64,000 nt of DNA. Origin: Methylobacter marinus A45 (GTDB taxonomy: Bacteria > Pseudomonadota > Gammaproteobacteria > Methylococcales > Methylomonadaceae). Within the stretch, counting starts at the first letter, position 1, and each line of letters opens with the position of its first letter. The translations under genes were made by a program, and so were the position numbers. The stretch is from NCBI RefSeq assembly GCF_000383855.1, contig NZ_KB912877.1, positions 688,465-752,464 on the forward strand. Direction: 5' to 3'. The notes under the pieces were generated by a model, which saw nothing but the letters and a program-made list of their open reading frames with translations, had not been told where the DNA came from and did no database searches. Shown piece after piece: positions 1-64,000 of this stretch.

Positions 1-1160
1 GCGAGGCGCTGGCCAGCTTTTATCCGCAGGTCAAAACGCGGCTTTCCTACGAGCATTCCGACAACCCTGCCCGCGCGTTCAGCATGGTTATCTCGCAGCG
101 GCGGCTGGACTTAGGCGGTACTGACTTCAACCATCCCGGCGGTGTCGACAATTACCGCCCGGAAGTGATCGCCACTTACTCGCTCTTTAACGGCGGCCAG
201 GACTATCAAAACAAAATAGCCGCCGAACTGGGCGTGGACGCGGCCACACTTGAGGAATCGGCGACGCGCAACCAGCTGATTCAGGCAGTCACCTCGGCAT
301 TTTACAGCGTGCTGGCCGCCAAGGAAGCGCATAAAGTGGCTCAGCGCTCCATTGATGCGGTAAAAAGCGAGCTGGAGCAAAGCCGTACCCGCTATGAAGC
401 CGGAACCGTACTCAAATCCGACGTGTTATCGCTGGAAGTGCAACTGGCCGAGGCCCAGGATGCCGAAATCCAGGCCGCCAATGCCATAGAACTGGCTCAA
501 AGCGGACTCAGGACCCTTATGGGAATCGATGCCAGTGGAGAATTCGGTATCGCCGAAAGTTCGGTCTGGCAACTGCCGCAACTCGATAAATCTTTTGAAA
601 CGCTGCTGACTCAAGCAATCGCACAGCGCCCCGAATCGGAAGCCGCCCAGAAACAGATTGAAATTGCCGAGCGCAAGCTTAGCGCCGCCAAAGGCGCTCA
701 TCTGCCCCGAGCCGATGCTTATCTCAGCTACGGCTCCGACAGCAAGAACCTCGATTACTCGACCAACCGCGACAATGTCACCGCCGGCGTCCAGGTCGAA
801 CTGGACGTCTTCTCAGGTTTTCGCACCAGCGAAAATGTGAAAAAAGCCGAGAGGCAGCTTGCCGAAGCGAAGAAAATCGCCCGGAAAATACAGCTCGACA
901 TCGAAAATGACGTTAAAACCGCCTATCTGAAACTTCAGGAGGCATTGGAGCGGGTCAAAGTGACAACCGTTTCGGTCACGTCCGCGGAGGAAGCTTTCCG
1001 GCTTGTCAGCGAACAGCGCCAGGCCGATGTCGTCACCATCACGCGCTATATCGAAAGCGAGGTCGCGCGCGACAAGGCCAACTCGCGCGTCATCGCCGCC
1101 CGTTACGATGCCCTGCAGGCGGAAGCCGAACTCAATAAAGCGTTAGGTAATTGGAAATAA
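1..1160 (+). CDS. TolC-family outer membrane efflux protein, 5' end missing
   Basis: Outer membrane channel component of a tripartite efflux pump. The reading frame is open from base 3, so the gene starts before the window; the methionine at base 84 is internal. The visible part (about 385 residues) has the long alanine-, glutamate- and glutamine-rich helices of the TolC periplasmic barrel, two OEP-type repeats, and segments typical of the family such as SRTRYEAGT and DVFSGFRTSENVKKAERQL. The stop is 10 bp before the adaptor gene, so it is the first known gene of an operon with the RND adaptor and pump. Substrate cannot be read from the sequence. The family call is secure. Confidence 0.9.
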   Translation, partial: EALASFYPQVKTRLSYEHSDNPARAFSMVISQRRLDLGGTDFNHPGGVDNYRPEVIATYSLFNGGQDYQNKIAAELGVDAATLEESATRNQLIQAVTSAFYSVLAAKEAHKVAQRSIDAVKSELEQSRTRYEAGTVLKSDVLSLEVQLAEAQDAEIQAANAIELAQSGLRTLMGIDASGEFGIAESSVWQLPQLDKSFETLLTQAIAQRPESEAAQKQIEIAERKLSAAKGAHLPRADAYLSYGSDSKNLDYSTNRDNVTAGVQVELDVFSGFRTSENVKKAERQLAEAKKIARKIQLDIENDVKTAYLKLQEALERVKVTTVSVTSAEEAFRLVSEQRQADVVTITRYIESEVARDKANSRVIAARYDALQAEAELNKALGNWK

Positions 1161-1170
1161 AGGAATCTTT

Positions 1171-2265
1171 ATGACAGATCACAACCCGGCCATGAAAAAC
1201 AAATGGCTCATCCCGGCCGCCGCCATCCTTGGGCTTTTCCTGGTCATTCTTTACGCGCTGGGACTTATCGGTGCCGGCGATAAAGTAGAGCCGGGCACTC
1301 AGGAAATTGCGGCAAAGCCTGTGCCGGCCAATGCACAGACGCTCGTGGTCGGCCAAAGCAAAACCGATGATGTCCAATTCTGGCCCGGTACAGTCCGTTC
1401 GCGCATAGTCGCCAATATTTCACCCAAATACACGGCGCGCATCACCAGCATCGAAGTCAATGCCGGCGACAGCGTCAAAAAAGGCCAGGTACTGGCCAGG
1501 CTGGACGAACGCGAAGCGACGGCGAGCCTGAATGAAGCCAAGGCGCGCCTGGCCGCAGCCAGGGCGCAGGCCGCCCAGGCCGTTGCCGATGAGAAACGAA
1601 CCCGATTTCTCTATGAAAAACAGGCCGCCACGCGCGAAACTTACGATGCCGCCATCGCCCGCTCAAAAGCCGCGCAAGCCAATGTCAAACAGGCCGCCAG
1701 CGCCCTTGAGCAACTGCGCGTCTCGTTAGGTGAAAATACTTTGCACGCGCCTTTCAACGGCATCATTTCCAAACGGTTGAAAGATCCCGGCGACATGGGA
1801 CTCATTGGCGAGCCTATCGTTATTTTACAAAAACCCGAGGATTTGCGTCTGGAGGTTGCGATTCCAAACTTCTGCGCCAGCCGCATCCGTACCGGCATGG
1901 AAGTCGATGTGCGCATTGATGCCCTGGATAAACATTTAACAGCCAAAATCGATGAGATCACCCCTCAAATCGATATAGAAACACGCACCCAGCTGGTCAA
2001 GGCCGCCCTGCCGAAAATAGAGGGGCTGCAACCAGGACTCCTGGCCTGGCTGCTGCTGAACTGCACCGAGGAACACCATGCCATTCTGATACCGGTATCC
2101 GCCGTGCGGCACTACGGCCAGCTCGAAGCAGTCGCCATCGTTAAAGACAATCACATCTATACCCGCCATATCCGCACCGGCAAGCAATACGGCGATCAAA
2201 TCGAAGTGCTGTCCGGCCTGCGCGATGGCGAAACCATACTGATCAACAGCGGTTCACCCGAATGA
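1171..2265 (+). CDS. RND efflux periplasmic adaptor (membrane fusion protein)
   Basis: Periplasmic adaptor linking the inner membrane RND pump to the TolC-like channel. The protein is 364 residues, with one N-terminal membrane anchor (about residues 12-34), a lipoyl half-motif (INAGDSVKKGQVLARLD-like stretch near residue 95), an alpha-hairpin of alanine- and glutamine-rich helices, then a second lipoyl half and beta-barrel (NTLHAPFNGIISKRL, about 190-205). An AGGA ribosome binding site lies 6 bp before the ATG. The end overlaps the pump gene by 4 bp, which indicates translational coupling. It belongs to the HlyD/AcrA family. The drug, metal or solvent it handles is not evident. Confidence 0.93.
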   Translation: MTDHNPAMKNKWLIPAAAILGLFLVILYALGLIGAGDKVEPGTQEIAAKPVPANAQTLVVGQSKTDDVQFWPGTVRSRIVANISPKYTARITSIEVNAGDSVKKGQVLARLDEREATASLNEAKARLAAARAQAAQAVADEKRTRFLYEKQAATRETYDAAIARSKAAQANVKQAASALEQLRVSLGENTLHAPFNGIISKRLKDPGDMGLIGEPIVILQKPEDLRLEVAIPNFCASRIRTGMEVDVRIDALDKHLTAKIDEITPQIDIETRTQLVKAALPKIEGLQPGLLAWLLLNCTEEHHAILIPVSAVRHYGQLEAVAIVKDNHIYTRHIRTGKQYGDQIEVLSGLRDGETILINSGSPE

Positions 2266-5200
2266 GCGAGCATCAACCCAATACGACCGAGCCGGTAAAA
2301 AAAGACAGCTTCACGGTCAGCATCGTCAGACTGTTTACGACCTCGCAGCTGTCGTTGCTGTTTCTGATCATTTCCCTGCTGGCCGGCGCGGCGGCACTGA
2401 TGCTGACGCCGCGCGAAGAAGATCCGCAGATCATCGTGCCGGTCATGGACGTGTTCGTGCAGTACCCGGGCGCCAGCAGCGAGGAAGTGGAAAAACTGGT
2501 CACGACGCCGGTGGAAGTCCTGTTGCGGCAAATCGACGGCGTGGAGTACGTGTATTCGATGTCCAGACCTGGCGAGGCCGTGATTACGGTCCGTTATTTT
2601 GTCGGCGAAGACCGCGAAAACAGCCTGATCAAGACGCGCGACAAATTGCTGGCCAACCTGGACATCATACCGGTCGGCGTGACCAACTGGGTGGTCAAGC
2701 CCGTGGAAATCGACGACGTGCCGGTCGTGCTGCTGACCCTGTCGCCGCAAAACGACCTGTATGATTCCATGAGCCTGCGGCGCATTGCCGACGAACTGAT
2801 CGAGCGATTGCGCACGGTGGAGAACGTTGGCAAAAGCTGGGTCGTCGGCGCGGCGCCGCGGCGCATTTCCGTTTATCCGGATCCGGGCAAACTGGCCTCG
2901 CGCAATACCACTTTGCTGGAAATCAGGCAGGCGCTGATTCAGGCTAACATCAACGTGCAGGCCGGCGCATTCGAGCACAACAACCGCGAAATCCTGCTGG
3001 AAGCCGGCCCTTTCTACCGAACGCCGGAAGAAGTGGCCGCGACGGTCATTAAAAGCATCAATGGCCGCATTGTCTATCTTCGAGATGTCGCGCGCGTCGA
3101 GGACGGACCTGCCGATGTGCAGCACTACACCCGTATCGGTTTCGGCCCTGCCGCCGAACACATGCATACGGTCGGCCAGGCCGTAGGCGACCTGCCTCAG
3201 GCCGGTGAAGAACGGCAGATGGTGACGCTCGCCATCGCCAAGCGCAAAGGCAGCAATGCCGTCAGCGTCGCCGAAGACGTCATCAAAGCTACCGAAGAAC
3301 TGCGCGGCACCCTGATTCCGGACGACCTCCTCGTGAGCGTGACGCGCAACTACGGCGAGACGGCCGACCATAAGGTCAACGAACTGGTCAAGCACTTAGG
3401 CATCGCGATCCTGACCATCATCGTGCTGCTGGCATTAAGCCTGGGCCTGAAAGAATCGTTCATCGTTTCCATCGCCGTGCCGATGACCTTCGCCGTCACG
3501 CTGCTGCTGGATCTGATCTTCGGCTATACCATCAACCGCGTCACGCTGTTCGCGCTGATCCTGTCGCTGGGCCTGCTGGTCGACGACCCGATCGTCGACG
3601 TCGAGAACATCCACCGTCACTACAAAATGCGCAAGGAGCCGCCGCTGCGCGCCTTGCTGACCGCCGTCGACGAGGTCCGGCCGCCGACCATCCTGGCGAC
3701 CTTTGCCGTCATCCTGTCCTTCGTGCCGATGTTTTACATCACCGGCATGATGGGCCCCTACATGGCGCCGATGGCGTTTAACGTGCCGATCGCGATGCTG
3801 ATGTCATTGATCATCGCCTTCACCGTGACGCCGTGGGCCAGTTACCGGATGCTGAAAGGCGATTACGGCAAGGATCACGGCGAACCGTTCGAACTGAAGC
3901 AAAGCGCCGGTTACCGCATCTATAACAGGATACTGGCGCCGTTGCTGGTTTCGCCGCGGCGCGCCTGGCTGTTTATCGGCGTGATCATCATCGCCTTCAT
4001 CGCCTCCGCCCTGCTGGCCGTGACCCGGGCCGTGCCGCTCAAGCTTTTGCCGTTCGACAACAAAAACGAGCTGCAGCTGGTCATCGACATGCCCCGAGGC
4101 TCGACGCTGGAGCAGACTGACGAAGTCGCCCGGGCTTTAGGCCGCTACCTGTCCACCGTCAATGAAGTGACCGATTATGAATCCTATATCGGCCTGGCCT
4201 CGCCGATGGATTTCAACGGCATGGTGCGGCATTATTATCTGCGCCAGGGCAGTTATGTCGGTGAAGTGCGCATCAACCTGATCGACAAGGAGCACCGCGA
4301 GCATCAATCGCATGACATCGCCCTGCGCATACGGCCCGAAGTCGAACGCATCGGCAGAGAGTACGGAGCCAAGCTCAAAATAGTCGAGCTGCCGCCCGGC
4401 CCGCCCGTGCTGTCGACCGTGGTCGCCGAAGTCTACGGTCCGCCCGAAGCGAGCTACCAGAACATCATCAACGTCTCCAACCGCGTCAAGGCCGCTTTGG
4501 CCGAAACCGAGGGCGTGGTCGACGTCGACGACATGGTCGATGCCGAGCATGAAAAAATACACTTCCGCCTGAACCGCGAAAAGGCGGCCCTGAACGGCAT
4601 TACCGCCGCTCAGGTTGCGCAAACCCTGCAGCTGGCCGTGCAAGGCTCGGCGGCAGGTTCCATGCATATCATGACCGAACGCAAGCCGCTGGAAATCTAT
4701 CTGCAGCTGCCCCGGGCCATCCGTTCCACCCTGCCCGATCTGTTGTCGCTGCGCGTTAAATCGGACCAGGGTCATCTGGTGCCGCTAGGTGAAATCGGCA
4801 CGATGTCCGTCGAATCGGGCGACACGACCATTCACCATAAAAATCTGCAAAGACTGTCTTATGTAACAGCTGAAATGGCCGGCCGCAGTCCGGTAGAAGC
4901 GATACTGGACATGTTCGACTACTTCGACGAGAACCCTTTGCCCGACGGTTACACGGCTGACATGGCCGGCGAAGGCGAATGGAAAATCACCGTCGACGTG
5001 TTCCGCGACCTAGGGCTGGCCTTTGGCGCGGCCATGGTCATGATCTACGTGCTGCTGGTCGGCCAGACCGGATCGCTGGGCATTCCGCTGGTGATGATGA
5101 TCGCGATCCCGCTGACCATCATCGGCATCATGCCCGGCTTCTGGCTGCTGAACCTGTTCACGGAGCCGGTGGCGGGTTATCCGACGCCGATCTATTTCAC

Positions 5201-5549
5201 GGCCACTGCCATGATCGGCATGATTGCGCTGGCCGGCATCGTGGTCAGGAACTCGATCATCCTGATCGACTTCATCGAACGCACTTACAACCGTGACCTC
5301 GAAACGACGCTGGCCGAAGCGCTGATAGAAGCAGGCGCCATCCGTCTGACGCCGATCTTCCTGACCGCCGCGGCCGCCGTATTCGGCTCCGCAATCATCG
5401 TGCTGGACCCGATATTCTCCGGGCTGGCCTGGAGCTTCATATTCGGCATCGTGGCGTCTACGCTGTTTTCGCTGGTCGTGATTCCGGTGGTTTATTTCCT
5501 GATCAAACGGAACGAGCCCAAAGAGCTGAATATAGAGACGGAATTGTAA
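2262..5549 (+). CDS. RND-family efflux pump, inner membrane permease subunit
   Basis: Proton-driven inner membrane transporter of the AcrB/HAE superfamily, 1095 residues, close to the usual 1030-1070. It has an N-terminal membrane helix (about 24-45), a large periplasmic loop beginning after TPREEDPQI, a central block of membrane helices, a second periplasmic loop and a C-terminal block. The proton-relay aspartate pair is visible in TM4 as GLLVDDPIVDVENIHRHY. The start overlaps the adaptor gene (ATGA). With the preceding two genes it forms a complete tripartite system. The D-D pair excludes a dead pump at that site; the substrate class is not determined. Confidence 0.93.
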   Translation: MSEHQPNTTEPVKKDSFTVSIVRLFTTSQLSLLFLIISLLAGAAALMLTPREEDPQIIVPVMDVFVQYPGASSEEVEKLVTTPVEVLLRQIDGVEYVYSMSRPGEAVITVRYFVGEDRENSLIKTRDKLLANLDIIPVGVTNWVVKPVEIDDVPVVLLTLSPQNDLYDSMSLRRIADELIERLRTVENVGKSWVVGAAPRRISVYPDPGKLASRNTTLLEIRQALIQANINVQAGAFEHNNREILLEAGPFYRTPEEVAATVIKSINGRIVYLRDVARVEDGPADVQHYTRIGFGPAAEHMHTVGQAVGDLPQAGEERQMVTLAIAKRKGSNAVSVAEDVIKATEELRGTLIPDDLLVSVTRNYGETADHKVNELVKHLGIAILTIIVLLALSLGLKESFIVSIAVPMTFAVTLLLDLIFGYTINRVTLFALILSLGLLVDDPIVDVENIHRHYKMRKEPPLRALLTAVDEVRPPTILATFAVILSFVPMFYITGMMGPYMAPMAFNVPIAMLMSLIIAFTVTPWASYRMLKGDYGKDHGEPFELKQSAGYRIYNRILAPLLVSPRRAWLFIGVIIIAFIASALLAVTRAVPLKLLPFDNKNELQLVIDMPRGSTLEQTDEVARALGRYLSTVNEVTDYESYIGLASPMDFNGMVRHYYLRQGSYVGEVRINLIDKEHREHQSHDIALRIRPEVERIGREYGAKLKIVELPPGPPVLSTVVAEVYGPPEASYQNIINVSNRVKAALAETEGVVDVDDMVDAEHEKIHFRLNREKAALNGITAAQVAQTLQLAVQGSAAGSMHIMTERKPLEIYLQLPRAIRSTLPDLLSLRVKSDQGHLVPLGEIGTMSVESGDTTIHHKNLQRLSYVTAEMAGRSPVEAILDMFDYFDENPLPDGYTADMAGEGEWKITVDVFRDLGLAFGAAMVMIYVLLVGQTGSLGIPLVMMIAIPLTIIGIMPGFWLLNLFTEPVAGYPTPIYFTATAMIGMIALAGIVVRNSIILIDFIERTYNRDLETTLAEALIEAGAIRLTPIFLTAAAAVFGSAIIVLDPIFSGLAWSFIFGIVASTLFSLVVIPVVYFLIKRNEPKELNIETEL

Positions 5550-5584
5550 AATCAAATTCCTAACCTCTGCAGTAGCTAATTTCT

Positions 5585-5641
5585 TACCGCGGAAGACACG
5601 AAGATTAAGTAAAAACTTCGTGTATTCTGTGGTATTTTTTG
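5585..5641. terminator. Hairpin repeat acting as probable terminator of the RND operon
   Basis: Inverted repeat with 19-base arms (left arm TACCGCGGAAGACACGAAG, right arm ending TTCTGTGGTA) separated by 12 bases. Three positions differ, two of them as G-U pairs, and a run of six T follows. It lies 35 bp after the pump gene. The arms and the loop (GTAAAAACTTCGTGT) match the hairpin at 13561-13626, so it is also a copy of a dispersed intergenic repeat. Confidence 0.65.
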
Positions 5642-5684
5642 GCCTCACTATCAGCTAAATTTTCAAGCTAAAAGGCCAATTATT

Positions 5685-6068
5685 ATGAAATATCAAGGCA
5701 GCTGTCATTGCGGCGGCATTCAGTTTGAAGTGGAGGCACCGGAGGATTTACAAGTGGAAGAATGCAATTGTTCCATTTGCGCGAAATCGGGCTTCCTGCA
5801 TTTGATCGTGCCGAAATCGAAATTCCGGTTATTGAGCCCGGAAGAGAATATCAGCACCTATACTTTTAACACCGGAGTAGCCAAACATATGTTCTGCAGG
5901 ACATGCGGCATCAAGCCGTTTTATATTCCGCGCTCGAACCCGGACGGTTACGATATCAATGTCCGCTGCCTGGATACAAAGCCCCGTTCGATAACCATAG
6001 AACAATTCGACGGTCAAAACTGGGAGAATCATGCGCACAAGCTGGCTCACAAAAGCCGGGAAGTCTGA
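5685..6068 (+). CDS. GFA/CENP-V domain zinc protein
   Basis: Small cytosolic zinc-fold protein of the GFA (glutathione-dependent formaldehyde-activating) family, 127 residues. The expected zinc ligands are present: CHCG near residue 7, CNCSIC near 28-33 and FCRTCG near 69-74. The founding member was described as a glutathione-formaldehyde condensing enzyme, but most homologues have no proven reaction, so the formaldehyde link is only a family name here. It stands alone between the RND operon and a peptidase gene, 135 bp after the pump. The fold assignment is firm; the substrate is unknown. Confidence 0.85.
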   Translation: MKYQGSCHCGGIQFEVEAPEDLQVEECNCSICAKSGFLHLIVPKSKFRLLSPEENISTYTFNTGVAKHMFCRTCGIKPFYIPRSNPDGYDINVRCLDTKPRSITIEQFDGQNWENHAHKLAHKSREV

Positions 6069-6128
6069 CAAATGCGAATGACATGAAAAAATAGTTAACC
6101 CAACTCAACCGTTGCTGTCCATAAAAAC

Positions 6129-6995
6129 ATGGCCGAGATATCCGTAGAACGACTGAAAACGCATGTGTACAAACTTGCCGGCGAGATTGGGCAGCGGAAT
6201 ATATTTCATCCGCAGGCGCTGGATGCCGCCGCACACTACATCACTGAGGAATGGCACAAGCAAGGCTATGAAGTCCGGTCGCATGTTTACGATGACCGAG
6301 GCGTCGAGCGCGCCAATCTTGAAATCACCTGTGAAGGCAAAAACCGCAATCGCGAATACATTCTGGTGGGCGCTCACTACGATTCGGTCATCGGCAGTCC
6401 CGGCGCCAATGACAATGGCAGCGGTATCGCGGCATTACTGGAACTGTCCCGCCTGTTCAGCGGCTTAAAGCCCAATGTCAGCCTTCGCTTCGTGGCTTTT
6501 GTCAATGAAGAGCCGCCTTTTTTCTACAGCGAAGAAATGGGCAGCATGATCTACGCCAAAGCCGCGAAACAGCGCCGCGAACCGATACGCTTCATGATTG
6601 CGCTGGAAACCATCGCCTGCTATAGGAATGACCCGGGCAGCCAGGCCTATCCGCCCATGCTTAAATACTTCTATCCCGACACCGGCAATTTTATCGCCTT
6701 TGTTTCCAACCTGAGATCCCGAGCCGTCATGCTGGAAAGCGCTCGAGCGTTTTCCGCGTCAACCGATTTTCCGCTGGAAACGATTGCGGCGCCGGACATA
6801 GTGCCGGGCGTTTCCTGGAGCGATCACTCATCGTTCTGGCGGCATGGTTATAAGGCGTTTATGGTGACCGATACGGCACTCTATCGGTACCCCTATTATC
6901 ATGCGCCTGAAGATACGCCTGATCAGCTCGATTACGAGCCGTTTGCCAGAATGACTCAGGGGTTGTTTTTGATGTTGGCTTCGCTGACGGGTTAA
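6129..6995 (+). CDS. M28-family zinc aminopeptidase
   Basis: Metallopeptidase of the M28 (aminopeptidase Y/S) family, 288 residues. Zinc-binding motifs are in order: AHYDSV (His, near residue 82), GANDNGSG (bridging Asp, near 94), NEEPP (catalytic Glu/ligand, near 123) and YYHAPEDTPD (last His, near 259). No signal peptide or membrane segment is visible, so it is probably cytosolic, unlike many secreted M28 enzymes. It lies 60 bp after the GFA gene on the same strand and could share its transcript. Substrate is unknown. Confidence 0.85.
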   Translation: MAEISVERLKTHVYKLAGEIGQRNIFHPQALDAAAHYITEEWHKQGYEVRSHVYDDRGVERANLEITCEGKNRNREYILVGAHYDSVIGSPGANDNGSGIAALLELSRLFSGLKPNVSLRFVAFVNEEPPFFYSEEMGSMIYAKAAKQRREPIRFMIALETIACYRNDPGSQAYPPMLKYFYPDTGNFIAFVSNLRSRAVMLESARAFSASTDFPLETIAAPDIVPGVSWSDHSSFWRHGYKAFMVTDTALYRYPYYHAPEDTPDQLDYEPFARMTQGLFLMLASLTG

Positions 6996-7007
6996 GAACA
7001 AACTGTA

Positions 7008-7045
7008 GGGTCGAATTCACTTGTGCCCTATAGGGTATTCGACCC
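7008..7045. repeat. Short inverted repeat with 9-base arms
   Basis: Arms GGGTCGAAT (7008-7016) and ATTCGACCC (7037-7045) are perfect and enclose a 20-base loop containing CCCTATAGGG. It lies just downstream of the M28 gene and beside the larger hairpin at 7072-7140. It may serve as a transcription end between convergent genes or be a mobile palindrome remnant. Confidence 0.5.
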
Positions 7046-7071
7046 GGGACGCCTCGCTGCTGTTAAACCCT

Positions 7072-7140
7072 GTAGGGTATGCACCGCGTACCTTTTTCAA
7101 AAGTTGATAACTTTGAAAAGGTACGCGGTGCATACCCTAC
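7072..7140. repeat. Long near-perfect inverted repeat between convergent genes
   Basis: A hairpin spanning 69 bases: GTAGGGTATGCACCGCGTAC at the left is mirrored exactly by the bases ending at 7140, and the arms continue inward with two small length differences to a loop of about 4 bases. It ends 10 bp before the aconitase stop codon, so it can form in transcripts from either side. The sequence is of the type of dispersed intergenic palindromes rather than a plain terminator, since no T run follows. Confidence 0.7.
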
Positions 7141-7150
7141 GCAAGGTCTG

Positions 7151-9721
7151 CTATTTATCTGTCTCTACGGCTTCGGCCTTCTCCCGATAAGCCTTGATCC
7201 GGTCAAAGTTCAGATAGCGGTAGGTGTCTGCCGCCGTTTCGTCGATCTGATGCGCGAACTGCATGTATTCCTCAACCGTCGGGATTCTGCCCAGTATCGA
7301 GCAGACGGCCGCCAGTTCCGCCGAGGCCAAATAGACGTTCGCATTATTGCCCAAACGGTTCGGGAAGTTGCGCGTGGAGGTCGAGACCACGGTCGCGCCA
7401 TCCGCGACCCGGGCTTGGTTGCCCATGCACAGCGAGCAGCCCGGCATTTCCATGCGCGCGCCGGACTTGCCGAAAATGCTGTAATAGCCTTCCTCTGTCA
7501 ATTGCGACTGGTCCATCTTGGTCGGCGGCGATACCCACAACTGGGTCGGCAGGCGGCCTGCATGCTTGTCGAGCAGTTTGCCGGCGGCGCGGAAATGGCC
7601 GATGTTGGTCATGCACGAACCTAAAAAGACTTCGTCGATCTTGGTGCCGGCGACTTCCGACAGCGGTCTGACGTCGTCAGGATCGTTCGGGCAGGCCAGC
7701 AGCGGTTCCTTGATTTCATTCAGGTCGATTTCGATGACTTCATAGTATTCGGCATCGGCATCGGGCTCCAGCAATACCGGATTAGCCAGCCATTCCTGCA
7801 TGGCCTTGATGCGGCGTTCGATCGTGCGCGCATCGCCGTAGCCTTCGGACAACATCCATTTCAACAGTGTAATGTTGGAATTGATGTATTCGCGGATCGG
7901 CGCTTCATTCAGGCGAATCGTACAGCCGCCGGCCGAACGCTCGGCCGAGGCATCGGACAATTCAAACGCCTGTTCGACTTTCAGATCCGGCAATCCTTCG
8001 ATTTCCAGGATACGGCCCGAGAACACGTTCTTCTTGCCTTTCTTCTCGACCGTCAGCAGGCCTCGCTGAATCGCCGCATATGGAATGGCGTTGACCAGAT
8101 CGCGCAGGGTGATGCCGGGCTGCATTTCGCCTTTGAAGCGCACCAGCACGGATTCGGGCATATCCAGCGGCATGACGCCGGTAGCCGCCGCGAAAGCGAC
8201 CAGGCCGGAGCCGGCCGGGAACGAGATGCCTATCGGAAAACGCGTATGCGAATCACCGCCGGTGCCGACCGTATCGGGCAGCAGCATGCGGTTCAGCCAG
8301 GAATGGATGATACCGTCGCCGGGGCGCAAGGATACGCCGCCGCGGTTCATGATGAAATCGGGCAAGGTATGCTGCATTTCCACGTCGACCGGTTTCGGAT
8401 AGGCGGCGGTATGGCAGAACGACTGCAGCACCAGATCGGCCGAGAAGCCGAGGCATGCCAGGTCTTTCAGCTCATCGCGCGTCATCGGGCCGGTCGTGTC
8501 CTGGGAACCGACCATGGTCATGTGCGGCTCGCAATAGGTGTTGGGCCGCACGCCGGCCACGCCGCAGGCTTTGCCGACGATTTTCTGCGCCAGGGTAAAG
8601 CCTTTGCCGGTGTCGGCAGGACTGCCCGGGCGGCGGAAGACGGTCGATGCCGGCAAGCCTAAGGCTTTACGCGCCTTGTCGGTCAGGCCGCGGCCGATAA
8701 TCAGCGGAATGCGGCCGCCGGCGCGCACTTCATCGAGCAGCACGTCGGTCTTGAGCGAGAATTCGGCGATGATTTCATCGCTGTCATGGCGCTTGACGGC
8801 ACCCTGGTAAGGATAGATGTCGATCACATCGCCCATGTGCATGTTCGATACGTCGCACTCAAACGGCAGCGCGCCTGAATCTTCCATCGTGTTGAAGAAG
8901 ATCGGCGCGATCTTGCCGCCTATGCAGACGCCGCCGGCGCGCTTGTTCGGCACATAGGGAATGTCATTGCCGGTAAACCATAATACGGAGTTGGTGGCCG
9001 ATTTTCGTGATGAACCGGTACCCACCACGTCGCCGACGTAAGCGACCGGAAAGCCTTTCTGCTTGAGCTCTTCAATCTGCTGCTCGGCGTTGGTGATGCC
9101 CTCCCGGGGCATTTTCAGCATGGCCTTGGCGTGCAGCGGAATATCGGGCCGCGACCAGGCATCGGGCGCCGGCGACAAGTCGTCGGTATTCGTTTCGCCG
9201 GTGACTTTGAATACGGTTACGGTCAGTTTTTCAGGCACTTCGGGCTTGCTGGTGAACCATTCGGCCTCGGCCCATGACCTGAGCACCTGTTGTGCGAATT
9301 CATTGCCGGCCTCGGCTTTTTCCTGCACGTCGTGGAAGGCGTCGAATATCAGCAAGGTGTGCGAAAGCGCCTTGGCGGCAATCGGCGCCAGTTCCTGGTT
9401 GTCGAGCAGTTCGATCAGCGGCGCGATATTGTAGCCGCCCAGCATCGTGCCCAGCAGTTCGGTGCCTTTGGCGGCATCGAGTATGGGCGAAGTCGCTTCG
9501 CCTTTGGCGATGGCAGCCAGAAAGCCGGCCTTGACGTAAGCGGCTTCATCAACACCCGGCGGCACGCGGTTGGCCAGCAAATCGAGCAGAAACGCCTCTT
9601 CGCCTGCCGGCGGCTGTTTGATCAGCTCGACCAGACCGGCAACCTGCTCTGCATTCAACGGTTTCGGAACTATTTCTTCAGCTGCGCGTTCTTCAACATG
9701 TTTGCGGTATTGATCTAGCAT
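7151..9721 (-). CDS. acnB: Bifunctional aconitate hydratase 2 / 2-methylisocitrate dehydratase (aconitase B)
   Basis: TCA-cycle enzyme converting citrate to isocitrate through cis-aconitate; AcnB enzymes may also dehydrate 2-methylisocitrate. Length is 856 residues against 865 in E. coli. The N-terminal HEAT-like domain (about 1-160) and swivel domain (about 165-380) precede the catalytic domains, the AcnB order. The three [4Fe-4S] cysteines are visible near the C-terminus in [12 protein letters not shown] and [17 protein letters not shown] sits 5 bp before the ATG, a strong ribosome binding site. It is divergent from the deacetylase gene and monocistronic. Confidence 0.97.
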
Positions 9722-9795
9722 GATGCTCCTTGTAAATAAATCAAATAATCGGTAGAAAGGAGGCTATTTTAACAGATTCTTGAAAGCGAGGCGTC

Positions 9796-10740
9796 GTGAA
9801 GACACTTTACTACAGCCATGCCGATTTCCTGCTTCATGACACGGGCATAGGCCATCCGGAAAGCGCCGACCGGCTCAGAAGCATAGCCGATGCCCTGGAC
9901 ACGCCCGACTTCTCCGGCTTGATCAGGCCGCAGCCGCCGCTCGGCACGGAACGGCAAATCAGGCTTGTCCATACACAGGCTCATATCGATACCGTGCTGA
10001 GCGCCGTACCCCGGCATGGACTGCATTATCTGGATTCCGATACGGTGCTTTCGCCCGGCTCGGGAAAGGCCGCCTTGCGGGCGATCGGCGCCGTTTGCGA
10101 TGCCGTCGACAAAATACTGGCCGGTGAAGCCGACAACGCCTTCTGCGCGGTGCGCCCGCCCGGCCATCACGCCGAATCCGAACGGGCCATGGGTTTTTGC
10201 CTGTTCAATAATATCGCCATTGCGGCCGAATACGCCCGCACGCACCATCATCTTCAGCGCATCGCCATCGTGGACTTTGACGTCCACCACGGCAACGGCA
10301 CGCAGGCGGCATTTTATGAGCAGCCGGCCGTGCTTTACGCCTCCAGCCATGAAATTCCGCATTACCCCGGCACGGGCTATCCAAGTGAAACCGGCGTCGG
10401 CAATATCGTCAACGTACCGCTGGCGGCCGGCGATTCAGGGGCGGAGTTCAGGCATAAATACAGCCGGATCATCCTGCCGGCGCTGAGAGCTTTCAAGCCG
10501 GAACTGCTGCTGGTTTCGGCCGGCTTTGACGCGCACCGGGACGACCCCTTGGCATCGATCGGACTCGTTGAAGACGATTATCGATGGGTTACTCAGGAAC
10601 TGATGGAGATTGCCGGCATCTATTGCGGAGGCAGAATAATTTCAATACTGGAAGGTGGCTATAACCTTAAAGCCCTGGCTGCCAGTGCTGCCGTTCACGT
10701 CAAAACACTGTTGGCATACGAGGTACAAGCCGGCAAATAA
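9796..10740 (+). CDS. Histone deacetylase-family (AcuC/HDAC-like) deacetylase
   Basis: Zinc-dependent amidohydrolase of the arginase/deacetylase fold, 314 residues, probably removing acetyl or other acyl groups from proteins, polyamines or small molecules. Motifs: RPPGHHAE (tandem catalytic His, near residue 118), DFDVHHGNGTQ (zinc Asp and His, near 157), SAGFDAHRDDPL (zinc Asp, near 240) and LEGGYN. The start is GTG; no upstream ATG is in frame. Only 31 bp separate it from the PPDK gene, so the two are probably cotranscribed, perhaps linking acylation to carbon flux (inference). Confidence 0.88.
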   Translation: MKTLYYSHADFLLHDTGIGHPESADRLRSIADALDTPDFSGLIRPQPPLGTERQIRLVHTQAHIDTVLSAVPRHGLHYLDSDTVLSPGSGKAALRAIGAVCDAVDKILAGEADNAFCAVRPPGHHAESERAMGFCLFNNIAIAAEYARTHHHLQRIAIVDFDVHHGNGTQAAFYEQPAVLYASSHEIPHYPGTGYPSETGVGNIVNVPLAAGDSGAEFRHKYSRIILPALRAFKPELLLVSAGFDAHRDDPLASIGLVEDDYRWVTQELMEIAGIYCGGRIISILEGGYNLKALAASAAVHVKTLLAYEVQAGK

Positions 10741-10771
10741 ACAGTTCTTCACTATTTTTCAGGGAACAGGC

Positions 10772-13522
10772 ATGACAACTCGATACATTTATTCTTTTCA
10801 CGAAGGTGACGGTAAAAATAAGGTGTTGTTAGGCGGCAAAGGCGCCAATCTTTGCGAGATGACCCAGATCGGCCTGAATGTGCCGCCCGGCTTTGTCATT
10901 ACCACGGAAGCCTGCCTCGACTATCTGAAAAATCAACAATTGCCCGCCGGTCTCATGGATGAAGTCAAGCTGCAGATACGGATAGTCGAGCAGGCGACAG
11001 GCAAGGAATTCGGCGCGCCGGTCAGACCGCTGCTGGTCTCGGTACGCTCCGGCTCGGCGATTTCGATGCCGGGCATGATGGATACGATCCTGAATCTGGG
11101 CTTGAATCAAGCCACCCTGGAAGCGTTGATAGAACAAACGCAGGACCCGCGCTTCAGCTTTGATGCCTATCGGCGCTTTATTCAACTATTCGGCAAAGTT
11201 GCGCTGGGCATAGACGACGAAAAATTCGACGTGCATTTCGACAACGTCAAGCGACAGGCAGACGTCGAGGCCGATACGGATCTGAGCGCCGACCACCTGA
11301 AACAGATCTGCGAACTGTTCCTGCAGGTGGTGCGCGACGAAACCGGCCGGCCTTTTCCTGATAACGTGTACGAGCAACTGGAACTGGCCATCAAAGCCGT
11401 GTTCAATTCCTGGATGGGCAAGCGCGCCGTCGATTACCGGCGCGAATTCCGCATCACGCCGGAAATGGCCAATGGTACGGCCGTTAATGTCGTGGCGATG
11501 GTGTTCGGCAACATGGGCGACGATTGCGCGACCGGTGTCGGCTTTACCCGCAATCCGGGCACCGGCGCCAATGAAATGTACGGCGAATACCTGGTCAATG
11601 CCCAGGGCGAGGACGTCGTGGCGGGCATCCGCACGCCCAAGCCGGTTCAGGAACTGGCCGTGGAAATGCCGGAGATGTACCGGCAACTGGTTGAACTGCG
11701 CCATAAGCTCGAAAGCCATTACCACGAAGTTCAGGACTATGAGTACACGATAGAACGCGGCGTGCTCTACTGCCTGCAAACCCGCAACGGCAAAATGAAT
11801 GCCACGGCCATGGTCAGAACCTCTGTCGAAATGGCCAATGAGGGCATGATCGATAAGGAACGGGCGTTGCTGCGCATTGATCCGGAGCTGCTGGAGCAAT
11901 TGCTGCACCCGCAGCTTGACCCGAACAACAAGATCTCCGCGCTGACGCAAGGCCTGCCGGCATCGCCGGGCGCTGCCTGCGGCAAATGCGTATTTGATGC
12001 CAATACCGCCGAAATCATGGGCCGCGCCGGCGAAAAAGTCATCCTGCTGCGCGAGGAAACCAAGCCTGAGGACATCCACGGATTTTTTGCCGCCCAGGGC
12101 ATACTGACCAGCCGCGGCGGCAAAACCTCCCATGCCGCGGTGGTCGCGCGCGGCATGGGCAAAGCCTGCGTGGCCGGCGCCGAGGATATCAGAATCGATG
12201 TCAGGTCGCGCCAGGCCACCGTCGGCCATGTCCATATACAGGAGGGCGACGTCATCACCATCGACGGCGGCTCCGGCTTGATCTATCTGGACGAAATTCC
12301 GACGGTCACGCCGTCTGTTTCCGGAGAACTCCAAACCTTATTGTCCTGGGCTGATCACTATGCCGAGCTGAAGGTGTACGCCAATGTCGATACGCCGGCC
12401 GGCGCCCGGCTGGCCATCGATTACGGCGCCGCCGGCATCGGCTTGTGCCGCACGGAACGCATGTTCAACGCCAGGGACCGCCTGCCGCTGGTCATTGATA
12501 TGATACTGGCCGACAACCAGAAAAGCCGCGAAGCCGCATTGAAAAAACTGTTCCCGATACAACGGGAGGACTTTGTCCAGTTGTTTACCGTGATGTCGCC
12601 TCTTCCGGTCACGGTGCGCCTGCTCGATCCGCCCATGCATGAATTTCTGCCTAATGAGCAGCAGTTAAAGGACGAAATACAGGCGCTCAAGCAGTATGAA
12701 ATTATTGCCAAAGGCCAGCGCGTCACACTGGAGACACTGGGCGAACATGACGAACTGCCGGCACCGTTCAATCGGCTCGGCAAGGATGTCATTCGCAAAG
12801 CCATCGCCAAGAAGCAATTAATGCTGAAAAAAGTTCGTGAACTGTATGAAGTCAACCCGATGCTAGGCCATCGCGGCGTGCGTCTGGGCATGTCGTATCC
12901 GGAAATTTACCGGATGCAGATCCGCTCCATCCTCGAGGCCGCCGCCATCTGTACACAGCAGGGGCTCCGGATTTCACCGGAAATCATGGTCCCGCAGGTC
13001 ATTACCGCACAGGAACTGAAACGGGTAAGAGAGTATGTCCATGACATACAGCAGGACGTTGAAGCCCGCTATAGCCTCAAACTGAATTTCAAGTTCGGTT
13101 CCATGATTGAGACGGTGCGTGCCTGCACCCGCGCCGGGCAACTGGCGGAATTCGCCGAGTTCTTTTCATTCGGCACCAATGATCTGACGCAGGCGACCTT
13201 TTCTTTCTCGCGCGAAGACGCTGAGAACAAGTTTCTGCCGCTTTACAATGAAGTGGGGCTGCTTGAGGACAACCCGTTTGAAGTGCTGGATGTCAAAGGC
13301 GTCGGTCAACTAATGAAGATGACGGCGGAGTTGGGCCGCAAAACCCGGCCCGATATCAAAATCGGCATCTGCGGCGAACAGGCCGGACACCCCCAGTCCA
13401 TCCGTTTTTGCCACCGTATCAAACTGGACTATGTTTCCTGCTCAGCGCCGCGCATACCGATTGCAAGGCTTGCCGCCGCGCATGCCAAACTGCTGGAGAA
13501 TGGCTACAAGGAGAATGAATAA
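10772..13522 (+). CDS. ppdK: Pyruvate, phosphate dikinase
   Basis: Reversible conversion of PEP, AMP and PPi to pyruvate, ATP and Pi. The 916-residue protein has the ATP-grasp domain (about 1-340), the phosphohistidine swivel domain with GGKTSHAAVVARGMG (about 450), and the PEP-binding TIM barrel with the SFGTNDLTQ signature (about 805). The cysteine general acid is present in GICGEQAGHP, but the usual CGEHGG(D/E)P context is altered. The ATG at 10772 follows an AGGGAAC ribosome binding site; a longer frame reaches back into the deacetylase gene but has no support. In methanotrophs PPDK is part of a PPi-dependent glycolysis (established for Methylococcales, not shown here). Confidence 0.95.
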   Translation: MTTRYIYSFHEGDGKNKVLLGGKGANLCEMTQIGLNVPPGFVITTEACLDYLKNQQLPAGLMDEVKLQIRIVEQATGKEFGAPVRPLLVSVRSGSAISMPGMMDTILNLGLNQATLEALIEQTQDPRFSFDAYRRFIQLFGKVALGIDDEKFDVHFDNVKRQADVEADTDLSADHLKQICELFLQVVRDETGRPFPDNVYEQLELAIKAVFNSWMGKRAVDYRREFRITPEMANGTAVNVVAMVFGNMGDDCATGVGFTRNPGTGANEMYGEYLVNAQGEDVVAGIRTPKPVQELAVEMPEMYRQLVELRHKLESHYHEVQDYEYTIERGVLYCLQTRNGKMNATAMVRTSVEMANEGMIDKERALLRIDPELLEQLLHPQLDPNNKISALTQGLPASPGAACGKCVFDANTAEIMGRAGEKVILLREETKPEDIHGFFAAQGILTSRGGKTSHAAVVARGMGKACVAGAEDIRIDVRSRQATVGHVHIQEGDVITIDGGSGLIYLDEIPTVTPSVSGELQTLLSWADHYAELKVYANVDTPAGARLAIDYGAAGIGLCRTERMFNARDRLPLVIDMILADNQKSREAALKKLFPIQREDFVQLFTVMSPLPVTVRLLDPPMHEFLPNEQQLKDEIQALKQYEIIAKGQRVTLETLGEHDELPAPFNRLGKDVIRKAIAKKQLMLKKVRELYEVNPMLGHRGVRLGMSYPEIYRMQIRSILEAAAICTQQGLRISPEIMVPQVITAQELKRVREYVHDIQQDVEARYSLKLNFKFGSMIETVRACTRAGQLAEFAEFFSFGTNDLTQATFSFSREDAENKFLPLYNEVGLLEDNPFEVLDVKGVGQLMKMTAELGRKTRPDIKIGICGEQAGHPQSIRFCHRIKLDYVSCSAPRIPIARLAAAHAKLLENGYKENE

Positions 13523-13560
13523 CCCTGTGATTGACCGGCAATTGTCATTTTGAAATCTTT

Positions 13561-13626
13561 TTAACCACGAAGAACACGGAGAAAAACAGGTAAAAACTTC
13601 GTGTCCTCCGTGTTCTTCGTGGTTTA
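13561..13626. terminator. Hairpin repeat after ppdK, probable terminator
   Basis: Inverted repeat with 21-base arms (13561-13581 and 13606-13626), only one mismatch; the core is AACCACGAAGAACACGGA. The loop contains AAAAACTTCGTGTC. It lies between the convergent ppdK and the small membrane protein gene. It is the second copy in this window of the repeat at 5585-5641. Confidence 0.65.
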
Positions 13627-13674
13627 TAACTTAAACCTGTTGGCTAAAGTCGACTGAAGTCGCCCCCACATTCA

Positions 13675-13875
13675 TCAGAAAAAGTGAAATTTCTGGTTCA
13701 GTGCATAGGCCAGTGCCAAAACAATTATCTGCGCAAAAATGAGCCCCCAGAAATAGAGACCGAAAAGCACCATTTTGACTTGAGTCTGCGACTGTTCTGT
13801 ATGCCGCCGGACAAAAAGGATGCCGCCAAGGGCGGCAACAATCACCATGACGACACCCATAATGGCGATATTCAT
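13675..13875 (-). CDS. Small two-helix membrane protein of unknown function
   Basis: A 66-residue protein starting MNIAIMGVVMV. Two hydrophobic segments are visible (about residues 2-21 and 36-59) joined by a short charged loop RRHTEQSQTQVK, with a short C-terminal tail NQKFHFF, so it is very likely an inner membrane hairpin. The ATG lies 3 bp after the ftsK stop codon; an AAGGA motif overlapping the end of ftsK is a suitable ribosome binding site. A TTG six bases earlier would overlap ftsK by 4 bp. Tight linkage suggests coexpression with ftsK. I do not recognise a family; the first helix loosely resembles HIG1-type proteins but this is not a claim. Confidence 0.65.
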   Translation of the reverse strand: MNIAIMGVVMVIVAALGGILFVRRHTEQSQTQVKMVLFGLYFWGLIFAQIIVLALAYALNQKFHFF

Positions 13876-13877
13876 GG

Positions 13878-16199
13878 TCAATCCTTGACCGGCGGCGGCG
13901 CCAAAACGACTCTTGAGCCATTAGACTCGGCGGGACTGACGACACCGGCCGCTTCCATTTCTTCGATCATAGTGGCGGCGCGGTTATAGCCAACCTTGAA
14001 GCGCCGCTGCACACTGGAGATTGAAGCCTTTCGCGATTCAGTGACAAACTGCACGGCTTCGTCATACAGCGGATCGCTCTCGCCGCCGCCATTGCCGCCG
14101 CCACCGCCCATGCCGAAGCTATCGCTGGAATCGGATGATTCGCGCGTAATCTCATCGAGGTAATTGGCGGGAGCCGTTTTCTTCAGAAACTCGACGACCC
14201 GATGAACTTCATGGTCATCGACAAAGGCGCCATGAGCGCGGATCGGAATACTGGTGCCGGACGGCAAGAACAGCATATCGCCGTTGCCGAGCAAGGCTTC
14301 CGCACCGCCCTGATCGAGAATCGTGCGCGAATCGATCCTTGACGAAACCTGGAATGAAATCCGCGTCGGCACGTTGGCCTTGATCAGGCCGGTCAATACG
14401 TCAACGGACGGGCGCTGGGTCGCCAGGATCAAATGGATGCCGGCGGCCCTGGCTTTCTGGGCCAGACGCGCGATCAGCTCCTCGACCTTCTTGCCGACGA
14501 TCATCATCATATCGGCCAATTCGTCGATGACGATGACGATGCTCGGCAAGGTCGTCAATACCGGAAACTCTTCACCTTCTTCAAGCTCTCTGACCAGTTG
14601 GAACATCGGGTCCCTGATGGTTTCGCCCCTGGCCTCGGCGTCTGTAATCAACTGATTGAAGCCAGCCAGGTTTCTGACGCCCATTTTGGACATCAGCTTG
14701 TAGCGCCGTTCCATTTCGGCGACAGCCCAGCGCAAGGCGTTGCTGGCCTCTTTCATGTCGGTCACGACCGGCGTCAGCAAATGAGGAATGCCTTCATAAA
14801 CCGACAATTCCAGCATTTTGGGGTCGATCATGATCATGCGCACCTGCTCCGGCGTCGCCTTGTAGAGCATGCTGAGGATCATGGTGTTGATGGCGACCGA
14901 TTTTCCCGAGCCTGTCGTACCGGCCACCAGGGCATGGGGCATTTTACCGAGATCGGCGACGACCGGCGCACCGGAAATATCCTTGCCCATCGCCAGCGTC
15001 AACAGGGATTTGGATTTTTCAAAATTCTTTGAAGCCAACAACTCCCGCAACGTGACCATTTCGCGTTCACGATTCGGAATTTCAAGGCCGATGACTGATT
15101 TGCCCGGAATCACTTCAACGATGCGCACACTGGTCACGGACAGTGCCCGGGCCAGATCCTTGGACAAACCGCTTATACGACTGACTTTAACGCCGGCAGC
15201 CGGCTGCAATTCAAAACGCGTGATCACGGGTCCCGGAAGCACGCCAACGACTTCCACGATTACATTGAAATCCTCAAGAATGCTCTCTACCAGCCGCGAC
15301 ATTTCCTCCAGATCGCTCTCGGAATAGCCCTTGACGCGCGTATCACGTTCATCCAGCATCGTTAAGGGCGGTAAGACGCCTTCACCCGAGGGCGACTGTT
15401 TTTTTGCCTTGCTTATTTTTTCAACTTTGCCGATGATGACTTTTTCAGCCTTTTCGATAATGGGCACCGCTTCGATGGCGGGCAACATTTTCATTTTGGG
15501 CTTTTTCTTGACCTCGGGTTTCGCGGCGACAAACTCGGGTGCCTGAACTCGAGAGGGCTTGACTGATATCTGAATACGATGGATTGGACTCATCTGCCAG
15601 AGCGTCATGAGTTTAATCCCTATAAAGCGGCAGAGAATAACCGTGGATTTACCGATCATATCTAGCAAGGTTATCCAGGACAGTCCCGTAAACAAGGTGA
15701 CCCCGGCCAACAAGACAACCAATAAAAACAGTGTCGTCCCTGAATTGCCGAACACAATCTGCAAGGCATCACCGGTTTCCTGGCCCAGAATCCCCCCAGT
15801 AGTACCCGGCAGTTCAACTCCCGTTCTCAGCAAATGCAGGGAAAATAACGCCGCTCCTGAAATAATGGTGGCAATAAAACCAGTCCAGCGCAATGCCATC
15901 AGCATGAGGCTGCCGGTTCGCCAGCCTTGTTTGTATATCAGATAGCCGAACCAGGTAATCATGCCCGGAAACAAGTACGCAATTAAACCAAAAATACTGA
16001 GGGTAAAATCAGACAACCATGCACCGACGACGCCACATGCATTGGTAACTTCCTGTATTGCGCCGCTATGTGACCAGCCGGCATCTTCGTTACTGAAAGT
16101 GACCAGTGAAATTAAAAAAAATAATGCACAAGCGGAAAAACCTAATAAAGCAACTTCGCGCAACCCCCGGTAAGTTTTTTCTTCCATCACAGCAGCCAT
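13878..16199 (-). CDS. ftsK: DNA translocase FtsK
   Basis: Septum-located DNA pump that segregates chromosome termini and activates XerCD. At 773 residues it is a short FtsK: four membrane helices (about residues 14-190), a brief lysine- and proline-rich linker ([14 protein letters not shown] region, near 230) instead of the long E. coli linker, a RecA-type motor with Walker [15 protein letters not shown] (near 430) and Walker [13 protein letters not shown], and a C-terminal gamma winged helix (about 705-765) for KOPS DNA. The glycine-rich stretch [14 protein letters not shown] links motor and gamma domain. It is divergent from trxB, a common gammaproteobacterial arrangement. Confidence 0.95.
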
Positions 16200-16356
16200 G
16201 TAACAACTCGTCTGACAATATTACCAATAAAACATCATTATAGATGAATAATCACACATTTTACATTAGTAATGTCCACAACAGCTCCCCGCCTTCCTGC
16301 AGACAAACGTTAGATAAAAAGTTTACGAAATAATATTTCGCCTTCATAATTCCTGA

Positions 16357-17346
<990 letters not shown>

Positions 17347-17418
17347 GAGATACACACAAGATGAAAAGCTCAAGGCAAATAGATACTTTTTCTGTCCTTG
17401 CGCCTTTCGTCTGGCATT

Positions 17419-18114
17419 ATGCAACTGACAATCCTAGACCTCAACAACCCGGATGAGGATTTTCCTCCGTTAAGTAAAGCGTTGCGAGAACCTGACGGTT
17501 TGCTTGCCGTGGGCGGCTGCCTGTCAAAAACGCGATTGCTTAAAGCTTATAGAAACGGAATTTTTCCTTGGTATAACCCTGAGGATCCTATTCTTTGGTG
17601 GTCGCCCGACCCCAGATTAGTCTTATTCCCGGACAAACTGAATGTATCCCGCAGTCTGCGCAAGACTTTGCGCAAAAATATCTTTTCAGTGACTTTCGAT
17701 CAGGCTTTCAAGCAAGTTATCAATGCTTGTGGAGAGCTTCGAAAAAACAGTACCGGAACCTGGATCACAGATGAAATAACCGAGGCCTATAACGAACTTT
17801 ACCGACTCGGCTTCGCTCACTCGGTGGAAACCTGGCACAACGGCGCACTGGTCGGCGGACTCTACGGCGTGGCCCTTGGCCAGGTTTTTTTTGGCGAATC
17901 CATGTTTCATAGTATGACCGACGCCTCCAAGGTAGCCTTCGTCAGACTGGTCGAGCAACTTAAACAATGGGACTACCAGCTAATAGACTGCCAAGTACAT
18001 ACGCGCCACCTGGAAAGTTTGGGCGCTCAAGAAATTGACCGAGCCTATTTTGTAGAGTTACTTGATCGATATTGCGACATCCCCGCCAATAAACACGCTT
18101 GGCAACTTCAATGA
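17419..18114 (+). CDS. aat: Leucyl/phenylalanyl-tRNA-protein transferase
   Basis: Transfers Leu or Phe from aminoacyl-tRNA to the N-terminus of proteins that begin with Lys or Arg, marking them for ClpS-ClpAP. The protein is 231 residues, with family motifs LLAVGGCLS, YRNGIFPWYN and WWSPDPR in the N-terminal half and GLYGVALGQVFFGESMFH and DCQVHTRHLESLGA in the GNAT-like C-terminal half. The ATG at 17419 is chosen over a TTG seven codons earlier because homologues start MQLTILD-like. The stop overlaps the bpt start (ATGA). Confidence 0.95.
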   Translation: MQLTILDLNNPDEDFPPLSKALREPDGLLAVGGCLSKTRLLKAYRNGIFPWYNPEDPILWWSPDPRLVLFPDKLNVSRSLRKTLRKNIFSVTFDQAFKQVINACGELRKNSTGTWITDEITEAYNELYRLGFAHSVETWHNGALVGGLYGVALGQVFFGESMFHSMTDASKVAFVRLVEQLKQWDYQLIDCQVHTRHLESLGAQEIDRAYFVELLDRYCDIPANKHAWQLQ

Positions 18115-18818
18115 CGATGATTTCCATCCCGTTATTTTTGACCCAGGAATACGACTGCAGCTATCTGACTGGAGAGCAGGCCCAGTCCGCGTTCGTGCAT
18201 CCAACATTTCAACTGACTCCCTCTCTCTATTCGCAACTGATCGAACAAGGCTTTCGTCGCAGTGGCGATCAAGTCTATATTCCCAAGTGTCCCCAATGCT
18301 CAGCCTGTCTTCCGGCAAGGCTGGCGGTGAATGAATTCAAGATCAACAGAAACCAGAAGCGCTGCCTGAAAAAGAACAGTCAAACCAGGGCCATCGTCAA
18401 GCCGCCTGTCTTTGAACAACAACATTACGATATGTATATGCGGTATCAGAAAATGAGACACGGCGATGGCTCCATGGCGGAGTCCAGTCCCGATGAATAT
18501 CTCAATTTTCTGGGCAGCACATGGTGCGACACACGCTTCGTGGAGTTTTCCATTGGCAGTAAATTGGCAGGAATAGCCGTAATAGATTACCTGGACAATG
18601 CCTTGTCGGCTGTTTATACGTTTTTTGAACCTGAATTTTCCAGTCACAGCCTAGGCGTTTATGCCATCTTATGGCAAATTGAACAGGCAAAACTGCAACA
18701 ACGGGAATTTTTATACCTGGGGTTCTGGATAAAAAACTGTAAAAAAATGTCTTATAAAAGTAAATATCAACCCTTGCAATTATTTATCGATAATTGCTGG
18801 GCTGAATTGTCTCTTTAA
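18111..18818 (+). CDS. bpt: Aspartate/glutamate leucyltransferase (Bpt)
   Basis: Transfers leucine from Leu-tRNA to proteins with N-terminal Asp or Glu, the second arm of the bacterial N-degron pathway. The 235-residue protein has the ATE-type N-terminal cysteine cluster (IPKCPQCSACLPAR, near residue 60, plus an early Cys in EYDCSYL) and a C-terminal GNAT-like domain ending LGFWIKNCKKMSYKSKYQPL. It overlaps aat by 4 bp; a second ATG two codons downstream is also possible. The aat-bpt pair indicates that both classes of secondary N-degron are handled by one operon. Confidence 0.94.
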   Translation: MTMISIPLFLTQEYDCSYLTGEQAQSAFVHPTFQLTPSLYSQLIEQGFRRSGDQVYIPKCPQCSACLPARLAVNEFKINRNQKRCLKKNSQTRAIVKPPVFEQQHYDMYMRYQKMRHGDGSMAESSPDEYLNFLGSTWCDTRFVEFSIGSKLAGIAVIDYLDNALSAVYTFFEPEFSSHSLGVYAILWQIEQAKLQQREFLYLGFWIKNCKKMSYKSKYQPLQLFIDNCWAELSL

Positions 18819-18847
18819 ACAAAAAATCCCCTTTTCGATATACGTGT

Positions 18848-18877
18848 TTGTTGTTAAAAACAAGCTTATGTTATCAT
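18848..18877 (+). promoter_or_regulatory. Candidate sigma70 promoter for infA
   Basis: TTGTTG (18848-18853) and TATCAT (18872-18877), 18 bp apart, lie 31 bp before the infA start codon. The -10 matches five of six consensus bases; the -35 is weaker. Position in a short AT-rich gap supports it. Confidence 0.35.
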
Positions 18878-18908
18878 TGGCGGCTTTATATTACTTGGAT
18901 TAAAACAA

Positions 18909-19127
18909 ATGGCTAAAGAAGATCAAATTGAAATGGAAGGCAAAGTGATTGACACACTTCCGAATACTATGTTTCGTGTTGAACTTGAAAACGGTCACAT
19001 TGTGACAGCACATATCTCCGGAAAAATGCGTAAACATTACATCCGCATCCTCACCGGAGACAAAGTTAAAGTTGAAATGACGCCTTACGATTTGACTAAA
19101 GGCCGTATCACGTTCCGCATGCGCTAA
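18909..19127 (+). CDS. infA: Translation initiation factor IF-1
   Basis: S1-type OB-fold protein of 72 residues, the exact usual length, that binds the ribosomal A site during initiation. The sequence [20 protein letters not shown] and the end [12 protein letters not shown] are family hallmarks. Its place between bpt and clpA is conserved in gammaproteobacteria; clpA follows convergently after 43 bp. Confidence 0.98.
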
Positions 19128-19170
19128 TCCATCCTCAATTTATTGGACATCGCGCATGCATCCAGAACGA

Positions 19171-21441
19171 TTAACTGCCTTCAGGAACACTTAACTCATT
19201 GCTTTCGATCGCAAAGGCAAGCGCATTGTCTTCCACATAAATCCGCACATCACCTCCATGAGCCAACTTGCCAAATAGCAAATCATTAGCAAGAGGTTTC
19301 TTGATTTTTTCCTGAATTAATCGCGCCATTGGCCTAGCTCCCATTTTCGGATCACAGCCATTTTCAGCCAGCCACAATCGGGCATCGGGTTCCAGCGTCA
19401 GCGTAACATGCTTCTCTGCCAGTAAAGCTTCCAGTTCAAAGATGAACTTATCAACCACGTGCCCGACAATTGAAATATCCAGAGGTTTAAACTGAATAAT
19501 TGCGTCCAGGCGGTTGCGGAATTCCGGCGAGAACCCTTTTTCGATCACTTTCATGCTATCGCTGGCATGATCCTGCTGAGTAAAGCCAATTGAAGCACGG
19601 CTACCCTCTTCCGCCCCGGCATTTGTGGTCATGACCAGAATAATATTCCGGAAATCGGCCTTACGTCCGTTGTTATCGGTCAACGAACCGTGATCCATGA
19701 CCTGCAGCAACAGATTAAACACATCAGGATGGGCTTTTTCCAATTCATCAAGCAGCAACACGGCATGAGGATGCTTGGTCACTTGTTCGGTCAGCAACCC
19801 GCCCTGATCGAAGCCTACATATCCGGGAGGCGCACCAATCAACCTGGAAACCGTATGCCGCTCCATGTATTCGGACATATCAAAACGAATGAGTTCAACA
19901 CCCAATACTTTGGCTAATTGACGCGTCACTTCTGTTTTACCTACACCTGTAGGTCCCGCGAAGAGGAATGAACCGATGGTTTTTTGCGATTCCCTCAGGC
20001 CCGCACGCGATAACTTTATCGCTGACGCCAGAGCCGAAATCGCCTCATCCTGACCGAAGACCAGCATTTTCAGGTTTTTCTCCAGATTCGCCAGCTTATC
20101 TATATCGTTTGAAGATACGGATTTTGCCGGTACCCTGGCTATCTTTGAAACAATCTCTTCAATTTCAGCGGCATCGATAACATCCTTACGCTCAGCATCA
20201 GGCATCATGCGCTGTTTTGCGCCCGCTTCATCAATAACATCAATGGCTTTATCGGGCAAATGCCGATCCGTGATATAGCGGTCAGATAATTCCGCCGCCA
20301 GCCGCAAAGCTTCGACGGAATATTTCACATCGTGATGTTCCTCGAAGCGCGATTTAAGACCTTTTAGAATGAGGATGGTGTCCTCAACGGAGGGCTCGAC
20401 GACATCAACTTTCTGGAATCTGCGTGCCAGCGCATGATCTTTTTCAAAAATACCGCGGTATTCCTGATAAGTCGTAGAACCGATACAGCGCAACTGGCCG
20501 GAAGCCAGCACCGGCTTAATCAGATTGGATGCGTCCATGACGCCGCCCGAGGCTGATCCCGCGCCGATAATGGTATGAATCTCATCAATGAACAAAATCG
20601 ATTCAGGCTCTTTCTTCAATTGGCTGACCAGGGCCTTCAGGCGTTTTTCAAAATCACCGCGGTATTTGGTCCCGGCCACCAGCGCACCTAAATCCAGGGC
20701 ATAGATGGTGCTGTTCAGCAGGATTTCAGGCACGCTCTCCTCGACGATTCTTTTCGCCAGGCCTTCCGCGATTGCCGTTTTGCCTACACCGGCCTCGCCC
20801 ACCAATAGAGGATTATTCTTACGGCGACGGCAGAGTATCTGAATGGTTCTTTCAACCTCAAGCTCACGCCCAATTAACGGATCAATCCGACCCTGTAAAG
20901 CCTCCTCATTGAGATTGACGGCGTATTTATCCAATGGACTGCCTGAAGCATCAGGATCCGAAGCCCCAATTTCAGATGCCCGCTCATCGGAAGACTCTCG
21001 TTCCTGTTCCACTTTTGAAATGCCATGCGCAAGATAATTGACGACATCCAAACGTGATATGTCCTGCTTGTTCAACAGATAAACCGCGTGAGAATCCTGC
21101 TCACTAAACAAGGCCACAAATAAGTTGGCGCCGGAAACCTCTTTCTTGTCCGAGGCCTGCACATGAAAAACAGCACGCTGAAGCACTCGCTGAAAACCCA
21201 AAGTAGGCTGAGTTTCACGCTGCACACCTTCCGGAATCAATGACATTGTCTCATCAATAAATTGAGTCAACTGTGCACGTAACAACTTAATATCACATCC
21301 ACATGCTCTCAGAATCGGCTCCGCGGAAGCATTATCGAGCAGCACCAGCAGTAAATGCTCAACCGTGATAAATTCATGTCGCTTATCATGCGCATTTTTA
21401 AAAGCATGATTCAATGTAATTTCAAGTTCTTTACTTAACAT
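19171..21441 (-). CDS. clpA: ATP-dependent Clp protease ATP-binding subunit ClpA
   Basis: AAA+ unfoldase that feeds substrates to ClpP and accepts N-degron cargo from ClpS. Length 756 residues against 758 in E. coli. The Clp-N repeats (about 1-145) precede two AAA+ modules: Walker [16 protein letters not shown] (near 213) and [15 protein letters not shown] (near 493), with Walker [10 protein letters not shown] and [13 protein letters not shown]. ClpA lacks the ClpB middle coiled coil, as here. It lies 16 bp after clpS and is certainly cotranscribed with it. Confidence 0.97.
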
Positions 21442-21457
21442 AATCTATCTCTCCAAC

Positions 21458-21781
21458 CTATGCTTCTTCCATTGAACACAATAATGGATGATGATGCTCT
21501 CGCGAATATTCATTAACTATATATACCTTGGTTTCAGCAACATCCTTGGAATAGGTGCCACATACACCAACTCCTTGCGTATGCACCTGCAACATCACTT
21601 GTGTCGCCTTTTCTTCAGTCATAGCAAAAAAATCCATTAAAATCTCAATTACAAAGTCCATCGGTGTAAAATCGTCATTCAACAAGATGACCTTGTATAA
21701 AGGTGGCCGTTTCAGTTTAGGCTTGGCCTCTTGAACAACCAAGCCGTCGTCATTATCTTTAGATGGATCAAAACCGGACAT
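21458..21781 (-). CDS. clpS: ATP-dependent Clp protease adaptor ClpS
   Basis: Adaptor (N-recognin) that binds proteins with N-terminal Leu, Phe, Tyr or Trp and delivers them to ClpA. The 107-residue protein has the usual disordered N-terminal tail and the core motif [20 protein letters not shown] with the hydrophobic pocket residues, followed by the [17 protein letters not shown] stretch. The ATG at 21781 gives MSGFDPSK; a TTG three codons upstream is less likely. It is the first gene of clpS-clpA. Confidence 0.96.
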
Positions 21782-22046
21782 ATCAACCAAATAATAAAAG
21801 TACTTTAAGAGCTTACCATAGTGCCAACATCAGTAAATTTCAACCCTATCCTAACAAAATACAGTCATTCTTCGTAAATATCGAAAAATCATTGATCGGC
21901 ATTAGCTTGATCAGTCATCCCGCATTCTTAGACAACATTTACGACACCAACTTTGACTTGTTTTATAGGCAGAGTTCAAAAATCTTTACGAACATAATAT
22001 AACCAAATCAAGTAAAATATCAGTTTTTTGCAGCCGGAATTTGTTA

Positions 22047-22508
22047 ATGGTTTGGAAACCGCATGTTACAGTTGCCGCCGTTATTGAACAGAACAATCGT
22101 TTTTTGCTCGTTGAAGAAGAAACTTCCAACGGCCTTCAGTTCAACCAACCAGCAGGCCATCTTGAAAAGAGCGAGGACCTGATTGCAGCCGTCAAACGTG
22201 AAGTCTACGAAGAAACCGCCTGGCATTTTGAGCCCGAGCATGTCCTCTCCATTCAACTTTGGCGAAAAAATCCTGAATTCCCCAGTTTCGTCAGAATCTG
22301 TTTTTCCGGGCGGTGCCATTCATACAACCCCAACCAGCGACTGGATGAGGGTATTATTGCCACCCACTGGCTGAGCCGTGACGAAATAGCCGCCAGGGAA
22401 CATCGTTTACGCAGCCCTTTGGTGCTTATTGCCGTGGACGAATACCTGAGCGGACAGCGTCACCCTTTATCATTACTAAAATCATTTCTCGATCTTGACC
22501 ATGCGTAA
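22047..22508 (+). CDS. nudJ: NUDIX hydrolase, NudJ-type phosphatase
   Basis: Hydrolyses nucleoside tri- and diphosphates and thiamine (HMP) pyrophosphate in characterised NudJ proteins. The 153-residue protein starts [12 protein letters not shown] as in NudJ, and carries a Nudix box [20 protein letters not shown] in which the consensus Gly after EET is Ala. ATG at 22047 is preferred over the TTG at 22041. Its end overlaps mnmA by 8 bp. The pairing nudJ-mnmA is standard in gammaproteobacteria. Confidence 0.88.
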
Positions 22509-23592
22509 AAACATAATCGTCGGCATGTCCGGCGGTGTCGACTCCTCAGTAACAGCATTACAACTTCTGGAACAAGGCCACCAGGTCACCGGTTTATTCA
22601 TGAAAAACTGGGAAGAGGATGACGGTACCGAGTACTGCACAGCCATGGAAGACCTCGCCGATGCGCAACAGGTCTGCGACAAGCTGGGCATTGAATTAAA
22701 AACCGTCAATTTCGCCGCCGAATACTGGGATGAAGTATTTGAAGTGTTCCTGTCCGAATTCCAGGCCGGCCGCACACCCAACCCGGACATTCTCTGCAAC
22801 AAGCACGTCAAGTTCAAAGCCTTCCTGAACTATGCGATTGAAGACCTCGGTGCGGAATACATTGCCACGGGGCACTATGCTCGCGTCAGCGAGAAAAACG
22901 GCGAATACTTTTTATTGAAAGGGCTAGATCCCGGCAAAGAGCAAAGTTATTTTCTTTACACGCTGGGGCAAAAACAGCTGGCGCGCACCCTGTTTCCAAT
23001 CGGCCACCTGTATAAAACCGAAATCCGGGCCATGGCCGAAAAAGCCGGTTTCGCCAATTACAGGAAAAAAGACAGCACCGGCATCTGCTTTATCGGCGAG
23101 CGTAAATTCAAGGAATTCCTGCAGCGGTATCTGCCAACCCAGCCCGGCGAAATGCGCACACCGGAAGGCCAGTACATCGGTCCGCATCAGGGCTTGATGT
23201 ATTACACCCTGGGTCAACGTCAGGGCTTAGGCATAGGCGGCGTTAAAGATGCACCGGACGAGCCGTGGTATGTCCTCGAAAAAGACCTCGAAAACAATAT
23301 TCTTATCGTTGGCCAGGGTCACGATCATCCGTTGATGCTGCACAATGTACTGGAAGCCAGCCAATTGGACTGGTGCAGCAATAGGCCGTTAACTCAAACA
23401 ATACGCTGCAGCGCCAAAACGCGTTACCGGCAGGCGGACCAGCCTTGTCGGCTGGAACCCATCGGCAGCGATCGCTGCAAGGCTGTTTTTGATCAACCGC
23501 AAAGAGCCATTACGCCGGGCCAGTCCGTCGTTTTTTATGACGGCGAAATCTGCTTGGGCGGCGGCATTATTGAATCCAAGACTAATGAATAA
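22501..23592 (+). CDS. mnmA: tRNA-specific 2-thiouridylase MnmA
   Basis: Adds sulphur to U34 of Lys, Glu and Gln tRNAs. The 363-residue protein has the ATP-pyrophosphatase loop [13 protein letters not shown] at the N-terminus, the nucleophile in [11 protein letters not shown] (near Cys 100) and the second catalytic Cys in [12 protein letters not shown] (near 198). The ATG at 22501 overlaps the nudJ end. In enterics hflD follows before purB; here only 91 bp without an ORF lie between. Confidence 0.96.
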
Positions 23593-23599
23593 CATCTAA

Positions 23600-25048
<1,449 letters not shown>

Positions 25049-25167
25049 TGATTCCTTTTGTGAGACGAATCACATTAAAAATTACCGGCTTCTGTAACAA
25101 TCCGACCACGATTGCCATCCAGGTTAACTTTCTCCCTTGTTAAGCTAACTCGGCAATCTGTCCTTAT

Positions 25168-25201
25168 GGCTGTGTCGCCGCTCCTGGCACAGCCTTTTTT
25201 A
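25168..25201 (+). terminator. Rho-independent terminator after purB
   Basis: Stem GGCTGTG / CACAGCC with a loop rich in C and G, followed at once by six T. It lies 119 bp downstream of the purB stop and 68 bp before the next gene. Confidence 0.75.
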
Positions 25202-25268
25202 TTTCCGGCAAGACAATCACCGCTTTCAGGCTTTAAAATAGCGCACAGTTTTTACTCACTGGCCTATT

Positions 25269-26498
25269 GTGCTCAATATCATCTGGATTTTCTTTTTCAT
25301 CGCCGCTTTTCTCACCGCGCTGTTTAAACTGCTCTTTCTGGGCGATCAACAGGTTTTCGCGCAAATCATGTCCGCGATGTTCAGCCTGTCGAAATCGGCA
25401 TTCGAAATAGCCCTGGGCCTGACCGGCATCCTGGCACTATGGCTGGGCATTATGCGCATCGGTGAACGCAGCGGATTTATCCAGTTATTGACGCAAGGCC
25501 TCGCGCCGCTATTCAGCCGCTTGATGCCCGATATCCCCAAAGACCACCCCGCCCTGGGCGCCATGGTCATGAATATCTCGGCCAATGCGCTGGGACTGGA
25601 CAATGCCGCCACGCCACTGGGTATTAAAGCCATGAAGGAACTGCAAACGCTGAACCCGCACCCTGAAACCGCCAGCAATGCACAAATACTGTTTCTGGTC
25701 ATCAACACCTCAGGGGTCACGCTTTTTCCGGTAACGATTTTCACATACCGCGCGCAACTGGGCGCGACTGACCCGACCGATGTGTTTATTCCAATCCTAT
25801 TAGCGACTTATACGTCAACGCTGGCCGGTTTGCTGGCCATTGCCTTCGTGCAAAAAATCAACCTGTTCGACAAAGTCATTCTGGCTTATCTGGGCGGATT
25901 TTCCCTGTTTGTCGGCGGCGTTATCAATTATTTTTCAAGTTTGCCCCAGCAGCAAATGCTTGAACAATCCGCACTGATCAGCAATGTCATCCTGTACACT
26001 TTGGTCATCGCATTTATTTCCGGCGCCCTATATAAAGGCATCAATGCCTATGAAGCCTTTATCGATGGCGCCAGGGAAGGCTTTCAGACCGCCATTACCA
26101 TCATTCCTTACCTGGTTGCCATGCTGGTCGCCATCGGCGTATTCAGGGCCAGCGGCGCCTTGGACCTGCTGGCGGACCTGGCCCGTTACACGGCTCATCT
26201 ATTGATGCTGGACGATCGCTTTATTGATGCCCTGCCCTCGGCGCTGATGAAACCATTCAGCGGCAGCGGCGCCCGGGCCATGATGATCGATACAATGAAG
26301 ACGATGGGCGCCGACTCGTTTGCCGGACGCCTGTCTTCGATCGTGCAGGGCAGCACGGAAACCACTTTTTATGTATTGGCCATCTACTTCGGCGCGGTCG
26401 GCATCAAAAATATCCGTTATGCCGCCGCTTGTGGGATAATAGCCGATTTTGCGGGCATCATGGCCGCCATTTTTGTTGCCTACTGGTTCTTCGGATGA
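25269..26498 (+). CDS. SpmA/SpmB fusion, nucleoside-recognition (gate) domain membrane protein
   Basis: Integral membrane protein of 409 residues joining two halves related to spore maturation proteins A and B. Each half has a Gate-type domain: GLTGILALWLGIMRIGERSG and ANALGLDNAATPLGIKAM in the first, ASGALDLL, KPFSGSGARAMMIDTM and QGSTETTFYVLAIYFGAVG in the second. About ten hydrophobic segments are visible. The organism shows no sporulation genes here, and SpmAB-like proteins are widespread in non-sporulating bacteria without an assigned function; a transport role is inferred from the family. It starts with GTG and ends 4 bp before mtaB. Confidence 0.85.
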   Translation: MLNIIWIFFFIAAFLTALFKLLFLGDQQVFAQIMSAMFSLSKSAFEIALGLTGILALWLGIMRIGERSGFIQLLTQGLAPLFSRLMPDIPKDHPALGAMVMNISANALGLDNAATPLGIKAMKELQTLNPHPETASNAQILFLVINTSGVTLFPVTIFTYRAQLGATDPTDVFIPILLATYTSTLAGLLAIAFVQKINLFDKVILAYLGGFSLFVGGVINYFSSLPQQQMLEQSALISNVILYTLVIAFISGALYKGINAYEAFIDGAREGFQTAITIIPYLVAMLVAIGVFRASGALDLLADLARYTAHLLMLDDRFIDALPSALMKPFSGSGARAMMIDTMKTMGADSFAGRLSSIVQGSTETTFYVLAIYFGAVGIKNIRYAAACGIIADFAGIMAAIFVAYWFFG

Positions 26499-26502
26499 TG
26501 TT

Positions 26503-27789
26503 ATGAATATCCACCTCAAAACGCTCGGCTGCCGCCTTAACGAAGCGGAATTGGAAACCTGGGCCCAGGCTTTTCAAAAAGCCGGCCATCAAATAACGCG
26601 GCAAGCAGAAGCCGCCAATCTGGTCGTTATCAACTCCTGCGCCGTGACTCAGGACGCCGCCAGAAAATCGCGCCAGCTGATTCGGCGCATCCATCGGGAC
26701 AACCCGGCCGCCAAACTGGTCGTCAGCGGTTGCTATGCGACCTTGAACGAAGATGAAGCGGCGCAGCTAATGGGCGTCGACCTGGTCGTCAGCAACAAGG
26801 ACAAGGACCAACTGGTCGAAAAAACCCTGACCACGCTCAATATGGACAGCATGCCGGCCATGTCGACGGAACCGGGCGAGATCTCCCTGTTCACGCGCGG
26901 CCGGCAGCGCGCCTTTGTCAAGGTGCAGGACGGCTGCCGCTACCGCTGCACGTTCTGCATCGTGACCGTTGCGCGCGGCGTCGAGCGCAGCCGGTCTGTC
27001 GCGGACGTCATCGATGAAATCAACGCGCTGCACAGCCAGAACATCGATGAAGTCATCCTGACCGGCGTGCATCTGGGCGGCTACGGCAGCGATCTGGGCA
27101 ATAATTTATCGGATCTTATTAAGTCCATTCTGGCCAAAACAGACATACCAAGACTGAGACTGGGGTCTTTGGAACCGTGGGAATTGTCCGATGATTTTTT
27201 TGCGCTGTTCGATAACCCTCGCTTGATGCCGCACTTGCACCTGCCCTTGCAGAGCGGTTCGGATGCGGTGCTAAGGCGCATGGCGCGGCGCTGCAAAACC
27301 GACGAGTTTGCCGCCATCGTGGATCGGCTGCGCGCGCAAATACCGTACTTCAACATCACGACCGATATCATCGTCGGCTTTCCCGGCGAAACCGAACAGG
27401 AATGGCAGGACAGCTTCGGTTTCATCAAGCAGACCGGTTTCGGCCATATCCATATCTTCACTTACTCGCCGCGAGAAGGCATTAAGGCCGCCACGCTGCC
27501 CGATCAGTTATCCAATGAGATCAAAAAGCAGCGCAGCCAGCAACTGCATGAACTGGCCGAGACAATGAAGCAGCGGTTTTTCGCGGACAATGTCGGCAAT
27601 GCGTTCCCTGTGTTATGGGAGGGCTACAGCGAAGAGCTCGATGCCGGCAAAAAGCGAGTGTTCGGCTATACGCCCAATTATCTGCGCGTAGGCTGCGTGA
27701 TCAATCAGGATGAATCGCTTGAGAATCAAATTATTACTGCCAGATTAACGGCGAATGCCGAAAATCACCTGGTTGCGGAACTGGCGTAA
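26503..27789 (+). CDS. mtaB: tRNA t6A37 methylthiotransferase MtaB
   Basis: Radical-SAM enzyme that adds a methylthio group to C2 of t6A at position 37 of ANN-decoding tRNAs. The 428-residue protein has the N-terminal UPF0004 domain with cluster cysteines in TLGCRLNEAE, NSCAVT and SGCYAT, the radical-SAM CRYRCTFC motif (near residue 146) and a C-terminal TRAM domain. The ATG at 26503 follows the SpmAB stop by 4 bp; the open frame upstream lies inside the previous gene. It acts on the product of the t6A pathway that includes tsaB at 46595. Confidence 0.93.
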   Translation: MNIHLKTLGCRLNEAELETWAQAFQKAGHQITRQAEAANLVVINSCAVTQDAARKSRQLIRRIHRDNPAAKLVVSGCYATLNEDEAAQLMGVDLVVSNKDKDQLVEKTLTTLNMDSMPAMSTEPGEISLFTRGRQRAFVKVQDGCRYRCTFCIVTVARGVERSRSVADVIDEINALHSQNIDEVILTGVHLGGYGSDLGNNLSDLIKSILAKTDIPRLRLGSLEPWELSDDFFALFDNPRLMPHLHLPLQSGSDAVLRRMARRCKTDEFAAIVDRLRAQIPYFNITTDIIVGFPGETEQEWQDSFGFIKQTGFGHIHIFTYSPREGIKAATLPDQLSNEIKKQRSQQLHELAETMKQRFFADNVGNAFPVLWEGYSEELDAGKKRVFGYTPNYLRVGCVINQDESLENQIITARLTANAENHLVAELA

Positions 27790-27883
27790 TCAAGCCTGCT
27801 CGCGGCACGGCGGAGCAGTGTCTAAATCATTCCGGGAGTTTAGCTTTAAGTTAAAATGATATATGATTTATTCATAGCTCAGC

Positions 27884-27917
27884 ATGGCGGCGGCACCGAA
27901 TCCGCGCCATTATTTTT
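27884..27917 (+). terminator. Rho-independent terminator after mtaB
   Basis: Stem of nine pairs with one bulged G (ATGGCGGCGG against CCGCGCCAT), 8-base loop, followed by TATTTTT. It is in the 294-bp gap between mtaB and pckA. Confidence 0.6.
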
Positions 27918-28083
27918 AGCACATTGAGACAATAATGAAGGGAGATTTTTCAACCGCGTCTCAACCCTTTAGCAAAGAAGATTTTGAGCCGTATACAACT
28001 CATCCGTTGTAGCTGACTAACAAGACCGGCTTAGACCGTTAACATAATTAGTGATGGTAAAAAGCCATCCACAGGAGGTTTTA

Positions 28084-29664
28084 ATGAGAGGATTGAGCCC
28101 AGATGATTTGGGATTGAAGAGCGTGGGCACTGTTTATCGTAATCTCAGCTATGATGAGCTGTTCACCCATGAAACCAGCAATAATGAAGGCAAGGTTTCA
28201 AGCAACGGCACAATGATGGTCGACACCGGCAAATTTACCGGGCGCTCGCCTAAGGACAAGTATTTTGTCCAGCAACTTCCCTCCAGCGATAATATCGCCT
28301 GGGGCAAAATCAACCAGCCCGTGTCGGCCGAGATATTTGACGAGCTCTACGCGGACGTCATCGATTATCTTTCCGGCAAGGATATTTATGTAACCGACGG
28401 TTACAGCGGCGCCAACCCGCACTCGCGCAAGTCCGTGCGTTTTATTACCGAATTTGCCTGGCAGTCGCATTTTGTCAAAAACATGTTTATCCGTCCTGAG
28501 GACGAGGAACTCGATCATTTCGCTCCCGATTTTCGAGTCTATAATGCCAGCAACATGATCAATGAGAAATGGCAAAAGCACGGTCTCAATTCGGAAGTGT
28601 TCTGCATCTTCAACGTCGAGAGGAACATCGCCATCATTGGCGGCACTTGGTACGGCGGCGAGATGAAAAAAGGCATCTTCACCATGATGAACTATTGGCT
28701 GCCGCTGGATGGCATCCTGTCCATGCATTGCAGTGCCAATGTCGGCAAGGAGGGTGATGTCGCTTTGTTCTTTGGCCTGTCAGGTACCGGCAAAACCACT
28801 TTATCGACCGATGCCGCACGCAAACTGATTGGCGACGATGAACACGGCTGGAGCGATGAAGGCATCTTCAACTTCGAAGGCGGCTGTTATGCCAAGTGTA
28901 TCGGCCTGTCTCCGGAGAATGAACCCGAGATTTATGGCGCCATCAAACGCCATGCCTTGCTGGAAAACGTGGTGTATGACGAAGACGGCGTGGTCGATTT
29001 CTTCGACAGCTCCAAAACTGAAAACACCCGCGTCTCCTACCCTATCGAGCACATCGAAAATCATGAGCCGACGCTCAAGGCCGGCCTGCCGAAAAATATT
29101 ATTTTCCTGAGTTGCGATGCCTTCGGCGTTCTGCCGCCGGTCTCCCGGCTGACCAAGGACCAGGCCATGTACTACTTCCTGTCCGGCTATACCGCCAAGG
29201 TTGCCGGCACAGAACGCGGCATCATCGAACCCCAGGCTACTTTTTCCGCCTGCTTCGGCGAAGCATTTCTGCCGCTGCATCCAACCGTTTACGCCAAGCT
29301 GCTCGGCGAAAAAATGGAAAAACACGGCGTTAACGCCTATCTGGTCAATACCGGTTGGAGCGGCGGCGGTTACGGGGTCGGCAAGCGCATGAGCATCAAA
29401 GCGACGCGCGCTTGCATCAATGCGATCCTGGACGGCAGCATCAACAAGTCTGAGTTTAACAAAATACCTTACTTCGGCCTGTTCATTCCCAAAGAGCTGG
29501 CAGGCGTCGATGATGCCCGACTCAATCCGCGCGATGCCTGGGCCGACAAAGAGGCGTTTGATGCGACGTCGAAAAAACTCGCCGGCATGTTCATCGAGAA
29601 CTTCAAGAAATATACCAACGCCGGCGATGATTTTGATTTCACCAAAGCCGGACCGCACCTGTAG
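28084..29664 (+). CDS. pckA: Phosphoenolpyruvate carboxykinase (ATP)
   Basis: Interconverts oxaloacetate and PEP with ATP, a gluconeogenic or anaplerotic step. The 526-residue protein has the kinase-1a loop [13 protein letters not shown] (near residue 238), the metal-binding and PEP-binding stretch [12 protein letters not shown], and [11 protein letters not shown] of the ATP-dependent class. AGGAGG lies 5 bp before the ATG at 28084, so the longer GTG/ATG starts at 28051 and 28054, which would place this site inside the gene, are rejected. With ppdK at 10.8 kb it makes up the C3/C4 node of the cell. Confidence 0.96.
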
Positions 29665-29736
29665 TTCAAGGCCGGGTTGAGTCAATCACCCCATTGAATG
29701 CCGCCTCCCGAACAGAAAAGGCGGGACGCAAGCAAT

Positions 29737-29775
29737 AAAAAACCGGATTTAATGGAAAAACGCCATTAAATCCGG
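29737..29775 (-). terminator. Rho-independent terminator of the mtnA-cysZ-ppa run
   Basis: Perfect 13-base arms CCGGATTTAATGG and CCATTAAATCCGG around a 7-base loop. Read on the minus strand the stem is followed by six T. It lies 21 bp beyond the pyrophosphatase stop codon. The same structure could stall transcripts from pckA on the other strand. Confidence 0.85.
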
Positions 29776-29795
29776 CCTTGAAACGCAAAAACCGC

Positions 29796-30407
29796 TTATC
29801 GGGCAAAATGATTTTCATAGTCCGCCATGGACTTGCTAATCACCTCATGTGCCTCTTCCCGCCCGTAAATATTGGTTATTTCGCAGGAATTGTTTTCTTC
29901 GGGAAGACTTTTATAGGTTAGAAAATAATGTTTCAGGCGGTTGATATAAGACACGGGGCAGTCTGATACATCACGCCATTGCCTATAAAACTCATCGTCC
30001 TTCATAACCGCGATAATCTTATCGTCGGCCTCGCCTTTATCGAGCAAACGAAACCCGCCGATAGGAATAGCCGGCAAAATAAGATCGCCATGCGTGATTG
30101 TGCGCTCGCTTAACACGCAAATATCCAGCGGATCCCCGTCACCCTTGATAACCGTCCTGCCGGACCTTACGGCCGCAAACTCGGCAACTTGCTCGGCGCA
30201 ATAAGTTCGCGGAATAAAGCCGTACAGCGCCGGCACCGTATTGGAAAACTTCTGCGGCCGGTCGATTTTAAGATATCCGCTGACTTTGTCGATTTCATAC
30301 TTAACCGTATCGGTCGGGACGATTTCGATAAATGCCGTAACAACGGACGGAGCGCTATCACCGGGACTGATTCCATGCCAGGGATGCGCTTTATATTCTC
30401 TATTCAT
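29796..30407 (-). CDS. ppa: Inorganic pyrophosphatase, family I
   Basis: Soluble enzyme hydrolysing PPi to two phosphates. The 203-residue protein carries the family I signature GDGDPLDICVL with its metal-binding aspartates (near residue 98), plus KYEIDKVSGYLKIDR and YGFIPRTYC. The ATG at 30407 (MNREYKAHPWHG) is preferred; the longer frame would run into cysZ. It shares an operon with cysZ and mtnA. A PPi-hydrolysing enzyme beside PEP carboxykinase and in a cell with PPi-dependent PPDK must be balanced against those PPi-using reactions (inference). Confidence 0.93.
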   Translation of the reverse strand: MNREYKAHPWHGISPGDSAPSVVTAFIEIVPTDTVKYEIDKVSGYLKIDRPQKFSNTVPALYGFIPRTYCAEQVAEFAAVRSGRTVIKGDGDPLDICVLSERTITHGDLILPAIPIGGFRLLDKGEADDKIIAVMKDDEFYRQWRDVSDCPVSYINRLKHYFLTYKSLPEENNSCEITNIYGREEAHEVISKSMADYENHFAR

Positions 30408-30423
30408 GATCAACCTCGTGTCT

Positions 30424-31143
30424 TTAGTCTTGTTTAACTTCATGAAGATAAATAGTCGCGCCGATAACAGCAGCCGGTGCCACAACAATATTTAACAAGG
30501 GTAACGTCAATCCCGCCATCGTGATGCCGCCAAAGCCCAATGCGCCCAGGCGTATACTTTTGGCCAATTGCTTCTGTTCCGTGAACAGCATGCCTTCGTT
30601 TTCAAGCGGGTAAGCCATGTACTCGAGCGCCATGCCCCAGGCGCCGAACAAGGCCCACAGAAAAGGCGCGATCACGTTGATGCCGGGAATAATGAACAAC
30701 AGCAGCAACGGCAAGGCGCGCACGACGAGATACCCGATGCGCTTGAGTTCGGCAACCATGACTTTAGCCAAAGGCTGTTCTTCGCCGGCACCGGCTTCCC
30801 CCGTAATGATGCTCAGTGTTTTCGCCGCCAGCTTGCCATAAAAAGGCGCCGCTATCAGATTCGCCAGTACCGTAAAGCTGAAAAAACCGGCGATAAAAAA
30901 GCTGATAAAAAACAACGGCCACAATATCCAGTTCAGCCACTGCAGCCAGTCGGGAATAAACTGATCAATCAAGCCGCTGACGTAAAAATACCCCAGCGCC
31001 AACACAACACTGTACAGCACCAGATTGATCAGGACCGGAATGATCAGGAATGCGCGCAGTTGAGGGTTGGTCAATAATCTTAGTCCTCTGAAGAAATAAC
31101 CGACCGCCAATACCGGATTATTACCTTTTTTACTTAGTTGCAT
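30424..31143 (-). CDS. cysZ: CysZ-type sulfate permease / EI24 membrane protein
   Basis: Inner membrane protein of 239 residues with hydrophobic segments near residues 30-60, 68-95, 140-165 and 205-230, in line with the CysZ/EI24 family. E. coli CysZ mediates sulfate uptake for cysteine synthesis. Motifs such as [15 protein letters not shown] at the start and [24 protein letters not shown] in the middle fit. The start overlaps the end of mtnA by 14 bp. No other sulfate assimilation gene is in the window, so the sulfur role rests on the family. Confidence 0.82.
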
Positions 31144-32176
31144 GCGTTAAACTCCTGATTCCGTGTTCAGATGGATTCAATACCACGCCTTTCTCGGTCA
31201 CAATCGCTGAAATCAATTCGGCCGGCGTCACATCGAATACCGGATTCCAGGCGCTGACCAGTGAATCCTCCCGGATGTAGCAAGGCGCCAGCAATTCATT
31301 CGGATTGCGCTGCTCGATCTCGATCTGGCTGCCGTCCTCTATGCTCCAGTCTATCGTCGAAGTCGGCGCCGCCACCATTAACTTGACGCCATGCTGTCTG
31401 GCCAGCACCGCCAGTGAATAAGTACCGATTTTATTGGCTGCGTCGCCATTCGCGGCAATACGGTCGGCGCCGACAACGATCCAGTCGATTGCGCCCGATT
31501 TCATGAGCCAGGCCGCCGCCGAATCGGCGATCAAAGTCGCCGGTATGCCGTCCTGCGCCAGTTCCCAGACGGTCAGGCGCGCGCCCTGCAGCCAGGGCCG
31601 GGTTTCGCCGGCGTAGACATCGACCGGCTTCCGCCGATAGACGCTGCGAATAACGCCCAGCGCCGTGCCGTAACCGCCCGTTGCCAGGGCTCCGGCATTG
31701 CAATGCGTCATAATGCCCTTGGCGCCGGCCAGGATATCGGCGCCCAGTTCGCCCATGGCATGATTGGCGGCGATATCGTCGGCGTGGATTTTTTCGGCGC
31801 AGTCCAGCGCCGCCGCCAAAGGATCATCCTGCGCTTGATTCAGCGCCGCTTTCATCCGGTCCAATGCCCAGAACAGATTGACGGCCGTCGGTCTGGAATG
31901 GGCCAACCGGTCGAAGTCGGCCGCCACGTGTTGCCGCCATAGGTCGGCTCCGGCCGCATAATGCCGCATGACCGACAGCACGACCCCATAAGCCGCCGCA
32001 ATGCCGATCGCCGGGGCGCCTCGCACGCGCATGGAAGCAATGGCTTCCGTTACGCCGACAGCATCGCGGTATTCGTCATAAACGATTTTTTCGGGAAGTT
32101 GGCGCTGATCCAGCACTTTTAAAGCATCGCCCGTCCAATGCAGGGCTTGTACAGTCAATTTAGTCTGTCTTGTCAT
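31130..32176 (-). CDS. mtnA: S-methyl-5-thioribose-1-phosphate isomerase
   Basis: Isomerises methylthioribose-1-phosphate to methylthioribulose-1-phosphate in methionine salvage. The 348-residue protein has the conserved RGAPAIG near residue 50, the catalytic Cys in [19 protein letters not shown] (near 162) and the catalytic Asp in [19 protein letters not shown] (near 240). It is divergent from mtaD, the preceding step of the Pseudomonas-type pathway, and overlaps cysZ. Confidence 0.95.
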
Positions 32177-32204
32177 TATTTATCAAAAATTAAGTTAAAA
32201 AAGT

Positions 32205-32210
32205 TATAAT
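32205..32210 (+). promoter_or_regulatory. Candidate -10 box for mtaD
   Basis: A perfect TATAAT, 26 bp upstream of the mtaD ATG, in an AT-rich 60-bp divergent gap. No good -35 is seen at the normal spacing, so it may be a weak or activated promoter. Confidence 0.4.
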
Positions 32211-32236
32211 TCCGCATCTAAATAACAGGAATACCT

Positions 32237-33604
32237 ATGATAGTTGACACAGTGATCCATGCGCGCTGGATTATACCCGTTGAGCCGGAATCCGTAACCT
32301 CGCGCATTGCTCCCGACAATGGCGCGACTGTTCGTGAGAGCGCGCCTGACGCCCTATACGAATACCATACACTGGTTATCGACGACGGCCGAATTATCGA
32401 TCTGTTGCCGACAGCGATGGCCAGACAGAAGTACCAAGGTACGACAACGGAAAACCTGGAAAGTCACGCACTGCTGCCCGGTTTCATCAACAGCCATACG
32501 CATGCGGCCATGACCTTACTCCGCGGCATCGCCGATGACCTGCACCTGATGGACTGGCTGCAAAACCATATCTGGCCCCTGGAACAGAAATGGATGAGCG
32601 AAGCGTTCGTGCGCGATGGCACTGACCTGGCCATTGCCGAAATGATCCTGGGCGGCACGACCTGCTTCAATGACATGTATTTCTTTCCTGAAATCACGGC
32701 GCAGCAGGCCATGCATCATGGCATACGCGCCAGTGTCGGCCTGATCGTGATTGATTTTCCGTCGGTCTGGGCCGAAAACAGCGAGGCCTATATCGAAAAA
32801 GGCCTGGCCCTGCACGACCAGCTCCGCCACCATCCATTGATTTCAACGCCGTTTGCCCCGCATGCGCCCTATACAGTTTCGGATGAACCGTTGAGCAAGA
32901 TCAGAACATTTGCTGACGAACTGGAACTGCCCGTGCATATGCATGTGCACGAGACCCTGCACGAAGTCGAACAGGAGCAGCAAAAAACCGGCCGGCGCCC
33001 GCTACGGCGCTTGCATGAACTGGGCCTGCTCAGCCCGTCATTCATGGCTGTGCACATGACCCAGCTGACGGATGACGAAATCCAGTTGGTCGCGGAAACC
33101 GGCGCGCATATTGTCCATTGCCCCGAATCCAATCTGAAACTGGCCAGCGGCTTCAGCCCGATTGCCAAATGTCTTGCGGCGGGCATCAATGTCGCCCTGG
33201 GCACCGACGGCGCGGCCAGCAACAATGATCTGGACATGCTCGGGGAGATGCGCATGGCCGCGCTGCTCGGCAAGGCCGTCGCCAATGACGCCAGCGCCAT
33301 CCCGGCCATGACCGCCTTACGCATGGCGACCATCAATGGCGCCAAGGCTCTGGGCCTGGATCATGAAATCGGCTCGCTGAGCATCGGCAAATCCGCCGAT
33401 GTGATCGCCATCGATCTGGATCGACTGGAAACCCAGCCGTTGTATTGCCCGATCTCGCAGATCGTCTATGCCGCCAGCCGCCAGCAGGTCACTGATGTCT
33501 GGGTAGCGGGCAAACACTTGTTAAAGCAACGCCACCTGACCACGATCGATATAACGGATTTAAAACGGAAAATCGGCGAATGGCGGCAACGCTTAGGCCA
33601 GTAA
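32237..33604 (+). CDS. mtaD: 5-methylthioadenosine/S-adenosylhomocysteine deaminase (TRZ/ATZ family)
   Basis: Amidohydrolase of 455 residues that deaminates methylthioadenosine to methylthioinosine in Pseudomonas. Metal motifs are seen: NSHTHAAMTLLRG (near residue 82), the HMHVHET stretch (near 236) and GTDGAASNNDLDML (near 322). Its position, divergent from mtnA and just before ubiG-mupP-yciK, matches the Pseudomonas aeruginosa order, which supports MTA rather than triazine or guanine as substrate. Confidence 0.88.
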   Translation: MIVDTVIHARWIIPVEPESVTSRIAPDNGATVRESAPDALYEYHTLVIDDGRIIDLLPTAMARQKYQGTTTENLESHALLPGFINSHTHAAMTLLRGIADDLHLMDWLQNHIWPLEQKWMSEAFVRDGTDLAIAEMILGGTTCFNDMYFFPEITAQQAMHHGIRASVGLIVIDFPSVWAENSEAYIEKGLALHDQLRHHPLISTPFAPHAPYTVSDEPLSKIRTFADELELPVHMHVHETLHEVEQEQQKTGRRPLRRLHELGLLSPSFMAVHMTQLTDDEIQLVAETGAHIVHCPESNLKLASGFSPIAKCLAAGINVALGTDGAASNNDLDMLGEMRMAALLGKAVANDASAIPAMTALRMATINGAKALGLDHEIGSLSIGKSADVIAIDLDRLETQPLYCPISQIVYAASRQQVTDVWVAGKHLLKQRHLTTIDITDLKRKIGEWRQRLGQ

Positions 33605-33660
33605 TGACGAATAACCTACTAATATAGTACACTATAGCCATCCAACACACGGTTCATACG

Positions 33661-34368
33661 ATGACAGCAACAGAGAACGTACATCCGCACGAAATCAACA
33701 AATTCGGCTCAATGGCCGAACGCTGGTGGGACCCGCAGGGCGAGTTCAAGACCCTGCACGACATCAATCCGCTGCGCATCCAGTTCATCCAGCAGTATGC
33801 TGAAATTGCCGGCAAGCGCATCGTTGACGTCGGCTGCGGAGGCGGCATATTAACCGAAGGCCTCGCCAAACAGGGCGCCGATGCACTGGGCATTGATCTC
33901 AGCGAAGAATTGATCGATATCGCCGATCTGCATGGACTGGAAGCCGGCGTCAACACGCACTATCAGAAAATCAGCGCCGAAGCGCTGGCCGAGCAACAGC
34001 CCGAAAGTTTCGACCATGTCACCTGCATGGAAATGCTCGAGCACGTGCCCGACCCCGGCTCTATCATTTCCGCGTGCGCCCGGCTCGTCAAACCCGGCGG
34101 CATGGTGTTTTTCTCGACCCTGAACCGGCAACCGAAAGCCTATCTGCTGGCCATTGTCGCGGCTGAACACGTGCTCAGAATGCTGCCCAAAGGTACGCAT
34201 GATTTCAAAACCTTTATCAAGCCGTCGGAACTGAGCCAGTCCGCCCGTAATGCGGGTCTCGAACTGCAGGGCATGGTGGGCATCGAATACAATCCGTTCA
34301 CCAAGCGTTTCAGCCTGGGCAGGGATATCGATGTCAACTATCTCGCCGCGTTCAGACGCCCCGAGTAA
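33661..34368 (+). CDS. ubiG: Ubiquinone biosynthesis O-methyltransferase UbiG
   Basis: SAM-dependent methyltransferase performing both O-methylations in ubiquinone synthesis. The 235-residue protein has the SAM-binding VDVGCGGGILTEGLA (near residue 57), LGIDLSEELI and EMLEHVPDP. The N-terminal NKFGSMAERWWDPQGEFKTLH is the UbiG signature. The next gene begins 7 bp later. Confidence 0.96.
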   Translation: MTATENVHPHEINKFGSMAERWWDPQGEFKTLHDINPLRIQFIQQYAEIAGKRIVDVGCGGGILTEGLAKQGADALGIDLSEELIDIADLHGLEAGVNTHYQKISAEALAEQQPESFDHVTCMEMLEHVPDPGSIISACARLVKPGGMVFFSTLNRQPKAYLLAIVAAEHVLRMLPKGTHDFKTFIKPSELSQSARNAGLELQGMVGIEYNPFTKRFSLGRDIDVNYLAAFRRPE

Positions 34369-34375
34369 CGTGCCG

Positions 34376-35056
34376 ATGCCGACCGACTTCAAACTTTCCT
34401 GCGTGCTGTTCGACCTGGACGGCACCCTGGTCGATACCGCACCCGACCTGATCGCCAGCCTGAATCGGGCGTTGGCTGCGCACGGCTTGGCGGCCGTCGC
34501 CCCGGAGGCTATCCGCCCCTTTATCTCCTACGGCGGCGGCGCCATGGTCAGAGAGAGCGTCGGTGCCGACACCGACCCGGAACTTCAGGCGGCCATTCTG
34601 AAAACCATGCTTGACCACTACCAGAGCAACATTGCCGAATACACGGTATTTTTCTCGGGCATGGCCGAAACGCTGCGCATCATCGAGGCGCGGGGATTGA
34701 AATGGGGCGTCGTGACCAATAAACGCAAGCGCTTTACCGACCCGCTGATGGCGGCGTTAAAGCTGACCGCCAGAGCGGCCTGCATCGTCAGCGGCGATAC
34801 CACGGCCAACAGCAAGCCGCATCCGGAACCGATGCTGGAAGCTTGCCGGCAGGCCGGCGTCCGGCCGCAGGAATGCGTTTATATCGGCGATGCCATTCAT
34901 GACATTGCGGCAGGAAAAAATGCCCGGATGAAAACGCTGGCCGCGCTTTACGGCTACCTGAAGCCGGGCGACACGCCGGAAACCTGGGGCGCCGATGCGC
35001 TGATCGCATCGCCCGAACAAATTCCAACCTGGATAGAGTCACTCACATGCCGCTAA
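34376..35056 (+). CDS. mupP: HAD phosphatase, probable N-acetylmuramate 6-phosphate phosphatase MupP
   Basis: HAD-family phosphatase of 226 residues with FDLDGTLVDTAPDL at the N-terminus, VVTNKRKRF (motif II) and YIGDAIHDIAAGKNA (motif IV). It would be named phosphoglycolate phosphatase (Gph) by similarity alone. The order ubiG-mupP-yciK, as in Pseudomonas putida and P. aeruginosa where MupP was shown to dephosphorylate MurNAc-6-P for peptidoglycan recycling, favours MupP. Start: ATG at 34376 (a GTG lies two codons upstream). It overlaps yciK by 10 bp. The Gph role cannot be excluded. Confidence 0.75.
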   Translation: MPTDFKLSCVLFDLDGTLVDTAPDLIASLNRALAAHGLAAVAPEAIRPFISYGGGAMVRESVGADTDPELQAAILKTMLDHYQSNIAEYTVFFSGMAETLRIIEARGLKWGVVTNKRKRFTDPLMAALKLTARAACIVSGDTTANSKPHPEPMLEACRQAGVRPQECVYIGDAIHDIAAGKNARMKTLAALYGYLKPGDTPETWGADALIASPEQIPTWIESLTCR

Positions 35057-35775
35057 CCCATCACGTCATCCTCATTACCGGCGCGGGCGGAGGCCTGGGC
35101 AGCACGGCGGCACTGGCACTGGCCAAACAGGGCGCGCATATTATTCTGCTCGATAAGAACATCGCCAAACTGGAAGCGACCTACGATGCCATCCTGGCCG
35201 CCAACGCACCGGAACCGATTATTTACCCTTTCGATCTGGCCGGCGCCAATGAAGCCGACTATCAGGAACTGGCCGACAGAATCGACGACAAATACGGCTC
35301 CCTGCAGGGCGTTCTGCATTCGGCAGTCGAATTAACCGCATTCTCCCCTATCGCAGTTACCAAAACCAAGGACTGGGGGCACACGCTGAATGTCAACCTG
35401 AATGCGCCATTCCTGTTAAGCCGCGTATTGCTGCCGGTGCTGAACAAAAGCGAGCACGCCTCGATCGTCTTCACCTCCGACTCGTCCGCCAGACATGCGC
35501 CGGCTTATTCAAGCGCCTACGGCGTGTCGAAAATAGCACTGGAAGGCCTGGCCAACATTCTGGCCGAAGAACTTGAAGGCTTCAACAGAATCCGCGTCAA
35601 TACCTTGGTGCCCGGACCGGTTGACTCGCCGCTAAGAAAGCGCGCTTATCCGGCGGAAGACAAACACAAGCTGCCCGCCATGGAATCCCTGGCGCCTGTT
35701 TATGTCTATTTATTTAGCGCCGCGAGTCTTGGTGTCAGCGGCCAGATTATCGACGCCCGCACTTTTAACCTATAA
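35047..35775 (+). CDS. yciK: YciK-family short-chain oxidoreductase
   Basis: NAD(P)-dependent short-chain dehydrogenase of 242 residues. The nucleotide loop GAGGGLGSTAALALAKQGA starts near residue 11; the catalytic Tyr and Lys are in SSAYGVSKIALEG (near 157-161), with the serine in TSDSSARHAP. The second glycine-rich position and HITLTGSGGGIG-like start are as in YciK. Its substrate is not known. The start overlaps mupP, so the pair is translationally coupled. Confidence 0.88.
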   Translation: MPLTHHVILITGAGGGLGSTAALALAKQGAHIILLDKNIAKLEATYDAILAANAPEPIIYPFDLAGANEADYQELADRIDDKYGSLQGVLHSAVELTAFSPIAVTKTKDWGHTLNVNLNAPFLLSRVLLPVLNKSEHASIVFTSDSSARHAPAYSSAYGVSKIALEGLANILAEELEGFNRIRVNTLVPGPVDSPLRKRAYPAEDKHKLPAMESLAPVYVYLFSAASLGVSGQIIDARTFNL

Positions 35776-35785
35776 CTGAATCACT

Positions 35786-36334
35786 ATGGCAGAAAGAGAA
35801 ACCGTTGTCTTAACCCGCGATGTCAATGTTGTCACCATACCCGACGGCAACACCGGAACTTTGAGCAAAGGCCACGAAGTAACCATCCACCAGTCTCTCG
35901 GCAACAACTACACCGTCGTGACCGAGCACGGCCACATGGTCCGCATCGCCGGCGTTGATGCCGATGCGTTGGGCAAGGATATGCATCAATTGCATACCCT
36001 GGTATCGGAAACCAGCCCCGAGGCGGTCGAGAAAAACTGCTGGGAAGTCATGAAAACAGTTTATGACCCGGAAATACCGGTTAACATCGTCGATCTGGGC
36101 CTGGTTTACTCCTGTAAGGTCACGCCGACAGGCGAAGGACTGAATGATGTGCACGTCATGATGACCTTGACGGCGCCAGGTTGCGGCATGGGCCCCGTGA
36201 TCCAGAGCGACGTGGAAAAATGCATCCGCGAACTGCCCGGCGTGGACAATGTCAATGTGGAGATCGTGCTCGACCCGCCCTGGTCGCGCGACATGATGTC
36301 GGAAGTCGCCCAACTGCAACTGGGCTTGTATTAA
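35786..36334 (+). CDS. sufT: Iron-sulfur assembly protein SufT (MIP18/DUF59)
   Basis: The 182-residue protein has an N-terminal beta-rich domain (about 1-65) characteristic of SufT and a C-terminal MIP18/DUF59 domain (about 80-175) with VYDPEIPVNIVDLGLVY and LTAPGCGMGPVIQSDVE. SufT proteins help mature Fe-S proteins such as aconitase and lipoyl synthase in other bacteria. No suf operon is in the window. It starts 10 bp after yciK and ends the cluster. Confidence 0.9.
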   Translation: MAERETVVLTRDVNVVTIPDGNTGTLSKGHEVTIHQSLGNNYTVVTEHGHMVRIAGVDADALGKDMHQLHTLVSETSPEAVEKNCWEVMKTVYDPEIPVNIVDLGLVYSCKVTPTGEGLNDVHVMMTLTAPGCGMGPVIQSDVEKCIRELPGVDNVNVEIVLDPPWSRDMMSEVAQLQLGLY

Positions 36335-36491
36335 CGCACGCCCCGAGCCCGAATTAACGCTTTTTGCCTTTCTGCCACTCCCGGATTCGCGGCCAGCTCC
36401 GTATGACGGCGGTCTACGCCCGACTTCGACCCTTTAATGCTTACCGTTATATCCGTTTTACTGGCGTCCCTTCATCAAAAATCAGCGCGCC

Positions 36492-36528
36492 TGCCGGGAA
36501 AACTGCCATGACGGCAGTCTTCCCGGCA
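36492..36528. terminator. Strong hairpin after sufT
   Basis: Arms TGCCGGGAAAACTGCC and GGCAGTCTTCCCGGCA (16 bases, one G-U-type difference) with a 5-base loop. No T run follows, so it may be a Rho-independent-like pause, an mRNA 3' stabiliser or a repeat copy. Confidence 0.5.
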
Positions 36529-36621
36529 ACTGTTTCAATGGCCCTGCTTTTCCCAAGGATTCGCCGGATCGGTCGCATTTGCTTTTTAAAAACGATTTTT
36601 TAAATCCAGGCTTGAGCTAGA

Positions 36622-36650
36622 CTGTCAGTATTTGCTGACATAATTATAAT
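36622..36650 (+). promoter_or_regulatory. Promoter with internal operator for the hemerythrin-kinase gene
   Basis: CTGTCA (36622-36627) and a perfect TATAAT (36645-36650) are 17 bp apart. The inverted repeat GTCAG-N6-CTGAC (36624-36639) lies between and over the -35. The block TTGCTGACATAAT recurs before the GGDEF gene at 41.5 kb, so a shared regulator is plausible. Confidence 0.5.
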
Positions 36651-36722
36651 TCTTTCATTATTGAACAAAGCCATTGGGTACTGTAACTTGCTTATTGCCT
36701 TCAAATTTCTATTCTATGATCT

Positions 36723-38483
36723 ATGGCAATATTTATTTGGGATACCCAATTAAGTACCGGGATTGATGAAATTGATACTCATCATCAGCAGATATTCAAA
36801 CTAATCAATAACCTGAATGAAATCATTGCCGCAAATGGAGAACATCAAATCCGCCTCAGGGCACTGGATAAGCTGGTCGCCTACATCTATTACCATTTTG
36901 ATGCCGAAGAGCATTTCATGCGCCAAAACGGCTATCCCGAGCCGTTTTTTCTCGAACATCAGATAAAACACCAGGCATTCATCAAAAAAATCGCCAAGGA
37001 ACAGCTTCGGTGCACGTCCACCCCGGAAAGAATCACGCTTGAGCTGCTTGATTTCCTGACCAACTGGTTTATCGACCATATAATCAATGTCGACAAACAG
37101 ATAGTATTAACTGTAGCCGGCGCCGAACAATCCGTCGAGGAAACCGGCGCGGGCTATGTCATCAAGGACGCTTGCCGTAACCTCTCCCGGGCAAATGACA
37201 GCCGTTTTTGGGAGTTTGCCGACAATGTGCCCGCCTTTATCTGGCTCAAGGATGAACTCAACCAGTCCATGTATTGCAATAAACACTGGCAGCAAACCAC
37301 CGGATTTACGGCGCGCGAATGCCCGGCGGCAGTATGGCTGAATTTCGTTCATCAGAATGACCGGGACCGGCTGTCAGCGGAATACGCCAGAGCTTTCGCG
37401 GAGCGTTCAACATTACAGATTGAATATCGCTTGATGTCTCACGAAGGCAATTACCTGTCCATTTTGGAAACCGCTGCACCCGGCATACTTGAAAATGACG
37501 GATTTGCCGGTTTCACAGGCTGGGGGACCAATATCTCCAGGCAAAAACAGATTGAAGCGGCACAGGCTTTGTCCGTCGAACAACTTGAAGAAATGGTCAA
37601 GAACCAGACAGAGGAATTACAGCAGACCCGGGAAATGCTTAACCGGGAAAAGGAGGCGCGGCGAGCTTTAAAAGAAAAGCTGACTGAAGCCCAAGGGCAC
37701 TTGATACAATCGGGAAAAATGGCCGCGATAGGCAAACTGGCTTCGGGCATCGCGCAGGAAATTAATAATCCGCTGGATTCCGTCTATTCCAATCTGAACA
37801 CCCTGAAACAATTTCTACACAATATCAACCGCCTTACCGATATGACCAAACGCCTTGCCGGACAGCTTCCGCATGACAATAGCGAAGTGACGGCCTTCAA
37901 TGCGCTTAAAAAGCAACTGGCTCCGGCATCGCTAATCGATGACTTGAATGGCCGGTTGAAAGCGGCGATAGCAGATGCCGACCGGGCCCAAAAACTGGTC
38001 CAGGATTTATACAGCCTTGCACGTAATGATAAGCGCGATAAAGAGCCTTTCGATATTGAACAAAACCTCGACTCCATCCTGACCATCCTCAACAACGAGT
38101 TCAAATACAAGGCCGAGATTATCAAGGACTACGGCGGAATCAAGCCCGTCCGCTGCATAGGCTCTGATCTCATTCAGGTATTCATGAATTTATTGATTAA
38201 TGCCGCCCAGGCTATCGAGGGCTTCGGCAAAATCACCATCAGAACCGGTTATAAAAATTCCGACTGGCTATGGTTTGAGATTGAAGATACCGGCACAGGC
38301 ATCCCGGACTCGATAAAAAACAGAATCTTCGAGCCCTTCTTTACTACCAAACCCGCCGACAAGGTCCTCGGACTCGGACTATCCCTTTCCCATAAGATTA
38401 TCCAGGACCATCAGGGCGAATTCGTCATTGATTCCACCGTAGACCAGGGCACCCGGTTCAGAATCTATCTGCCGGCCGGTTAG
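36723..38483 (+). CDS. Hemerythrin-PAS histidine kinase-like sensor with Gln in place of the phospho-acceptor His
   Basis: Soluble 586-residue sensor, no membrane segment. Bacteriohemerythrin domain at about 1-130 with the diiron ligands in place (H20/H21, H58, E62-H64 region, H79, H83, H119, D124), suggesting O2 or NO sensing. A PAS fold follows (about 160-275), then a coiled coil (275-325), the dimerisation helices and a HATPase_c domain (about 440-585) with intact N box (NLLINAAQAI), G1 (DTGTGIP), F box and G2 (GLGLSLSH). The H box reads ASGIAQEINNPL: residue 345 is Gln (CAG, 37755-37757) where kinases of this class have His. It therefore probably cannot autophosphorylate in the usual way; phosphorelay partners are absent nearby. 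Confidence 0.85.
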   Translation: MAIFIWDTQLSTGIDEIDTHHQQIFKLINNLNEIIAANGEHQIRLRALDKLVAYIYYHFDAEEHFMRQNGYPEPFFLEHQIKHQAFIKKIAKEQLRCTSTPERITLELLDFLTNWFIDHIINVDKQIVLTVAGAEQSVEETGAGYVIKDACRNLSRANDSRFWEFADNVPAFIWLKDELNQSMYCNKHWQQTTGFTARECPAAVWLNFVHQNDRDRLSAEYARAFAERSTLQIEYRLMSHEGNYLSILETAAPGILENDGFAGFTGWGTNISRQKQIEAAQALSVEQLEEMVKNQTEELQQTREMLNREKEARRALKEKLTEAQGHLIQSGKMAAIGKLASGIAQEINNPLDSVYSNLNTLKQFLHNINRLTDMTKRLAGQLPHDNSEVTAFNALKKQLAPASLIDDLNGRLKAAIADADRAQKLVQDLYSLARNDKRDKEPFDIEQNLDSILTILNNEFKYKAEIIKDYGGIKPVRCIGSDLIQVFMNLLINAAQAIEGFGKITIRTGYKNSDWLWFEIEDTGTGIPDSIKNRIFEPFFTTKPADKVLGLGLSLSHKIIQDHQGEFVIDSTVDQGTRFRIYLPAG

Positions 38484-38716
38484 CGCCAGCCCTTGGCTGA
38501 TCCATTTTGAAGCCATGACCTGCGAGGTCCCCTGGCCGACACGGTTCTATTGCCGCCTGCCTCGCTTCCGGCCTGACGATCGGCGCCAATTGACTCCTTC
38601 CCGCGCCCCTTCTCTCCGGCACGGCAAACGAAAGATAAAAACCGCCCGCGCGCAATATCAAGGATAATAGTGATAAACTTTATCTTTATGCCTACCCAGC
38701 CAGCCTGTAATCTAAA

Positions 38717-40996
38717 TTGAAAATAGCCATCTTTATTTTCTTGACCCTGTTTGCTTCTATAACGTCCTCTTCACCGTTAGAAAAAGTTACCCTTCAACTC
38801 GGCTGGAAGTACCAGTTCGAATTTGCCGGTTTCATTGCGGCAAAAGAGAAAGGTTTTTACAAAGAAGCAGGCCTTGATGTTGAGTTAAAGGAACGGGAAG
38901 CGGATATGGACGTCGTCGAGGCGGTTTTAAACGGCCAGGCCGATTACGGTATAAACGATGCCGATTTAACCCTGGTCAAGGCGCAAAACAAACCGGTTGT
39001 GCTGTTGGCGAACTACTTCAAGCGCCCGGCGCTGGTTATCATCAGCAAGCAAACGCTGCTCACGCCTTCCGACCTGATCGGCAAGAAAGTCATGATCACG
39101 GAAGAACAGTTGCGCAATAGCTCCCTGGCCTTGCTGTTAAAAGCCTTTAACATGACGGCTAATGACTTTCAGGCGATTCCTCATTCATTCGATGCGGCTG
39201 ACTTTATTCGCGGCGATATAGATGCAATGTCAGCCTTCCTGTCGAATGAGCTCTACCAGATCAGGCAATCGAAAACGCCTTACAATATCATTGATCCGTC
39301 CGCCTATGGCATCAACGCCTATCACGGCAATCTTTTTACCGCCTATTCAACTGCCGAGCATTACAGACAACGCACGCAGAAACTGATCGACGCCAGCAAC
39401 AAGGGCTGGGAATATGCGCTGAGTCACACGGAAGAAATGGCCGAACTCATTTATAACAACTACTCGCGGGAAAAGCCTCTGGACGCGCTGCTCTATGAAG
39501 CCGACATCATCAAGAAATTGATTTTGCCCGATATAAAAACGCTAGGCTCTGTCAATACAAACCTGGTCCTGCACAATTTTGACGTATTGAAAGCGGCAGA
39601 CCTGATCGATTCGTCCGCCAGCCTCAACGGCTTTTTCTTCGAAGCCGCCGCGGCATCGAAAACGCCACTGTTTTCAAAACAGGAACTCGACTACATACAA
39701 TCCCTGGAAAAAATAACGCTATGCGTAGACCCGCAGTGGATGCCCTATGAAAAAATTGAACAAGGCCAGCATATTGGCATAAGCGCCGATTATTTTAATT
39801 TGCTGCGCCAAATGATACCGACCCCGATTGAACTGGTGCCGACCAGTAATTGGACTCAATCGCTGGCATTTGCCAGACAGCGAAAATGCGATCTGTTATC
39901 GCTGGTCGTAGCGACGCCTGAACGTGAAAAAGACTGGAATTTCACCAGCCCTTACCTGAACTCACCTTTGGTTATCGCCACCCGAACAGATGAACTGTTT
40001 GTCGCCGACATCGAAAATGTGCTCAACAAGAAGCTGGGCATCGTCAAGGGTTATGCCTTTGCCGAGCTGTTGCGAAATAAATATCCGACCATCAATCTGA
40101 TTGAATTCGACACGCTTGATGAAGGCCTGAACAAGGTCGCCCAAGGCGAACTGTTCGGTTTTCTGGATTCATTGACAACCATCGGGTATGCCTTACAAAA
40201 TCATTACATCGGCGAGCTTAAAATTGCCGGTAAATTTGATGACAAGTTTGAACTCGGCATCGGCGTGCGTAATGACGATCCCATATTGCTGGCGATCTTT
40301 GAAAAGATGGTTAACGCAATTCCCGCAGCAGAGCACCAGACCATTATCAACAAATGGATCTCCGTCAAGTATGAAAAAGGCACTGATTACGGTTTGCTCT
40401 GGAAGCTGGTGGCCGGAATTGCCGTTATCGGCTTCCTGCTGCTCTACCGCAATTTCGTGCAGGCCAAATATCTTAAGGAAATTGCCGAACAGAATGAATT
40501 GCTGCTGAAACTGTCCATAACCGATAAGCTGACGCAGGTATACAATCGCGCTAAACTCGACGACATTCTGCAGGAGCAATTCGATTTATATCAACGCTAC
40601 CGGAGACCATTCAGTATCATTATGCTGGATATCGACCATTTCAAAGCCATCAACGATACCCATGGCCATCTGACCGGTGATGCCGTGTTGACCAGCATCG
40701 CCGATATCCTGAAAGGCCATATTCGGCAGACTGATATACTCGGGCGCTGGGGCGGCGAGGAATTCATGATTATTTGCCCACAGAACAGTGCCGAGAGCGC
40801 GGCCATTCTGGCGGAAAAATTAAGAGTAAAAATCAGCTCGCACCACTACAAGCATGAGCGGCGGATTTCCGCCAGTTTCGGCGTCGCGCAAATAGGCGAC
40901 GGAATGGATATCGAGCAACTGGTCAAGCGAGCCGATGACGCGCTTTATCAGGCAAAGGATCAAGGCAGAAATAGAGTAATCACACAGAGGGCTTAA
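38717..40996 (+). CDS. Periplasmic NMT1/THI5-like plus SBP3 double sensor fused to diguanylate cyclase
   Basis: A 759-residue membrane sensor. Signal peptide (1-20, from a TTG start); NMT1/THI5-like pyrimidine-precursor binding domain (about 22-310: LQLGWKYQFEFAGFIAAKEKGFYKEAGLDVEL is typical); solute-binding family 3 domain (about 330-555: CVDPQWMPYEKIEQG); one membrane helix (about 567-585); short coiled coil; GGDEF domain with intact GGEEF at 679-683 and an RQTD inhibitory site five residues before it. So it should make c-di-GMP in response to periplasmic ligands. NMT1 domains of ThiY/THI5 type bind formylaminopyrimidine or HMP, suggesting a pyrimidine cue. The next gene, a cytosine deaminase, begins 3 bp after the stop. 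Confidence 0.87.
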   Translation: MKIAIFIFLTLFASITSSSPLEKVTLQLGWKYQFEFAGFIAAKEKGFYKEAGLDVELKEREADMDVVEAVLNGQADYGINDADLTLVKAQNKPVVLLANYFKRPALVIISKQTLLTPSDLIGKKVMITEEQLRNSSLALLLKAFNMTANDFQAIPHSFDAADFIRGDIDAMSAFLSNELYQIRQSKTPYNIIDPSAYGINAYHGNLFTAYSTAEHYRQRTQKLIDASNKGWEYALSHTEEMAELIYNNYSREKPLDALLYEADIIKKLILPDIKTLGSVNTNLVLHNFDVLKAADLIDSSASLNGFFFEAAAASKTPLFSKQELDYIQSLEKITLCVDPQWMPYEKIEQGQHIGISADYFNLLRQMIPTPIELVPTSNWTQSLAFARQRKCDLLSLVVATPEREKDWNFTSPYLNSPLVIATRTDELFVADIENVLNKKLGIVKGYAFAELLRNKYPTINLIEFDTLDEGLNKVAQGELFGFLDSLTTIGYALQNHYIGELKIAGKFDDKFELGIGVRNDDPILLAIFEKMVNAIPAAEHQTIINKWISVKYEKGTDYGLLWKLVAGIAVIGFLLLYRNFVQAKYLKEIAEQNELLLKLSITDKLTQVYNRAKLDDILQEQFDLYQRYRRPFSIIMLDIDHFKAINDTHGHLTGDAVLTSIADILKGHIRQTDILGRWGGEEFMIICPQNSAESAAILAEKLRVKISSHHYKHERRISASFGVAQIGDGMDIEQLVKRADDALYQAKDQGRNRVITQRA

Positions 40997-40999
40997 AAA

Positions 41000-41452
41000 A
41001 TGACGACCAGCGAACAAGACCTGAAATTCATGGCCATGGCTTACGACCAGGCGCAAAAAAGTTACGACGAAGGCGGCCTGCCGATCGGCGCGGTTATGGT
41101 TGAAAACGGCCAGGTTTTAGCCGTGGGCCATAACAGGCGCGTTCAGGAAGGCGACCCGATCGCGCACGGTGAAATGGACTGCCTGCGTCGAGCCGGACGG
41201 CGCGGCAGTTACAAGGACGTCACGCTATACACGACGCTCAGCCCCTGCATGATGTGTGCAGGCACCATTGTTCAGTTCGGCATTAAACGCGTCGTTATCG
41301 GTGAGAAGGAAAACTTTGCCGGCAACATTGCATTTCTGGAAAGCCACGGCGTTGAAGTCGCCGTGCTTGACGACCCTCGCTGCATCGCACTGATGGCCCG
41401 GTTAATCAAGGAAAAACCTCAACTCTGGAACGAAGATATCGCCGTGGAATAA
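41000..41452 (+). CDS. Cytosine deaminase, yeast Fcy1-like
   Basis: Zinc-dependent deaminase of 150 residues in the CDA superfamily. The active site is HGEMDC (His and Glu, near residue 55) and SPCMMC (near 84-89). Over the whole length it resembles the small fungal cytosine deaminase: YDEGGLPIGAV, GHNRRVQEG, YKDVTLYTTLSPC, and an ending PQLWNEDI that matches the fungal RPQDWFEDI. This is unlike the TIM-barrel CodA of E. coli and unlike TadA. It would turn cytosine (or 5-methylcytosine) into uracil (or thymine). It is surely cotranscribed with the preceding pyrimidine-sensor-like gene. Guanine or other pyrimidine substrates remain possible. Confidence 0.82.
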   Translation: MTTSEQDLKFMAMAYDQAQKSYDEGGLPIGAVMVENGQVLAVGHNRRVQEGDPIAHGEMDCLRRAGRRGSYKDVTLYTTLSPCMMCAGTIVQFGIKRVVIGEKENFAGNIAFLESHGVEVAVLDDPRCIALMARLIKEKPQLWNEDIAVE

Positions 41453-41515
41453 AAAACCGGCGGTATAAAACACTATCGGCCGCTGCCTCGCCAGCCATTC
41501 CCTGTTGTCCTGAAT

Positions 41516-41539
41516 TGTCACATTGCTGACATAATCATA
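41516..41539 (+). promoter_or_regulatory. Operator-like block upstream of the second GGDEF gene
   Basis: TGTCA-N6-TGACA inverted repeat inside a block whose core TTGCTGACATAAT is identical to that at 36632-36644; the flanks continue as TCATA here and TTATA there. A CATAAT -10-like hexamer is included. It is 57 to 80 bp before the proposed start. Confidence 0.45.
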
Positions 41540-41595
41540 CACTCCAGATCCTGAGTAAAATTCATAATTTATTGAATTTTATATATTTATACAAA

Positions 41596-42543
41596 ATGGC
41601 ACAGTCCTCGCTTGAGTTGTTATGTCAATTAAATCCCAAGGTGAGAGTAGGCAATACCGTGAAAAAATCCGTAAACCTGGCCATGGTCAGCAATACCGCA
41701 TTTGAAGCTGGCAAAGCGGAAAACCTGAGTCAGTACGATATCAGCAACGCGCTACAGACGACGCTGGAATTTAACGAACTGATCTCCATTTTTTGCAGCA
41801 GAATCGAATCGATGATTCCGCATAGCGGTTACGTCTATAGCAATCGGGAATTCAGCCTGGAAATTAAAAATGGCGTCTTTACCAAGCATGCCTATAGCCA
41901 TGCCTTTAAAATCGAGCAACAACCACTGGGTGAATTAAAACTGATGCGCAATCATCAGTTTACCGAGGCTGAAATCGAGTTACTGGAAACGCTGCTGCGC
42001 TATTTGATCTATCCGCTGAAAAACGCAACGCTGTTTCATCGGGCGCTGAGAATGGCGTATATGGACCCGCTGACGCAGACCCATAACAGAGCGTCCTTTA
42101 ACGACACGATAAACCGGGAAATCAGGCTGGCCATACGCCAGGCCAAGAATCTGGCCATTATTTTCCTGGACATCGACCACTTTAAAACGATTAATGATGA
42201 TTACGGCCATGATTGCGGCGATATCATGCTCGCCTCTGTCGCGGCATGGATCAAGGACAGCCTGCGTAGCAGCGATCTCATCTTCCGTTATGGCGGCGAG
42301 GAATTCGTCATCCTGTTAAGCGACACCGATCTGGCCGACGCCGAATTGCTGGCGGAAAAAATACGCGCCGCCATCGAACGGCGCACCATGACCTATGACA
42401 TGAACACCCTCAGGATGACCGCAAGCCTCGGCGTCAATGCCTTACGCGCCGACGACACGTTCGAGTCCTTCATTAAACGCGCCGATGCCGCCATGTACCA
42501 AGCCAAAAAGAACGGCAGGAACCGAGTCATAGCCGCTCGATAA
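41596..42543 (+). CDS. Diguanylate cyclase with N-terminal GAF-like domain
   Basis: Cytosolic protein of 315 residues from the ATG at 41596; a TTG at 41572 and a GTG at 41659 preceded by TAGG are alternatives. The N-terminal 140 residues (YDISNALQTTLEFNELISIF, then NATLFHRALRMAYMD) resemble GAF-type sensor domains; the C-terminal GGDEF domain has intact GGEEF in FRYGGEEFVILL and an RSSD inhibitory site. It should make c-di-GMP. It is the last gene of the signalling island, 119 bp after the deaminase, with its own promoter-like block. Confidence 0.85.
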   Translation: MAQSSLELLCQLNPKVRVGNTVKKSVNLAMVSNTAFEAGKAENLSQYDISNALQTTLEFNELISIFCSRIESMIPHSGYVYSNREFSLEIKNGVFTKHAYSHAFKIEQQPLGELKLMRNHQFTEAEIELLETLLRYLIYPLKNATLFHRALRMAYMDPLTQTHNRASFNDTINREIRLAIRQAKNLAIIFLDIDHFKTINDDYGHDCGDIMLASVAAWIKDSLRSSDLIFRYGGEEFVILLSDTDLADAELLAEKIRAAIERRTMTYDMNTLRMTASLGVNALRADDTFESFIKRADAAMYQAKKNGRNRVIAAR

Positions 42544-42608
42544 CGGCTGGCGGCAATCGGCAACGCGGGGCGCCTCTGCGATTGGCGGGTCAGCGAACCC
42601 GCCTGACC

Positions 42609-43613
42609 TTAATGCCGTCTGTGCTTGTGGCTTTTCATTTCCGTTTCGGCTACCGCTTCCCGCTTCTCTCTTGCCATGCCGGCAAAATCAAACAGCAGAT
42701 CCAGTTCTTTATCGGTCAACTCATAGAACGCATGCGCTTTCAGGCGCTCCGGCAGCACCACGGGCCCATAACGCAGGCGTATCAAGCGGCTGACGGTCAC
42801 CTCCTGCGATTCCCACAAGCGCCTGACCAGCCTGTTGCGACCTTCGGTGACGATGACGTGATACCATTTATTGGCGCCCTCGCCGCCGGCAAAATGGATT
42901 TCGTCAAACCTGGCTTTGCCGTCTTCCAGTTCCACGCCTTGCTTGAGCTTTTCCATGGTCGTCTCCGACACTTCGCCCAGAATACGCACCGCGTACTCAC
43001 GCTCCACGGCCGTCGACGGGTGCATCAGCCGATTGGCCAGCTCGCCGTTGTTGGTCACCAGCAATAGCCCCGAGGTGTTGATATCGAGACGCCCTACCGC
43101 TATCCAGCGGCCCACGGGCAATTTCGGCAACTGCGTGAATATGACCGGGCGCCCCTCGGGGTCGCGGCGCGTGACGACTTCGCCGGTCGGCTTGTGGTAC
43201 AACAACACGCGCGTCGGCTGCTGATCGAATTTCTCCCAATGCACGACCCGGCCATTGATCTGTAAATGATCGCCGGTCTTTAGCCGGGTGCCCGGGCTGA
43301 CTTCCTCTCCGTTCAGCTTGACCCGGCCTTCTTCTATCCATCGCTCGATTTCCCGGCGTGAGCCGACGCCACCGCGTGCCAGCACTTTCTGGATGCGTTC
43401 GCCGTCTGACGGCTGACCCGCCTCAACCGCCTCGACCGTCTCAGACACCTTTGGCCTGGCGCTGACCGGTTTCTTTTGCGCGTCTGCCGAAGCGCCGCGT
43501 GGCGCGGTTTTTTTATAGCGCTCGCCCGGCGATGCATGGCGGTCGGTTTTTTTCGCTGCCTTGTTATTGTTCAGCTGTTTCTGCGAGTTCTTCGCGGGTT
43601 TCTTGCTTTTCAC
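42609..43613 (-). CDS. rluB: 23S rRNA pseudouridine 2605 synthase RluB
   Basis: Modifies U2605 of 23S rRNA. The 334-residue protein has a lysine-rich disordered N-terminal tail (1-70), an S4 RNA-binding domain (about 72-120: RIQKVLARGGVGSRREIERWI) and the RsuA-type catalytic domain with Asp in GRLDINTSGLLLVTNNG (near 172). The GTG start overlaps the scpB end by 50 bp; the tail before residue 70 is weakly conserved in the family, so a later start is possible. scpA-scpB-rluB is a common gene order. Confidence 0.92.
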   Translation of the reverse strand: MKSKKPAKNSQKQLNNNKAAKKTDRHASPGERYKKTAPRGASADAQKKPVSARPKVSETVEAVEAGQPSDGERIQKVLARGGVGSRREIERWIEEGRVKLNGEEVSPGTRLKTGDHLQINGRVVHWEKFDQQPTRVLLYHKPTGEVVTRRDPEGRPVIFTQLPKLPVGRWIAVGRLDINTSGLLLVTNNGELANRLMHPSTAVEREYAVRILGEVSETTMEKLKQGVELEDGKARFDEIHFAGGEGANKWYHVIVTEGRNRLVRRLWESQEVTVSRLIRLRYGPVVLPERLKAHAFYELTDKELDLLFDFAGMAREKREAVAETEMKSHKHRRH

Positions 43614-44430
43614 TCTTTACCTGCATGGGTTGTTGCCCGTTATCCACCGACAAATCAAGATTTTGAATCTCCTGCAAAGTCGGCAGTTCATCTAACGAGG
43701 CAATATTGAAATAATCCAGAAATTGTTTGGTCGTGCCGTAAATGGCGGGCCGGCCCGGGGCTTCCTTATGCGCCACCACCCGCACCCACTCGCGTTCAAT
43801 GAGCGTCTGCATAATGCTGCTGCTGACGCTGACACCGCGAATATCCTCGATATCGCCGCGCGTTACCGGTTGCCGATAGGCGATGATGGCCAGCGTTTCC
43901 AGCAAGGCACGCGAATATTTGGGCGGTTTTTCCTCAAAAAGTCGCGACACCCAACGCGACAGCTCCTGTTTAACCTGAAACCGATAGCCGCTCGCCACTT
44001 TTTTCAGCTCGACAGGCCTGGACCGGTATTCCTCGACAATGGCATCAATGGCCGACTGGATTTCCGCCAATTCCGGCTGCTCGATTTCGGGAAAAACCTG
44101 TTGCACCTGTTTCGCTGTCATCGGCCGGCTGGCTGCAAACAAAATGGCTTCGACTATGCGCTTGATTTCCATGTTGGGTTCTGGCTGTTCAATAACGGGA
44201 GGTGGTACCGGCAATTGCGCCGATTGAGACTGTCTGCGCCGATTCTTGTGCCTGACGTAGGCTTTTAGCCGGTCTAAGTCGACAGGCGGCCCCTTGACGG
44301 GCTCGGGAATAATACGGACATTCGAGTCAATCGCATCGACTGTTACTGGTTTGGTTTTTCTGGGCTTTGGCTCTTTCTTCGCTTTAGGAGCCGGAAGCGG
44401 AGACGGCGCTTCGGACTCGCAGTTCGGCAA
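43564..44430 (-). CDS. scpB: Segregation and condensation protein B
   Basis: Kleisin-associated winged-helix subunit of the SMC-ScpAB condensin. The conserved core begins MEIKRIVEAILFAASRPMTAKQV at 44172 and holds two winged helices (to about 43660), including ETLAIIAYRQPVTRGDIEDIRGVS. Upstream the frame is open and protein-like (PVDLDRLKAYVRHKNRRRQ) as far as a GTG at 44595, overlapping scpA. I place the start provisionally at a TTG (44430, 47-bp overlap); 44172 is the conservative choice. No start has a clear ribosome binding site, which fits translational coupling. The C-terminal tail is Gln- and Glu-rich. Confidence 0.85.
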   Translation of the reverse strand: MPNCESEAPSPLPAPKAKKEPKPRKTKPVTVDAIDSNVRIIPEPVKGPPVDLDRLKAYVRHKNRRRQSQSAQLPVPPPVIEQPEPNMEIKRIVEAILFAASRPMTAKQVQQVFPEIEQPELAEIQSAIDAIVEEYRSRPVELKKVASGYRFQVKQELSRWVSRLFEEKPPKYSRALLETLAIIAYRQPVTRGDIEDIRGVSVSSSIMQTLIEREWVRVVAHKEAPGRPAIYGTTKQFLDYFNIASLDELPTLQEIQNLDLSVDNGQQPMQVKSEKQETREELAETAEQ

Positions 44431-45202
44431 GGGCGTCTGACTGGATGATGTCGATGAGTCGCTCTTTGCTGAGTTCGAGGATGGCCAGAAACGAGACAAC
44501 GACCCCGTGTCGCCCTTCTTTTCGGATAAATAATTGCGAGAAAAGGAGACTATCCGCTCCTTTAAGGTTTTCCAAAATGGTTGCCATTCGTTCACGGACT
44601 GATAACGGTTCTTTAGTGATTTGGTGGTGACTGAGTTGTTCTACCCGTTTCAGCACATCCTGAAATGCCAGCAGCATTTCCTTTAACTGCACATCGGGCA
44701 GGATTTTTTCAACATTGAGCGTGGAAACATCGACAGCGGTCTCAAACAGATCGCGCTCAATCCTGGGCATCAAGTCTATCTCTTCGGCCGCGTTTTTAAT
44801 ACATTCATATTCCTGCAACCGGCGTATCAGCGTGGCCCGAGGATCCTCTTCCTCGTCTTCCGCTTCCGGCTGCCGGGGCAGCAGCATTCTGGACTTGATC
44901 TCCGCCAGCAGCGCGGCCATCACCAGATATTCCGCCGCCAGTTCCAGATTCAGCAATTCCATCATCTGGATATAGGCGACATACTGGTGGGTAATCTGGG
45001 CAATCGGTATGTTGACGATATCGAGGTTCTGCCTTCTTATCAGATACAGCAGCAAATCCAGCGGTCCCTCAAAGGCCTCCAGAAACACTTCCAGCGCATC
45101 GGGCGGAATATAGAGGTCTTCCGGCAACTGATTGAACGGCGCGCCGTGGACCATCGCAATGGCTTGCGGCTCATCCAGGATTTCGGCTGTGTTTTGACTC
45201 AT
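44384..45202 (-). CDS. scpA: Segregation and condensation protein A
   Basis: Kleisin of the SMC-ScpAB complex, 272 residues, organising the chromosome for segregation. The N-terminal ALEVFLEAFEGPLDLLLYLIRRQNLDI is the family signature that binds the SMC neck; the C-terminal winged helix follows FLAILELSKERLIDIIQSD. It overlaps the reading frame of scpB. The smc gene itself is not in the window. Confidence 0.94.
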   Translation of the reverse strand: MSQNTAEILDEPQAIAMVHGAPFNQLPEDLYIPPDALEVFLEAFEGPLDLLLYLIRRQNLDIVNIPIAQITHQYVAYIQMMELLNLELAAEYLVMAALLAEIKSRMLLPRQPEAEDEEEDPRATLIRRLQEYECIKNAAEEIDLMPRIERDLFETAVDVSTLNVEKILPDVQLKEMLLAFQDVLKRVEQLSHHQITKEPLSVRERMATILENLKGADSLLFSQLFIRKEGRHGVVVSFLAILELSKERLIDIIQSDALAELRVRSAVSASGS

Positions 45203-45259
45203 CTGAAAAAATTAACAATGCCTGCCGGTAACCGGAAGATCGTTGCGCAATACCACACC

Positions 45260-45913
45260 CTATAACCCGGCAATCGAAAAAAACAACTGCTGGGCGATGT
45301 ACATCGGATAAGCCAGAATCGCGCCCAGGGCGCCAGTCATTAACAGCAGCACCAGTATAAGGAATCCATAACGCTCCAGCTGGTTATATTTCCAGGCCAG
45401 CCGGGACGGCAGAATGCCGGTCAAAATACGGCTGCCGTCCAACGGCGGAATCGGCAACAGATTGATCATCGCCAGCACCAGATTGATGGATATGCCGGCG
45501 ATACCCGTATAGATCATCGGCAATGATATGGCTTCCATGTTCAGGATCACGCCCAGACGCACGCACAGCGCCCAGGCGATCGCCATCAGCAGATTGGAGA
45601 CCGGACCCGCCAATGCAACGATCGCCATATCGCGGCGCGGATTCTTGAAATAACGGGGGTCGACCGGTACCGGCTTGGCCCAGCCGAAAATAAAGCCGGT
45701 GCCCGTCATTAACAATATGCCGGGCAGGATAATGGTGCCGACCAGATCAATATGCTTGATCGGATTCAGAGTCAGCCGGCCCAGCATAAAGGCCGTGTTG
45801 TCACCGTATTTTTTCGCGACCCAACCGTGAGCGACCTCATGCACGGTAATCGCGAAAATCACCGGCAACACCCAGACAACGATACGCTGCAGCAGCGTCA
45901 ATTCATTCATCAT
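45260..45913 (-). CDS. Site-2 protease family (M50) membrane peptidase
   Basis: Membrane zinc protease of 217 residues in the YwhC/SREBP subgroup. The zinc motif HEVAHGW lies in the first helix (near residue 22), and the third ligand in NLLPIPPLDGSRIL (near 150). About five hydrophobic segments are visible. AGGAAG is 7 bp before the ATG at 45913, which decides the start; a longer frame overlaps yciO. It lacks PDZ domains, so it is not RseP. Its substrate is unknown; the position between yciO and scpA is common in gammaproteobacteria. Confidence 0.87.
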   Translation of the reverse strand: MMNELTLLQRIVVWVLPVIFAITVHEVAHGWVAKKYGDNTAFMLGRLTLNPIKHIDLVGTIILPGILLMTGTGFIFGWAKPVPVDPRYFKNPRRDMAIVALAGPVSNLLMAIAWALCVRLGVILNMEAISLPMIYTGIAGISINLVLAMINLLPIPPLDGSRILTGILPSRLAWKYNQLERYGFLILVLLLMTGALGAILAYPMYIAQQLFFSIAGL

Positions 45914-45929
45914 AACTTCGCTTCCTGTA

Positions 45930-46550
45930 TCAATCGAGCATGGGGGCAAGTCCTTTGCCCTGTCTGACAACCTCGCAGCCATTACCGGAGCACTCGATCA
46001 TGGTCGTCTGTTCGGAGGCAATAATACCGGCATCGATCACCAGGTCCAGCTCATGTTCAAGCCGGCTTCTGATTTCATAAGGGTCGGTGAGCGCTTCGCT
46101 ATCGCCCGGTAATATCAGGGTGGTGCTCAGCAAGGGTTCACCCAGCTCCTGAACCAGCAATTGCGTCACGGGGTGATCGGGAATGCGTATACCGATGGTT
46201 TTTTTCCTGGGATGCTGGAGCCTGCGGGGCACTTCGCGCGTGGCATCGAGAATGAACGTAAACGCGCCCGGCGTTAACGCCTTGATCAACCGATAGGCAT
46301 CGTTGCCCATTTTCGTGAAATTCGAAACCTGCGTCAGGTCCGTGCAGACCAGCGTAAGATTGTGTTTATCGTCCAGTTGCCGGATGCGGCGAACCTTGTC
46401 CAGCGCCTGTTTATCGTCTATTTGGCAGGCAATCGCATAAGACGAATCCGTCGGATAAGCGATAACGCCGCCTTTTCGGATGATGTCCACGGCACGGTGT
46501 ATCAAACGCAACTGCGGGTTCTCGGGATGGATTTCGAAATATTGAGCCAT
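45930..46550 (-). CDS. yciO: YciO (YrdC/Sua5-fold protein)
   Basis: The 206-residue protein starts MAQYFEIHPENPQLRLI, close to E. coli YciO, and has the YrdC fold with KGGVIAYPTDSSYAIAC and RRIRQLDDKHNLTLVC. The STSAN-type motif of true TsaC enzymes is replaced by STTLILPGD, as in YciO, so t6A synthesis is not certain although the fold binds tRNA and nucleotides. ATG at 46550 is chosen over one five codons upstream. tsaB lies just upstream. Confidence 0.9.
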   Translation of the reverse strand: MAQYFEIHPENPQLRLIHRAVDIIRKGGVIAYPTDSSYAIACQIDDKQALDKVRRIRQLDDKHNLTLVCTDLTQVSNFTKMGNDAYRLIKALTPGAFTFILDATREVPRRLQHPRKKTIGIRIPDHPVTQLLVQELGEPLLSTTLILPGDSEALTDPYEIRSRLEHELDLVIDAGIIASEQTTMIECSGNGCEVVRQGKGLAPMLD

Positions 46551-46594
46551 TACCTGAAGTGACAAGTTATAAAACAGGAAGCCATTATACCGTA

Positions 46595-47278
46595 TTATCG
46601 CTCTGATTCTTTCTTTGCGACCTTATCGCGCAAATAAACCGGCATTGCCTGTTCGACATCGACGGCCAGCCCTTGTTCGAAACCACGCGCGCCCAAACGC
46701 GCAATGGCGCCGGCACGCGGCAATAAACCGGGCTCGCACCGATCGACCAGGCCCGCCAGCCGGGTCATTAACTGGTCCCGATAAACGCCCCAGCCGGAGC
46801 CCGCGCCCACGCCTTGCAACGGCGGATATTCAACCTGTTCGGCCGGCGTCACCGCTTCCCGTCCCAACAATTCGGCATGACCGTGCTGATCGCGCCGGTA
46901 AACGCCCCAGAAAATCTCGCCCATGCGCGCATCCATGGCCGTGAAGCATACATTATCATCATGGTGATCGAAAAAATCCTGCGCGATGGCGGCCAGCGTG
47001 GACACCGGCACAACCGGCAAATCGGCGCCGAACGCGATGCCCTGAATGATGCCTGTGGCAATGCGCACGCCGGTAAAGCTGCCCGGGCCGCGGCTGAAAG
47101 CCAGGGCGTCAAGCTGCTGCGGCATCAGCCCGGCTTCGGCCATCAAGGCATCGATCATCGGCAAAATCAGCCGGGTATGCTTCTGGGGCGACACTTCAAA
47201 GCGCTCGGCCACCGCGCCGTCTATCAACAGCGCTGCCGAGCAGGCTTCGGTGGACGTTTCTACCGCTAATAATTTCAT
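46595..47278 (-). CDS. tsaB: tRNA threonylcarbamoyladenosine biosynthesis protein TsaB
   Basis: Pseudo-ASKHA partner of TsaD in making t6A37 of tRNA. The 227-residue protein starts MKLLAVETSTEACSAALLIDG and has the ALAFSRGPGSFTGVRIA segment typical of TsaB (near residue 62). It overlaps the helicase gene by 4 bp, the usual gammaproteobacterial arrangement. It supplies the substrate tRNA for MtaB at 26.5 kb. Confidence 0.95.
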   Translation of the reverse strand: MKLLAVETSTEACSAALLIDGAVAERFEVSPQKHTRLILPMIDALMAEAGLMPQQLDALAFSRGPGSFTGVRIATGIIQGIAFGADLPVVPVSTLAAIAQDFFDHHDDNVCFTAMDARMGEIFWGVYRRDQHGHAELLGREAVTPAEQVEYPPLQGVGAGSGWGVYRDQLMTRLAGLVDRCEPGLLPRAGAIARLGARGFEQGLAVDVEQAMPVYLRDKVAKKESER

Positions 47279-49194
47279 TGCTCAGTCTCTTGTTGAAAAA
47301 AGGCCCGCACATCTTCAATATCGCGGGTTCGCTTCATAGGCGGCACGCTGTCCAGGAAAACCTGGCCGTAGGCGCGTTTCAGCAGACGCGGATCGCAGAC
47401 CATCAACACGCCCCTGTCCGTGACGTCGCGAATCAGCCGGCCTATGCCCTGCCTGAGCGCAATCACGGCGGCCGGCAGTTGATGCTCGAAAAACGGATTG
47501 CGCCCCTGCCGTTCCATGGCGTTCAGGCGTGCTTTCAGCACCGGATCGCCGGGTGATGAGAACGGCAGCTTGTCGATGATCACGCAGGACAAAGCTTCGC
47601 CGCGCACATCGACGCCCTCCCAAAAGCTCGAGGTGCCCAACAAGACCGCATTGCCGGCCGCTTTAAACTGCTCCAGCAGCCGCCCCTTGGGCCGGCTGCC
47701 CTGAACCAGCAACGGATAGTCCAGCTGGTCTTTCAGCAGCGTTTCGGCCTGTTTCAGCGCACGGTGGCTGGTAAACAGAAAAAACGCCCGCCCCTTGCTG
47801 GCCTGCAGGACCGGCAGGGCGAAATTCATGATAATCGGGATGAATTCGGGATCATTCGGCTGCGGCAAGCCTTTGGGATGATAAAACAGCGATTGATTGG
47901 CATAATCGAAGGGACTGCCCCAACTGGCACTGACGGCATCGCCCAGGCCCAGATTATTGGAAAAATGATCGAACTTTTGCGCCACGCTCAGCGTCGCCGA
48001 GGTGAAAATCCACACCGCCTGATGATGCTGCATGAACGAGCGGAATTCGGCCGCGATGTCGAGCGGCGTCCGGCTCAGGGTAAAGGTTTTCCTGTGAATC
48101 TCGTACCAGCGTATCCATTTGCCGCTGTCATCATCGATAATGATCTTTAATTGCTGAAGCAGCTCGTCGGCGCGCTTGAAGCACGACTCCAGGCCCTTGG
48201 TCTTGACCGAGGCCAGTTCCAGTTGATCGGTCAGGCGCTGCAACTGCTCCTTAACGGCAGTCAGCCCGGCGGCTATTTTGGGATTAGCCTCAATGTCCCG
48301 CCATTCGCCGCGTTTCAGTTCTATCCCGAAAGCCATGCGCAGATCCTTGACTTCATGTTCAAGGTCTTCGCAAGCCGTGCGCAAAGCCGGGATATCGGTC
48401 GCGTCTTTAAAGTATTCCACCAGGGCGTCGCCGGCCAGGTCATTTAGTTGCTTGGCCCCGACATTGATGCCCAGAAAGTTTGACGCCGTATCGGCCAATT
48501 GGTGCGCCTCGTCGATGATCACGACATCGGCATCCGGCAACAGCTCGCCGAAACCGCTGTCGCGTATCGACCAGTCGGCGCACAGCAGATGATGATTGAC
48601 GACCAGGATCTCCGATTCCTGCGCCTTTTTGCGGGCTTTGACCAGAAAACATTCGGCATAATCGGGACAATCCTGGCCCAGGCAATTTTCCAGCGACGAA
48701 GTGGCCTGATACCAGATCGGATCGGCTTCGGCCACCTCGGACATTTCCGAGACATCGCCGATTTTCGTGCGCTGCGCCCAGGAGCGGATCTTGGCCAGCG
48801 CCGCTGCGTCTTCCTTGCTGAAACCCAGGGTCGATGCAAAGGCGTTCTTTAGCCGATAGGTGCACAGATAATTACCGCGGCCTTTCAGCAGCGCGGCCGT
48901 GAAAGGTTGCTTGATTGCCTCGCGAATAACCGGCAAATCCTTATTGAACAGTTGATCCTGAAGATTCTTGGTGCCGGTTGAAATGATGACTTTCCTGCCC
49001 GATAAAATAGCCGGCACCAGATAGGCGAAAGTCTTGCCCGTGCCGGTTCCCGCCTCCGCTATCAAATTCCGGTTTTCATCGACGGCACGCGCGATCGCTT
49101 CGGCCATCTCAACCTGAGCCGCCCTGGGATGATAACCTGGAATTACCTTGGATAAGGCGCCGTCACTGCCGAAGAATGTTTCTAATTCTGTCAC
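47275..49194 (-). CDS. ATP-dependent DNA helicase, DinG/YoaA (XPD-like) family
   Basis: Superfamily 2 iron-sulfur helicase, 639 residues from a GTG at 49194 (VTELETFFGSDG); a GTG at 49245 is an alternative. Walker A EAGTGTGKTFAYL (near residue 47), Fe-S cysteines in NYLCTYRL, ENCLGQDCPDYAEC, Walker B VVIIDEAHQL and the C-terminal SFWEGVDVRG and RQGIGRLIRD motifs are visible. Length and the link with tsaB point to YoaA rather than DinG. YoaA acts in repair of stalled forks in E. coli. Confidence 0.92.
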   Translation of the reverse strand: MTELETFFGSDGALSKVIPGYHPRAAQVEMAEAIARAVDENRNLIAEAGTGTGKTFAYLVPAILSGRKVIISTGTKNLQDQLFNKDLPVIREAIKQPFTAALLKGRGNYLCTYRLKNAFASTLGFSKEDAAALAKIRSWAQRTKIGDVSEMSEVAEADPIWYQATSSLENCLGQDCPDYAECFLVKARKKAQESEILVVNHHLLCADWSIRDSGFGELLPDADVVIIDEAHQLADTASNFLGINVGAKQLNDLAGDALVEYFKDATDIPALRTACEDLEHEVKDLRMAFGIELKRGEWRDIEANPKIAAGLTAVKEQLQRLTDQLELASVKTKGLESCFKRADELLQQLKIIIDDDSGKWIRWYEIHRKTFTLSRTPLDIAAEFRSFMQHHQAVWIFTSATLSVAQKFDHFSNNLGLGDAVSASWGSPFDYANQSLFYHPKGLPQPNDPEFIPIIMNFALPVLQASKGRAFFLFTSHRALKQAETLLKDQLDYPLLVQGSRPKGRLLEQFKAAGNAVLLGTSSFWEGVDVRGEALSCVIIDKLPFSSPGDPVLKARLNAMERQGRNPFFEHQLPAAVIALRQGIGRLIRDVTDRGVLMVCDPRLLKRAYGQVFLDSVPPMKRTRDIEDVRAFFQQETEQ

Positions 49195-49383
49195 TTGAGA
49201 AATAATAAAAATGCCCGTGCCATGGGCTGACCTGGATGACTCCACACAAAGGATAGAGTGTACGAAACAACCCGATGCGGTTTCAAGTTATAAAGCGAAA
49301 TACAGTGCCGATTACCTGATAAACGTAAATCCAGGGTCTGTTTTTTTATCGCGGCATGCTGTCGGACATAAGCCTTGTCTGGC

Positions 49384-50124
49384 CTACTCTTTCGGGTCCA
49401 GGCGGCGGCGTTCGGCCAGATAGTCCTCACGCTGCATGGGGCCTATCAGTATCAAGCCGGCGACAAAACCGCCGGCATGCGCCCAGAACGCCACGCCGCC
49501 GCCCGGTCCTTCCGCGCCGAACAGGCTGCTGACCAACTGAATGAAGAACCAGAGACCGAGCATATACACGGCGGGGATTACCGCTGTGGTGATAAAGAAA
49601 CCTATTGGAATCAGAGTGTAGACAGAAGCCCTGGGGTATAACCGTGCATAGGCCCCCATCACGCCGCCGATGGCGCCGGATGCGCCGACCATGGGCGTAA
49701 TCGCCGCCGGATTCGATACGATTTGCGCGGCGGCGGCCGCTACAGCGCAAAGCAGATAAAAACCTATAAAGCGAAAAACGCCCATGACATCCTCGACATT
49801 ATCGCCGAAAATCCACAGGAACCAGAGATTGCTGATAATATGAAACCAACTGCCATGCAGAAAGGCATGCGTAATCAAGGTTGTAACACTGCCCTTGCCG
49901 TCTACGACACAGCCCACATCCTCAATCATCGGTATAACGGTGCCGGCCGGCACAATACCGAGCAAATCGCCCGGAATCAGGCTGTAGAGGCAAAATGAGT
50001 TAATCAGCGGCCAGACGCTTCCGGCGCCCTGAACAAACAGCCATACCAGGATATTAAGGCCGATAATGGTAATGGTTGCTACCGGCGCGCGTACTGTCGG
50101 ATTTTCATCTCTGATTGGAAACAT
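49384..50124 (-). CDS. Rhomboid-family intramembrane serine protease
   Basis: Six-helix membrane protease of 246 residues. The catalytic Ser is in GASGAIGGVMGAY (near residue 148) and the catalytic His in FWAHAGGFVAG (near 220); the oxyanion-type SNLWFLWIFGDNVED motif (near 106) is present. The N-terminal FPIRDENPT is a frequent start in this rhomboid subgroup. The ATG at 50124 follows an AAGG. Substrates are unknown; it is monocistronic. Confidence 0.92.
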   Translation of the reverse strand: MFPIRDENPTVRAPVATITIIGLNILVWLFVQGAGSVWPLINSFCLYSLIPGDLLGIVPAGTVIPMIEDVGCVVDGKGSVTTLITHAFLHGSWFHIISNLWFLWIFGDNVEDVMGVFRFIGFYLLCAVAAAAAQIVSNPAAITPMVGASGAIGGVMGAYARLYPRASVYTLIPIGFFITTAVIPAVYMLGLWFFIQLVSSLFGAEGPGGGVAFWAHAGGFVAGLILIGPMQREDYLAERRRLDPKE

Positions 50125-50248
50125 AAACACCTTGCCTTAACAATTTAAGTCTGTTTATAGCTTATTGTGGGGCAAATAAAAATGCCTGTCACCACCTAAT
50201 AAACCTGAAGAATACTCGACGTTTTCGGCGCATAGCGGCGCGGCCTGG

Positions 50249-50908
50249 CTATATGGCAAAATAATAAAGACGCTTATTGGCGTCATCTGCCTTCTGGAGC
50301 GCTTTATTCGCCGCCGTTAACAGTTTATCGAGCGTTTTGCCGTTCTTTGGATAAATCGATATGCCAACGCGGCTTGATAAGGAAAGATTGCGCCCCTCCA
50401 TTTGGATAGCTTCTTCAATTCCCTTGACCAGCCTTTCGGACAGCAGGCAAAGTTCTTCTTCGGTCTGAAAAAACGGCACAAACAGGTACAGTTCATTGCC
50501 GTCCAATTTCACTGCGAATTCGTCTTTTCTGCTTAAGCTGACAATTTTGTCGCAGATCTGATTCAATAAATTCTCGCAGTCCTTCTGGCCCAGCATGTGG
50601 TTCATTTTTTCACAATCACCCACAAACACATTGAGGAAGGCTATGCGCATTCCGTATCTGTCGGCTTTCGTTTTAAAAAAAGGGAATATTCTTTCCAGTT
50701 CCGTCCTGTCGATTAACGGCGATAAAGTCAGCAGGTCTTCCTGAACCTTTTTCATCAATTTCTGTTCATCTTCTATACTGTCTGCTATTTGCTTTTCCGC
50801 CGTTTCAATCTGAACCCGTTCGACCCGCCTGTTACTTCTGTTGCCAAATAACCAGCCCCAGGCTCTGCCAATATCGTCAAGCCCGCGATGTGATGTTTTT
50901 TTTCGCAT
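50249..50908 (-). CDS. Degenerate GGDEF-domain protein
   Basis: The 219-residue cytosolic protein has a basic N-terminus (RKKTSHRGLDD), a helical segment with coiled-coil character (about 30-60) and a GGDEF fold (about 65-215: TKADRYGMRIAFLNVFVGDCEKMNHMLG, then SSRVGISIYPKNGKTLDKLLTAANKALQKADD). The signature loop reads DGNEL instead of GGDEF and the RxxD site reads RKDE, so it should not make c-di-GMP. It may bind GTP, bind c-di-GMP weakly, or act as a protein partner. It stands alone. Confidence 0.75.
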   Translation of the reverse strand: MRKKTSHRGLDDIGRAWGWLFGNRSNRRVERVQIETAEKQIADSIEDEQKLMKKVQEDLLTLSPLIDRTELERIFPFFKTKADRYGMRIAFLNVFVGDCEKMNHMLGQKDCENLLNQICDKIVSLSRKDEFAVKLDGNELYLFVPFFQTEEELCLLSERLVKGIEEAIQMEGRNLSLSSRVGISIYPKNGKTLDKLLTAANKALQKADDANKRLYYFAI

Positions 50909-51396
50909 AATGCCCCTTTATAAAATCCGCTGTCGGCGCGACAACATTAGCCCCCCTGATAGCCTAAACAGGCCCGCCGGCAAAGTTCACCTCAACAAGA
51001 ATCCATCACTTCGGAGTTTCCTGTTTCCGCCATCCCCTATAGTAAGAGCAAATCCGGTCATTATCTATCCGTATCATTATCTAAGTGGTTTTACGAATAC
51101 TACTAATTCGGTCGATCCGCTATAACTGTTTCCTACAAACCGGATCGAGTTTTATTTAACTGGCTGAACGGGCCAGACTTAGCCGACTCGATATCAACAA
51201 TAAGGATTGGGATTTGGTCAATAATCACGTCTCTGAATCGGTTACGGGTGTAGTCCATGTTGTCGTATCAGCGGCTGCATGGCACTCGTGCCTCCAGGTC
51301 AGGTAACGCTGTCAAGCTTCCTGCCCTGCCTGTTTTCATCTTGATTCAAGCCGCATTATTAAATGCATAACAATTATTAGACAAAGGCATAACATA
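50909..51396. other. 488-bp region without a gene
   Basis: No open frame with a credible start, no tRNA and no strong hairpin is seen. A promoter-like pair TTGATT (51341-51346) and TGCATA (51364-51369), 17 bp apart, lies 28 bp before the small gene at 51397. Confidence 0.55.
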
Positions 51397-51642
51397 ATGG
51401 CTGACCGCATCAACAAACCACAAGTCGGGGCACCTGATCCTGAATTAACCACTTCACCTATCCTTGAAGAGTATCCACTGGAAGCTCAGGATTATAAACT
51501 TCAGCAACCCGGTGCCCCGAACTGCGTGTTTAACAATAGAAACTATGCCCATGGTACCTATGTCTGCAGCGGCGACAATTTATTGCATTGCGATTATGGC
51601 GTCTGGATAAAAATCGGCTCCTGCGATCCCGATAACACGTAG
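51397..51642 (+). CDS. Small four-cysteine protein, possibly DUF1496-like
   Basis: An 81-residue soluble protein without signal peptide. The first half is proline- and acid-rich and looks disordered (GAPDPELTTSPILEEYPLEAQD); the second holds four cysteines and several aromatics in the pattern PNCVFNNRNYAHGTYVC, LLHCDYGVW, GSCDPDN. The spacing recalls DUF1496 (C-x-Y-N-x-K-x-Y-S-x-G-x-x-x-x-x), but I cannot confirm this. AAAGG is 10 bp before the ATG. The next gene is 73 bp downstream on the same strand. Confidence 0.6.
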   Translation: MADRINKPQVGAPDPELTTSPILEEYPLEAQDYKLQQPGAPNCVFNNRNYAHGTYVCSGDNLLHCDYGVWIKIGSCDPDNT

Positions 51643-51715
51643 ATAATCCCATAGACGAGAGATCAACAGCCCGAATACCGGATCTGTCATCATCTAAATA
51701 GAGAGGCTACGAACC

Positions 51716-52123
51716 ATGCATAACTTATCCGAGTTTCAGATCAGCAATTTCAAGAAGCAACTGAAATCCCGATTTCTGGAACTACGCCATGAAATACGCG
51801 ATGAACTGCTGTCCTACGATAATGAGCAGTACAGGGAACTGGCCGGAAGCGTTCATGACTCGGCGGATGAAGCTGTGGCGGACCTTTTGGTTGATATCCA
51901 TCTCGCCAGCATCGACCGGCATGTGCATGAAATCAATGAAATCGATTCCGCCCTGTTGCGCATCGCCGAGGGCCGTTACGGCACCTGTGTTGAATGCGAA
52001 ACGCCGATTGAGCTTAACCGCCTGGTGGCGAATCCCGCGGCCAAACGCTGCATCGTCTGCCAGACGCATTACGAAAAAACCTATGCCGGCAATAGAAAAC
52101 CGGACGCGGAAGTCCGCCTGTAG
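51716..52123 (+). CDS. TraR/DksA-type zinc finger protein
   Basis: The 135-residue protein has a long coiled-coil hairpin (about 5-85) and a C4 zinc finger CVECETPIELNRL...CIVCQTHYE (about 86-118), the DksA/TraR layout. DksA-like proteins enter the RNA polymerase secondary channel. The coiled-coil tip, which in DksA carries DxxDxA, reads SVHDSADEAVAD here (near residue 45), so RNA polymerase activity is plausible. GAGAGG precedes the ATG. It is shorter than E. coli DksA (151), closer to DksA paralogues. Confidence 0.85.
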   Translation: MHNLSEFQISNFKKQLKSRFLELRHEIRDELLSYDNEQYRELAGSVHDSADEAVADLLVDIHLASIDRHVHEINEIDSALLRIAEGRYGTCVECETPIELNRLVANPAAKRCIVCQTHYEKTYAGNRKPDAEVRL

Positions 52124-52149
52124 GGCACGGACACTTTCATGACCAGGCT

Positions 52150-52202
52150 CGGGCGCTTGCCGCAGCTAAACGCCGGCAATCATTGAGCCGACAAAGCGCC
52201 CG
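52150..52202. terminator. Shared terminator between convergent genes
   Basis: Arms CGGGCGCTT and AAGCGCCCG are perfect and enclose a smaller internal hairpin (GCCG/CGGC). TCCTTTTAG follows on the plus strand. It separates the DksA-like gene from the converging EmrA-like gene. Confidence 0.45.
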
Positions 52203-52229
52203 TCCTTTTAGCGTTCAGCACACACCGCC

Positions 52230-53462
52230 CTATCGGCGCTCCATCCGCATCGCACCGGGCAAGCGGTTTTCCTCGATAATCGCCCGAATCAGGGCTTCTG
52301 CGCCGTCAAGCTGATCATCATAGACTTCGGTCAGATAAGTTCCCGGCGGCGTTGTGGTCAAGGGCTCCAAAACCGAACGCCCCGGCTTGCCGGTATCGAT
52401 GCGCGTAACGACCGAAAGCCCGGGCCGCAACGGATGCGCCCGCAATTCCTCCGGATTCAGGCTGATTCTTACCGGCACACGCTCGCTGATATGGATATAG
52501 TTGCCGGTGGCATTTTCCGGCGGCAGCAAACCGAAGACACTGCCGGTGCCAGCGCCCAGGCCCAGCACCTCACCATGATAAACCACGTCCGGCCCGTACA
52601 GATCGACGGTGATTTCGACCGGCTGCCCCGGTTGCACGAACGTCAGTTCGCTTTCCAGAAAATTGGCCTCTATCCACAGATAATCCAGCGGCACGATAGC
52701 CAGCAGCGGCGTGTCGGGATGCACCTGTTCACCGGGTTGAATGCTGCGCTTGGCGATGAATCCCGATACCGGTGCCACGATTTCCTGCCTGACCCGGTCC
52801 AGATAAGCCTGCTTGAGTGCAGCGGCGGCCTGCCGGATCCTGGGATTGTCCGCCAGTCCGGCGCCATGCACCAGCGCCTCGGCTCCGCTCAATTCGGCGC
52901 CAATCCGCCGGGTCGCGGCTTCGAGTTCCAGAATGGCAAACTCGGTATCCTCGATCTGCTGCGCCGAAACGGCGCCGTCTTCGGCCACGCTGCGGTAGCG
53001 CGCCAGATCACGGCGGCTTCGCCTGAGCGTCGCGTCCTTTTCCGCCAGCCGCTGGCGCAGCATCTCGACCTTGCTGAACAGGATCTCAACCTGGCGCACG
53101 GCTTCGGCCAGGTTGGCCTTGGCCCGCTCCAGCGCCACTTCAGCGTTCAGGCCATCGAGACGCACCAGGACATCGCCGGCGTGCACGTACTGGGTATTGT
53201 CGACGCGCACATCGACGATTGTGCCGCTGGTCTGCGCCTTCAGCGAAGCCTGATTCCCCGTGACGTAAGCATCATTGGTCACGACCACATGCCGGGAATG
53301 GAACTGCCAGTAAGCCAGGCAGGCAAGCCCTGCCAGACCGGCGAGCAAAGCGACCACGAGCAACCGGCGCGCTCGCCGGTCCCGCCATTGCCGCAGGCGC
53401 GGCCCTTTATTTCCCGGAGCCGATTTGAGCGGGCTGATGTTGCTGTCCTGCCTGTTATTCAT
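52230..53462 (-). CDS. EmrA/HlyD-family efflux adaptor
   Basis: Membrane fusion protein of 410 residues with a basic cytosolic tail (RQWRDRRARR), one membrane helix (about 33-50), a lipoyl half YVTGNQASLKAQTSGTIVDVRVDN, a long alpha-helical hairpin (about 105-215) and a second lipoyl half with APVSGFIAKRSIQPGEQV (near 233). It links a DHA2 transporter to an outer membrane channel. It overlaps the channel gene by 8 bp and is the last gene of the operon. Confidence 0.92.
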   Translation of the reverse strand: MNNRQDSNISPLKSAPGNKGPRLRQWRDRRARRLLVVALLAGLAGLACLAYWQFHSRHVVVTNDAYVTGNQASLKAQTSGTIVDVRVDNTQYVHAGDVLVRLDGLNAEVALERAKANLAEAVRQVEILFSKVEMLRQRLAEKDATLRRSRRDLARYRSVAEDGAVSAQQIEDTEFAILELEAATRRIGAELSGAEALVHGAGLADNPRIRQAAAALKQAYLDRVRQEIVAPVSGFIAKRSIQPGEQVHPDTPLLAIVPLDYLWIEANFLESELTFVQPGQPVEITVDLYGPDVVYHGEVLGLGAGTGSVFGLLPPENATGNYIHISERVPVRISLNPEELRAHPLRPGLSVVTRIDTGKPGRSVLEPLTTTPPGTYLTEVYDDQLDGAEALIRAIIEENRLPGAMRMERR

Positions 53463-54918
53463 GAGAGTCGTTCTTGTTTTCGTAGCCGCCGCCCAAGGCT
53501 TCGATCAGTCCGACCGCGGCTTGAAGGTGTTCGGCATGCAATGCGCTGAGTTTCAGTTGCTGCCCGATCTTGCGGATGTCGGCATCGATCTCGCCGTCGC
53601 GCGGTTTGAGCCCGGCCCGATAGCGCTTGCCATTCAGTCTGGCTTCCGCTTCGGCCGCCTGCAGCGCCTGCTCCTGGGCGGCATCATGGGCCAGGCTCTC
53701 GCGCCACCGCGCCAGCGCGTCGGCCACTTGCTGAACGGCGCCCAGCAAGATTTCGTTATAGCTTTCCACGGCGGCATCGTAACCGGCCTGCTCGTTCTTC
53801 AGCGACGCTTCCAGGCGCCCGCCTTCAAAAATCGGCAACGTGACGGTAGGCCCGATCGAATAAGCCACGCTGGCGCCGTTGGACAGAAACAGATCCTTGA
53901 GATTCAGGCTGTGCAAGCCCGCGAAGCCGACCAGATCGATGTCAGGATAAAACTCGGTTTCGGCGACTTTCACCCGCTTCGCGGCCGCCTCGATCCGCCA
54001 CAGCGCCGCCGCGACATCCGGCCGATGCGCCAGCAAACCTATCGACAATGATTCAGGCAGCGGGAAGGATTCGGCAAACGCATTCTCCGCCACCGTGATG
54101 CCTTCTCCCCAGTCCGGCCCTTGCCCCGCCAGCGCGGCCAGCCGGTTGCGCAATACCTTCGCTTCCGCGCGCAAGCTGGCCGCCTGCTGATGTGCGGCCG
54201 CCAACTGTTGCTCGGCCGCATGCACAGGATCCTGCGTATCGATGCCCTTGTCCCGGCGCAGCCTGGCAAGACGCAGTTTTTCCTCGGCATTGGCAACCAG
54301 GGTCCGCACCAGCCTGCTCTCGTCCTCGGCCGAACACAGGCGGAAATAGCCGCGCGCGATGGCCGTGCTTAACATCAATTGCGCCACCGCCAGTTCCGAT
54401 GCCTGCGCCCGTGCCTTGCCCAGTGCCGCTTCCAGCGCCGCCCTGTCCTTGCCCCAAAGATCGAGATGATAGCGAAACACAAGCGGATCAATGTAGGCGC
54501 CGAAAGCGGTACTTCCGCCGGTGGGGCCATAGAAATCGGTCTCGGAAAAATGGCGCAGATGAAAGTCGGCGATCGCCCCGATACTGGGCAGCATCTCGGC
54601 GGCCTGATAATCGGCCACGGCCCGCGCCTGGCCCAGTCTGGCGCGCGCCACCCGCAGCGCGGGGCTGGCGCGCAACGCCGTCCCCACCAGCCGCTCCAGC
54701 TCCGGGTTGTGGAAGTCGCGCCACCAATAAGCTCCCGGCCATTGGCTGACCCGCTTTTCGGCGCCCTGCCCCGCCTCCACGGTCCGCTCCAGGCTCGGCA
54801 TTTCCATCAGCTCCGCCCTTTCCCCCTGTTCAGGGAACAGCGCGCAGCCGCTGATCAATAACGGCAAGCCGGCCAGCAACCGGATTATTGTCCGGCTTGT
54901 TCTAATAGGTCCGCACAT
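53455..54918 (-). CDS. NodT/OprM-family outer membrane efflux lipoprotein
   Basis: Outer membrane channel of 487 residues. A lipoprotein signal ends in LLISGCALF (lipobox Cys near residue 25). The mature part has two OEP repeats; PRVARARLGQARAVADYQAAEMLPSIGA and GLLAHRPDVAAALWRIEAAAKRVKVAETEFYPDIDL are typical of the family. It lies between the adaptor and the transporter genes, with 3 bp to the latter, so this operon carries its own exit duct. Confidence 0.93.
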   Translation of the reverse strand: MCGPIRTSRTIIRLLAGLPLLISGCALFPEQGERAELMEMPSLERTVEAGQGAEKRVSQWPGAYWWRDFHNPELERLVGTALRASPALRVARARLGQARAVADYQAAEMLPSIGAIADFHLRHFSETDFYGPTGGSTAFGAYIDPLVFRYHLDLWGKDRAALEAALGKARAQASELAVAQLMLSTAIARGYFRLCSAEDESRLVRTLVANAEEKLRLARLRRDKGIDTQDPVHAAEQQLAAAHQQAASLRAEAKVLRNRLAALAGQGPDWGEGITVAENAFAESFPLPESLSIGLLAHRPDVAAALWRIEAAAKRVKVAETEFYPDIDLVGFAGLHSLNLKDLFLSNGASVAYSIGPTVTLPIFEGGRLEASLKNEQAGYDAAVESYNEILLGAVQQVADALARWRESLAHDAAQEQALQAAEAEARLNGKRYRAGLKPRDGEIDADIRKIGQQLKLSALHAEHLQAAVGLIEALGGGYENKNDSHE

Positions 54919-54921
54919 CGG

Positions 54922-56574
54922 TCAGGGCTCCTCAACCAGCGCTTCCAGGGCGGTTTCACGCACGGCTTGCCGAGGCGGCGGCCGGCGCGCAGGCCCTGCC
55001 GGCCGGGCAAACCAGACCAGGGCCGCGAGTCCCAGAAACAGCAAGGCCGAGAGCCGGAACGTGTCATTAAGCCCCAGAATGGCGGCATGGCGGCTGGCTA
55101 AACCGGCGAGTTTGGCCGTGGCGATCTGGCCGTGCATGCCGGCCGCATTCAGACTACCGATAATCTCCCTGCCCAAAGTATCGTAAGGTGTCAGGGTTTC
55201 AACCAGACGGCTTTGATGGAACGCGGCGCGCCGTTCCCAGATCACGCCGATCAGTGGCGATGCGATACTGCCGCCCAGTACGCGCAGCAGACCGCCCAGC
55301 TCCACGGCCTGACTTTGCCGGCGCGGCGTCAGGCCCGACAGGAACAGGGTCGTGAGCGGCACGAACAGACCGCCCAGACAGAAGCCTTCCAGAACCTGAG
55401 ACCCGAGCGTGCCGCTGAACAGACTGCTGCGCTGGAAAAAATCATAACGGCTGGTCCAGAAGCAAAATCCGGCGAACGCTACAAGATTCAAGCAAGCCAG
55501 CAGGCGTGCATCGAAATAATGCACGATCCGGTGAAAAAAGACCGCCATCGGCTTGGCCAGGATCACCAGCGGCAGCAGCACGGAGCCGACCATAAACGAG
55601 GTATAGCCGGCCACCGACTGCAGCCGCACCAGCAGAATGGACAGCAGGCCGTACATGAGCAAAAAGCTCGCGCTCAGGACGATGGCACCGATGGCGAAGT
55701 TGCGGCGCGCGAACAGGCGTATGTCCAGCAGCGGATGACGCTCGGCCAGTTCCCAGACGATGAAACAGGCCAGGGCCAGCAGACCGGTAAATACCAGCGA
55801 CATGATCAGGCCGGAGTTGTACCAATCCGCATCCTGGCCCTGGTTCAACGCCGCCTGCAAGCAACCCAGCGCCACGGCCAGCAACAGAAAACCGATATGG
55901 TCGAAAGGCAGTTTGACGCGTCTCGATACGCTATCGAACAGCAAGGCCCAGACCAGCGCCGCCGAAACAAGCGGCAGCGGCACATTAAGGTAAAACAGCC
56001 AGCGCCAGCCCAGCGTATCGGCGATCCAGCCGCCCGCCGCCGGACCCAGCGTGAACGGGCTCAGCGCGGCCATGCTCCAGAGCGCGACGGCGAAGGCTTT
56101 TTTAGGCCCGGAATATGCACTCAGCAACAAGGTCTGCGACAAGGGAATTGTCAGTCCGCCGAAAAAGCCCTGAAAGACCCGGCCCAGCAGAAACCACATC
56201 AGTTCATCCGTAACCGAACAAAGCAGTGATCCCAGCGCCATGAGCATCATGGCGGCGATGAACAGGCGCACTTTTCCGAAGCGGGAAGCCATCCATGAAC
56301 TGACCGGCAAGGCCATCGCCAGGCTGATGAAATAATACGTCTGCATCCAACTGGCATGACTCGGACTGACGCTCAGACCGCCCGCGGCATGCAGACTGAT
56401 CGACGCGAACGCGCCGGTATTGAAAAGCACCAGCACATTACCCAGCAGCAAGGCGAAATTGAGCAGGAAAAATTGTCCGCCGTTCAGGTGACCCGGATCA
56501 GCCCGAACCGCTTTCAGGCTGTCGCGCCTCGTTACAGCCAGGATATCCCGTGCTTTCTCGCTGGCGACACTCAT
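54922..56574 (-). CDS. DHA2-family (EmrB-like) MFS drug transporter
   Basis: Proton-driven 14-helix major facilitator of 550 residues. The N-terminal helix region FFLLNFALLLGNVLVLFNTGAF, the motif A-like segment SSWMASRFGKVRLF (near residue 98) and the motif C region LGPAAGGWIADTLGWRWLFY (near 185) are visible. With the two following genes it forms an EmrAB-TolC-type pump. An operator-like repeat lies 16 bp before the ATG. The drug is unknown, and no regulator gene is adjacent. Confidence 0.92.
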   Translation of the reverse strand: MSVASEKARDILAVTRRDSLKAVRADPGHLNGGQFFLLNFALLLGNVLVLFNTGAFASISLHAAGGLSVSPSHASWMQTYYFISLAMALPVSSWMASRFGKVRLFIAAMMLMALGSLLCSVTDELMWFLLGRVFQGFFGGLTIPLSQTLLLSAYSGPKKAFAVALWSMAALSPFTLGPAAGGWIADTLGWRWLFYLNVPLPLVSAALVWALLFDSVSRRVKLPFDHIGFLLLAVALGCLQAALNQGQDADWYNSGLIMSLVFTGLLALACFIVWELAERHPLLDIRLFARRNFAIGAIVLSASFLLMYGLLSILLVRLQSVAGYTSFMVGSVLLPLVILAKPMAVFFHRIVHYFDARLLACLNLVAFAGFCFWTSRYDFFQRSSLFSGTLGSQVLEGFCLGGLFVPLTTLFLSGLTPRRQSQAVELGGLLRVLGGSIASPLIGVIWERRAAFHQSRLVETLTPYDTLGREIIGSLNAAGMHGQIATAKLAGLASRHAAILGLNDTFRLSALLFLGLAALVWFARPAGPARRPPPRQAVRETALEALVEEP

Positions 56575-56589
56575 GATGGAAACCTCTCT

Positions 56590-56616
56590 TTATTAGAATA
56601 TTAGGATATCTAATAA
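56590..56616. promoter_or_regulatory. Operator-like repeat before the efflux operon
   Basis: Outer arms TTATTAGA (56590-56597) and TCTAATAA (56609-56616) are a perfect inverted repeat; a further TATTAG half-site sits between them (56599-56604 region), giving two direct half-sites and one inverted one. It is 16 bp from the start codon of the transporter, where a MarR- or TetR-type repressor would act. Confidence 0.55.
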
Positions 56617-57051
56617 ACAGCATTTTCCCTGCCAACTTGAAAAAATCAAAAAATATCAAATAAAATCAATAAATTAATATTATATTTAAGCTGAATTCCA
56701 GCGATAACCGGCAGCGATAGTCACTTGATATCGTTAAATAACGAAATATCGTGAATCGTATTGGGCATGAGCGGATTTGATTTTGTTTGCCGTGAATTAG
56801 TTACTTGCGGGGTATAGAGGTCGTGGAAGGCGTATTGCGTAGTGTTGCAATACTGGAATGCACCGGCGGATTTTAACCGGTTTGCAATGCATGAGGTGTT
56901 CAATTACTTTCGATCCGGATGGAGCAGATTGCCCGTCCGGAACGTTCGACCTGGCCAAGCGCGGCTGCTTCGCATTGGCGCCTTGGAAATCTTGATTAAA
57001 GAAACAAGAGCCTACTAGTCAGTCAATTTAATTATGGCGGTTAAATTGTAG

Positions 57052-57069
57052 GTGCGAATTTATTCGCAC
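57052..57069. repeat. 18-bp inverted repeat GTGCGAAT/ATTCGCAC
   Basis: Perfect 8-base arms with a 2-base centre, followed directly by a third ATTCGCAC copy at 57071-57078. Lies inside the non-coding region. Confidence 0.55.
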
Positions 57070-57274
57070 TATTCGCACGCCATGAATACGCTGCAAATTT
57101 TACTCGTCAGAACAAGGCTGACTGAGTACTACATTCCGCAGCAAAATTTGACCTAATCAGAATTATTTCAGTATCGATTGTTAATCGGCCTGTTCATTTT
57201 CCTTGATTACCAGGCGTTTCAATCTGGCAATTCCTACGGATTGATGCCCTGATACCGTAAAATGAACAGACACA

Positions 57275-57384
57275 TAGGGGCGAACCTGTGTGTTCGCCCT
57301 TGCCCAAGGGTTCGCCTTTGGCCAGCGGTTCTCCGATAACCCGTTGTGCCCCCGAAACAGAGCGGACACGCAGGTCCGCCCCTA
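57275..57384. repeat. Inverted repeat with 26-base arms
   Basis: The left arm TAGGGGCGAACCTGTGTGTT (first 20 bases of 26) and the reversed right arm, which reads TAGGGGCGGACCTGCGTGTC on the minus strand, agree at 22 of 26 positions; about 58 bases lie between. The pattern is that of a dispersed palindromic unit or small non-autonomous element. Confidence 0.6.
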
Positions 57385-57514
57385 CAATGCATCCGCACGA
57401 TACAGGCGCCCCCTTTGATTTGTATGAGCCGCATCGCAAATTATTAGGTGATTGCCATATTAAATATTATTCCGGTAGTGGCTGAATTGGCTTCGGAATG
57501 TCGGTAAAAGGTTA

Positions 57515-57546
57515 TAAAAAACCGCCTTCCGATGCACGAAAGGCGG
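57515..57546 (-). terminator. Rho-independent terminator of the VPLPA-CTERM gene
   Basis: Stem CCGCCTT / AAGGCGG with a short loop; on the minus strand it is followed by six T. It lies 29 bp beyond the stop codon. Confidence 0.85.
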
Positions 57547-57574
57547 CGGGTATTAAACAATAGCCGAGTTGTAT

Positions 57575-58195
57575 CTATGCAGCTAACGGTTGAGCGCGCT
57601 TGCGATTGAATCCCAGCAATCCCATTAAGCCGGAACCGAACAGCCAGACAGCGGCAGGAACGGGTACAGCGGAGACATCCGTTGTAATCTGAAATTGTGC
57701 TCGCCCGCCTGTAAAATCAAACGTCGGATTACCTGCTCCCACATCGTAACGGATATGAACACTATTATCTGAAAAATTCAATATGGCCGCCAACCCCAGA
57801 TCCGTGATATTCCCTGATATCAATGATAATCCGGTAATACGCTCGCCTGCGTCGAAAACAATATTAGTGATCCATGCATCGAATGTCTCAAAATCCCATA
57901 TGTCTTGAGAATGAAGTGTCAATATGTTTGTCAATGGATCCAAATCCATATGGACAACACCGCCACCCCAATTTGATGGATTTTGTACAAAATTGGCCCC
58001 CGTTAACTCTTCCCCGGCGCCGACAGCAGCACCGATATTTTCATAGACTAGAGGCCCTGCTCTGTCGCAACAATACGGCAGATCAGATTCAGTTCTGAAA
58101 TCTCCCGATAAAATTGCCGCCTCAACATTTCCGGTAATCAATAGTACAGTTATCAGCGCAATAGCGCCCCGTAAGCTCTTTATCGTAGTCTTCAT
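57575..58195 (-). CDS. VPLPA-CTERM sorting domain secreted protein
   Basis: The 206-residue protein has a signal peptide (about 1-27, ending VEA), a beta-rich extracellular domain and a C-terminal sorting tripartite signal: VPVPAAVWLFGSGLMGLL helix followed by the basic cluster NRKRAQ. This is the VPLPA variant of PEP-CTERM, cut by an exosortase of the XrtD/EpsH type and delivered to the surface or matrix. The two adjacent cysteines (PYCCDRAG) are unusual for the family. AGGA precedes the ATG by 7 bp. It is monocistronic, with an 18-bp palindrome upstream and a terminator downstream. No exosortase gene is in the window. Confidence 0.88.
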   Translation of the reverse strand: MKTTIKSLRGAIALITVLLITGNVEAAILSGDFRTESDLPYCCDRAGPLVYENIGAAVGAGEELTGANFVQNPSNWGGGVVHMDLDPLTNILTLHSQDIWDFETFDAWITNIVFDAGERITGLSLISGNITDLGLAAILNFSDNSVHIRYDVGAGNPTFDFTGGRAQFQITTDVSAVPVPAAVWLFGSGLMGLLGFNRKRAQPLAA

Positions 58196-58309
58196 GGTTT
58201 ATCCTGCTTGATGTCCTTGATAGATTGAACATGGTTAAACGCTGGACATATTAAGCGCCTAATCAAGTTGACCGTGAGAAAGAGTATCCTTGTCATACTG
58301 ACGCCCGTC

Positions 58310-58327
58310 ATCACCCATATGGGTGAT
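58310..58327. promoter_or_regulatory. Perfect 18-bp palindrome upstream of the VPLPA-CTERM gene
   Basis: ATCACCCATATGGGTGAT reads the same on both strands and is centred 124 bp upstream of the start codon. It is too short and lacks a loop, so it is a protein-binding site rather than a terminator; CCCATATGGG-type sites fit dimeric helix-turn-helix regulators. Confidence 0.6.
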
Positions 58328-58414
58328 AAGCTGAAAAAATAGTTATTTTTTTTTCGATAGAGAAATTTCACCCCGTACGGCGCCGCATTACTGGCCACAT
58401 AATTGCCCAATGAA

Positions 58415-60226
58415 CTATGAACCGCGCCTGCTTATCCCAAGCTTCAGCATGCGCGAGCGCAAGGTGTTCGGATTCATGCCCAGCATGGCCGCCGCGCCCT
58501 TGGGGCCCGAGATCACCCAGCCGGACGCCTCAAGTGTGCGCAGGATATGATTGCGCTCCATCGCTTCCAGGGTGGCCGGACGGTCTGGCGTGGTTTGGGC
58601 GTAGGGATTGAGCAATGGGCCGATTTCCAGCACCGGCGTCTGACAGAGGATTACGGCGCGCTCGATCACGTTCTGCAGTTCCCGCACATTGCCGGGCCAC
58701 GCATACTGCTGCAGCGATTCCAGCGAGGCCGGATCGATGTCATCGATGCGTTTGCCGAGCTTCCGCGCGTATTTGGCCAGAAAAAACCGTGCCAGCAGCG
58801 GAATATCGGCCTGACGCTCACGCAGGGCCGGAATATTGATGGGAAATACATTCAGGCGGTAATAAAGATCGGCCCGGAAGCGGCCTTCGGCGACATCATC
58901 GGGAAGATTGCGATTGGTCGCCGCGATCACGCGGACATCGACTTTCAAGGTCTCGCTGCCGCCCACGCGTTCGAATTCCTGTTCCTGAAGCACGCGCAGC
59001 AGTTTGGCCTGGGCCGCCGCCGGCAGCTCGCCCAATTCATCCAGCAGCAAGGTGCCGCCATGCGCCAGCTCGAAGCGGCCCTTGCGCTGCTGGGTCGCGC
59101 CGGTAAATGCGCCTTTTTCATGGCCGAACAGTTCGCTCTCGATCAGCTCGCCAGGCAACGCCGCGCAATTGACCTTGACCAGTATCGCGCCGCTGCGGTC
59201 GCTGAGGTCGTGAATGCCGCGCGCGAGCAGTTCCTTGCCGGTACCGGTCTCGCCCAGCAGCAGCACCGGCGTGTCAGTGCGGGACACCATGCGCGCCTGC
59301 TCGAAGACGGCGCGCATGACCTTCGAGCCGCTGACGATCTCGCCGAAATTATGCTCGGAGTCGATCACTTCCTGCAGATAACCTTTCTCGAGCTGAAGCT
59401 TGCTGAGCGCCTGTTCGGTCAGCCGCCGATCGTTCACATCACGCAAAATCAATGTATTAAGACACTGCCCGCCAGCCTCCAGCGGTGAAAAACTGACTTC
59501 GATCGCAAACTCCTCGCCGTCGGCTCGGCGCGCGCTGAGACCTTCCGGCAGCCAGGCCGGTGCCTTGACGGCCTGTTCGTCAAAGCCGAGAAACTGCCTG
59601 AACAAAGCATGACAACTCGGCGCGATAAAGCGCTCGACGGGCTGGCCGATGGCCAGATCGGCCGCGCAGCGAAAAATCCTCTCGGCGGCGGCATTGAACA
59701 AGGTGATGCGATGCTGCCGATCAATCGCCACGATGGCATCCATGACCGAACCTAAAATGGCGGAGAAGCGCTGTTCGCTTTCCGCCAAGGCCTGCATGGT
59801 CAACCGCTGCCCGGTCCGGTCGCGCTGGGTTTCCACGACAGCCACGACTTCGCCCCTGGCGTTGGTAATGGCCCCGGCATCAATGACCAGATAAAGCCTG
59901 CGCCCATCCGGCATCGGACACCAGTTTTCCGTATGCAGCGTACCGGTATCCGAAACGACGTCACCGGCTATTTCATAGAGGCTGTCCAGTTTTCCGAGCG
60001 AGCGATCGAGCAGCAAGTCGGCAAGACAGGGGCGCGGCGCGGGGTAGAAGCCCTGCCAATGCCTGTCAGTGCCGATCATGTCCTCGGCCTTGAGCCCTGT
60101 CAGCCGTTCGCAGGCCTTGTTCCAGATCAGGACCCGGTGCCGGGTGTCCAGAACAAAGGCCGGAACCGGCATGTGTTGCAGCAAATGCTCGGCGAAAGCA
60201 TCCTTTGGCATTGGGGCCGGCCGCAT
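58415..60226 (-). CDS. PAS-PAS sigma54-dependent transcriptional activator
   Basis: Enhancer-binding protein of 603 residues. Two PAS domains (about 15-130 and 150-260), AAA+ domain (about 300-535) with Walker A GETGTGKELLARGIHDL, intact GAFTGA loop (EKGAFTGATQQ) for sigma54 contact and Walker B GGTLLLDELGEL, and a Fis-type helix-turn-helix at the C-terminus (GAAAMLGMNPNTLRSRM). No receiver domain, so the cue is sensed by PAS directly. Its stop is 219 bp from the VPLPA-CTERM start and its start shares one base with the preceding iron permease-like gene. No clear GG-N10-GC promoter was found in the neighbouring gap. Confidence 0.92.
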   Translation of the reverse strand: MRPAPMPKDAFAEHLLQHMPVPAFVLDTRHRVLIWNKACERLTGLKAEDMIGTDRHWQGFYPAPRPCLADLLLDRSLGKLDSLYEIAGDVVSDTGTLHTENWCPMPDGRRLYLVIDAGAITNARGEVVAVVETQRDRTGQRLTMQALAESEQRFSAILGSVMDAIVAIDRQHRITLFNAAAERIFRCAADLAIGQPVERFIAPSCHALFRQFLGFDEQAVKAPAWLPEGLSARRADGEEFAIEVSFSPLEAGGQCLNTLILRDVNDRRLTEQALSKLQLEKGYLQEVIDSEHNFGEIVSGSKVMRAVFEQARMVSRTDTPVLLLGETGTGKELLARGIHDLSDRSGAILVKVNCAALPGELIESELFGHEKGAFTGATQQRKGRFELAHGGTLLLDELGELPAAAQAKLLRVLQEQEFERVGGSETLKVDVRVIAATNRNLPDDVAEGRFRADLYYRLNVFPINIPALRERQADIPLLARFFLAKYARKLGKRIDDIDPASLESLQQYAWPGNVRELQNVIERAVILCQTPVLEIGPLLNPYAQTTPDRPATLEAMERNHILRTLEASGWVISGPKGAAAMLGMNPNTLRSRMLKLGISRRGS

Positions 60227-60696
60227 TATTGAGCGCTTTTTTGTTTAGCCTTTCTTTGCCGCGAAATACGGGCTAATTCCAGATACTGCTTGCGCAACAG
60301 CGCGAGCTCTTCTTCTTCCATCTCTTCCAGGTCCAGCAATTCGTCATTGGCGCCTTCGATGACTCGAATCAACTCGTCCAGCTTGACCTGCAGCGCATCG
60401 GTGTCACGATTTTGCGTGTGTTGGATCAAGAACACCATCAGAAATGTCACGATGGTCGTGGCGGTGTTGATGATCAATTGCCAGGTATCGCTAAAACCGA
60501 ACAGCGGGCCGGTGATGATCCACGACAGGATGACCAGTATCGCGATATTGAAGGCGAGCGGTTTGCCGGTCAAACGGGCCCACGAGCGGGCAAAGTGATC
60601 GAATCGGGTGTTCGAATAAACCGTATTCTGTAGTTTGTCGACCCACTGATTTACGGCTTTGTTAATAAGCGCTTTGTAGTCTATTAGCTCATTCAT
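60226..60696 (-). CDS. Low-affinity iron permease family membrane protein
   Basis: The 156-residue protein matches the PF04120 type: ARSWARLTGKPLAFNIAILVILSWIITGPLFGFSDTWQLIINTATTIVTFLMVFLIQ includes two to three hydrophobic segments, then the typical HTQNRDTDALQVKLDELI and an acidic/coiled tail (LDLEEMEEEELALLRKQYLE). The family name comes from fungal Fet4; bacterial members have no proven iron transport. It shares one base with the sigma54 activator and is probably cotranscribed with it. Confidence 0.8.
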   Translation of the reverse strand: MNELIDYKALINKAVNQWVDKLQNTVYSNTRFDHFARSWARLTGKPLAFNIAILVILSWIITGPLFGFSDTWQLIINTATTIVTFLMVFLIQHTQNRDTDALQVKLDELIRVIEGANDELLDLEEMEEEELALLRKQYLELARISRQRKAKQKSAQ

Positions 60697-60848
60697 CGGA
60701 TTGATTTCGGTTAGTTGAGGGGCTGTCGAGTGCTGACCGGTAAGTTACGGTGAACAATACACTTCTGTCGCTCAATATTATCTAGTTACAATAGAACGGT
60801 CTAGCAGGACTATGACTTGGCTTTAATTTAATTACATGGAAAAATCTC

Positions 60849-60979
60849 ATGCCAGTCGAAATCATGCTCACTGTAGTGGTCACGTCTATTATCCAGTCCG
60901 TCTTCGGAGCGGGCGTTTGCTGTTCGGTACGCCTTTATTACTGTTGTTTGGCTACGAATTCCTGACTGTTCCACGGTGA
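60849..60979 (+). pseudogene. Truncated, frameshifted TauE/SafE sulfite exporter-type remnant
   Basis: From ATG 60849 the frame reads MPVEIMLTVVVTSIIQSVFG and then shifts. If one T is restored in the TTT at 60915-60918 it continues LLFGTPLLLLFGYEFLTVPR before a stop at 60979. The SVFGxGVLLFGTPLLLLxGYxF pattern is characteristic of the N-terminus of TauE/SafE anion exporters, which are about 250 residues; the rest is missing. So this is a remnant with one base deletion and a 3' deletion. Confidence 0.6.
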
Positions 60980-61202
60980 GTCGATCCAGATGGAAAGAGT
61001 GATCGATAAACTGACCCAACAATTACATGTGCCCCACGCTGTCAGTTGGACCGCGTTAAGCCATGTCCTGGATGAGTCCCCGTAAAAAAACGGCCGTTAA
61101 TAAGTTCAAAGACCGAATTTTGAATTGTTGTGAAGGACGGCAATAAATCGAGTGAGCGGCTAAGAATTTGGCTAAAAATGACTTCCTGAAACTGGAATCT
61201 TG

Positions 61203-61277
61203 CATAGGATGAGCTGAGAGCACAGCGAAGCGCATTGCTCGCAAATGATGCGCCTCCTGTCGTCGGCACATCCTATG
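61203..61277. repeat. 75-bp element with 9-base terminal inverted repeats
   Basis: Ends CATAGGATG and CATCCTATG are perfect inverted repeats; inner GCGCAT and ATGCGC segments extend the hairpin. The text is of the type seen in dispersed intergenic repeats of methylotrophic gammaproteobacteria (from general knowledge, not checked). Confidence 0.55.
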
Positions 61278-61566
61278 TTTAAACAGGGACATGATTGACG
61301 AACAAATCCTAAATTGCCGGACTGCGTCAATTGCAAAGGGTCGGGCCCCGGTATTTTAGTTGCAATAAATTATGAGTCCATGCCACTGAAATGCAAGCTC
61401 ATTTGCAGATAATCCGAGCCTTTATACTTAGCGATGCAATCGCCAACTCAGACAGGTAGACCCACGTTCCAGATACTGACGTCTGGTCCGGCGCTTACAG
61501 CTCAATCCGGGAAGCCGCGGCATGCGTCTGACGTGGCATGGAAGAACAATAGAACGTTAAATTTAA

Positions 61567-61857
61567 CTATCGCCTCAATCTTTCCATTTCTTCCAGCAAA
61601 TCCAGGATCAGCGCGCTGCCCGGCAGATTGATGTCCAAATCCTGCTGCAACCTTAAGGCAATCTGCAGGCGCTTCAGGGCGTACGTGTCGAAACGCCAGG
61701 TATAAACGGAAGAACCTTCGGGTTCCAGCACGCCTTCTTCCACCATTTCAATGACCTGCTCGGGACTGGTTTTGGCGAACTCGCACAGCTCGACCAACGT
61801 AAAGCGCATGCTTTCATCGAGCACTATACCGGAAATCACGATTATCTCATTTTTCAT
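61567..61857 (-). CDS. cbpM: CbpM, modulator of the CbpA chaperone
   Basis: MerR-like helix-turn-helix protein of 96 residues that binds the J domain of CbpA and inhibits it. FTLVELCEFAKTSPEQVIEMVEEGVLEPEG is the family motif; the C-terminal helix RLQIALRLQQDLDINLPGSALILDLLEEME follows. The ATG at 61857 overlaps the cbpA stop (ATGA type). Confidence 0.92.
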   Translation of the reverse strand: MKNEIIVISGIVLDESMRFTLVELCEFAKTSPEQVIEMVEEGVLEPEGSSVYTWRFDTYALKRLQIALRLQQDLDINLPGSALILDLLEEMERLRR

Positions 61858-61858
61858 T

Positions 61859-62803
61859 TCATACCCCCATCGCCGCACGCGGATTCATCGGCATCACTTT
61901 GGCCATTTGCTCATACAGGGCTTTTGCTTCATCGGTTCTGGCCGACGGCGTGACGATCTTCAAGGTCACATACTGATCGCCGGCAGGCGTTCCGGGCAGA
62001 CCGCGGCTTTTCAGGCGCAACTGCTTGCCGGCTTGCGAGCCGGCCGGGACTTTCAATTCGACGGTGCCGCCCAGCGTCGGCACCGGAACGGTGGCGCCCA
62101 GGGCGGCCTCCCACGGCGTGACCGGCAGTTCAAGATGAATATCGCGCCCCTCGGCGCGAAAATAACGGTGGGGCTTGAATTCAATTTCCAGATACAAATC
62201 GCCGCTGCGGCCGCCGCCGACTCCTGGCATGCCCTGCCCTGCCAGGCGGATGCGCTGCCCGGCCTTGATGCCTTTCGGAATCTTGACATTTAAGGTCCGC
62301 ACGCTTGAAACCAGGTGGCCTTGGCTGTCTGTTTGCGGTACGTTCAGGGAAATCAGGCTGTCGGCGCCGCGGTAAGCGTCCTCCAGATCGATCTGTATCC
62401 TGGCGTGCTGGTCGCTGCCCTGCATGTGCGCCTGCCTGCCGTAGACGCCGCCCCGCCCGGCGCCGAAACCGCGCCCGAACAGCGCCTCGAAAAAATCGCT
62501 GAATCCGCCCCCCGTACCGGTGAAGCCCTGCTCGGCACCGAAATCAAAGCCCCAATCAGGCGGCGGCGTAAAGGACTGCCCCTCCTGCCAGCCACGGCCG
62601 ACCTGATCATAGGCGGCGCGCTTTTTAGGGTCTTTAAGCACTTCGTAGGCCTCGCCCAGTTCTTTGAACTTCGTCTCGGCATCGGGCTCCTTGCTGACAT
62701 CGGGATGGTATTTGCGGGCCAGTTTGCGGTAGGCCCGCTTTATCTCCTCTGGCGAGGCGTCCCTGGAAAGCCCCATTATTTTGTAATAATCTTTATATTC
62801 CAT
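61859..62803 (-). CDS. cbpA: Curved DNA-binding protein CbpA (DnaJ-type co-chaperone)
   Basis: DnaJ paralogue of 314 residues (306 in E. coli). The J domain (1-70) has the HPD motif in KYHPDVSKEP; a Gly/Phe-rich linker (about 75-115) and two C-terminal beta domains follow (VKIPKGIKAGQRIRLAGQGMPG), with no zinc finger. It starts MEYKDYYKIMGL at 62803. cbpA-cbpM is a standard operon. Confidence 0.95.
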   Translation of the reverse strand: MEYKDYYKIMGLSRDASPEEIKRAYRKLARKYHPDVSKEPDAETKFKELGEAYEVLKDPKKRAAYDQVGRGWQEGQSFTPPPDWGFDFGAEQGFTGTGGGFSDFFEALFGRGFGAGRGGVYGRQAHMQGSDQHARIQIDLEDAYRGADSLISLNVPQTDSQGHLVSSVRTLNVKIPKGIKAGQRIRLAGQGMPGVGGGRSGDLYLEIEFKPHRYFRAEGRDIHLELPVTPWEAALGATVPVPTLGGTVELKVPAGSQAGKQLRLKSRGLPGTPAGDQYVTLKIVTPSARTDEAKALYEQMAKVMPMNPRAAMGV

Positions 62804-62867
62804 AGTGCGAATCGGCTCCGCTTTAGCATGGGAAAGGGGTAAAGTGAACGTGCCATACAAATGTGGC

Positions 62868-62873
62868 TATAAT
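62868..62873 (+). promoter_or_regulatory. Candidate -10 box for the Lon-related protease gene
   Basis: A perfect TATAAT with GTGAAC 18 bp upstream (weak -35). It would give a leader of about 180 bases before the ATG at 63064. It lies on the divergent side of cbpA. Confidence 0.3.
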
Positions 62874-63063
62874 GTAAAAGCCCTGCCGGCAAAGGCTCGA
62901 CAAGCACCAGGCGAGAACTTTTATAAAGCCATAGTTGTCTCTTTATATCATGACATTGCCGTTAGTTGGAGCCTTTATAACAGGGTAAGTTTCTCGTCCC
63001 GCCCGGGCATGAAACATTCATAACAACTGATAAAAACCAAGGCTTCCAAGCAAGGTTCATTCT

Positions 63064-64000
63064 ATGAAAAATACACCGCTGGCTCCGTCACAACTTTATA
63101 AACCGTGCAATATCGAGCAGTTAAAATTCAATTCCACTGACGAGCTTGAAAACATCGATATCATTGTCGGCCAGGAACGCGCCATGGAGGCGATCAAATT
63201 CGGCATCCGGATCAACAAAAGCGGTTACAACATTTTCGCGATGGCGCCTTCCGGCACCGGCAAGTTCACCACCATCAAGCAACTGGCCGAACATGAAGCC
63301 TTCCACCGCCCCGTGCCCTCGGACTGGTGTTACGTCAACAATTTCAGCCAGCCGGCCAAGCCGACCGCCATCCGACTGGCGCCGGGACAAGGCAGGATTT
63401 TCCGGCATGACATGGAGCAGTTGATCGACGAACTGAGCATCGCCATACCCTCGGCATTCGACGGTGACGAATACCGCTCCCGCGCCGGCGAGATCGAAAG
63501 CGAATCGCGCCAGCGGGAAATCCATGAATTGAACCAGTTGCGCGAGGAAGCCGAAAACGCCCATATCCTGCTGACCGAAACGGTCACCGGCTACGGTTTC
63601 GCGCCGGCCGATGAAAACGGCGTCGCGCTGACGCCCGAGCAGTTCAACAAGCTCGATAAAGAGCAGCAGCACCAAATACAAAACACGATTTTCAACCTGC
63701 AGGAACGCCTGCAGCAACTGCTGAAAAAATTCCCGATCTGGCGCAAGGAAACCAAGCGCAAGCTGCAGGCGCTGAATCGAGAAGTCGCGGCCCTGGCCGT
63801 CAACCATTCCATCGACGAGCTGATCGAAAAATACGCCGATCAACCGGACGTCATCAGTTATCTGAATGACGTGCAGAAAGACATCATCGAGCACGTCCGG
63901 GATTTCGTTCCGCATACCGAAAAAATGCTGCCGTTTATGGATTTTCAACAGGATTCCAATCCGCTGAAACGCTATCAGGTCAACCTGATCGTCGATTTCA
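63064..64000 (+). CDS. Lon-related AAA+ protease (YcbZ/LonC type), 3' end missing
   Basis: The open frame runs off the window; 312 residues are seen. The N-terminus PLAPSQLYKPCNIEQLKFNSTDELENIDIIVGQERAMEAIKFGI is that of the AAA_32 Lon-like family. The nucleotide loop is APSGTGKFTTIKQ (near residue 61), where the residue after GK is Phe and Thr comes next, as in this subgroup where GK-x-T is common. A long coiled-coil insert (about 140-290) follows the first part. The proteolytic Ser-Lys domain lies beyond the edge. The start has no clear ribosome binding site. Confidence 0.85.
   Translation, partial: MKNTPLAPSQLYKPCNIEQLKFNSTDELENIDIIVGQERAMEAIKFGIRINKSGYNIFAMAPSGTGKFTTIKQLAEHEAFHRPVPSDWCYVNNFSQPAKPTAIRLAPGQGRIFRHDMEQLIDELSIAIPSAFDGDEYRSRAGEIESESRQREIHELNQLREEAENAHILLTETVTGYGFAPADENGVALTPEQFNKLDKEQQHQIQNTIFNLQERLQQLLKKFPIWRKETKRKLQALNREVAALAVNHSIDELIEKYADQPDVISYLNDVQKDIIEHVRDFVPHTEKMLPFMDFQQDSNPLKRYQVNLIVDF

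Follow-up and report, generated by a model that had tools for sequence, protein, structure and literature searches.

To our knowledge, the signal of most diguanylate cyclases is unknown, and a recurring enzyme neighbour would give a concrete ligand class for sensors of the NMT1 type, a frequent kind in the family of Methylobacter. In the methanotroph Methylobacter marinus A45, a gene for a predicted sensor of this type is followed directly by a gene for a cytosine deaminase of the yeast type, which raises the question whether the two genes share a pyrimidine-related function or are only neighbours. The locus was analyzed in a window of 64,000 nucleotides, the whole stretch of DNA studied. The preliminary description, in which the pair was read as a pyrimidine-responsive c-di-GMP operon, was partly supported overall; the two open reading frames were confirmed at the positions it gave, 38717-40996 and 41000-41452. 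The features of the locus are as follows.

36723..38483, + strand: hemerythrin-PAS-histidine kinase gene (domain matches), upstream neighbour
38717..40996, + strand: sensor diguanylate cyclase, 759 aa, TTG start; identical start codon in M. luteus
38816..39436, + strand: NMT1/THI5-like domain, periplasmic (residues 34-240 by Pfam, E 7.7e-41)
39713..40360, + strand: SBP_bac_3 domain, periplasmic (residues 333-548 by Pfam, E 1.9e-20)
40388..40462, + strand: one hydrophobic stretch at residues about 558-582 (Kyte-Doolittle scan), probably a transmembrane helix
40517..40975, + strand: GGDEF domain (Pfam match, residues 601-753, E 1.5e-45), with RQTD (I-site) at 40724-40735 (residues 670-673) and GGEEF at 40751-40765 (residues 679-683)
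40997..40999, + strand: gap between the sensor stop and the start of the deaminase, 3 bp here and 5 bp in M. luteus
41000..41452, + strand: yeast-type cytosine deaminase, 150 aa, with HGE at residues 56-58 and PCMMC at residues 82-86
41572..42543, + strand: gene of a second GGDEF protein (323 aa, Pfam), downstream neighbour

The Pfam matches recovered the described order NMT1-SBP_bac_3-GGDEF, with a likely TM segment before GGDEF, and both the GGEEF motif and the I-site are intact, as had been claimed. A further hydrophobic stretch at the N-terminus was found in the Kyte-Doolittle scan, and the protein thus combines GG(D/E)EF, an RxxD I-site and a predicted membrane-anchored sensory N-terminus, as in diguanylate cyclases. 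The ATG of the deaminase begins 3 bp after the sensor stop, the spacing first reported. Compared with M. luteus, dN/dS was 0.136 for the sensor and 0.095 for the deaminase, which indicates purifying selection on both genes and argues that they are not chance open reading frames.

The SBP_bac_3 domain was closest to the PBP domain of RmcA and VFT2 of BvgS. Its best fold match was 7ejg, the RmcA periplasmic domain of Pseudomonas aeruginosa (TM 0.90, 29% identity); the annotation of 7ejg is that of an EAL-domain protein, whereas the present sensor has a GGDEF cyclase as output and a second sensor domain in front. The CdgH structure 5gzs was also among the sequence matches (E 1.8e-8). CdgH of Vibrio cholerae is described, in the available text of PMC5431781, as a tandem PBPb diguanylate cyclase whose PBPb domains bind amino acids. 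The sensor shares with it, as far as that text describes CdgH, the tandem periplasmic binding-protein domains, the transmembrane segment and the GGDEF output; in CdgH, however, both domains are of the PBPb type, whereas here the distal one is NMT1/THI5-like and a deaminase gene lies downstream.

The assignment of this distal domain to the THI5/ThiY family held at the level of the fold and less so at the level of residues. The closest folds to an AF2 model of residues 17-318 (pLDDT 92.6) were ThiY 3ix1 (Z 30.5, profile E 7e-26), thiamin-bound 4nmy (Z 29.8, E 4e-32) and THI5 (Z 26.4, E 4.9e-15). Their lead over SsuA and PqqT (Z 22.7 for PqqT) was 2.6-7.8 Z units, and NrtA also scored below all three. 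ThiY, which binds FAMP, and 4nmy are free binding proteins and THI5 is an enzyme, whereas the domain here is part of a sensor. The family PF09084 comprises binding proteins for many ligands, and SsuA, TauA and NrtA also match the model by fold, so the family name alone implies no pyrimidine. The THI5 active site contains Lys62 and His66 (PMC10848271, available text). By hand count on the alignment, the corresponding sensor residues are Asn and Leu; a THI5-type synthase was ruled out, the catalytic Lys and His being absent. In the W-x-P-x3-H segment, a candidate binding feature that the aligned ThiY, 4nmy and THI5 sequences have in common, the sensor keeps Trp, with Pro replaced by Tyr and His by Phe; in alignment A1, none of the 23 filled rows (of 26) has His in that column. 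From sequence and fold, the ligand is perhaps a small heterocycle, which may or may not be a pyrimidine.

The deaminase was assigned with more certainty. Its best solved relatives were the yeast cytosine deaminases (best E 1.4e-39, 138 bits), with 1uaq and 1ox7 matched over residues 4-148 of 150 at E about 4e-39, compared to 73 bits for the top-scoring tRNA adenosine deaminase (TadA); over the whole length the yeast enzyme was nearer than TadA, guanine deaminase or RibD, and the claimed fungal type was borne out. Identification as TadA or RibD was rejected on their far lower scores, and as an anti-phage deaminase because a dCTP deaminase model matched only partially (residues 54-99). The zinc motifs HxE and PCxxC are present, and the Asn, Phe, Trp and Asp positions, which we take to be the base-pocket residues of yeast cytosine deaminase, are kept. 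The catalytic motifs are thus common to the yeast enzymes and the protein here, which is unlike them a bacterial member in a signalling neighbourhood, with a putative activity. In the genome of M. marinus A45, neither a PF02133 (NCS1) permease match nor upp above the cut-off was found, which weakens a simple route of import, deamination and salvage.

Within Methylobacter, the tight linkage of sensor and deaminase was also found in the sister species M. luteus. In the other two congeners (G029 and G053; two of four), the sensor is reduced to scraps and the deaminase is intact and kept under selection, with a dN/dS of 0.058 between them. The deaminase therefore does not need the sensor, and the scraps speak against a sensor gained only in the lineage of M. 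luteus and the window.

Linkage was less general in the wider survey. Among the deaminase-bearing genomes of the family sample, 7 of 52 had an NMT1 gene linked to the deaminase; the 45 without one include the two with sensor scraps, and in a few of them the contig breaks off close to the deaminase. Outside the family, none of 24 deaminase genomes had an NMT1 gene beside the deaminase, and the flanks examined at 18 other NMT1-SBP3-GGDEF loci contained no deaminase. In the named genomes with NMT1 cyclases, a yeast-type deaminase (E<=1e-30) was detected in 2 of 23, outside the examined sensor flanks. The neighbourhood survey proposed in the preliminary description gave a divided answer, with the pair in M. 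luteus and a second version in other genera on one side and these mostly unlinked genes on the other. The two observations it had named as speaking against it, a deaminase unlinked in relatives, or missing pyrimidine-pocket residues together with an unrelated amine or acid as ligand, were made in part, since most relatives are unlinked and the THI5 catalytic residues and the shared Pro and His are replaced. Separately, a second NMT1-GGDEF gene of the M. marinus A45 genome begins about 117 bp after formylmethanofuran pathway genes (Pfam).

The second version was detected in five genomes from three other genera of the family, where a deaminase precedes an overlapping NMT1-PAS-GGDEF cyclase. Gene order and sensor architecture set it apart from the version in the window, as do its NMT1 clade and its deaminase subfamily; the Asn, HGE, PCxxC, NF, W and EDI positions are conserved across both subfamilies. 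In 5/5 genomes the sensor reading frame overlaps the deaminase stop and a GTG/ATG start is available 8 nt upstream of where that stop ends, the true start being less sure in G015. No SBP3 match was found in these sensors (G034 and G096 scanned, the other three by BLAST). The NMT1 tree, in which the window sensor is represented by its copy L035, and the deaminase tree, which rests on few columns and leaves many forks unresolved, both place the two versions apart. A single common origin was rejected on these grounds, and most simply the pairing would have arisen twice or more. G034, which branches at an unresolved fork, may represent a third origin.

Partners of the second version were also lost. 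Its sensor (69% identity or more) was found in 11 genomes, only 4 of which have an intact adjacent deaminase and 6 of which lack a yeast-type deaminase throughout the genome (E<=1e-30). Deaminase scraps were faint in G114, G024 and G048 (0, 1 and 0 of 100 shuffles), and no scrap beyond shuffles was found in G102 and G022 (5 and 23 of 100). Linked deaminases of the second version lie dispersed between unlinked ones in the deaminase tree. In g16 genomes lacking the sensor (7 loci), the stretch downstream of the deaminase held no sensor scrap, and the pattern there may reflect either gain or loss. The NMT1-PAS sensor query matched in 57 of 151 family genomes at E<=1e-70. To judge from these gene contents, sensing and deamination are separable, and either can be lost without the other.

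No comparable pair was found in the literature. Searches returned nothing on NMT1 with GGDEF, a THI5-like domain with a diguanylate cyclase or the pocket of ThiY; the listings on Methylobacter or diguanylate cyclases with cytosine deaminase and on c-di-GMP with nucleobases held no such pair, and the listing on bacterial relatives of yeast cytosine deaminase nothing relevant. A review that presents itself as a census of the stimuli of c-di-GMP signalling (PMC8846402) contains, in its available text, none of the terms NMT1, pyrimidine, thiamin, cytosine, nucleobase and PBPb. A precedent is given by purine operons under a xanthine riboswitch (NMT1 motif), for example in Hydrogenophaga, where NMT1/THI5-like genes stand together with base or nucleoside deaminases, even a tadA-like one; their genes are not described as signalling enzymes in the available text (PMC7373994). 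Riboswitch control was rejected here, since neither the window nor L065 and L180-L184 gave an Rfam match that reached the gathering score.

These observations can be read in more than one way. The cyclase may have landed by a housekeeping deaminase, with the second version an inherited coincidence of one lineage, and we regard neighbours without shared function as a serious possibility, though below even chances. Such neighbours agree with the ready loss of either partner, the unlinked majority within (45/52) and outside (24/24) the family, the scarcity of yeast-type deaminases in the named NMT1-cyclase genomes and the number of further origins, only one or two. Against them stand the existence of two versions, unlike in deaminase subfamily and in NMT1 clade, and the same-strand overlap in all five second-version genomes, which survived saturated synonymous change between genera (G096 vs G088). 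By chance, 0.037-0.041 same-strand immediate neighbours were expected (149 NMT1 matches in 48 deaminase genomes outside Methylobacter) vs 5 seen, which derive from one or two origins; the chance probability of one further origin alone, about 0.04, tempers the case for a functional link. An unrelated signal, a compound of methylotrophy or an amino acid, with a C1-related or redox cofactor bound by NMT1, or arginine-like ligands bound by SBP_bac_3 alone as in CdgH, and an incidental deaminase, seems unlikely. It would fit the kinship to RmcA and BvgS VFT2, the amino acids bound by CdgH (PMC5431781, available text), the PqqT match and the gene next to the formylmethanofuran pathway. However, ThiY, 4nmy and THI5 outrank SsuA and PqqT, the recurrent neighbour is a base deaminase and no amino-acid enzyme, and the second-version sensors have the same neighbour, yet no SBP3 match.

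We tentatively favour, at not quite even chances, a two-gene unit in which a sensor of the cell envelope is loosely coupled to a base deaminase of the cytosol. For it speak the domains and motifs, the fold ranking of the NMT1 model, the yeast-type deaminase with its kept positions, the linkage in two versions and its excess over chance, the purifying selection on both genes and the purine-operon precedent; against it speak the partner losses, the dispersed deaminases in the tree, the unlinked genomes outside the family, the replaced THI5 residues and shared His, and the missing upp and permease matches. The distal ThiY-like domain would bind a small heterocycle, most likely of the nucleobase or aminopyrimidine kind, and the proximal RmcA/BvgS-like domain would bind a second small molecule or relay movement. 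Domain closure would alter cyclase dimerisation and thereby change c-di-GMP, and the deaminase, probably translated from the same message, would have cytosine or a close analogue as its cytoplasmic substrate. The recurrent pairing hints at a shared small-molecule theme with a loose link; the second version supports such a theme, and partner loss in both directions counts against it. A broader proposal is more doubtful: ThiY-like NMT1 domains would be periplasmic nucleobase receptors driving c-di-GMP synthesis, and methanotrophs would at least twice have joined one to a yeast-type cytosine deaminase in one operon, so that the cell reports the external base and clears or uses the base inside. 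If the ligand is a nucleobase, c-di-GMP decisions of methanotrophs would be linked to the surrounding nucleic-acid turnover.

The flanking genes also varied within Methylobacter. The second GGDEF gene (323 aa) is present at the M. luteus locus; the stretches read in the other two congeners did not contain it. In these sensor-less congeners, the hemerythrin-PAS-histidine kinase gene stops before the kinase part, with a scrap of the gene clear in G053 (0/100 shuffles) and faint in G029 (1/100).

The sensor and deaminase genes and their neighbours are arranged as follows.

36723-38483: hemerythrin-PAS-kinase gene, upstream of the sensor (Pfam)
38717-40996, + strand: sensor ORF, 759 aa (ORF and Pfam)
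41000-41452, + strand: deaminase ORF, 150 aa, starting three bases past the sensor stop
downstream of the deaminase: second GGDEF gene (Pfam)

Both genes are real and were correctly described in the preliminary description on ORF, Pfam and motif evidence, as an NMT1-SBP_bac_3-GGDEF sensor with the GGEEF motif in its GGDEF domain and RQTD upstream of it, followed after 3 bp by a yeast-type cytosine deaminase. The Pfam matches of the sensor span residues 34-240 (NMT1), 333-548 (SBP_bac_3), and 601-753 (GGDEF), and its hydrophobic regions, the N-terminus and a single segment near 558-582, agree with a tandem sensor in the periplasm that crosses the membrane once ahead of the cyclase. Among solved structures, the deaminase was closest to yeast cytosine deaminases, the best of them at E 1.4e-39 and 138 bits, versus 73 bits for the best TadA; in the alignment it keeps the HGE and PCMMC motifs, plus the positions of the Asn, Phe, Trp, and Asp that line the yeast pocket.

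The gammaproteobacterial methanotroph genus Methylobacter was represented by four genomes, that of the window included, all of which carry the deaminase, in the same gene order as in the window in M. luteus and G029. The full sensor was found in the window and M. luteus only (two of four, 81% identity), and its dN/dS between them (0.136) shows purifying selection on this surviving pair. Immediately upstream of the intact deaminase, G053 and G029 retain sensor scraps of 92 nt (score 149) and about 100 nt (score 87), respectively, neither score being reached in 100 shuffles. Because of these scraps, the sensor most simply would predate the split of these species and have been lost in G029 and G053, the deaminase (dN/dS 0.058 for G053 versus G029, 0.095 for window versus M. 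luteus) being retained under purifying selection. The upstream gene is cut down to hemerythrin-PAS in the same two congeners, ending ahead of the kinase part at 338 aa in G029 (locus L067:8004-9020) and 335 aa in G053 (L066:1204-2211), and its kinase output has likely been lost there. In G053 this remnant lies on the same contig about 7 kb from the deaminase, with inserted genes between; the separating block (L066:2766-9082) of about 6-7 kb includes a 1388-aa ORF. The second GGDEF gene is absent from the G029 locus.

Of the 151 genomes in a family sample, 52 have a deaminase. All 52 were screened for NMT1 domains, with a listing that ended among weak matches, and the surroundings of each deaminase were inspected, a few of these regions stopping at contig ends close to the gene. 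An NMT1 cyclase adjoins the deaminase in 7 of the 52, namely, the window, M. luteus, and five genomes from three genera other than Methylobacter (G034, G065, G015, G088, and G096). Gene order is the opposite in these five, where an NMT1-PAS-GGDEF cyclase follows the deaminase on the same strand (architecture by Pfam for G034 and G096, by BLAST for G065, G015, and G088). The sensor ORF overlaps the deaminase stop in all five, and a GTG or ATG codon 8 nt upstream of where the stop ends is available as its start; the start is less sure in G015, where the N-terminus is longer. In the NMT1 tree, the window and M. luteus group with a Sulfurimonas protein, G150, and G002 (99/92), and the five second-version domains fall in a separate clade of ten that includes unlinked members (98/89). 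The second-version deaminases are part of a 37-row subfamily that a long branch with full support sets apart from the first version, in a tree of few columns. Since the two versions are separated in both the NMT1 and the deaminase tree, the pairing most simply would have arisen twice, with G034 as a possible further case. The second deaminase subfamily (L180-L184) has PCWYCSG where the first has PCMMCAG, and may differ in substrate.

Chance adjacency was estimated from the 149 NMT1 matches among those listed in 48 deaminase genomes outside the genus, with an assumed density of 0.95-0.85 genes per kb. This predicts 0.037-0.041 same-strand immediate neighbours; five were seen, yet from one or two origins. 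By chance, one origin has a probability of about 0.04 and two have 0.0007-0.0008. The excess is suggestive but falls short of proof. Outside the family, comparison of NMT1 places (E<=1e-10) with deaminase places in a class sample (369 genomes, 26 deaminase positives, two of these in the family) gave no adjacency in 24 deaminase genomes. The literature search, run on a collection with few subscription papers, returned nothing with both NMT1 and GGDEF or with both a THI5-like protein and a diguanylate cyclase; papers that name cytosine deaminase together with diguanylate cyclase do not appear to be about such a pair.

The second-version sensor occurs at >=69% identity in 11 of the 151 genomes, 4 of them with an intact deaminase. 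Directly upstream of the sensor, deaminase scraps are clear in G070 (score 258) and G010 (188; 0/100 shuffles each), faint in G114, G024, and G048, and indistinguishable from shuffled sequence in G102 and G022; a yeast-type deaminase is found nowhere in the genome at E<=1e-30 in six (G022, G024, G048, G070, G102, and G114). Conversely, related deaminases in G083, G143, and G109 precede the same downstream gene as in G065 (97% identical, and assigned to glyQ by Pfam in G065) and have neither sensor nor sensor scrap beside them, and linked second-version members are scattered among unlinked ones in the deaminase tree. Sensor and deaminase each outlive the other, and therefore neither is an obligate cofactor of the other; the linkage supports at most an ecological theme or a ligand class in common. 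The pairing is thus weaker than an operon of fixed purpose, because it decays freely, and more interesting than a single genome suggested, because a second version exists. In G003, a gene for a 495-aa TIR-domain protein (L068:7442-8929) convergently adjoins a 70%-identical yeast-type deaminase.

Named genomes were scanned for sensor relatives, which yielded at least 80 loci, each with at most 6 kb of flank per side and less at contig ends. Proteins matching all three domains occurred at at least 19 loci, including M. luteus and one cut by a contig end; among the matches listed, carriers were mostly Campylobacterota (Sulfurimonas, Sulfuricurvum, and others) and Hydrogenovibrio. A yeast-type deaminase (E<=1e-30) was present in 2 of 23 named NMT1-cyclase genomes searched whole (G535 and G523), not inside the extracted sensor flanks. 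The nearest sensors within the family, G150 (44%) and G002 (42%), lack a deaminase within the 8 and 19 kb, respectively, read around them. The proposed pyrimidine-responsive c-di-GMP operon was thus upheld in part: the pair is kept in M. luteus and has a second version in five genomes, whereas the sensor is lost in two of four congeners and, among the 19 listed three-domain loci, a deaminase flanks that of M. luteus only.

The modelled NMT1 domain (pLDDT 92.6) was closest to the formylaminopyrimidine-binding protein ThiY (Z 30.5), thiamin-bound 4nmy (29.8), and THI5 (26.4), followed by SsuA (23.8) and PqqT (22.7), and its placement in the THI5/ThiY family is supported by this predicted structure. 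Lys62 and His66 of THI5 (PMC10848271) align with Asn and Leu in the sensor. Of the W-x-P-x3-H segment common to ThiY, 4nmy, and THI5, only Trp is retained; Phe occupies the His position, where none of the 23 filled rows of the 26-row subfamily alignment has His. Because of these replacements, the ligand may be another base or heterocycle. Xanthine-riboswitch operons, which group NMT1/THI5-like genes with deaminases and are reported to have no relation to thiamin (PMC7373994), are a precedent for purine-type ligands. The SBP3 domain was nearest in fold to RmcA and BvgS VFT2. The tandem-PBP cyclase CdgH binds amino acids (PMC5431781), and a dCache domain, of a different fold class, is known to sense uracil (PMC12415202). 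The sensor is a variant of the tandem-PBP cyclase, and the ligand hypothesis can be tested.

In the cell's own genome (96.7% complete), upp had no match above the cut-off (30.6 versus 208 bits) and the PF02133 permease had no match; imported cytosine is salvaged as standard by CodB-CodA-Upp, and this route is therefore not evident here. Detoxification, internal base turnover, or another substrate are possible roles for the deaminase. The same genome encodes a second NMT1-GGDEF protein of 549 aa (L191:6648-8297; contig C1, about 3490.6-3492.3 kb), starting about 117 bp past formylmethanofuran-pathway genes by Pfam (Amidohydro_3, FTR, and GXGXG). Its relatives occur at L085, L086, and L088; NMT1 relatives are present in all four congeners, with neighbours read in the own genome only. 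Finally, an odd signalling/transport cluster of the same genome (L192:5575-10889) begins with a free-standing NMT1 protein of 398 aa; next come a Cache-HAMP-SpoIIE protein and one that combines three SBP_bac_3 stretches with a permease domain.
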